Source: Syntrophaceae bacterium CG2_30_58_14 (GTDB taxonomy: Bacteria; Desulfobacterota; Syntrophia; Syntrophales; UBA5619). From it: 34,140 bases of DNA. The translations under genes were made by a program, and so were the position numbers. Where the stretch lies: positions 1-34,140 of the forward strand of contig MNZQ01000035.1 in the NCBI GenBank assembly GCA_001873745.1, given 5' to 3'. Of this stretch, positions 1 to 34,140 are shown piece by piece. Position 1 is the stretch's first letter. Each line of letters opens with the position of its first letter. The notes below the pieces were generated by a model, which was given only the letters and a program-made list of their open reading frames with translations, had not been told where the DNA came from and did not search any database.

Positions 1-126
1 AGGCTGAAGCTAAAAGCCTTAAGCCTAAACACCTAAGTCGTTACGCAGAATATACAATTCCGCTCTTCGAAAGGCAAGTTCCATAGTTCCGTTAAAAAAA
101 CGCTATCATTTTTTTAAAATTTCCGC

Positions 127-155
127 TTGACCATATCAATATATAGTAGTATTAC
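127..155 (+). promoter_or_regulatory. Predicted sigma70 promoter of nrdD: TTGACC (127-132), 17-nt spacer, TATTAC (150-155)
   Basis: Read directly: near-consensus hexamers with 17-bp spacing upstream of nrdD; the spacer contains an NrdR box. Confidence 0.6.
134..149. promoter_or_regulatory. NrdR box 1 (core CAATATATAG, 137-146)
   Basis: Matches the core of the NrdR consensus acaCwAtATaTwGtgt; upstream of anaerobic RNR. Confidence 0.75.
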
Positions 156-164
156 AAAACCAAA

Positions 165-180
165 CCCCAATATATTGCGG
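165..180. promoter_or_regulatory. NrdR box 2 (core CAATATATTG, 168-177)
   Basis: Second NrdR consensus core, exactly 31 bp (about 3 helical turns) from box 1. Confidence 0.75.
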
Positions 181-233
181 TTATCAACGGGTTTGCGATT
201 ATATCAAATCATCTTAAGGAAGAGGAGCTCTCC

Positions 234-2324
234 ATGCACGCAAAAATCAAGAAGAGGGACGGCCGCCTGCTCAAGTTCAACGCGGAGAAGATCACCAGCG
301 CCATCGCCAAGGCCGGCGCGGCGAGCGGTGAATTTGATCACGCCGTCGCAAAGACGCTGACCATCCGCGTTCTGAATCTGGCGGAAAAGATCTTCGACAG
401 CCGGATCACGACGGTTGAGGAAATTCAGGACATCGTGGAGGAGGTTCTCCTCTCGTCCTCGTATCGCAAGACGGCGAAGGCCTATATCATCTATCGCGAG
501 CAGCATGCCCGCCTCCGGGAAATCACCAACAAGATGGAGGTGGACCTGGTCGATCAGTATCTCAAAAAGATGGATTGGAAGATTCACGAAAATAGCAATA
601 TGGACTATTCCCTCCAGGGGTTGAACAATTACATCTCCTCCGAGGTCAGCAAGGTGTACTGGCTCAACGAGATCTATTCGCCGGAGATCCGTCAGGCGCA
701 TATCGAGGGAGATTTCCACATCCATGACTTGAGCCTGCTTTCGGTCTATTGCGTGGGCTGGGATCTGTTCGATCTTCTGATGGAGGGATTTCGCGGCGTC
801 TCCGGCAAGGTGGAGAGCAAACCGGCCAAGCATCTCCGCAGCGCGCTGGGCCAGGTGGTCAATTTCTTCTACACCCTTCAGGGAGAGGCGGCCGGGGCAC
901 AGGCCTTTTCCAATTTCGACACGCTGCTCGCCCCCTTTATCCGTTACGACAAACTGAGCTATCCGGAGATCCGGCAGGCGCTCCAGGAATTCATCTTCAA
1001 CATCAATGTCCCAACCCGTGTGGGTTTCCAGACGCCCTTTACCAATGTTACGCTGGATATCACGGCGCCCCGCTATTATGCCGACAAGAACGTCATTGTC
1101 GGCGGCAAGCCTCAAAAGGAGACCTATGCGGAATTTCAGGAGGAGATGAACCTTTTCAACAAGGCCTTTCTCCAGGTGATGGCCGAAGGCGATGCAAAGG
1201 GGCGCGTTTTTACCTTTCCGATCCCGACCTACAGCATCACAAAGAATTTCAACTGGGATGACCCGAAATTCGAGGGCCTCTGGGAAATGACCGCAAAATA
1301 TGGCGTTCCCTATTTTTCCAATTTCATCAATTCGGACATGGATCCGGAAGACGCCAGAAGCATGTGCTGCCGGCTGCGGATCGACAACCGGGAGCTGCAG
1401 AAACGGGGAGGGGGGCTATTCGGTTCGAATCCCCTGACGGGCTCCATCGGGGTGATTACCATCAATATGCCCCGAATCGGTTATCTGGCGGATGCGGAAG
1501 AGGCGTTCATGGGGCGGCTTGAGAAATTGATGGTCACGGCCAAAGAGAGCCTTGAAGTCAAAAGAAAGGTGCTGGAAAAATTTACCGACGAGAACCTCTA
1601 TCCCTATACGAAATACTACCTCCGGAATGTCAAGGAGCGGTTCGGTGAATACTGGAAAAACCATTTTTCCACCATCGGTCTTGTGGGGATGAATGAGGCG
1701 TGCTTGAACCTCCTCGGCCGGAACATCACGACCCCGGAAGGGCAGCGGTTTGCGAAAAAGGTCCTCGATTTCATGCGCAACCATCTGGTCCTCTTCCAGA
1801 AGGAGACGGGAAACAATTACAACCTGGAATCAACGCCGGCGGAGGGAACCTCCTATCGTCTTGCCCGAATCGATAAGAAAAAATATCCGGAGATCCTCTG
1901 CGCCAATGAGGAAGATTGCCGGACGAGAAAGGCGGAACCCTTCTATACGAATTCCACGCAACTTCCCGTCAACTATACCGATGATGTCTTTGAGGCTCTC
2001 GATCTGCAGGACGAGATCCAGTCCAAGTACACCGGCGGAACGGTTTTCCACATCTTTGCAGGCGAGCGGATTTCCGATCCCCGGGCCGTGAAGATCCTGA
2101 TCAAGAAGATCTGCACCCATTATCATCTTCCCTACCTGACCTTTACCCCCACCTTCAGCATCTGCCCCTCGCACGGATATCTGAAAGGGGAGGTGGCGAC
2201 CTGTCCGACCTGTGAAGAGGCCTGTGAGATCTACTCCCGTGTGGTGGGATATCTCCGGCCGGTCAAGCAATGGAACAAGGGAAAACAGGAGGAGTTTAAT
2301 CTCCGAAAAGAATACAGGTTCTAA
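234..2324 (+). CDS. nrdD: Anaerobic ribonucleoside-triphosphate reductase
   Basis: N-terminal ATP-cone (KIKKRDGRLLKFNAEKI), C-terminal Zn site (CPSHGYL...CPTCEEACEIYSR) and glycyl-radical motif RVVGYLRPVKQWNKGK. Confidence 0.96.
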   Translation: MHAKIKKRDGRLLKFNAEKITSAIAKAGAASGEFDHAVAKTLTIRVLNLAEKIFDSRITTVEEIQDIVEEVLLSSSYRKTAKAYIIYREQHARLREITNKMEVDLVDQYLKKMDWKIHENSNMDYSLQGLNNYISSEVSKVYWLNEIYSPEIRQAHIEGDFHIHDLSLLSVYCVGWDLFDLLMEGFRGVSGKVESKPAKHLRSALGQVVNFFYTLQGEAAGAQAFSNFDTLLAPFIRYDKLSYPEIRQALQEFIFNINVPTRVGFQTPFTNVTLDITAPRYYADKNVIVGGKPQKETYAEFQEEMNLFNKAFLQVMAEGDAKGRVFTFPIPTYSITKNFNWDDPKFEGLWEMTAKYGVPYFSNFINSDMDPEDARSMCCRLRIDNRELQKRGGGLFGSNPLTGSIGVITINMPRIGYLADAEEAFMGRLEKLMVTAKESLEVKRKVLEKFTDENLYPYTKYYLRNVKERFGEYWKNHFSTIGLVGMNEACLNLLGRNITTPEGQRFAKKVLDFMRNHLVLFQKETGNNYNLESTPAEGTSYRLARIDKKKYPEILCANEEDCRTRKAEPFYTNSTQLPVNYTDDVFEALDLQDEIQSKYTGGTVFHIFAGERISDPRAVKILIKKICTHYHLPYLTFTPTFSICPSHGYLKGEVATCPTCEEACEIYSRVVGYLRPVKQWNKGKQEEFNLRKEYRF

Positions 2325-2327
2325 AAG

Positions 2328-3014
2328 ATGAAGATTGGGGGGCTGCAGAAAATCTCGCTGATCGATTACCCCGGGCGAATCAGCGCCATCGTCTTTACCC
2401 AGGGATGCAACTTCCGTTGTCCCTACTGTCACAACCCGGAGCTGGTCGACCCCGCTCAATACGGGCCGATTCTGCCCGAGGAGGAGGTGTTCTCTTTTCT
2501 GGAAAGGAGGCGGGGCGAATTAGAAGCCGTCACCGTCACCGGCGGGGAGCCTACCCTACAAACCGATTTGGAAGGATTTCTGAAGCGAATAAAAAAGATG
2601 GGCTATCTCGTCAAGGTGGATACCAATGGATCGAATCCGACCATGTTGGAGAGGCTGATCCGCGGACGATGGGTCAACTATCTGGCCCTGGACGTCAAGG
2701 GCCCTCTCCACAAATATGGACAAATTGCAAAAGCCAAGGTTGAAACCGCAAAGATCCTAAGAAGCATAGAACTGATTGCCGCTTCCGGAATCGAACATGA
2801 ATTCCGGACAACCGTCGTCCGTTCTCAGCTCGGCAAAGAAGACCTGATTGCAACCGCAAAACTGCTGAAAAGAGGATTGTATGTTCTGCAGCCTTATGTT
2901 CCCGTGAAATGTCTGGACAAAGAATTTCTGACGGAATTATCTTATTCTGCTGAGGAATTCTCCGAAATCCGGCGAAGCATCAAGAAGAAACAACTCGCTG
3001 TTGTTACCCGTTGA
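2328..3014 (+). CDS. nrdG: Anaerobic ribonucleoside-triphosphate reductase activating protein, radical SAM
   Basis: CNFRCPYCHNPELV radical-SAM motif; immediately downstream of nrdD. Confidence 0.92.
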   Translation: MKIGGLQKISLIDYPGRISAIVFTQGCNFRCPYCHNPELVDPAQYGPILPEEEVFSFLERRRGELEAVTVTGGEPTLQTDLEGFLKRIKKMGYLVKVDTNGSNPTMLERLIRGRWVNYLALDVKGPLHKYGQIAKAKVETAKILRSIELIAASGIEHEFRTTVVRSQLGKEDLIATAKLLKRGLYVLQPYVPVKCLDKEFLTELSYSAEEFSEIRRSIKKKQLAVVTR

Positions 3015-3039
3015 CAGAAGATCTAAATTGCTTCATAGT
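3011..3039 (+). promoter_or_regulatory. Predicted promoter TTGACA-17-CATAGT for the HD-GYP gene
   Basis: Perfect -35 overlapping the nrdG stop codon, 17-nt spacer, 4/6 -10. Confidence 0.5.
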
Positions 3040-3091
3040 GCAATGATTCATGATTGCATTTCTAATGTTGAAAGCAAAAGGGAGGTGACCT

Positions 3092-4747
3092 ATGGACGGA
3101 AGGGCGGAAGGGGTCCCCGATCCGACCGGTGGCCCGCATCTCAACCATCCGGACGGGCCCGGAAACGTGAGAGCTCTCGGATTCAGTGCAAAGCAGATAC
3201 GACAGATCCGTAAACTGACGCAAATCGGCAGGGCGCTTTCCGCGGAGCGGAATATCGAGCGTCTGCTCGAAATGATCGTCGAAGAGGCGAGGGAATTCAC
3301 CGACGCCGACGGCGGCGCCCTCTACATCATGTCCGACGATGAAACCGAGCTGCAATTTGCCATTGTGCAGACGGAAACGCTCCGTGTCCGCATGGGGGGA
3401 ACCGGGGGGAAGATCACCTGGAAACCGGTGCGGCTGAAAAAACCCGACGGATCGCCCAACCATGAAAATGTCTCCGCCCATGTCGCGTTGACCGGGAATA
3501 CCGTCAATATCCCGGATGTCTATACGGCAGGAGGGTTTGACTTCCGGGGGACAAAAAAATTCGACACGCAGACCGGGTACCGCTCGAAATCGATGCTTGT
3601 GGTCCCGATGAAAAACCATGAGAATGATATCATCGGCGTTCTGCAGTTGCTGAATGCTCGAAATGAAGAACGCAGCGAGGTCATTTCCTTCTCCGCGGAA
3701 TGCCAGGAAATGACAGAGTCCCTCGCCTCCCAGGCCGCCGTAGCCCTCTCCAACAACCGTCTTATTCACAACCTTGAAGTTCTGATCGAGTCCTTTATCC
3801 GGGCCATTGCGACCGCCATCGATGAAAAATCACCCTATACCGGGGGTCATGTCCGGCGCGTGGCCGACCTGACGATGACCATCGCCCGGAAGATCAATGA
3901 TGCGACGGATGGCCCCTATGCGGATGTCCGGTTTTCGGATGATCAGATGAAGGAATTGCAGACCGCGGCATGGCTCCACGACGTGGGGAAGGTGACAACG
4001 CCCGAGTGTGTGGTTGACAAGGCAACGAAGTTGGCGACCATTTTTGACCGGATCGAGCTCCTGCGACTCCGCTTTGAAGTGTGCGGATTGCAGGCAAGAT
4101 TGAGAAGGTTGAACAAGGATGCCGATTTGGAATCGATGGCGGCCGACAACGATGATGGGATGGAACCCATCCTCCGTGAGGAGTTCCATTTTCTGTCGGA
4201 GGCCAACCGCGGAAGCGAACGGATGTCGGATGAGATGATGGAGCGGGTGCGGACCATCGCCGGCAGAACCTGGAAGTTGGACGGCAAAATGGAACCGCTG
4301 CTCTCGCCCGACGAGATTTTAAACCTGAATATTCGCCAGGGAACCCTCTCCGCGAAGGAAAGGGATATCATCCAGAATCATGCCGCGATGACCTACAAGA
4401 TTCTTTCTCAATTGCCCTTTCCGAAAAAGATGAAACATGTGCCCGATTATGCGGCCGCCCATCACGAAGCACTGAACGGCAGGGGCTATCCCAGAGGCCT
4501 GGATGCCACCCGGCTTCCTCTTCAGCCCCGAATCCTGGCCTTGGCGGATGTCTTCGAGGCGCTGACGGCGAAGGACAGACCCTACCGAGAAGGGAAAACG
4601 CTTCCCGATGCGCTGCATATCCTGACGATGATGGTGAAGGACGGGCACATCGATCCGGATCTTTTTGCGTTGTTTCAAAAAGAAGAGATCCCGTTGGACT
4701 ATGCCCGTCGTGAATTGAGCCCCAAACAGAGCCCTTCCCAGGGTTAA
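3092..4747 (+). CDS. GAF domain / HD-GYP domain phosphodiesterase-like regulator
   Basis: GAF region followed by WLHDVGK (HD) and HHEALNGRGYPRGL (GYP); strong Shine-Dalgarno (gggaggtgacct-ATG). Confidence 0.88.
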   Translation: MDGRAEGVPDPTGGPHLNHPDGPGNVRALGFSAKQIRQIRKLTQIGRALSAERNIERLLEMIVEEAREFTDADGGALYIMSDDETELQFAIVQTETLRVRMGGTGGKITWKPVRLKKPDGSPNHENVSAHVALTGNTVNIPDVYTAGGFDFRGTKKFDTQTGYRSKSMLVVPMKNHENDIIGVLQLLNARNEERSEVISFSAECQEMTESLASQAAVALSNNRLIHNLEVLIESFIRAIATAIDEKSPYTGGHVRRVADLTMTIARKINDATDGPYADVRFSDDQMKELQTAAWLHDVGKVTTPECVVDKATKLATIFDRIELLRLRFEVCGLQARLRRLNKDADLESMAADNDDGMEPILREEFHFLSEANRGSERMSDEMMERVRTIAGRTWKLDGKMEPLLSPDEILNLNIRQGTLSAKERDIIQNHAAMTYKILSQLPFPKKMKHVPDYAAAHHEALNGRGYPRGLDATRLPLQPRILALADVFEALTAKDRPYREGKTLPDALHILTMMVKDGHIDPDLFALFQKEEIPLDYARRELSPKQSPSQG

Positions 4748-4761
4748 GGCGCCGCATCCGC

Positions 4762-6162
4762 TTATTGGCGCCGCAATGAATCGATTTCCTTCTGAATCTC
4801 TTTGGCTTTCGGATGATTCTGGGAAAATTCCTTCAGGGCGGCCTTGAAGTGAAAGAGAGCGCTCTCCGCCTTGCCCTTTTTCTTGAAATAGAGACCGAAG
4901 TAGTAATGGGAATCGCCGGCCCCCCCTGTCTTCCCGTAAGCCATAGCCAGGTTGTAGTAGCTTTCCGGATCATCCGGACGTCGTTCCTCCAACTTCTTGA
5001 ACAGGACAAGCGCGTTGGGCATATCGCCCAGCGCCAACAGGGTCTTCCCAAGGTAAAGGTTTGCATTCAGGTCGCTATCCCGGAGTTCGGTTGCGCGGCG
5101 AAGATTCCTCCGGGCTTCAGCGAACTGTCCAAGCTTGAACAAGGTGATTCCCAGATCTCGAAGAATATCCGGATCATCCGGGGCAAGGCGGACGGCTTTC
5201 CGGAAATGTTCGAGAGACTCCGTGACCATTCCCAATTTGTCCTCGGTGATGGCCAGACCGTAGAGGGCATCCGTATCATTCGGTTGATCCTTCAGCGCCT
5301 TTAGAAAATGTTGAATATTGGCATCGGGCGGCTTTCCGTCAAGAAGCAAAACGGTCTGTATGCGCCGCAAATCCCCGATGATCTGATCCGCACCCCCCTG
5401 GCGGTATGTGGTCTGGAGAAGGGCGTCGATGTAACGGTTCCTTTCATCGGTTCCGGGATGGGTCAAAAAATAGGAGGGGATTGTATTGGAGTAATACTCG
5501 TAACGTCTCATGATCTTCAGAAAATCGAGCATGGATTTGCCGTCATAGCCGGCGGCAACGAGATAGGCGAGGCCCATCCGGTCGGCCGATTCCTCCTGCT
5601 CGCGGCTATACTTCAGAGAAAGGGATGTTGCCGCGGCCACGGAAAAACCGGTTACAGCCGCGGTCAGTTCCCCTCCGCCTCCGAGAAACGCGCCGGCAAG
5701 GACGGCTGCCAGCGTCGAGATGTTGATTTTCTGGGACTTATCCACGATTTCCGCGATATGCCGGCCGTTGACGTGGGCGATTTCGTGCGCGAGAACCCCG
5801 GCCAGTTCGCCTTCATTTTCAACAAGGTTGATCAGCCCCTGGTTGACGTAAACATATCCCCCCGGTGTGGCAAACGCGTTGATTGCTGAGCTCCGGATGA
5901 TCGAAAATTTGAACGTGAAAGGCGCCCTGTCGCTGTGCGCGAGGATCCGCTCGCCCAAAAGGGTCAGGAAGGCGTTCGCCCGTTCATTCTGTAGAATAAA
6001 ATGGCCCTTCCCCAGTTTATCGTAGAATTCCTTTCCCAGTTTTTTTTCATCTTCGAGCGTGAAGGAAGCCAAGACCGTTCGCGGCATGCTGCCCGCAAGC
6101 AGCCCGAGTAGGAATAAAAGCAGAATCCATTTTGGGGTCGTATGATGGGTATGCAACATCAA
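4762..6162 (-). CDS. M48 family metalloprotease with TPR repeats (BepA-like)
   Basis: Signal peptide-like N-terminus, HEIAH zinc motif in LAGVLAHEIAHVNGRHIAE, C-terminal TPRs. Confidence 0.92.
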   Translation of the reverse strand: MMLHTHHTTPKWILLLFLLGLLAGSMPRTVLASFTLEDEKKLGKEFYDKLGKGHFILQNERANAFLTLLGERILAHSDRAPFTFKFSIIRSSAINAFATPGGYVYVNQGLINLVENEGELAGVLAHEIAHVNGRHIAEIVDKSQKINISTLAAVLAGAFLGGGGELTAAVTGFSVAAATSLSLKYSREQEESADRMGLAYLVAAGYDGKSMLDFLKIMRRYEYYSNTIPSYFLTHPGTDERNRYIDALLQTTYRQGGADQIIGDLRRIQTVLLLDGKPPDANIQHFLKALKDQPNDTDALYGLAITEDKLGMVTESLEHFRKAVRLAPDDPDILRDLGITLFKLGQFAEARRNLRRATELRDSDLNANLYLGKTLLALGDMPNALVLFKKLEERRPDDPESYYNLAMAYGKTGGAGDSHYYFGLYFKKKGKAESALFHFKAALKEFSQNHPKAKEIQKEIDSLRRQ

Positions 6163-6366
6163 TAGATCGTTTGAACCTCTCCTTCAAAAAAAATATTTTA
6201 CTGTCGTGATGATATCCTATTTTTTTTCTGCAATGCAATCAATATTCACCTTTACGGCGGCTTTTCATCGTCATGATGGGTTGCGAGGCGGAATCTTTTT
6301 TGCTGTTGCAAGCTTGTGGGATAGGTTTGTGTATGGTATAGACCCCAAAAAAATGGGAGCGGAACA

Positions 6367-6927
6367 TTGAAAAAGGAGCTGATTCACACCAGAAAGATCA
6401 CGGTGAATTGCTACGAAACGGACGCGGAGAGGCTGATCGTTGAAGGCATTTTACTCGATGAGAGGCTCTTTCCCTTCATGATTCATGCGGTGAATGAACG
6501 GCGCGAGGCGGGTCCGATGCATCATGTCGCCCTGACGATGGAACTCTCCCTTCCCCGTATGGAGATCCTTTCGCTGAAGACGGAGATGCCGGTTGTGCCA
6601 GACGCCGGCTGTCGTGAAATCCAGCAGAGGATGCAAAAACTCACCGGTCGTTTCATTAGGCCCGGATTCACGAATGAGGTCAGGGATCTATTAGGCAAAG
6701 CCGAGGGATGCCTTCATCTGACCAATCTGCTTCTGGCGATGAGCTCCGCTGCCGTTCAAGGGCTGTGGACCCTGGTCAGCCGTGTTAGAGAGGGGAAAAC
6801 CCCGCCGCTGCCCAAAACCGACGATTCAATTCTTCTGAACAGTTGCTACATGTGGCGCGAAGGCGGTCCTTTCGAGCAGAAAATCCGTCAGCGCCGGATG
6901 GAACCCAGGGGGATGAGGCAATCATGA
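6367..6927 (+). CDS. DUF2889 domain protein
   Basis: Sequence pattern HTRKITVNCYETD...CREIQQRMQKLTGRFIRPGFTNEVRDLLGKAEGCLHLTNLL typical of DUF2889. Confidence 0.75.
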   Translation: MKKELIHTRKITVNCYETDAERLIVEGILLDERLFPFMIHAVNERREAGPMHHVALTMELSLPRMEILSLKTEMPVVPDAGCREIQQRMQKLTGRFIRPGFTNEVRDLLGKAEGCLHLTNLLLAMSSAAVQGLWTLVSRVREGKTPPLPKTDDSILLNSCYMWREGGPFEQKIRQRRMEPRGMRQS

Positions 6928-7328
6928 TCCGGATAAAACAGTCCCCTTTTCTTCGAAGGCTATATTACGGCGGACCGGTTCTCCTCTATGCCGGCCTTAT
7001 TTTTTCTCTCTCCTCCCTCTCCCGATTCCCGGAGGAGGTTCCCTCCTTCTTCGGTTTTGATAAGGTCGCCCATTTTGCCGAGTATTATATTTTCGGCTGG
7101 CTGCTCTATCGATGGCTTTCATCGCCGGATCGGGTTTGGGGACGCCAGGGTGTGCTGCTCATGACGCTCCTCGTCGGGATCGGCTATGCCGCGGGAGACG
7201 AGTGGCATCAATCGTTTGTGCCCGGCCGTGATGCGTCGTTTTTCGACGCGTTGTTTGATGCGGCAGGCATTGCAGCGGCTGCGGCAACATATCCGTTCAT
7301 CTTAATGAAAATAATCAGAAACAAATGA
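6924..7328 (+). CDS. VanZ-like family membrane protein
   Basis: LSSLSRFPEEVPSFFGFDKVAHFAEYYIFGWLLYR...GDEWHQSFVPGRDASFFDALFDAAG; internal ATG at 6924 (overlapping the upstream stop) preferred over the listed 6843. Confidence 0.85.
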   Translation: MIRIKQSPFLRRLYYGGPVLLYAGLIFSLSSLSRFPEEVPSFFGFDKVAHFAEYYIFGWLLYRWLSSPDRVWGRQGVLLMTLLVGIGYAAGDEWHQSFVPGRDASFFDALFDAAGIAAAAATYPFILMKIIRNK

Positions 7329-7353
7329 ATTCTCCCCAGGAAAGTAGCCCCCC

Positions 7354-8046
7354 ATGAACAGACGTCCCGTCGTCACGATTGACGGTCCGGCCGGCGCCGG
7401 CAAAAGTACGATCAGCAAACTCCTCGCGTCCCGCCTCTCTTTCTTTTATCTGGATACCGGCGCCCTTTACCGGGCGTTCGCGTACCGACTGAAATGCGAG
7501 GGGTGGGACGGTACGGAGCAGAGGATTGCCGACATATGCCGGAAGATCGAGTTCTCATTGAAAAATGAGGCGGGGGGATTCCATGTTCTCGTCGATGGCG
7601 AAGATGTGTCGGAAAAGATCCGGACCGAGGAAATCGGTCTGTTAGCCTCGAAAATTTCCGCGATTCCGCTGCTGCGGAAGCGCCTCCTTCCCGTCCAGCG
7701 GGAGATGGCCGCAGCCGGAGGGGTCATTGCCGAAGGCCGCGATATGGGGAGCGTTGTTTTTCCACAGGCCGAGATCAAATTCTTTCTGGATGCATCGGTT
7801 GGGGTGAGGGCGAACCGGCGATATCTTGAACTGGTTGAAAAGGGGCAACCGGTCATTCCGAAGGATATCGAAAGCGACCTTATCCGCCGCGACCGTCAGG
7901 ACCGTGAGCGCGCCGTAGCCCCGCTTGCCGTACCCACGGATGCCGTTGTGATCGATTCCTCTGACAAATCCGTATCTCAAGTGGTGGAGATCATGATCGC
8001 CGTGATCGAAAGGCGCTACCCACTTGTGAAACCCTTTTCAGAATGA
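7354..8046 (+). CDS. cmk: Cytidylate kinase
   Basis: VTIDGPAGAGKSTISKLLA, LDTGALYRA, AEGRDMGSVVFP; next to rpsA. Confidence 0.96.
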   Translation: MNRRPVVTIDGPAGAGKSTISKLLASRLSFFYLDTGALYRAFAYRLKCEGWDGTEQRIADICRKIEFSLKNEAGGFHVLVDGEDVSEKIRTEEIGLLASKISAIPLLRKRLLPVQREMAAAGGVIAEGRDMGSVVFPQAEIKFFLDASVGVRANRRYLELVEKGQPVIPKDIESDLIRRDRQDRERAVAPLAVPTDAVVIDSSDKSVSQVVEIMIAVIERRYPLVKPFSE

Positions 8047-8079
8047 TCCCAAGATCCCTGTTTTTTTACCTGAATTTGC

Positions 8080-8108
8080 TTGATATTTCATAATCGGTGT
8101 GTTAGACA
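8080..8108 (+). promoter_or_regulatory. Possible promoter TTGATA-17-TAGACA upstream of rpsA
   Basis: Partial consensus match with 17-bp spacing. Confidence 0.35.
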
Positions 8109-8153
8109 ACCAGCAGTTTATAAAACCAAAATATTTCAGGGGGTATGGGTTGA

Positions 8154-9932
8154 ATGGGTAACGATGATAACGTAATCTCAAATCAGGAAGCAGGCAAGGA
8201 AACGGAAGAAGAAACGAAAGGGGAGATCTCCGGCGATTCTTCCCAGGGCCAGGAAAAGGATTTCGGCTTCAAGGAGCTTTACGAACAGAGCCTGCAATCC
8301 GTTCAAATGGGCGGCGTTTTAACCGGCAAGGTGGTGCAGATCAACGCGGACACCGTCATGGTCGATGTCGGATGGAAGACGGAAGGATATATTCCGGCAA
8401 GGGAACTGCGCGATGATCAAGGGAATATCACCATCAATGTCGGGGATGAGATCGAGGTTCTTGTGGATCGCCGCGATCAGGATGGAAACCTCGTCCTTTC
8501 AAGAGACAAAGCCGCCAAAATCAAGATTTGGGATGATGTGAAGCTCGCCTGTGAACAGAATGCCCCCATCAAGGGAACGGTCATTGAAAGGGTGAAGGGG
8601 GGACTTTCCGTGGATATCGGCATCACCGCCTTTCTTCCCGGATCCCAGGTGGATATCCGCCCGGTTCGAGACCTTGACCGCTATGTCGGTCAGTCCTTTC
8701 AGTTCAATATTTTGAAGTATGATCGGAAACGAAACAATGTGGTCCTGTCGCGCCGAACCATCCTGGAAAAGGATAGGGAGGCCGAAAAGCTGGAAACGCT
8801 CCGGAATATGGAAGCGGGGAAGATTGTCGAAGGGGTGATCAAGAACATCACCGACTATGGTCTCTTCATCGACCTGGGCGGCATCGACGGTTTGCTTCAT
8901 GTGACGGACATTTCCTGGGGCCGAATCACACGCCCCGCCGATCATTTCTCCAAGGGAGAGAAGATTCGTGTCAAGGTGCTCTCCTTTGATCGGGAGAAGG
9001 AGCGGGTGGCCTTGGGTCTCAAGCAGTTGGCTGAAAATCCCTGGGATACGATCAAGGATAAATTTCCCATCCATTCCCTCGTCGAAGGGCGGGTCGTCAA
9101 TCTTACGGACTACGGCGTTTTCGTTGAACTTGAACCCGGTGTCGAAGGATTGGTCCATGTGTCGGAGATGTTCTGGACTCGGGAAATCAAACACCCCTCC
9201 AAGGTATTGTCGGTAGGCCAGCGTATCCAGGTGATGATTCTGGATATCAACACCGAGACCAAAAGGATCTCCCTGGGCCTGAAGCAGACCACCGCAAATC
9301 CCTGGGAGACGTTGAAGCAGAAATATCCCGAGGGAAGCGTCATCACGGGGGTCATCCGCAACGTCACCAATTTCGGAATTTTTGTCGGGGTCGAAGAGGG
9401 GATCGATGGCCTGATCCACATGTCCGACATTTCCTGGAAGCAACGGGTGAAGCATCCTTCCGAGATGTTCAAAAAGGGTCAGACCATCGAGGCCATGGTG
9501 CTGAATATCGACGTTGAACATGAAAAATTTTCGCTGGGACTCAAACAGATTGAAAAGAATCCCTGGGAAGAGTTGAGCGTGAAATATCCAGCAGGAGCGA
9601 TCGTTTCCGGAAAAGTAACCAACATTACCGATTTTGGAATCTTTGTAGAAATCGAAGAGGGGATCGAGGGTCTTGTGCACATCTCCGAATTGAGTTCGCG
9701 GCGGGTCAAATCTTCTTCTGAATTGTTTGCCGTCGGGGATTCGGTATCCGCGGTCGTAAAAAACGTGGATTCCAAGAGCCGGAAAATCCGGTTGAGCATC
9801 AAGGATTACGAGGCAGGTACGGAAGGACACTCCGTCAATCCATATATCAACAATAGGGAAAATATCGGTTCGAGCCTGAGCCAGGCCCTGGCGGACGTCA
9901 AGATCGTCGATACGGAAAAAGAGAGCGACTAA
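8154..9932 (+). CDS. rpsA: 30S ribosomal protein S1
   Basis: Multiple tandem S1 domains (repeated NPW(D/E)...G.V.N.TDFGIFV.(I/V)EEGIEGLVH.S); downstream of cmk. Confidence 0.96.
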   Translation: MGNDDNVISNQEAGKETEEETKGEISGDSSQGQEKDFGFKELYEQSLQSVQMGGVLTGKVVQINADTVMVDVGWKTEGYIPARELRDDQGNITINVGDEIEVLVDRRDQDGNLVLSRDKAAKIKIWDDVKLACEQNAPIKGTVIERVKGGLSVDIGITAFLPGSQVDIRPVRDLDRYVGQSFQFNILKYDRKRNNVVLSRRTILEKDREAEKLETLRNMEAGKIVEGVIKNITDYGLFIDLGGIDGLLHVTDISWGRITRPADHFSKGEKIRVKVLSFDREKERVALGLKQLAENPWDTIKDKFPIHSLVEGRVVNLTDYGVFVELEPGVEGLVHVSEMFWTREIKHPSKVLSVGQRIQVMILDINTETKRISLGLKQTTANPWETLKQKYPEGSVITGVIRNVTNFGIFVGVEEGIDGLIHMSDISWKQRVKHPSEMFKKGQTIEAMVLNIDVEHEKFSLGLKQIEKNPWEELSVKYPAGAIVSGKVTNITDFGIFVEIEEGIEGLVHISELSSRRVKSSSELFAVGDSVSAVVKNVDSKSRKIRLSIKDYEAGTEGHSVNPYINNRENIGSSLSQALADVKIVDTEKESD

Positions 9933-9941
9933 GATCATCGT

Positions 9942-10829
9942 ATGAGAAGACACCCGGTCATATTGGGGATCACGTTGTTGGCATTCATCGGGTTTGTTGC
10001 TATCATCGCGATCTACGGCCTGGGCCTGTTCGGCGGGGATGGGCGATCGTTTAGCCTGCGGGAGAAGGTCGGAATCATCCCGATAGAAGGAATCATCGGC
10101 GATGCCGAAGAGCTGATTGAGCAGATCAACGAGTTTGCCGATGATCGGGGAATCAGGGCCGTTGTGCTGAGAATCGATTCTCCCGGCGGCGGCGTGGTCC
10201 CGTCGCAGGAGATCTACCAGGCGGTTCGCGAGCTGAAGAAAAAGAAGAAGGTCGTGGCCTCGATGGGTTCTGTGGCGGCATCCGGCGGGTACCTGATCGC
10301 CGTTGCCGCGGACCGGATCGTTGCAAACCCGGGGAGCATCACCGGCAGCATCTCCACCGTCATGCATTATGCCAACGTCGAAGGGCTTCTGAAGAAGGTC
10401 GGCGTCCGTTCTTCCGTCGTCAAAAGCGGAAAATTCAAGGATATCGGTTCTCCCACGCGAGAGATGACGGCAGAAGAGAGGTCGCTGATCCAAGCCATTG
10501 TGGACGATATCTACGATCAGTTTGTACGAACCATCGCCCTGAACCGAAAGCTCCCGTTGCAAAGAATCTTTGAACTGGCCGACGGAAGAATTTTTTCAGG
10601 GAGACAGGCGATGGATTTGGGATTGGTCGATGAACTGGGCGGTCTTCAGGATGCCGTTCTGCTTGCCGGCAAGTTGTCGGGTATGGAGGGAAGCCCCGAA
10701 ATCGTCCACGGAATGAAGAAAAAGACAACCCTCTTCAAATATCTGCTGGGCAGTATGACATCCGCCGTCGTTGAAGGAATCAAGGGGAAAGCGGCGGAGT
10801 CGCGCGGAGCGCAGTATCTGCTTCAATAG
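9942..10829 (+). CDS. sppA: Signal peptide peptidase SppA, S49 family
   Basis: N-terminal TM anchor; LRIDSPGGGVVPSQEIYQAV, GSVAASGGYLIAVAADRIVANPGSITGSI. Confidence 0.94.
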   Translation: MRRHPVILGITLLAFIGFVAIIAIYGLGLFGGDGRSFSLREKVGIIPIEGIIGDAEELIEQINEFADDRGIRAVVLRIDSPGGGVVPSQEIYQAVRELKKKKKVVASMGSVAASGGYLIAVAADRIVANPGSITGSISTVMHYANVEGLLKKVGVRSSVVKSGKFKDIGSPTREMTAEERSLIQAIVDDIYDQFVRTIALNRKLPLQRIFELADGRIFSGRQAMDLGLVDELGGLQDAVLLAGKLSGMEGSPEIVHGMKKKTTLFKYLLGSMTSAVVEGIKGKAAESRGAQYLLQ

Positions 10830-10844
10830 AGGCCATTCGCAGAT

Positions 10845-11669
10845 ATGGCCCAAACCGGGGAGCGGAGCGGGGAACCCATCCGTCCGAATTTTGCCATGAC
10901 GTTTCAGACGATTCTGATCGAAAGAAAAGCCGGCTATACCGTTGTAACCCTGCACCGTCCCGGAGAACTGAATGCCATTTCCCGCGAAATGCGAGCGGAA
11001 TTGGAGGATTGTTTTTTTCAGTTGGAAGAGGACGGAGAGGTTCGCGTCATCATTCTGACCGGGGGCGATTACGTCTTCTCGGCGGGGATGGACCTCAAAG
11101 AGATGTCGTCTATTTCCGATACGGAAATCAAGGGTTACTTTCGTTCCATCGCCCGGTATCTGAAGAAAATCTATGGATGTAAAAAGCCTGTCATTGCGGC
11201 GGTGGGAGGGGTGGCCTTGGGCGGCGGATTCAATCTTGCGACCGTCTGCGATATGATCATCGCCTCGGAAAGCGCCATCTTCGGTCATCCGGAGTTGAAG
11301 TTTGGACTGAACCCCCTCTTCGATCCGCTGCGGCAGTGGATCGGGATGGCGAAGGCGAAGGAACTCACCATGCTCGGGGAACCGATCGGCGCCAAGGAGG
11401 CCATGCGGATCGGTCTCGTGAACAAGGTGGTCGCCCCGGAAAAATTGATGGCGGAGACGGAGTCCATGGCGCGTGAACTGGCGAGACGGTCACCCGAAGC
11501 GATCGCGGCCGTCAAGAAGATCTCCGACATCGCCCCCCGTCTGGACAAGGGTTCAGCCCTTGATTTGGAATGCGATGTTGAGGCGCTTCTTTTTTCCGGT
11601 ACGGAAAGAAAAGAGCAAATGGATGAATTTATGGAAACCTTGAAAAACCGCAAACGTAAATCGTCGTAA
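10845..11669 (+). CDS. Enoyl-CoA hydratase/isomerase family protein (true start may be 10896)
   Basis: Crotonase fold motifs: TLHRPGELNAIS, GGDYVFSAGMDLKEM, AAVGGVALGGGFNLATVCDMIIAS. Confidence 0.92.
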   Translation: MAQTGERSGEPIRPNFAMTFQTILIERKAGYTVVTLHRPGELNAISREMRAELEDCFFQLEEDGEVRVIILTGGDYVFSAGMDLKEMSSISDTEIKGYFRSIARYLKKIYGCKKPVIAAVGGVALGGGFNLATVCDMIIASESAIFGHPELKFGLNPLFDPLRQWIGMAKAKELTMLGEPIGAKEAMRIGLVNKVVAPEKLMAETESMARELARRSPEAIAAVKKISDIAPRLDKGSALDLECDVEALLFSGTERKEQMDEFMETLKNRKRKSS

Positions 11670-11689
11670 CGGGGCGCATCCTTCCACGC

Positions 11690-11974
11690 TCAGATCGTCT
11701 CCCAATCGTTGTTCGGTGATGCGAAATCGCGGAGCTGGTCCCTCCTTTTTTTGTGCTGCAATTTCTTGAGGGCTTTTGCCTCAATCTGTCTGATCCGCTC
11801 GCGGGTTACGCCCATCATTTCACCAACTTCTTCCAGGGTGAACGGTCCGAAGTTGCATGCGACCCAGGTACAGTTGAGAAACGCCTCATTCTTCAGACGC
11901 CATTCACAGGTGGCATCCTGGCATATTTCCTCAATGAAAATACCTGTTTTTCTGCATTTATACAGATTATTCAA
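11690..11974 (-). CDS. Small solo sigma-70 region 4-like HTH protein with Cys-rich N-terminus
   Basis: [29 protein letters not shown] = sigma-70 region 4.2; TTG start with upstream AAAGGAG. Confidence 0.8.
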
Positions 11975-12009
11975 GGCACGGGTCTCCTTTGGGAATTCGA
12001 CGTGGCTGT

Positions 12010-12038
12010 AACATAGGTATTCCTGTATGGCTTGTCAA
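12010..12038 (-). promoter_or_regulatory. Predicted promoter TTGACA-17-TATGTT for the solo sigma-region-4 gene
   Basis: On the minus strand: TTGACA (12038-12033), 17-nt spacer, TATGTT (12015-12010). Confidence 0.6.
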
Positions 12039-12040
12039 CA

Positions 12041-13624
12041 TCAATAACCAACGGCCTGACCATCTTTCCGCGGATCCGATGCGGCGCAATAACCGTCGGA
12101 AAGGCGATAGATGAGCTGAGCGCCGCCGTAAACGGAGGTCGGCGCCCCTCCCGTCAGCAGATGCCCCCGTTTCTTCAGCCCTTCACGGACCTCAGGTCCG
12201 AAGCCCGGCTCCAGGGAGAGATGGGAATCCTCGTCGAGATACCAGCGCGGCGCGTCCGCCGCCGCCTGCGGGTTCTGATGGCCGGCGAAGATCCGGATCA
12301 TCATCTGGAGGTGACCCTGCGCCTGCATGTGGGCGCCCATCACGCCGAAACTCATCAGCGGCGCCCCCTCCTTCATCACAAAACCGGGAATGATGGTGTG
12401 GTAGGGCCGTTTTCCCCCGGCGACCCGGTTCGGATGCCCCGATTCCAGGGTAAACCCCGCGCCACGGTTCTGCAGGCTGATCCCGGCGCCGGGGATGACG
12501 ATCCCCGATCCGAAACCCTTGTAATTGGACTGGATGTAAGAGACCATCCACCCCTCCTCATCGGCGGCCGTCAGATAGACCGTTCCGCCGTCATGCGGGA
12601 TCGCTGCGGTGGGGAGGGAGGCCCGGTCCATCCGGATGGATTCGGCGATCCCTTTCATGTGGGTTTCACTGAGAAGCGAGGAGGGCTCAACCGTCATCCA
12701 GGCGGGGTCGGCGATATGGCGCTTCGCCGCGTCAAACGCCCATTTTATCGCCTCGATCTGGAGATGGAGGCCCTCCGGCGAATCGACTGGATAGCGATCG
12801 ATGGCGAGGTGCTTCAGTATTCCGAGGGCGATGAGGACGGCGATTCCCTGACCATTCGGCGGCAGTTCATGCAGCGTAACGCCGTTCCAGGTCTGGGAGA
12901 GGGGCTTCACCCATTCCGTTCGGTGTGACGCCAGATCCTCCTCGGTCAGGCAGCCGCCGGCCTTGCGGGAACAGGCGACGATCCGCGAAGCCAATTCCCC
13001 GCGGTAAAGCGATTCCCCATGGGTTTCTGCTATCATTTTAAGGGTTTCCGCAAGTCCTTGCGGCCGGAACGGTTCGCCGGGCAGCGGGGCGCGACCGCCG
13101 GGGAGAAAGGCCGCGGCGAAATCCGGAAAATCATGGTACAGATCCTCGGTCTCAGACCATTTCGCCGCCGTGATCGGCGCAACGACAAAACCCTGCGAGG
13201 CATAGCGGATGGCGGGTTCGAAGAGGTCGGGGAAGGGGAGCTTGCCGAACCTCCGGGAGAGTGTGGACCACATATCCACGGCGCCGGGGACGGTGACCGC
13301 ATCCCAGCCGAGCCGGGGCATTGTCGAGCGGCCTGAGAATCGTTCTGGCGACCAGGCCCGCGGCGAACGGCCCGATCCGTTTAAACCGTGGAGCTCTTTC
13401 CCGTCCCAGACCATGGCAAAAGCGTCGCTGCCAACCCCGTTGCTCGTCGGTTCCACAACGGTAAGCGTGATTGCAGCGGCAAGGGCCGCATCGATTGCAT
13501 TTCCGCCCCGCGCCAGCATCTGCAGGCCTGCCTGAGCGGCGAGCGGCTGCGAGGTGGCCACGACATTCCGGGCGAAAACCGGCATCCTCTGCGAGGGGTA
13601 GGGGAAATCCCAGTTCAGCGTCAT
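12041..13624 (-). CDS. Gamma-glutamyltransferase family protein (Ntn hydrolase)
   Basis: VVATSQPLAAQAGLQMLARGGNAIDAALAAAITLTVVEPTSNGVGSDAF; catalytic Thr context HDGGTVYLTAAD; SD AGGAG upstream. Confidence 0.92.
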   Translation of the reverse strand: MTLNWDFPYPSQRMPVFARNVVATSQPLAAQAGLQMLARGGNAIDAALAAAITLTVVEPTSNGVGSDAFAMVWDGKELHGLNGSGRSPRAWSPERFSGRSTMPRLGWDAVTVPGAVDMWSTLSRRFGKLPFPDLFEPAIRYASQGFVVAPITAAKWSETEDLYHDFPDFAAAFLPGGRAPLPGEPFRPQGLAETLKMIAETHGESLYRGELASRIVACSRKAGGCLTEEDLASHRTEWVKPLSQTWNGVTLHELPPNGQGIAVLIALGILKHLAIDRYPVDSPEGLHLQIEAIKWAFDAAKRHIADPAWMTVEPSSLLSETHMKGIAESIRMDRASLPTAAIPHDGGTVYLTAADEEGWMVSYIQSNYKGFGSGIVIPGAGISLQNRGAGFTLESGHPNRVAGGKRPYHTIIPGFVMKEGAPLMSFGVMGAHMQAQGHLQMMIRIFAGHQNPQAAADAPRWYLDEDSHLSLEPGFGPEVREGLKKRGHLLTGGAPTSVYGGAQLIYRLSDGYCAASDPRKDGQAVGY

Positions 13625-13645
13625 TTCGATCTCCTAAATACTCCG

Positions 13646-13978
13646 TCAAAAGCGGATCATCTCCGGCGGCCTACGTTCCGGTACGGAGAGCTCTTCGGTC
13701 CCGTCCTCGTTCCACGAGGATGTCACATAGAGACTTCAGTAGCAACGGCCGTATTCCCGGAGATCCTCCTCGCGATAGATACAGGGGCAGATGATGTCCC
13801 GGTCCCAGTCGCGATTCCCGGAGGCCAGACGGCAGGGGCAGCTCATGTATCCGTACCGTTCGCGGTTGATAAGGAGGCCACTTAGAAGGTCGAAGACCTT
13901 TTCGCGCTCCCGGTTGAAGAAATAGCCCTTCGGCTCTTGGACCTTCCGGAGCATCTCGTAAAGCTGCTCCGTGGTCAT
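13646..13978 (-). CDS. Ferredoxin-thioredoxin reductase catalytic (beta) subunit-like protein, predicted selenoprotein (TGA at 13736-13738 read as Sec, residue 81 of 110)
   Basis: SCPCRLASGNRDWDRDIICPCIYREEDLREYGRCY-U-SLYVTSSWNEDGTEELSVPERRPPEMIRF*. The ORF track stops at the TGA (13736..13978, 80 aa). The sequence after the TGA continues in frame with FTR-like character and ends 21 bp before the next gene. Confidence 0.82.
13698..13738 (-). promoter_or_regulatory. Candidate bacterial SECIS element immediately 3' of the in-frame UGA
   Basis: UGA followed by stem UCCUCGU/ACGAGGA (7 bp) with GGA loop; loop G about 23 nt after UGA; possible lower stem GUCUC/GGGAC. Confidence 0.65.
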
Positions 13979-14220
13979 AGTCCGAGGGCCTCTCTGAGCG
14001 CCTTTTCATTGAAGCCGATGATCACCTTATCCCCAACCAGAATGGTCGGAAAACTGCATCCCGGATTGTATTTGCGGACCTCATCCAGGGTGGATTTCCG
14101 CGCATCGCCGGCCAGAAGGTCCACATCGGTAAATTCATGGGCAACCGCGTGCTCCCCCATGAACTGTTTTGCCGCCCTGCAGTGGCCGCATGTACTCAGC
14201 GTAAACATCTTAACGGTCAT
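13975..14220 (-). CDS. Glutaredoxin/thioredoxin-like protein with CGHC active site
   Basis: MFTLSTCGHCRAAKQFM...PGCSFPTILVGDKVIIGFNE; ATGA overlap with the downstream FTR gene. Confidence 0.9.
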   Translation of the reverse strand: MTVKMFTLSTCGHCRAAKQFMGEHAVAHEFTDVDLLAGDARKSTLDEVRKYNPGCSFPTILVGDKVIIGFNEKALREALGL

Positions 14221-14307
14221 CGTTCTCCTCCTGTATGCCCCATTTTTTTCCGTTCCGAATGCCCGTGAAGATTTCTTCCATCACGGATTTAACCGTCACG
14301 TGCCACC

Positions 14308-14449
14308 CAATGTCATTGACTTAAGGATTATCTCTTTTCAGTCCCCCTTTGTAAAGGGGGATTTAGGGAATTTTTACAACATTCTGTAGAATCTCCACCG
14401 ACCCTCTTTAGAAAAGAGGGGAGTCAAAATGCTTTAGTCAATGACATTG
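14308..14449. mobile_element. MITE-like element copy 1, TIRs CAATGTCATTGACTTAAG / CTTTAGTCAATGACATTG
   Basis: 18-bp terminal inverted repeats (17/18), non-coding interior with two hairpins (CCCCCTTT-gt-AAAGGGGG; CCCTCTTT-aga-AAAGAGGG); second copy at 31150-31251. Confidence 0.72.
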
Positions 14450-14457
14450 ATTTTAAC

Positions 14458-14486
14458 TTGACATTTTCCGCGTCTCATTGTATCGC
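14458..14486 (+). promoter_or_regulatory. Possible promoter TTGACA-17-TATCGC for the aminotransferase gene
   Basis: Perfect -35, weak -10, starts 9 bp from the MITE-like right end. Confidence 0.4.
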
Positions 14487-14577
14487 ACAGCCGCTTTTGT
14501 CGGGGGGATGCGGGTATAAAGTTGTGCCAAGACTTCCGACCTATTTTCTCAATCAATACTTTGGATAGAGGATAATT

Positions 14578-15705
14578 ATGGCACTCGCGATCAATGATCT
14601 GAATGTACCGCAACGTCTCCTTCTCGGCCCCGGCCCCAGCGCCGTTCATCCCCGTGTTTTGCGCACGATGAGCACCGCGCTGATCGGGTATCTTGATCCG
14701 GAGTGGCTCGCGCTGATGGACGAAGAGCAGGCCCTCCTCCGGGCCGTTTTTCAGACAAAAAATACCATGACCTTTCCGATGACGGGAACGGGCAGCGCCG
14801 GGATGGAAACCGCCTTCTGCAATTTCGTCGAACCCGGCGATACGGTCGTCATCGGCTGCAACGGTTATTTCAGCGAGCGGATGTGCGAAATGGCGAAGCT
14901 TTACGGCGCCAATGTGAAACGGATTGAAAAACCCTGGGGAGGCGTGTTTACCCCGGCTGAAGTGGAAACCGTCCTCGCCGAAAACAAACCGGTCAAACTT
15001 CTGGCCCTGATCCATGCGGAGACCTCCACCGGCGCGCTCCAGCCGTTAGAGGGCATGGCCGAGGTCGTTCACCGGCACGGCGCCCTTTTTCTGATCGATT
15101 GCGTCACCTCCCTGAGCGGCGTCCCGCTCAACATCGACGGCTGGGGAATCGACGTGGCGTTCAGCGCATCGCAGAAATGTCTCGGCTGTCCTCCTGGTCT
15201 TTCCCCATTTACCGTCAGCGATCAGGCCCGCGAGGCGCTTTACCGCCGGAAAACCCGCGTTCCGAATTGGTACCTTGATCTGTCGATGATCGAAAAATAT
15301 TGGAACAAGGAGCGGGTCTATCACCATACCCCTTCCACAACCCTCCATTACGGTTTCCGCGAGGGGATGCGGCTTGTCCTTGAAGAAGGGCTGGAGGACC
15401 GGTGGTTCCGTCATCAGGCCATCGCCGAGTATCTCTGGGACAAGATGGGAACCCTCGGTTTGCAGCTCTTTGTTCCGCGGGAGAACCGCCTGCCCTCGCT
15501 GACCACGATCTGCGTTCCCGACGGTGTCGATGATGCGGCCGTCCGGACGCGCCTGCGCGAGGCGTACAACATCGATATCGCCGGCGGGTTCGGCCCCCTG
15601 AAAGGCAAGATCTGGCGGGTCGGGCTGATGGGCTTCTCCAGCAGGCGCGAAAACGTGACCCTGCTCTCCGAGGCGCTCCGGGAGATTCTCCACGGAAAAA
15701 TCTGA
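14578..15705 (+). CDS. Alanine-glyoxylate / serine-pyruvate aminotransferase family protein (class V, PLP)
   Basis: LLLGPGPSAVHPRVL, TGTGSAGMETAFCNFVEPGD, HAETSTGALQPLEGMAEVVH, SASQKCLGCPPGLSP (PLP Lys). Confidence 0.94.
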   Translation: MALAINDLNVPQRLLLGPGPSAVHPRVLRTMSTALIGYLDPEWLALMDEEQALLRAVFQTKNTMTFPMTGTGSAGMETAFCNFVEPGDTVVIGCNGYFSERMCEMAKLYGANVKRIEKPWGGVFTPAEVETVLAENKPVKLLALIHAETSTGALQPLEGMAEVVHRHGALFLIDCVTSLSGVPLNIDGWGIDVAFSASQKCLGCPPGLSPFTVSDQAREALYRRKTRVPNWYLDLSMIEKYWNKERVYHHTPSTTLHYGFREGMRLVLEEGLEDRWFRHQAIAEYLWDKMGTLGLQLFVPRENRLPSLTTICVPDGVDDAAVRTRLREAYNIDIAGGFGPLKGKIWRVGLMGFSSRRENVTLLSEALREILHGKI

Positions 15706-15757
15706 ACAGCTCCGGCGGATCCGAATCTTTGACGCAGAAGATCTGTGGAAATATTTC

Positions 15758-15786
15758 TTGACAGACGCGGAATAATCGTATATTAA
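15758..15786 (+). promoter_or_regulatory. Predicted promoter TTGACA-17-TATTAA for the EF-G gene
   Basis: Perfect -35 with 17-bp spacing and AT-rich -10. Confidence 0.55.
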
Positions 15787-15913
15787 TCGCGCCCCTTAAT
15801 CATCATCGTCATCCGCAGCGGAACCACTCTCTCGCATGACATCTCCCCATGAGGGATTTTATTACATGGCGTTGAACGACCGGCGGGTTGTTCTGACAGC
15901 AGAAGGAACAGGT

Positions 15914-18007
15914 ATGAGCAGCACAGTCGAAAAAGTACGGAATATCGGGATCAGCGCCCATATCGACTCGGGGAAGACCACCCTGACCGAACGGATCCTG
16001 TTTTACACAAAGCGGATCCATGCCATTCATGACGTCAAGGGCAAAGACGGCGTCGGCGCGACGATGGACTCCATGGAATTAGAGAAGGAGCGGGGCATCA
16101 CAATCGCCTCGGCCGCAACCTTCTGCGAATGGCAGGACCACGAGATCAACATCATCGATACCCCCGGGCATGTCGATTTCACAATCGAAGTCGAACGATC
16201 CCTCCGCGTGCTGGACGGCGCCGTACTGGTGCTCTGCTCCGTCGGCGGCGTCCAGTCGCAGTCCATCACCGTCGATATGCAGATGAAGCGCTACAAGGTG
16301 CCCTGCATCGCCTTTATCAACAAATGCGACCGCAGCGGCGCCGATCCCTCCCGCGTGATCGCCCAGCTCCATTCCAAGTTAGGTCACAACGCCGTCGCGA
16401 TGCAGATGCCGATCGGCCTGGAAATGGATTTCCGGGGCGTCATCGACCTTTTGTCCATGAAGGCCTTCTATTTCGAGGGTGAGAACGGCGAACAGGTCCG
16501 GAGCGACGAGATTCCCGCGGAGCTCGTGGCCGCGGCACGCTCGAAGCGGGAAGAGATGATCGATGCCGCATCGCTCTTCTCCGATGAGCTGACCGAGGCG
16601 ATCCTCGAAGAGGGTTCGATTTCCGACGCGTTGATCATTGATGCGGTCCGTAAGGGAACCCTGCTTAGGAAATTCACCCCGGTTTTCCTCGGATCGGCTT
16701 ACAAAAACAAAGGTGTCCAGCCGCTCTTGGACGCGGTAAACCGGTATCTTCCCTGTCCGGCGGATGTCGAGAACACCGCGCTGGATCTCGATCATGAAGA
16801 AACCCCGGTGGTGCTCTCCTCCGATTCCTCCCTGCCGATTGTGGCATTGGCGTTCAAGCTCGAAGACGGCACTTACGGACAACTGACCTACGTCCGCGTT
16901 TACCAGGGGACGCTGGCCAAGGGTGCGGTGATTGTCAACACCCGGACCGGTAAAAAAACGAAGGTCGGACGCGTGGTCCGCATGCACGCCGATCAGATGG
17001 AAGACATCGAGGCCGCAAACGCCGGTTATATCGGGGCGCTTTTCGGAATCGAGTGCGCCTCCGGCGATACCTTTGTTTCCCCGGGCCTCAACCTGACCAT
17101 GACCTCCATGTACGTTCCGAAACCGGTGATCTCGCTGGCAATATTTCCGAAGGACAACAAATCCCAGATCAACATGTCCAAGGCCCTCAACCGTTTTACG
17201 AAGGAAGACCCGACCTTCCGCACCCATGTGGATGATGAGACCAACGAGACGATCATCGAAGGGATGGGCGAACTGCACCTGGAAATCTATGTGGAGCGGA
17301 TGAAACGTGAATACGCCACCGATGTGGAAACGGGGAAACCCCGCGTGGCCTACCGCGAGACGATCACGCAGCGGGCGGAATTCAATTACACCCACAAGAA
17401 GCAGACCGGCGGCTCCGGCCAGTACGGCCGCGTGGCGGGCTACATGGAGCCCATCACGGAAGGCGAAGAGGATTTCGTTTTCGACAACCAGGTCCGGGGC
17501 GGGTCGATTCCCACCCAGTACATCGCGGCCTGTGAAAAGGGTTTTCACCAATGCCTGGCCAAGGGGCCGAAGATGGAGTTTCCGGTGACCGGCGTGAAGA
17601 TCGTCATCAACGACGGGGCGTCGCATGCGGTCGACTCCTCCGATATGGCCTTTCAGGCGGCGGCCCGCGGCGCTTTCCGTGAAGGGTATGCCAAGGCCAA
17701 GGCCGTGATCCACGAACCGATCATGAAGGTGGTCGTGGAGACGCCGACCGAGTTCCAGGGCGCGGTGATGGGGCTCCTCAACCAGAGACGGGGGATGATC
17801 GTCGGGGCGCAGGACGAGGGGGTGATGACCGTGGTTGAGGCCCAGGTCCCGCTCGCCGAGATGTTCGGCTTTTCGACGGTCCTGAGATCCTCCACGCAGG
17901 GCAAGGCGCAATTCACGATGGAATTCGCGCTCTATCGCCAGGTCCCGCAATCCATCGCGGAAAAGATTGCGGAAGAGGTCGCCCTCCGGAAGAAGAGCGC
18001 GGCATAA
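15914..18007 (+). CDS. fusA: Elongation factor G (start 15914 preferred over the listed 15836)
   Basis: [77 protein letters not shown] upstream of [10 protein letters not shown]. Confidence 0.95.
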
Positions 18008-18102
18008 TGGATCAGGGAGATAGACTGAAGGGGCGCTTCAGCCTATTCGCCAGGGTCGTTGCTGCAAGACAGGATTACCAACATAAAGACAGGAGGGGTA
18101 CT

Positions 18103-18804
18103 ATGCTGAAAAAAGAACTCATCCTTCGCAACCCGTTGCGTCAACTTGGTTTCGAGACCGAGGACATCCTTCCCGCCGGCGCAATCGGCGCAGTTCTTTC
18201 CCACGCCGGCGTCGGAAAAACCGCCTTGCTTGTCCAACTGGCCCTGAACGGCATGCTGAGAAGCCAGAATGTCCTTCATATCAGCCTGAACGATCCCGTC
18301 AACAAGGTGAACCTCTGGTACAATGAGCTGTTTCATCATCTTGCGGGACGTTATGAAAGGGCGCAGATCAACGGCCTCTGGGAATCGGTCCTGCCTCACC
18401 GGTTCATCATGACCTTCCGCGTCGAAAGTTTCACGGTTCCGAAGCTGGAAGAACGGCTGAGCGATCTGACCGAACAGGGGATCTTCTCACCAACGATGAT
18501 GATCATTGACGGTCTCCATTTTGACGAGTCCCGGCGTTCGGATCTGAACGCCCTGAAAGCGCTCGCCGTAAAAAATAGCATTCATATCTGGTTCACCGTC
18601 CATACCCACCGGCACGAATCGTCCGGTTTGGACGGCCTCCCGGTATCCTTTTCAGCGGTCGCCGTTCTGTTCGATCTCGTTCTGGAGCTGCAGCCGGAAC
18701 ATGCGGATGTCCACATCAAGCTGCTCCGCGGCGGCGGATCGACCCAAGTTGGATCCCCGCTGCTCCTCGACCCATCGACCATGCTGATCAAGGATCCGAT
18801 GTAA
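18103..18804 (+). CDS. RecA/DnaB-like P-loop ATPase of unknown function
   Basis: Walker A SHAGVGKTALLVQLAL, Walker B-like MMIIDGLHFD; ATG at 18103 preceded by AGGAGGGG. Confidence 0.72.
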   Translation: MLKKELILRNPLRQLGFETEDILPAGAIGAVLSHAGVGKTALLVQLALNGMLRSQNVLHISLNDPVNKVNLWYNELFHHLAGRYERAQINGLWESVLPHRFIMTFRVESFTVPKLEERLSDLTEQGIFSPTMMIIDGLHFDESRRSDLNALKALAVKNSIHIWFTVHTHRHESSGLDGLPVSFSAVAVLFDLVLELQPEHADVHIKLLRGGGSTQVGSPLLLDPSTMLIKDPM

Positions 18805-18943
18805 ACCGGCCTCTTTTGGCTTCCATTTTCCCCGGATCGTGCGATGACCCCGTAAAATGACTTTTTCCCCGCCCGGCACCGGGAGGGAAAAAGCGGGGAT
18901 GGGCGAAAGAGGGAGATTCCGTAGAAATCCAGGACGGCGATCC

Positions 18944-21900
18944 ATGGGTCGTTTCAATCTCTTCATCAGCAACCGGATGGAACGCCTCGCGGCGCAATTA
19001 GCGGATACCCTCCGGAGGCCCCTCTCCGATCCCCTGTGGGGCGATATCATTATCGTGCAGAACCGGGGCATGGAGCGCTGGATCTCCATGCAACTCGCCC
19101 TTCGGCACGGAATCTGCGCGAACGTCCGCTTTCCCTTCCCCCGAGTTTTTCTCCATGAAATCGCGACCAGCCTGACAGGAATCTCTCCCGCGGGCGACTA
19201 CGAACCCGAGATCCTGACCTGGCGGATCATGGGAATCCTGCCGGGTTGTCTAAATGCTCCTCTTTACAGCGGCTTGAAGCGCTATCTCACTGATGACCCT
19301 GCAGACCTGAAAAGAGTTCAACTGGCGGCCGGCATTGCGCGGGTATTCGATCGCTATCTGATCTTTCGTCCCGAAATGGTGGACGCCTGGGAGAAGGGGG
19401 AAAGCGGAACGGGGGAAGCCGGATGGCAGGCCGATCTCTGGCGGAGGATCCGCGCGACCTGTACTACGGAACATCTGAACGGGCTTCGCAAGCAGATACG
19501 CCGCCGAATCGCGACGGGGTCGTCCGCTGCCCTGCTTCCCGAGCGGATCTCCATTTTCGGCATCTCGGTTTTGCCGCCGTTCTACCTCGATTTCTTTCAT
19601 CTCCTTTCGCAATCGACGGAGGTGAACGGTTTTTTCATGAACCCCTGCCGGGAGTTCTGGACCGACATCCGCTCGGAGCGGGAGATGGGGCGGATGGTGC
19701 AGCGCGTGCGGGAAAAGACGGGTTGGAAAACCGCCACCGAGGAGGATCTCTTCCTTGAAAAGGGGAACGGCCTGCTCGCATCGCTCGGCAAACAAGGGCG
19801 GGATTTCTTCTCCCGTCTTGCCGCTGTTTCGTCGGATATTCATGAGGAGTTCCCGGATCCCGGGGAGGGGAGCCTGCTGACCATGGTCCAGGCCGATATG
19901 CTGAATCTGCGCGACCGGGGCGGAGGCGGAATCCCCAAAGCCGGCGTCGCCCGCGATGACCGTTCCGTACAGATCCATTCCTGCCACGGTCCACTCCGGG
20001 AAATCGAGATCCTCCATGATCAACTGTTAGAGATGTTTTCGCAGAACGCGGACATTTTGCCGAACGATATCATCGTTATGGCGCCGGATATCGAAATATA
20101 CGCCCCGCTGGTGGAGGCGGTTTTCGGTGGGGACGCCTTGCGGCAAGGTGTCCCCAAACGCCGGCGGGAGATCCCCTTCAGCATCGCCGACCGCGGCATC
20201 CGTCACGGAAGCGCCATGGTCCGGGCCGTTTTTGCGATCCTGGAGCTTGTAACCGGCCGTTTCGGCGTCGCCGGCAGCCTCTCCATCCTCGATTCGGCGC
20301 CGGTTCGGAGGCGATTCGGCCTGGAGGATGGGGATGTCGATAAGATCCGGCGCTGGATCGCCGAATCGGGGATCCGCTGGGGGATCGATCCGGAGGACCG
20401 GGCGCGCTCCGGCCTTCCCGCATTCCGGGAAAACACCTGGCGGTCGGGTCTGGACCGCCTGCTGCTTGGTTATGCGATGGCGGGCGATGGGAGACGGATC
20501 TTCCGGGGGGTAGTTCCCTATGACGATATCGAGGGAAAGGACGCGGAGATCCTCGGCCGATTCATCACCTATGCGGAGGCCCTTTTTTCGCTCCGCGCCT
20601 CACTTGCAAAACCGCGTTCCCTCGGCGACTGGGCCGCCGCTTTTCTCGGTCTCTTGGAGGCGTTTTTCGCCCCCGCAGCGGCGGAGGACGAGGAAGAAGA
20701 ACTCCGCTCTCTGCGCCGCTCTCTGGAAGAGATCGGAAGAATTGAAGAAAAGGCGGCTTTTCACGATGCGGTCGCGTTTTCGGTGATGAAATCCCTTCTG
20801 ACAAATGCGCTCGATAACACCGGCCATCCCTACGGGTACATGACCGGAGGCGTGACCTTCTGCGCGATGGTTCCGATGCGGAGCATCCCCGCCCGGGTTG
20901 TCTGCCTCCTCGGAATGAACAACGCCGATTATCCCCGCCGATCCGAACCGGTCGATTTCGATCTTCTAAGCGAAAACCCGAGGTCCGGCGATCCGTCGCG
21001 AAGGGATGATGACCGCTACCTGTTTCTCGAGGCGCTGCTCTCCGCTCGCGATACCCTCTATATCAGTTATGTAGGGCAGAGCAGCGAAGACAACAGCGTG
21101 ATTCCCCCCTCCGTTCTCGTTTCGGAGCTGATCGACCATCTGGGACAGGGTTATCGGTGCGAGGGCGAAACGGTTGAGGAACATCTGCTGACCCGCCACC
21201 ACCTCCATCCCTTTCACCCCTCCTATTTTTCGGGCGATGCGAAGCTCTTCAGCTATTCCGCGGAGAATTGCGCGGCGGCCGGCAGCCTCGTCGATCCTTC
21301 GCGGGCGGAGCGGAAATTTGCGACGGAGCTTCTCCCCGAGCCGGAGACGGGGTGGCGGGAGATTTCGACCGCAGACCTGATAACATTTTTCAGAAACCCC
21401 TCGAAATATCTGATGAAGAGGAGGATCGGCCTTTCCCTCGATGAAGGACCGGAAATTCTTCGGGAGAAGGAGTTGTTCCGGATCGGGGGGATGGAGCGGT
21501 ATCGTCTGGGAGAGTCCCTGCTCGAACATGCCCTCGGCGGCGGAGATCCGCGGGAACCCTTCCAGGCGATGATGGCCTCCGGTGAGCTTCCCCATGGAGC
21601 GGCCGGGCTCTGTGAGTACGATGCGCTTTGCCGGAAGGTGACCGACTTCGCCGCGTCCGCGGCTCCGCTGCTGAAAGGTCGGCGAACCTCTCCGTTGGAC
21701 GTGGATCTCACTCTCGCCGGCTTTCACATTTCCGGGCGGATCGATGGCCTCTGCGAGGCGGGCCTGATCCGGCGCCGGTATGCAACCATCCGCGGCAAGG
21801 ACCATTTGCGGCTCTGGATCGACCTTCTGCTATGGTCTCTCGCCGAACCCGCCGCCGATCACGGGTCGGCCGTACTTCTCGGGCGGGAGGAGGCATGGGG

Positions 21901-22231
21901 CTATACGGTCCCGGAAAACCCGCGGGAGGCGCTCGGCAACCTCCTTCGGATCTATGCAGCGGGGCTGCGGGGTCCTGCCCCTTTCTTCCCGGAGACCTCT
22001 CTGGCCTATGCAGAGACCCTCCACGGGGGAAAGAAAACAGCCGAAGCGGCGCTCAAGAGGGCGGAGTCGAGCTGGAACGGCAATGAACAGCTCCAGCTCC
22101 CGGGCGAGGGGGATGATCCCTATTTTCGCCTCTGTTTCGGGGCCGATCCGCCGCTGGATCCGGATTTCCGGGAGATGGCGGTAGCGGTGTTCGAACCGCT
22201 CCTCAGCCGCCGGGAGAAGCGGGGAAGATGA
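18944..22231 (+). CDS. recC: Exodeoxyribonuclease V gamma subunit (ORF opens at 18857; MGRFNLFISNRMERLAAQLAD start preferred)
   Basis: RecC-like N-terminus (ISNRMERLAAQLADTL), IIVMAPDIEIYAPLVEAVFG...IPFSIADRG, NADYPRR; ATGA overlap with recB. Confidence 0.93.
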   Translation: MGRFNLFISNRMERLAAQLADTLRRPLSDPLWGDIIIVQNRGMERWISMQLALRHGICANVRFPFPRVFLHEIATSLTGISPAGDYEPEILTWRIMGILPGCLNAPLYSGLKRYLTDDPADLKRVQLAAGIARVFDRYLIFRPEMVDAWEKGESGTGEAGWQADLWRRIRATCTTEHLNGLRKQIRRRIATGSSAALLPERISIFGISVLPPFYLDFFHLLSQSTEVNGFFMNPCREFWTDIRSEREMGRMVQRVREKTGWKTATEEDLFLEKGNGLLASLGKQGRDFFSRLAAVSSDIHEEFPDPGEGSLLTMVQADMLNLRDRGGGGIPKAGVARDDRSVQIHSCHGPLREIEILHDQLLEMFSQNADILPNDIIVMAPDIEIYAPLVEAVFGGDALRQGVPKRRREIPFSIADRGIRHGSAMVRAVFAILELVTGRFGVAGSLSILDSAPVRRRFGLEDGDVDKIRRWIAESGIRWGIDPEDRARSGLPAFRENTWRSGLDRLLLGYAMAGDGRRIFRGVVPYDDIEGKDAEILGRFITYAEALFSLRASLAKPRSLGDWAAAFLGLLEAFFAPAAAEDEEEELRSLRRSLEEIGRIEEKAAFHDAVAFSVMKSLLTNALDNTGHPYGYMTGGVTFCAMVPMRSIPARVVCLLGMNNADYPRRSEPVDFDLLSENPRSGDPSRRDDDRYLFLEALLSARDTLYISYVGQSSEDNSVIPPSVLVSELIDHLGQGYRCEGETVEEHLLTRHHLHPFHPSYFSGDAKLFSYSAENCAAAGSLVDPSRAERKFATELLPEPETGWREISTADLITFFRNPSKYLMKRRIGLSLDEGPEILREKELFRIGGMERYRLGESLLEHALGGGDPREPFQAMMASGELPHGAAGLCEYDALCRKVTDFAASAAPLLKGRRTSPLDVDLTLAGFHISGRIDGLCEAGLIRRRYATIRGKDHLRLWIDLLLWSLAEPAADHGSAVLLGREEAWGYTVPENPREALGNLLRIYAAGLRGPAPFFPETSLAYAETLHGGKKTAEAALKRAESSWNGNEQLQLPGEGDDPYFRLCFGADPPLDPDFREMAVAVFEPLLSRREKRGR
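20129..20155. repeat. GGGGACA palindrome copy A: GGGGACGCCTTG-CGG-CAAGGTGTCCCC
   Basis: 12-bp arms, one G.T wobble; inside recC, translated GDALRQGVP. Confidence 0.85.
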
Positions 22232-25200
22232 ACGGAACCGATCCTCATATCAGACCCCATTGGGGACACCTTGCGGCAAGGTGTCCCCAAGCCTTCGATC
22301 TGACGCATACGCCTCTTTCCGGAACGAATCTGATCGAGGCCGGCGCGGGGACCGGGAAGACCTATGCCATTGCCGGCCTCTACGTGCGCCTCCTCATCGA
22401 ATCCGCGCTCCCGGTGCGGGAGATCCTGGTCGTGACCTATACCGTCGCCGCTACGGATGAACTGAAGGACCGGATCCGGCGCCGGGTCCGCGACGCGCTC
22501 TGCGCATTCCAGACCGGCTGGGGTACGGACGCATTCCTGATCGCGCTGCTTAAGAAATTTCCGGAACCGGGAGAGCGGGTTCATGCCGCGGAACGGTTGA
22601 CCCGTGCGCTGCGGGATTTCGACGAGGCGGCGATCCATACGATTCACGGCTTCTGCCAGCGGGTTCTTCGGGAAAACGCCTTCGAAAGCGGGGAGCTTTT
22701 CGACACGGAACTGATCACCGACGATCAGCAGATTCGGCTTGAAATTGTTGAGGATTTCTGGAGGAACCACTTCTATGAAACGGCGCCCGAGGTCGCGGCC
22801 TATGCGCTCGAGCAGAAATACAGTCCCGAATCCCTGCTGCGGTTCATCGGGAGCCGCGCTTTTCTGCCCGAGTGGCGGATCGTTCCCGAAATGGAACCGC
22901 CCGACGACGAAGAACGGGGACGCCTGGTCGAGCGACTGCGGCGGGAGCTTTCCGCGCTGCGGGCGGACTGGCCTACTTGCAGGGAGGAGGTCTCCGCGCG
23001 GTTGGGTGATCCGGCGCTGAAGGCCAATCTGTACGGCAGCCGCGTGCCTTGGTTGATCGCGGAAATGGATCGATGCCTTGCCGGGGAGAACACCTCCCTT
23101 TTTCTCTTCGCCGGCTTTGAAAAATTCACCGCGGACAAAATTGCAGCCTCCCTCCGCAAGGGTGGAACTTCCCCGGAACATCCTGTATTTGAGCTCTGCC
23201 GCACGATTTGGGGACTCTCCTCGCAACTGAAGGTCGCCCTGGATCGCCATCTCCTGTTCCTGAAGCGGGAATTGATCCGCGCGATGACGGAGGAGCTTCC
23301 CCAAAAAAAACAGCAGCGGAATGTCCAGTATTTCGACGATCTGCTGCTCAGGCTTCGCAGGGCGCTGCTAAAACCGGGCGGGGAAGGTCTTGCCCAGGCG
23401 ATCCGCCGCCGATACCGGGCGGCGCTGATCGACGAATTTCAGGATACGGATCCGGTTCAATACGTGATCTTCTCGGCGATATTTCGCGAGGCGGGGAACA
23501 TCCTCTTTCTGATCGGCGACCCCAAGCAGGCCATTTACAGCTTCCGCGGCGCCGACATCTTCGCCTATCTGACGGCGGCCTCCCAGGTCGAAGCCGTTCA
23601 CACCCTCGATGCAAACTGGCGCTCCGACCCGGTTCTGATCCGGGCCGTCAATACGCTCTTTTCCCGCCGGGAAAATCCCTTCGTCTTTCCGGAGATAGCC
23701 TTCCGGCCGGCGCGGGCCGGAAATGAGACATTTACAGAAAAGCTAACGATTGAAGGATGTTCCGAACCACCTCTCCAGTGCTGGTTTATAGATGCGGATG
23801 GCGGTGATGAGGCCCAAAAACCACTCCCGAAGGGGATCGCCCGGCCGCGGGTTGCGCGCGCGGTCGCGGCGGAGATCGCGAGGCTGCTCCTCTTGGGAAG
23901 GCAGGGGCGCGCGATGATCGGGGAAAGAGCTCTTCGGGAAGGTGACATCGCGGTCCTCGTCCGGACGAACCGGGAGGCCCGCCTCTGCCGCGAAGGGCTT
24001 GCTGCATTGCGGATCCCGGCGGTGCTCCACAGCACGGGAGACCTCTTCGACTCCCCGGAGGCCATGGAGATGGAACGTCTGCTGCTGGCCGTGCTCTCCC
24101 CCGACCGGGCGGAGCTCCTTTTGGCGGCGCTGGCCACGGATATGGTCGGATGTAATCTTGCGGCATTGGATGCGCTGCGTCATGATGAACAGGCGTGGGA
24201 AACCTGGCGGGAGGGATTTCGGTCCTATCACAGGATCTGGGAGAAGGGCGGCTTTCTGAAGATGTTCCGTCTGTTTCTCGATCGGGAGCAGGTGCGGGGC
24301 CGGCTGCTGGCCTTCGCGGATGGGGAGCGTCGGCTGACCAACTGCATCCATCTTTCCGAGGCGCTGCACCGCGAGGCCGACGAAAGGAACCTGGGGATGG
24401 CCGCTCTGATCCAATGGCTGGCCGAAAAACGGGACCCGCGGAGGGCAAGCAAAGAGGAACACCAGCTTCGCTTGGAGAGCGACGCGGAGGCCGTTCGGAT
24501 CGTAACGATCCACAAGAGCAAGGGGCTGCAATATCCGGTGGTCTTCTGTCCGTTTCCGTGGGGAGGAACGGCGGAGAGGGACGAGCTGCTCTGCTATCAT
24601 GATCCCGTCGATCACGGGCAGATTTGCGATCTGGGATCGGAGGACTATCCCGACCACCGGCAGCGTGCCAGACGGGAGGCCCTTGCCGAAGAGGTGCGGC
24701 TGTTCTATGTGGCCCTGACGCGCGCCCGAAACCGCTGCACGTTCGTCTGGGGAAGGATCAACGGTGTCGGCGGCTCGGCGCCGGCCTATCTGCTGCACGG
24801 CGGGGATGATGCGGAGGATGCCGTTTTTGCAACGGAAAGTCGTTATCAAAAACTCTCCGGCCGTGAAATCCATGATGAACTGAAAAGGATCGCCGCAAAA
24901 GCGCGTGGTTCCATAGAACTTCTGGATATGCCGTCCGACGCGGGCGCGGTGCGTATGACGGGGACACCTTGCCGCAAGGTGTCCCCCTTTGGCGGGGACA
25001 CGATGCGGCATCATGTCCCCGTCCGGTGTCGGGAATTTCACGGCGCCGTCGATCACTCCTGGCGTGTCGCCAGCTTCTCCCATCTCATCTCCGGCGTCGG
25101 TTGGAACAGCGAGCTGCCCGACCGCGACAGCGACCGGGGTGGACGGGTACACGATGCGGCATCATGTCCCCGTATTGGAATGCTTTCCCCGGGTCCGGAA

Positions 25201-26055
25201 CACCGCGCCGACCCGGAGGAGATCGATCCGAGCTTCACATTTCCGCGGGGAAGCCGTTCCGGCACACTGCTCCATGAGATCCTCGAAAAGGTCGATTTCA
25301 TGAAAACGGACGAACCGCGCTCGGCGGAGATGATCGCGCTTAGGCTGCGTGAAAACGGCTTTGATCCGCAATGGCAGGGGCCGGTTCGGGAGATGGTCCG
25401 CCGCGTGGTCCGCCATCCACTCGTTTCCGCTAACATTTTCCCGATCCGGGAAGATCCGGTCCGCCATTCCGGGGGTGTAACGCCGCCGATTTCGGGCGAA
25501 CCGGAGGCGATCACCCTCTCCCGGATCGGCAGCGACCAGCGGCTCAACGAACTGGAGTTCTATTTCCCGTTGAAACGGCTCACCCGGGAAGGGCTGAGCC
25601 GTCTTTTCCGGGAAACGGGTATTTCAGCGGCGCCGGCGTCCAAGACTTTCGCGGAATCCCTTCACCGGCTCCAGTTCGATCCGGTCCGGGGATTCATGAA
25701 GGGTTACATCGATATGGTCTTTCGTTTCGCCGGCCGCTATTACCTGGTGGACTGGAAATCCAATTTTTTAGGCGATCACCGGGAGGATTACCGCCGCGAC
25801 CGGCTTGCGGCGGTCATGACGGAGCACCACTATGTTCTTCAGTATCACCTCTATCTGATGGCGCTCCACCGCTACCTGCTCCGGAGAGACCCGGGTTATG
25901 ATTATCGCTCCCATTTTGGCGGTGTTTTTTATCTTTTTCTCCGGGGGATGAATCCCGCCTGGGGCGCCGATTACGGGGTCTATTATGACCGTCCCGATCC
26001 GGAACGGGTCGAGTTCCTCTGCCAGGAGATGATCGGAACGGGGGAGGCGAAATGA
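22228..26055 (+). CDS. recB: Exodeoxyribonuclease V beta subunit (helicase-nuclease)
   Basis: LIEAGAGTGKTYAIAGLYVRLL, DEFQDTDPVQY, GDPKQAIYSFRGADIFAYL, nuclease motif GYIDMVFRFAGRYYLVDWKSN...QYHLYLMALHRYL. Confidence 0.96.
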   Translation: MNGTDPHIRPHWGHLAARCPQAFDLTHTPLSGTNLIEAGAGTGKTYAIAGLYVRLLIESALPVREILVVTYTVAATDELKDRIRRRVRDALCAFQTGWGTDAFLIALLKKFPEPGERVHAAERLTRALRDFDEAAIHTIHGFCQRVLRENAFESGELFDTELITDDQQIRLEIVEDFWRNHFYETAPEVAAYALEQKYSPESLLRFIGSRAFLPEWRIVPEMEPPDDEERGRLVERLRRELSALRADWPTCREEVSARLGDPALKANLYGSRVPWLIAEMDRCLAGENTSLFLFAGFEKFTADKIAASLRKGGTSPEHPVFELCRTIWGLSSQLKVALDRHLLFLKRELIRAMTEELPQKKQQRNVQYFDDLLLRLRRALLKPGGEGLAQAIRRRYRAALIDEFQDTDPVQYVIFSAIFREAGNILFLIGDPKQAIYSFRGADIFAYLTAASQVEAVHTLDANWRSDPVLIRAVNTLFSRRENPFVFPEIAFRPARAGNETFTEKLTIEGCSEPPLQCWFIDADGGDEAQKPLPKGIARPRVARAVAAEIARLLLLGRQGRAMIGERALREGDIAVLVRTNREARLCREGLAALRIPAVLHSTGDLFDSPEAMEMERLLLAVLSPDRAELLLAALATDMVGCNLAALDALRHDEQAWETWREGFRSYHRIWEKGGFLKMFRLFLDREQVRGRLLAFADGERRLTNCIHLSEALHREADERNLGMAALIQWLAEKRDPRRASKEEHQLRLESDAEAVRIVTIHKSKGLQYPVVFCPFPWGGTAERDELLCYHDPVDHGQICDLGSEDYPDHRQRARREALAEEVRLFYVALTRARNRCTFVWGRINGVGGSAPAYLLHGGDDAEDAVFATESRYQKLSGREIHDELKRIAAKARGSIELLDMPSDAGAVRMTGTPCRKVSPFGGDTMRHHVPVRCREFHGAVDHSWRVASFSHLISGVGWNSELPDRDSDRGGRVHDAASCPRIGMLSPGPEHRADPEEIDPSFTFPRGSRSGTLLHEILEKVDFMKTDEPRSAEMIALRLRENGFDPQWQGPVREMVRRVVRHPLVSANIFPIREDPVRHSGGVTPPISGEPEAITLSRIGSDQRLNELEFYFPLKRLTREGLSRLFRETGISAAPASKTFAESLHRLQFDPVRGFMKGYIDMVFRFAGRYYLVDWKSNFLGDHREDYRRDRLAAVMTEHHYVLQYHLYLMALHRYLLRRDPGYDYRSHFGGVFYLFLRGMNPAWGADYGVYYDRPDPERVEFLCQEMIGTGEAK
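22260..22290. repeat. GGGGACA palindrome copy B: TTGGGGACACCTTG-CGG-CAAGGTGTCCCCAA
   Basis: 14-bp perfect arms; inside the recB N-terminus, translated WGHLAARCPQ. Confidence 0.9.
24960..24986. repeat. GGGGACA palindrome copy C: GGGGACACCTTG-CCG-CAAGGTGTCCCC (inverted relative to B)
   Basis: Exact reverse complement of the 27-bp core of copy B; inside recB, translated TGTPCRKVSP. Confidence 0.9.
24994..25020. repeat. GGGGACA palindrome copy D: GGGGACACGATG-CGG-CATCATGTCCCC
   Basis: Near-perfect palindrome with the same termini and CGG loop, variant inner stem; inside recB, translated GDTMRHHVP. Confidence 0.85.
25145..25171. repeat. GGGGACA palindrome copy E: GGGTACACGATG-CGG-CATCATGTCCCC
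   Basis: 26/27 identical to copy D; inside recB, translated RVHDAASCP. Confidence 0.85.
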
Positions 26056-28028
26056 CGATGGCCGACGGTAAAGCGAAAAGCGCCCCTTACACCTCACGCC
26101 TCACGTTCCACACTGGTGAATCCCTGGAACCGATCGATCTTCACTTCGGCCGCTTCATCGAGAGGCTGGGCGGCGAAGCGTCGCCCTCGCTTTTCTTAGC
26201 TGCGGCTTTTGTCAGCCGAAGCGCCCGCGAGGGAAACATCTGCCTCGATCTCAACGATGTCGCCGGCGGGATGGCGCCGCCCGAAGCGTGCGTGTCCCTG
26301 CGGCAATGTCCGGATCTGGCCACGTGGCGAACGGATATCCTGAAATCCCCGGTCGTCGGAAAGCCCGGTGAAGAGCGACCGCTGATTCTCGACGAGGCCT
26401 CCCGTCTCTACCTCTGCCGTTACTGGGAATACGAGGCGGAGTTGTCCCGGTTTCTCATTCAAAAAGGCCGGTTGCAGGGGTCCCGGCCGGAATGGCTCCG
26501 GCAAAAGGGGATCGATTTGGAACGCCTCCGGGATGGCCTGAGGCGCCTCTTTCCACCCTCCGCCGGGGAAACAGGACGGGAAGGGGAGGGGAGGATGGAT
26601 TGGCAGAAGGCGGCGGCGCTGACGACCGTTCTGCAGAACCTCACGGTGATCAGCGGCGGTCCGGGAACGGGGAAGACAGTCACCGCGGCCAAGGCGATTA
26701 TCCTCATTGTCGAACAGTCGCGGCTTCTCGAACCGTCGCAGGGGAAAAGGCCGCGCATCGCACTGACCGCCCCGACCGGAAAGGCCGCCGCAAGGCTTCA
26801 GGAGGTGATCTCCCGGATCAAAGAGCGGTGGTGCAGCGATCCAGAGATCCGCGAGGCGATCCCGGACCGGGCGATGACCATCCACCGACTGTTGGGCGGC
26901 CTTCCCCATTCCTCCCGTTTTCGCTATCACCGCGGGAACCCGCTGCCGGTGGATGTCGTGGTGGTCGATGAGGCCTCCATGGTCGATCTGCCGCTCCTTG
27001 CAAAACTGATGCGCGCCCTCCCGGAACAGGCCCGGCTGATCCTCCTCGGGGATCGGAATCAGTTGGCCTCGGTGGAAGCAGGGGCGGTGCTCAGCGACAT
27101 TTGCGGCGATCCGCCGCTGAACCGTTTTTCGCCGGATTTTGCCGATCTCGTCGCCTCGCTGACGGGCGGGGACGCTGTGACGCCTCCGCTCACCCGGTCA
27201 ACGGCAAGCCCATCGCAGATCCGGGACTGCCTGATCGAACTGCAAACCAATTACCGCTTCCCGGAGGAGAGCGGAATCCATCGTCTGAGCCTTGCGGTAA
27301 ACCGCGGGGCAGGGGAGTCGGCCCTCTCCATTCTGAAGGAGAAGGGGGACGACTGCCGCTGGATGCGGATTCCTCCGGCCGGGGAGCTGTCGCATGACCT
27401 GAAAGATACCATTATAAAATACTTTAAGGAATACATGGATCATATTGATCATGCAGGTGAATATGGATTGCTCTTTGATCTGTTTGACCGTTTCCGGATT
27501 CTCTGCGCCCTCCGCCGGGGGCCCTACGGTGTGGCCGAGATCAATCGGCTTTGCGAGCAGATCCTTTTCGAGTCTGGGCTCATCCGGACCGCCGGTCCCT
27601 GGTATCCGGGACGACCGGTAATGATCACAAAAAATGATTACGGAATAGGGCTTTTTAACGGCGATGTCGGACTCATCCTGCCTGATCCGGAACGCAACGG
27701 GGAGCCGGGCGCCTTCTTCCGTGATCCGGGCGGCGGCTTGCGTCGTTTTGCCCCGGTCCGACTTCCCGCCCATGAAACCGTCTATGCGCTGACGATCCAC
27801 AAAAGCCAGGGGTCGGAATTTGATAACATCCTTGTGATTCTTCCCGACCGCGACGCCCCTGTGCTGACGCGCGAACTCATCTATACGGCCATCACCCGCG
27901 CCAGAAAATCCGTCACCGTATGGGGCGAGGAGGCGTTGTTCATCCGGGCCGTTTCCCGCCGCTCTATACGCTCATCCGGTCTGCGCGACGCGCTTCAGTG
28001 TGAGTGCCAACCTGGGGACAGATTTTAA
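26052..28028 (+). CDS. recD: Exodeoxyribonuclease V alpha subunit
   Basis: ISGGPGTGKTVTAAKAI, VVVVDEASMVDLPLLAKLM, LLGDRNQLASVEAG, ALTIHKSQGSEFDNILVILP, ELIYTAITRARKSVTVWG. Confidence 0.95.
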   Translation: MTMADGKAKSAPYTSRLTFHTGESLEPIDLHFGRFIERLGGEASPSLFLAAAFVSRSAREGNICLDLNDVAGGMAPPEACVSLRQCPDLATWRTDILKSPVVGKPGEERPLILDEASRLYLCRYWEYEAELSRFLIQKGRLQGSRPEWLRQKGIDLERLRDGLRRLFPPSAGETGREGEGRMDWQKAAALTTVLQNLTVISGGPGTGKTVTAAKAIILIVEQSRLLEPSQGKRPRIALTAPTGKAAARLQEVISRIKERWCSDPEIREAIPDRAMTIHRLLGGLPHSSRFRYHRGNPLPVDVVVVDEASMVDLPLLAKLMRALPEQARLILLGDRNQLASVEAGAVLSDICGDPPLNRFSPDFADLVASLTGGDAVTPPLTRSTASPSQIRDCLIELQTNYRFPEESGIHRLSLAVNRGAGESALSILKEKGDDCRWMRIPPAGELSHDLKDTIIKYFKEYMDHIDHAGEYGLLFDLFDRFRILCALRRGPYGVAEINRLCEQILFESGLIRTAGPWYPGRPVMITKNDYGIGLFNGDVGLILPDPERNGEPGAFFRDPGGGLRRFAPVRLPAHETVYALTIHKSQGSEFDNILVILPDRDAPVLTRELIYTAITRARKSVTVWGEEALFIRAVSRRSIRSSGLRDALQCECQPGDRF

Positions 28029-28046
28029 ATCTGTCCCCAGGTTGGC
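28006..28046. repeat. GGGGACA palindrome copy F: GCCAACCTGGGGACAGATTT-T-AAATCTGTCCCCAGGTTGGC
   Basis: 41-nt palindrome with 20-bp perfect arms; the recD stop TAA (28026-28028) lies at its centre. Confidence 0.92.
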
Positions 28047-28057
28047 CTCGATTCACC

Positions 28058-28086
28058 TTGACAATTGAGATTGAATCCATTAGCCT
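28058..28086 (+). promoter_or_regulatory. Predicted promoter TTGACA-17-TAGCCT for the PTS genes
   Basis: Perfect -35 with 17-bp spacing just downstream of palindrome F. Confidence 0.45.
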
Positions 28087-28116
28087 TCGCCCAATATCGG
28101 AACATGGGGGAAAATC

Positions 28117-28524
28117 ATGATTGGCGTACTGATCACCACCCACGGCAATCTGGGGAACGAATTGATCAAGGCGGCGGAGTTGATCCGCGGCAGCATGAAG
28201 GGGATCATTCATATCGCCGTTGACCAGACCAAAGGGGTGGAAGATATCAAAAAGGAGATGAGCACGGCGCTCAAGAAGCTGGATCAGGGTCAGGGGGTGT
28301 TGATTCTGACCGATCTTTTCGGCGGGACGCCCTCCAACCTTGCCCTCTCCTTTCTGAAGACGGGCAAGGTAGAGGTGATTACCGGCGTCAATCTCCCGAT
28401 GCTGCTGAAGCTTCCCGACATCCGGGAAGGGATGACCTTGGAGGATTTTGCCCATTTCATCAAGGATTACGGAATCAAGAACATCTCCCTTGCCAGTGAG
28501 ATTCTGAGCAAAAAAGTCGGATAA
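28117..28524 (+). CDS. PTS mannose/fructose/sorbose-family IIA component
   Basis: MIGVLITTHGNLGNELIKAAE (active-site His), LTDLFGGTPSNLA. Confidence 0.92.
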   Translation: MIGVLITTHGNLGNELIKAAELIRGSMKGIIHIAVDQTKGVEDIKKEMSTALKKLDQGQGVLILTDLFGGTPSNLALSFLKTGKVEVITGVNLPMLLKLPDIREGMTLEDFAHFIKDYGIKNISLASEILSKKVG

Positions 28525-28528
28525 CCCA

Positions 28529-29029
28529 TTGCAAGATTCATTGGATATAGCCCTTGTGCGGGTCGATAACCGTCTGGTTCATGGCCAGATCCTGGAGGCC
28601 TGGGTTCCTTTTCTGAAGGCTTCCTGCATTGTTGTCGCGGATGATCAGGTGGCCTCCGATTTCTTCCGCGAGACGGTGATCCGGATGGCGGTTCCCAGCG
28701 AAGTCGAGGTCGTGATCAGCGGCGTGGCGGAATTTGCGGAAAACAACGCTTTCAGGCGGGGCTGCGGCCCCAAGACGATTGTTCTTTTCAGCACCGTTTC
28801 CGCCGCCTGGACGGCCTACCGGCTCGGCTTCCGATTTGATAAACTGAATATCGGGAATATTTATAACGAGGAATGCAGACTTTGTTGCACCCCGTCCGTG
28901 CAGATGAACGATGGGGATATCCGGGATATCACCGGCCTGCGGAATGCGGGGGTGCAGATCGAATTGCGGCGCGTCCCGAGGGAAAAGCCGATCGATCTTT
29001 TCGAAATCGTCCGGAGCATGGGGCCATGA
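28529..29029 (+). CDS. PTS mannose/fructose/sorbose-family IIB component (TTG start)
   Basis: IALVRVDNRLVHGQILEAWVPFLKA (active-site His); follows IIA. Confidence 0.9.
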   Translation: MQDSLDIALVRVDNRLVHGQILEAWVPFLKASCIVVADDQVASDFFRETVIRMAVPSEVEVVISGVAEFAENNAFRRGCGPKTIVLFSTVSAAWTAYRLGFRFDKLNIGNIYNEECRLCCTPSVQMNDGDIRDITGLRNAGVQIELRRVPREKPIDLFEIVRSMGP

Positions 29030-29096
29030 TTCCCGTGCGGACCCTTTTTCCACGTGTCCGGCCCTAATCCGCAGTTGAACCGTTCAGGCGGATCCT

Positions 29097-29792
29097 ATGT
29101 TCATGAATGTTCTGATCGTCTCCATTGCCGGTGGCCTCCTCTGCCTGGATCGCGTGTTCATCCAGACCCTGATCTCGCGACCAATCGTGGCAGCGCCCGT
29201 GACCGGCGCTATCCTGGGCGATCCCTATACCGGACTCATTGCCGGCGCATTCATCGAACTGTTCTGGATCGACCGCCTTCCGATCGGCGCCTATGTTCCT
29301 CCCAACGACACGGTTGCCGCCATCCTGATTGCCGCCTGCGCCATCGAGAGCGGCCGGATTCTGGGTCAACTGCCTCAGGGGCTGATCGCACTGGCCGTGC
29401 TCATTTTTGTTCCGTTCGCCTATCTTGCACAACAACTGGACCGCTGGATTATCCGCGGAAATGAGAAACCCGCCGACGATGCCTTGATGAATGTCATGAG
29501 CGGCGCCCCCCCCGCCATTGCGCGCAAACACCTTTTCGCGGCCCTGAAGACCTGGCTCCTGTCGACCGGCCTGATCCTGATCGCAATCCCGATCGGCGTC
29601 GGCGTCATGACATGGGGTTATCCCCGCCTGACGCCCCGGATCATCCGGGGGCTGGATCTGGTCTATGGGCTTCTTCCGCTGATCGGAACCGCGGTCGCGC
29701 TGAACACCATCCATCTGCGCGGCGCCCTTCCCATTTTCTGCGCGGTATTCCTGTCGGCGACGGTTATTCTCCATTACATCCGGAGTTTTTAG
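29097..29792 (+). CDS. PTS mannose/sorbose-family IIC membrane component
   Basis: Hydrophobic; RPIVAAPVTGAILGDPYTGLIAGAFIELFWIDRLPIGAYVPPNDTVAAIL. Confidence 0.88.
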   Translation: MFMNVLIVSIAGGLLCLDRVFIQTLISRPIVAAPVTGAILGDPYTGLIAGAFIELFWIDRLPIGAYVPPNDTVAAILIAACAIESGRILGQLPQGLIALAVLIFVPFAYLAQQLDRWIIRGNEKPADDALMNVMSGAPPAIARKHLFAALKTWLLSTGLILIAIPIGVGVMTWGYPRLTPRIIRGLDLVYGLLPLIGTAVALNTIHLRGALPIFCAVFLSATVILHYIRSF

Positions 29793-29796
29793 AATC

Positions 29797-30309
29797 ATGA
29801 AAATGGATCATATCCGAATCGGAGAATGTGAGGAAGGGGATATGCGCGAAATTATGGAAATCGAAAGAGATTCTTTCCCCTCTCCCTGGTCTGAGAATCT
29901 GTTCCGCCGCGAGCTGACAAACCCCATCGCCCGAATGCTCGTGGGCAGGGTTGATCCCTTGCCGGGCAAACCGGTAGCGGGTTACATCGTCTATTGGCGG
30001 GTGGCGGATGAGATGCACCTCCATAACATCGCGGTCCGGAAAGATCAGCGGAGAAAAAGGGTTGCGTTCTTGCTGTTGCGGGAGGCGATCCGGGCTTCAA
30101 AATCGGAAGGGGCGCGATGGGTCACGCTCGAAGTGCGCCGCTCCAACCTTCCGGCGCAGAATCTGTACGAAAAGTTCGGCTTTTCGGTGAAGGGCGTTCG
30201 TCCCGGTTATTACTCCGATACGGGGGAGGATGCGCTGATCTTCTGGGCGGACCTGGATCGGATTCGGGCGGAGGGAGGGCATCCCCCGGAATCGGTAAAG
30301 AAGGAATGA
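29797..30309 (+). CDS. rimI: Ribosomal-protein-alanine N-acetyltransferase (GNAT)
   Basis: MEIERDSFPSPWSENLFRREL, LHNIAVRKDQRRKRVAFLLL, LEVRRSNLPAQNLYEKFGF. Confidence 0.92.
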   Translation: MKMDHIRIGECEEGDMREIMEIERDSFPSPWSENLFRRELTNPIARMLVGRVDPLPGKPVAGYIVYWRVADEMHLHNIAVRKDQRRKRVAFLLLREAIRASKSEGARWVTLEVRRSNLPAQNLYEKFGFSVKGVRPGYYSDTGEDALIFWADLDRIRAEGGHPPESVKKE

Positions 30310-31166
30310 ACACCATGGCTGAAAAACCATCCATAGCAATCGGGCAGGTCATGGAGAACCGCAGCGTGGCCCCCGGCCACTTCCTCCTGACCATCCGGCT
30401 TCCGCTCTCTTTTGCAACGCCGATCCCGGGTCAGTTCGTGATGATCCGTGATCCGGATCGGGATGAGCCCCTCCTTCCCCGGCCGATCAGCGTTTACGGC
30501 TTTCAACGGGAAGAGGGTCACGCGATCCTGAATCTGCTCTGCCGTGTCGCCGGGCGGGGTACATCCCTCTTTTCCCGGATGAACCGAGGCGGGGCGCTTA
30601 CGGTCCTGGGTCCTCTCGGCCGCGGCTTTACGATCGATCCCGATGTCCGACAGCTTCTCCTGGTGGCGGGCGGCGTCGGTGCGGCGCCGCTGACCTTCCT
30701 TCTCCAGGAAGGCTCTCTTCCGGAACCCCATTCGGGGAAACGGCAGGTCACGGCCTATCTCGGCGCCGGGACGGCGGAACTCCTGACCGGGCTGAACCGC
30801 TTCGAGGGGTTCTGCGACCTCCGGACGGCCACCGATGACGGCAGCAGGGGGTATCACGGGAATGTCACCGAGTGCCTGGCCCTTGATCTGGCAGGATACG
30901 ACGCAAAGAGCACGCTCATCCTGGCCTGCGGTCCGGGGGCGATGATCCGATCACTGGCACTTCTACTCCGAGACACCCGAATCCGCTGCCAGGTCTCGCT
31001 TGAGGAGAGAATGGCCTGCGGCGTCGGCGCCTGCCTGGGATGTGCGGTTGCAATCCAGGAAGGGGAGGGGAGGACCGGTTACCGGAGGGTCTGCAAGGAT
31101 GGCCCGGTATTCGATATCGGGGAGCTCCTCTGGAATTCCCCCGAGGAGTCAATGTCGTTGTCGTAA
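30306..31166 (+). CDS. pyrK: Dihydroorotate dehydrogenase B electron transfer subunit
   Basis: FNR-like FAD domain and [2Fe-2S] motif CGVGACLGCAV...RVCKDGPVF; ATG at 30306 overlaps rimI stop (the listed 30117 start is too long). Confidence 0.92.
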   Translation: MNTMAEKPSIAIGQVMENRSVAPGHFLLTIRLPLSFATPIPGQFVMIRDPDRDEPLLPRPISVYGFQREEGHAILNLLCRVAGRGTSLFSRMNRGGALTVLGPLGRGFTIDPDVRQLLLVAGGVGAAPLTFLLQEGSLPEPHSGKRQVTAYLGAGTAELLTGLNRFEGFCDLRTATDDGSRGYHGNVTECLALDLAGYDAKSTLILACGPGAMIRSLALLLRDTRIRCQVSLEERMACGVGACLGCAVAIQEGEGRTGYRRVCKDGPVFDIGELLWNSPEESMSLS

Positions 31167-31251
31167 GGATTTTTCTCTTTCAAGTCCCCCTTTTCGGAAG
31201 GGGGATACAGGGGGATTTGAGGGGGGTCACAAGCTTAAGTCAATGACATTG
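31150..31251. mobile_element. MITE-like element copy 2; left end degenerate (CAATGTCGTTGTCGTAAG), right end CTTAAGTCAATGACATTG
   Basis: Right TIR is the exact reverse complement of the left TIR of copy 1; left end aligns with copy 1 (CAATGTC.TTG...TAAGGATT.TCTCTTT..AGTCCCCCTTT); overlaps the pyrK 3' end. Confidence 0.65.
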
Positions 31252-31299
31252 ACCGTGGAAGGGTAGCGCAATCGTGTAAAAGGTGGGGGGTTTTAAAAG

Positions 31300-32244
31300 A
31301 TGGAAACGGATAAAAACACGGTTGTTCCCGGGCGGCTTGTGGTCGAACTCTGCGGTCTGGCCCTCAAGAATCCGGTCATGACCGCTTCGGGGACCTTTGG
31401 CTACGGCGAAGAATACGCCCCGTTTTGCGATCTGAACCGTCTGGGGGCCATCGTGGTCAAAGGGCTCTCCCTCGAACCGAGGCTGGGCAACCCGCCGCCT
31501 CGGATCATGGAGACGCCCTGCGGGATGCTGAACGCCGTGGGGCTGCAGAATGTTGGCGTCCGGGCGTTCATCGCCGAGAAGCTTCCCTTTCTGAGACAGT
31601 TCAACGTCCCGGTCATCGCCAACATCTTTGGCGAGACAATCGACGAATACCGGCGTGTTACGGAGATTCTCACCCGGGCGGCGGGGGTGCACGCCATCGA
31701 GGTCAACATCTCCTGCCCGAATGTCAAGAAGGGGGGTGTCGCCTTCGGCGCCCATCCGGATGCCGCCGCCGCTGTCACGGAAGCGGTCCGGGGTGAAACG
31801 GATCTGCCGGTGATTGTGAAACTGACGCCGAATGTGACCGACATCACCGAGATTGCCCGGGCGGTGGAGTCTGCCGGCGCCGACGCCGTCTCGCTGATCA
31901 ACACGCTGACGGGGATGTCCGTGGATATCGAACGGCGGCGCCCCCATCTGGCGAACGTCACCGGCGGCCTCTCCGGCCCTGCCGTAAAACCGGTCGCCCT
32001 CCGGATGGTCTGGCAGGTGGTCCGTTCCGTACAGATCCCGGTGATCGGAATCGGCGGAATCTCGACGGCCGAAGACGCGCTCGAATTCCTGATCACGGGG
32101 GCAAAAGCCGTCCAGATCGGCACGACCAACTTCATCCATCCGGCCGCCACGATGGAAATCATCGACGGCATTGAAGATTACATGATCCGGCATCGGATCG
32201 GCTGCATGAAGGATCTGATCGGGTCTCTACAAATTGTTTTTTGA
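31300..32244 (+). CDS. pyrD: Dihydroorotate dehydrogenase (class 1B)
   Basis: [67 protein letters not shown]. Confidence 0.95.
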
Positions 32245-32268
32245 CAAGAGGAAGTGGGAGAATTTTTT

Positions 32269-33384
32269 TTAATGCTGGAAGAATAAGGAATAACCCCCAT
32301 GCCCGGCGCGGGCACAACGAAGGATGAAAATATTCTGTTCACGACGATGGCTGGAGATACTTTGTCGCAGAAGGCGGGAGATTTTTTTTAGAGAGTCGTA
32401 AGCGGCCTCCACCGTATCGAAGCCATCGGGATTCATGAGCGCGCAGGTTGCCGGCATCAGAATGCTTTGGGAGAGGATCCGCGGCAGATCAAAACCGGCC
32501 TTTTCCAATTCCCACCAGAGTGTTTCGATGCGATGGATGAGGCCATCCGTGGATTCCGCGATGAATTCATCATAGTTTGCCGGTACAATCCCCCAGCCGA
32601 ACATACCGCCTTTATCCAGAAATCCATTGATCCCTTCCCGGTATTTGACGAATATCTCTCCGCAGTTGTAGGCATTGAAGGAGAGGATGTCAATATCGAG
32701 ATGGAGCAAAAAATCCCAGTCGGGATTGCCGCAGAGGTGGATGCCCCGTGGATGTTCGATCTGGGCCAGGAATCCTCCCATATCCACGCGTGCCTGATCT
32801 GCGGTATAGCCGGATACGGCGCTGAAGATGGACTGGAGTCCCGGCTCGTCGATAAAAAGAAAGGCACGGGGATTTTTTTCTTTCAGTTCGCGCAATTGGC
32901 AGTTGGCCTTCCTCGCCATGAAGTCAAAGAGGATCGAGCGCACCTCGTCATTGTAGATGATCGGCTTTTTGTTTTCGTCCAGCACATTCAGGCCGAAGCT
33001 CACCGGGCCTTCCAACTGGCCGCGTATGGAGACAAAGGGGGATAAATCCAAGGATAAAAATTGGTGATAAGTGGCGGAAAACCGGGGGGACATCCGAAAA
33101 AAATCCTCATTTTCCAGATTCATCAACGCATTTTCCAGTTCGGCATAAAATTTTTCCGTACTGAAATGGATCTTGCGATTTTCCGGTTCCAGAACGATGC
33201 CGGGGAAATTCTCCGAGGCCTGAACGTACATGTCTTCGAAATAATCCATCTTCGGCAGTTGCGGCCAGAAGGGGATGTCGACGCCCATCGCCACAGATAG
33301 CGCTCTCTCCATCTCTTTATGCGGCAGTATCCCCATCCCGGTGGTGATCAGATTCCCGGTAAAAGGCATGAGCATATGGGTCAT
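32269..33384 (-). CDS. UROD/MetE-like TIM-barrel protein, function uncertain
   Basis: FLFIDEPGLQSIFSAVSGY, GIHLCGNPDWDFLLHLDIDILSFNAYNCGE, GMFGWGIVPANYDEF. Confidence 0.65.
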   Translation of the reverse strand: MTHMLMPFTGNLITTGMGILPHKEMERALSVAMGVDIPFWPQLPKMDYFEDMYVQASENFPGIVLEPENRKIHFSTEKFYAELENALMNLENEDFFRMSPRFSATYHQFLSLDLSPFVSIRGQLEGPVSFGLNVLDENKKPIIYNDEVRSILFDFMARKANCQLRELKEKNPRAFLFIDEPGLQSIFSAVSGYTADQARVDMGGFLAQIEHPRGIHLCGNPDWDFLLHLDIDILSFNAYNCGEIFVKYREGINGFLDKGGMFGWGIVPANYDEFIAESTDGLIHRIETLWWELEKAGFDLPRILSQSILMPATCALMNPDGFDTVEAAYDSLKKISRLLRQSISSHRREQNIFILRCARAGHGGYSLFFQH

Positions 33385-33892
33385 GGTCCGTTTCCACAGA
33401 TTTTTAAAAATGGCCGCCCATCCTCAGATAAGCACCGCATTTTCGCGAGATTTTACCATAATCGCCTGGGAAATCCCAGCATTCATCCGGAGCACCTGCG
33501 CCATAATTTACAGCCGGCCTGACCGGAGGAGCGTTGAAAAAAATGAAAATAACTCTTGACAATCAATGTCCTGACCATTAAGGATGACCCAGTCCGTTTT
33601 TTTGTCAAACTGACCAGGCAATTCTTCCGACCATCGAAAAGTCGGGGCGGGGTAATGCATCCAAAATGTGCGAGACGGGTTTCCAACATAGCCTTGGCAT
33701 ATTATTTTCGATCGTTATGGAATCGGTTTTTTCTCGAATTGTATAATGGTTCATCTACTATTTGTGCTCTGCTGAAAGGTTCAAATAAGGGATAGGTCCG
33801 GGATCATGTTGATCCTGAAGTTGCTAACATAAAAAAAGGGGGGAAAGAAAATGAACAATCGGAAAGATGGGGTATCTCCTTGACTCAAGCGC

Positions 33893-33915
33893 CCCCAAGA
33901 TGTAGTGTCTTGGGG
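33893..33915. repeat. Perfect hairpin CCCCAAGA-tgtagtg-TCTTGGGG just before the transposase start
   Basis: 8-bp stem, 7-nt loop, ends 1 bp before ATG at 33917. Confidence 0.75.
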
Positions 33916-33916
33916 C

Positions 33917-34140
33917 ATGGAAGACTATCCTCGAACGGTGGCCGAACTTGAAGCCCGTTTCTCCTCGGAGGAGTCATGTAGGCTATACCTATTCGGGCTG
34001 CGCTGGCCCGACGGCTACCGATGTCCACGTTGCGATGGCGTGTCTGCATGGCCGACGGAGCGTGGGTTGTTTATGTGTGCATCATGTGGAATGCAGGTGT
34101 CGGTGACGGCGGGTACGATCTTCGAGCGCACGCGCACGCC
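33917..34140 (+). CDS. IS1595-family transposase, N-terminal zinc-ribbon part (truncated by window edge)
   Basis: MEDYPRTVAELEARFSSEESCRLYLFGLRWPDGYRCPRCDGVSAWPTERGLFMCASCGMQVSVTAGTIFERTRTP; IS1595-like pattern with CPRC/CASC zinc ribbon and SVTAGTIFE; absent from the ORF track because it has no stop in the window. Confidence 0.9.
   Translation, partial: MEDYPRTVAELEARFSSEESCRLYLFGLRWPDGYRCPRCDGVSAWPTERGLFMCASCGMQVSVTAGTIFERTRT

Follow-up and report, generated by a model that had tools for sequence, protein, structure and literature searches.

The window, that is the whole stretch of 34,140 nucleotides that was analysed, lies on contig C161 of a genome of 3.04 Mb (204 contigs, 97% complete) and carries the genes recC, recB and recD together with six short palindromes (Table 1). 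The frame of recC can be extended to position 18857 via an upstream ATG. All six palindromes listed by the sequence-only reading were found at the coordinates it gave, with one correction: the copy at 20129 starts with GGGGACG (one mismatch); the copy at 25145 starts with GGGTACA, as had been described. That no others occur in the window was confirmed by a scan tolerating one mismatch per arm, which returned zero further copies. Five palindromes are fully contained in the open frames of recC and recB and the sixth includes the TAA of recD, in agreement with the same reading, which had also distinguished at least three inner-stem types; these correspond to types A, B and C.

Table 1. Genes and palindromes of the recC-recB-recD segment, with their positions in the window.
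Feature	Position	Strand	Remarks
recC	18944..22231	+	Exonuc_V_gamma and RecC_C domains
recB	22228..26055	+	UvrD helicase domains; nuclease domain downstream
recD	26052..28028	+	stop codon within the last palindrome (28014..28038)
Type B (GGGGACACCTTGCSGCAAGGTGTCCCC), GGGGACG variant, in recC	20129..20155	+	frame 0; predicted peptide GDALRQGVP
Type B, near RecB N-terminus	22262..22288	+	frame 1; predicted peptide GHLAARCP
Type B, RecB helicase-nuclease linker	24960..24986	+	frame 2
Type C (GGGGACACGATGCGGCATCATGTCCCC), in recB	24994..25020	+	frame 0; predicted peptide GDTMRHHVP
Type C, GGGTACA variant, RecB linker	25145..25171	+	frame 1; predicted peptide VHDAASCP
Type A (GGGGACAGATTTTAAATCTGTCCCC), across recD stop	28014..28038	+	flanks GCCAACCT/AGGTTGGC complementary

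The insert at 20129 sits in a loop that corresponds to a gap in the alignment of RecC to the E. coli protein (1w36_C). In recB, the type C copy at 24994 begins 7 nt after the type B copy at 24960. The last palindrome and its complementary flanks make up a stem of about 20 bp. This palindrome supplies the stop codon of recD; in the sister species G136 its central base differs and the frame reads through.

The genome was searched with the pattern GGGGACA-N0-30-TGTCCCC (exact arms), using the reversed pattern as control. The pattern gave 91 matches and the control none, and about 97 copies of the three types were counted. Type A (25 bp, GGGGACAGATTTNAAATCTGTCCCC) is able to carry stop codons, and types B and C (27 bp each) are open in every frame. 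The GGGGACA/TGTCCCC ends are constant across genomes and the interiors are variable. Hence the repeat family is genome-wide, and its apparent restriction to recCBD is an effect of the window. The concentration in these genes that had been pointed out is real in the sense that recCBD is the densest 8-kb stretch, with six copies, a density that none of 3000 random placements of 97 sites attained; the family is not confined to these genes, with copies in about 30 genes of the genome. The second-densest 8-kb cluster lies on contig C76 (five copies), and clustering remained significant when the window was excluded. Overall, 13 pairs of sites lie within 1 kb of each other, against 3.0 expected; copies are mostly single, and close pairs exist (24960/24994; C24:8325/8374). 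In REP families with RAYTs, copies may be paired in opposite orientation (BIME/REPIN).

By a home-made gene caller, which classes 86% of the sequence as coding, 21 of the 39 type B copies, 18/29 of type C and 8/29 of type A are intragenic, so that 39 of the 68 B and C copies lie within called genes. Random placement would put about 86% of copies within genes; fewer were seen, which indicates that genes are still partly purged of them. In two other lineages the B and C copies are mostly intergenic. The flanks contain no GTAG/CGTC-like tag and hold at most 0.6 bit per position, with just a weak signal of A-Y ahead of the palindrome and R-T behind it. No Rfam family matched the palindromes, and the matches to the element sequence in the open literature were unrelated.

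The other named assemblies with the same repeat are mostly Syntrophales/Syntrophaceae. One assembly titled Ca. Poribacteria (JACRIR; L022, L050, L070, L075 and others), with a 5.5-Mb genome, holds 321 copies; in the loci that were sampled most of them are intergenic, and the extended arms CTTATTC/GAATAAG and CCCTTAATTC/GAATTAAGGG recur. Two assemblies titled Elusimicrobia (L049, L053) have one exact B copy each, the result either of transfer or of a mis-binned contig. Exact B or C palindromes were also present in ten IMG/VR viral stretches (L332-L341), which makes carriage by phages possible. Palindromes of 42-49 bp with (A/G)GGGACA ends and other interiors were observed, all of them intergenic (L144:6851-10136, L178:5181-12722, L150:16043, L172:12066); they are possibly extragenic relatives of the short types.

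Besides recCBD, the host genes identified through Pfam encode GyrB (two insertions), the NAD-dependent DNA ligase LigA, MutL, DnaE, PheT, a penicillin-binding protein (ftsI), an FAD-binding protein like NadB, alanine racemase, an MFS transporter, NADH dehydrogenase subunits, LptC, UDP-glucose dehydrogenase and others; many of them belong to central metabolism or the cell envelope. By our count, 8 of 31 hosts are replication, repair or recombination genes (p between 1e-4 and 1e-2, assuming a background of 5-10%), which is suggestive of a functional bias towards repair genes. Within the host proteins, domains are avoided. Of 36 intragenic sites, 5 fall inside Pfam envelopes, against 20.7 expected (z -6): the LigA insertion lies between HHH and BRCT, that of MutL between two domains, and the RecB linker insertions between helicase and nuclease. 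Of 60 B and C copies deep inside genes, 41 are read in frame 0 (p=4.5e-8, an optimistic value because some of the 60 are orthologous sites). The peptides predicted for frame 0 are GDTLRQGVP and GDTMRHHVP; either of the non-zero frames gives a peptide with cysteine.

The same positions were compared in related organisms. The genomes are metagenome assemblies, and the sequence was examined as stretches totalling about 1.1 Mb. Apart from the genome of the window, recBCD was found in one searched member of the genus (G136) and three members of the wider family; in the genus (G128-G137) they are patchy, a clear RecB being present in 2 of 11 genomes, that of the window and G136. The insert near the RecB N-terminus (22262) represents a net gain of 30 bp relative to the empty site of G136 and is absent in 4/4 relatives. 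The inserts of the RecB linker (24960, 24994 and 25145) are absent in all three relatives that cover them (G122, G119 and G118). The peptide segments might instead have been conserved in RecBCD homologs lacking the palindromes, which would speak against insertion; this was not the case, because the RecB segments are simply missing from the relatives. The recC copy (20129) is decayed in G136 and absent in G119. The palindrome at the end of recD is common to G136, where the flanks (TGGTGG/CCACCA) differ yet pair.

Flank searches yielded orthologs at many other sites, including empty ones in gyrB, pheT, dnaE, ftsI and others. Where intragenic orthologs differed in length, 77 of the 79 differences were divisible by three (overlapping loci of a single genome enter this tally repeatedly); both exceptions come from one site, where the gene start was probably miscalled and the true start lies further downstream. 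The net gain over empty sites ranged from 12 to 30 bp (often 12, 15, 18 or 21) for an element of 27 bp, and gains below 27 bp indicate that target codons are often replaced. The same loop may hold different palindromes according to the species: at C76:6727 a type C copy is present here, a type A copy in G135 and a type C copy with 16-nt arms in G131. In the loop of a UPF0261 gene (L287/L280; C203), this genome has a C palindrome, and the in-frame segment of G136 is 87 bp longer and consists of another inverted repeat (CCTTCGACAGGCTCAGG type) beside a decayed palindrome, so that a second repeat family fills the loop. No recent transposition was seen between near-identical genomes.

The GyrB orthologs of the family were retrieved by protein, blind to the presence of the repeat. 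At one codon position the palindrome occurs in seven relatives and in the genome of the window, the remaining orthologs being empty. All eight copies are intact; in that of G131 a change in one arm is matched in the other, and that of G130 differs at the central base. At gyrB site 1, G136 and G129 are empty and the more distant G122 is filled, which either repeated gain or gene transfer might explain. Across ten filled ortholog pairs, third-position differences amounted to 3/90 inside the palindromes versus 78/678 in the flanks, a contrast that is partly due to ascertainment, as copies were chosen for being intact in the window's genome. Given this ascertainment and the decay of the recC copy in G136, we regard maintenance at the DNA level as likely for gyrB and as generally unproven. 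As a general process, continuous correction between the arms of the core was discarded, since 20 of 20 changed pairs in the B copies of the genome were altered in one arm; the G131 gyrB copy holds the sole paired change.

At 11 of the 97 sites (about 11%) the flanks are complementary over 4 to 12 nt, against a mean of 0.7 sites and a maximum of 6 in shuffled controls. Because these arms vary from site to site, they do not belong to the element itself. At C76:6395 (L151:6395), the genome equals the sequence of G135 (L278) plus 27 bp, and this extra sequence is exactly reproduced if the nascent strand ending in CATCGCACTAAC and the palindrome folds back, copies GTTAGTGCGATG from itself and rejoins the template at CGATG. 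At this one site, a local reverse-complement copy with two switch points accounts for the whole change. Stems of this kind are a known product of template switching (PMC8794818). An origin of the paired flanks from targets that were already palindromic was also considered, and none was found in the empty orthologs inspected.

Taken as a whole, we consider it probable that the palindromes represent a 25-27 bp non-autonomous mobile element, similar to REPs and to Rickettsia palindromic elements (RPEs), which has multiplied in the genus. Insertions would occur widely, frequently at the cost of a few target bases, and selection would purge the copies that break frames or domains, leaving survivors in tolerant loops; frame 0, with its cysteine-free peptide, would survive best. 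Once inserted, the palindrome may act as a fold-back primer, so that replication would copy the adjacent flank as its inverted complement and produce a longer stem, as demonstrated at the one locus above and presumed for the others. The density in recCBD would be due to the length and abundance of linkers of these genes, perhaps together with a bias towards DNA repair. Several points speak against this explanation: the net gains vary between 12 and 30 bp, unlike those of a clean transposition, near-identical genomes showed no recent transposition, the changed pairs in B copies are one-armed, the recC copy of G136 has decayed, and the gene calls are home-made and the genomes metagenome assemblies.

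How such an element is moved could be explained in several ways. A classical REP family mobilized by a RAYT (TnpA-REP) tyrosine transposase of the same genomes appears rather unlikely. Genes with the Y1 transposase domain (PF01797) do exist, three in this genome and several in relatives, and constant ends with variable interiors are expected if an enzyme reads the ends. However, the RAYT connection that had been raised for these repeats found no support in the surroundings of the candidate genes, as none of 31 Y1 loci of the genus and family has an A, B or C palindrome within 1.5 kb. In addition, copy number does not follow the number of Y1 genes (Spearman 0.24, p 0.29), no Y1 gene was detected in G137 (85% completeness), which carries 87 copies, and the flanks lack the GTAG/CGTC-like tag.

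Spread by replication template switching, in which the growing strand would use a palindrome elsewhere as template, fold back and then return, all without a transposase, is in our view unlikely. This process is consistent with the locus-specific inverted copies of flanks, with the exact fold-back event at C76:6395, with the loss of target bases at several sites and with the stems that template switching is known to form (PMC8794818). Nevertheless, the empty sites showed no excess of microhomology to the ends of the element (28 cases, mean percentile 0.45), and the conserved ends, combined with variable interiors, argue for a specific reader of those ends. It is quite improbable that the palindromes form a population living for the most part within essential genes, that an end-reading factor repeatedly places them in the same permissive loops of sister species, replacing a few codons, that fold-back synthesis keeps and lengthens their stems, and that DNA-repair genes are preferred because they are parts of the mechanism. 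Finally, that the palindromes are functional modules, either regulating recBCD and other repair genes or serving as binding sites for a protein, is very improbable, since most hosts are unrelated genes, close relatives lack the copies, three different reading frames are used and no Rfam family matches, in spite of the 8/31 hosts in replication, repair or recombination, the REPs reported in the same gene class elsewhere (PMC3733652) and the strong DNA-level conservation at gyrB.

The mobile element that we favour has several known counterparts. Intragenic GTAG/CGTC REPs were described in 2013 (BMC Genomics; PMC3733652) as short palindromes within ORFs of several species, proposed to lie in flexible linkers, with hosts including recBCD, UvrABC, DNA ligase, DnaE and tRNA synthetases; the recB insertions of two Xanthomonas species roughly coincide in position. 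Insertion into recBCD, where a concentration had been regarded as unusual, was already published for REPs. Both groups reside in ORFs and have many replication and repair hosts, but the Syntrophales palindromes lack the tag, differ in sequence and belong to a clade absent from the text of that paper; more than half of their B and C copies are intragenic, and empty sites, frame bias and fold-back arms were measured here. RPEs (Ogata 2000, 2002) are found in frame in unrelated protein genes and are apparently tolerated (PMC10969869). In-frame insertion into unrelated ORFs is common to both, and the present elements, of 25-27 bp and with Syntrophales-type hosts, are set apart by description from the RPEs, of about 150 bp in that review (PMC10969869). 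In REP/RAYT systems, high-copy palindromes of 20-40 bp accompany RAYT genes that are always flanked by REPs (PMC2817692). Our palindromes are likewise short and high in copy number, but the Y1 genes have no flanking A, B or C copies, and the mostly extragenic location used to define REPs with RAYTs does not apply here, with 39/68 B and C copies intragenic in the genome. Similarities also exist with quasipalindrome template-switch mutation, where local reverse-complement copies create perfect stems (PMC8794818), and with the mitochondria of Nematomorpha, whose coding sequences carry and rewrite long palindromes (PMC6649704); unlike the Syntrophales palindromes, neither case has a dispersed repeat family as seed. 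The family is new in being tagless, unusually gene-dwelling and from an uncultured clade, and it is ordinary as regards recBCD in particular.

Gene-dwelling palindromes came previously from Rickettsia and from scattered genomes with REPs. Here the orthologous sites of a single genus, in gyrB, ligA, mutL, dnaE and recBCD, include many that are filled, empty or re-filled, and this is what makes the system of interest. It becomes testable by what route such small palindromes move and whether replication and repair genes contain more of them than chance would give, and the palindromes themselves form a natural record of where essential proteins tolerate insertions.
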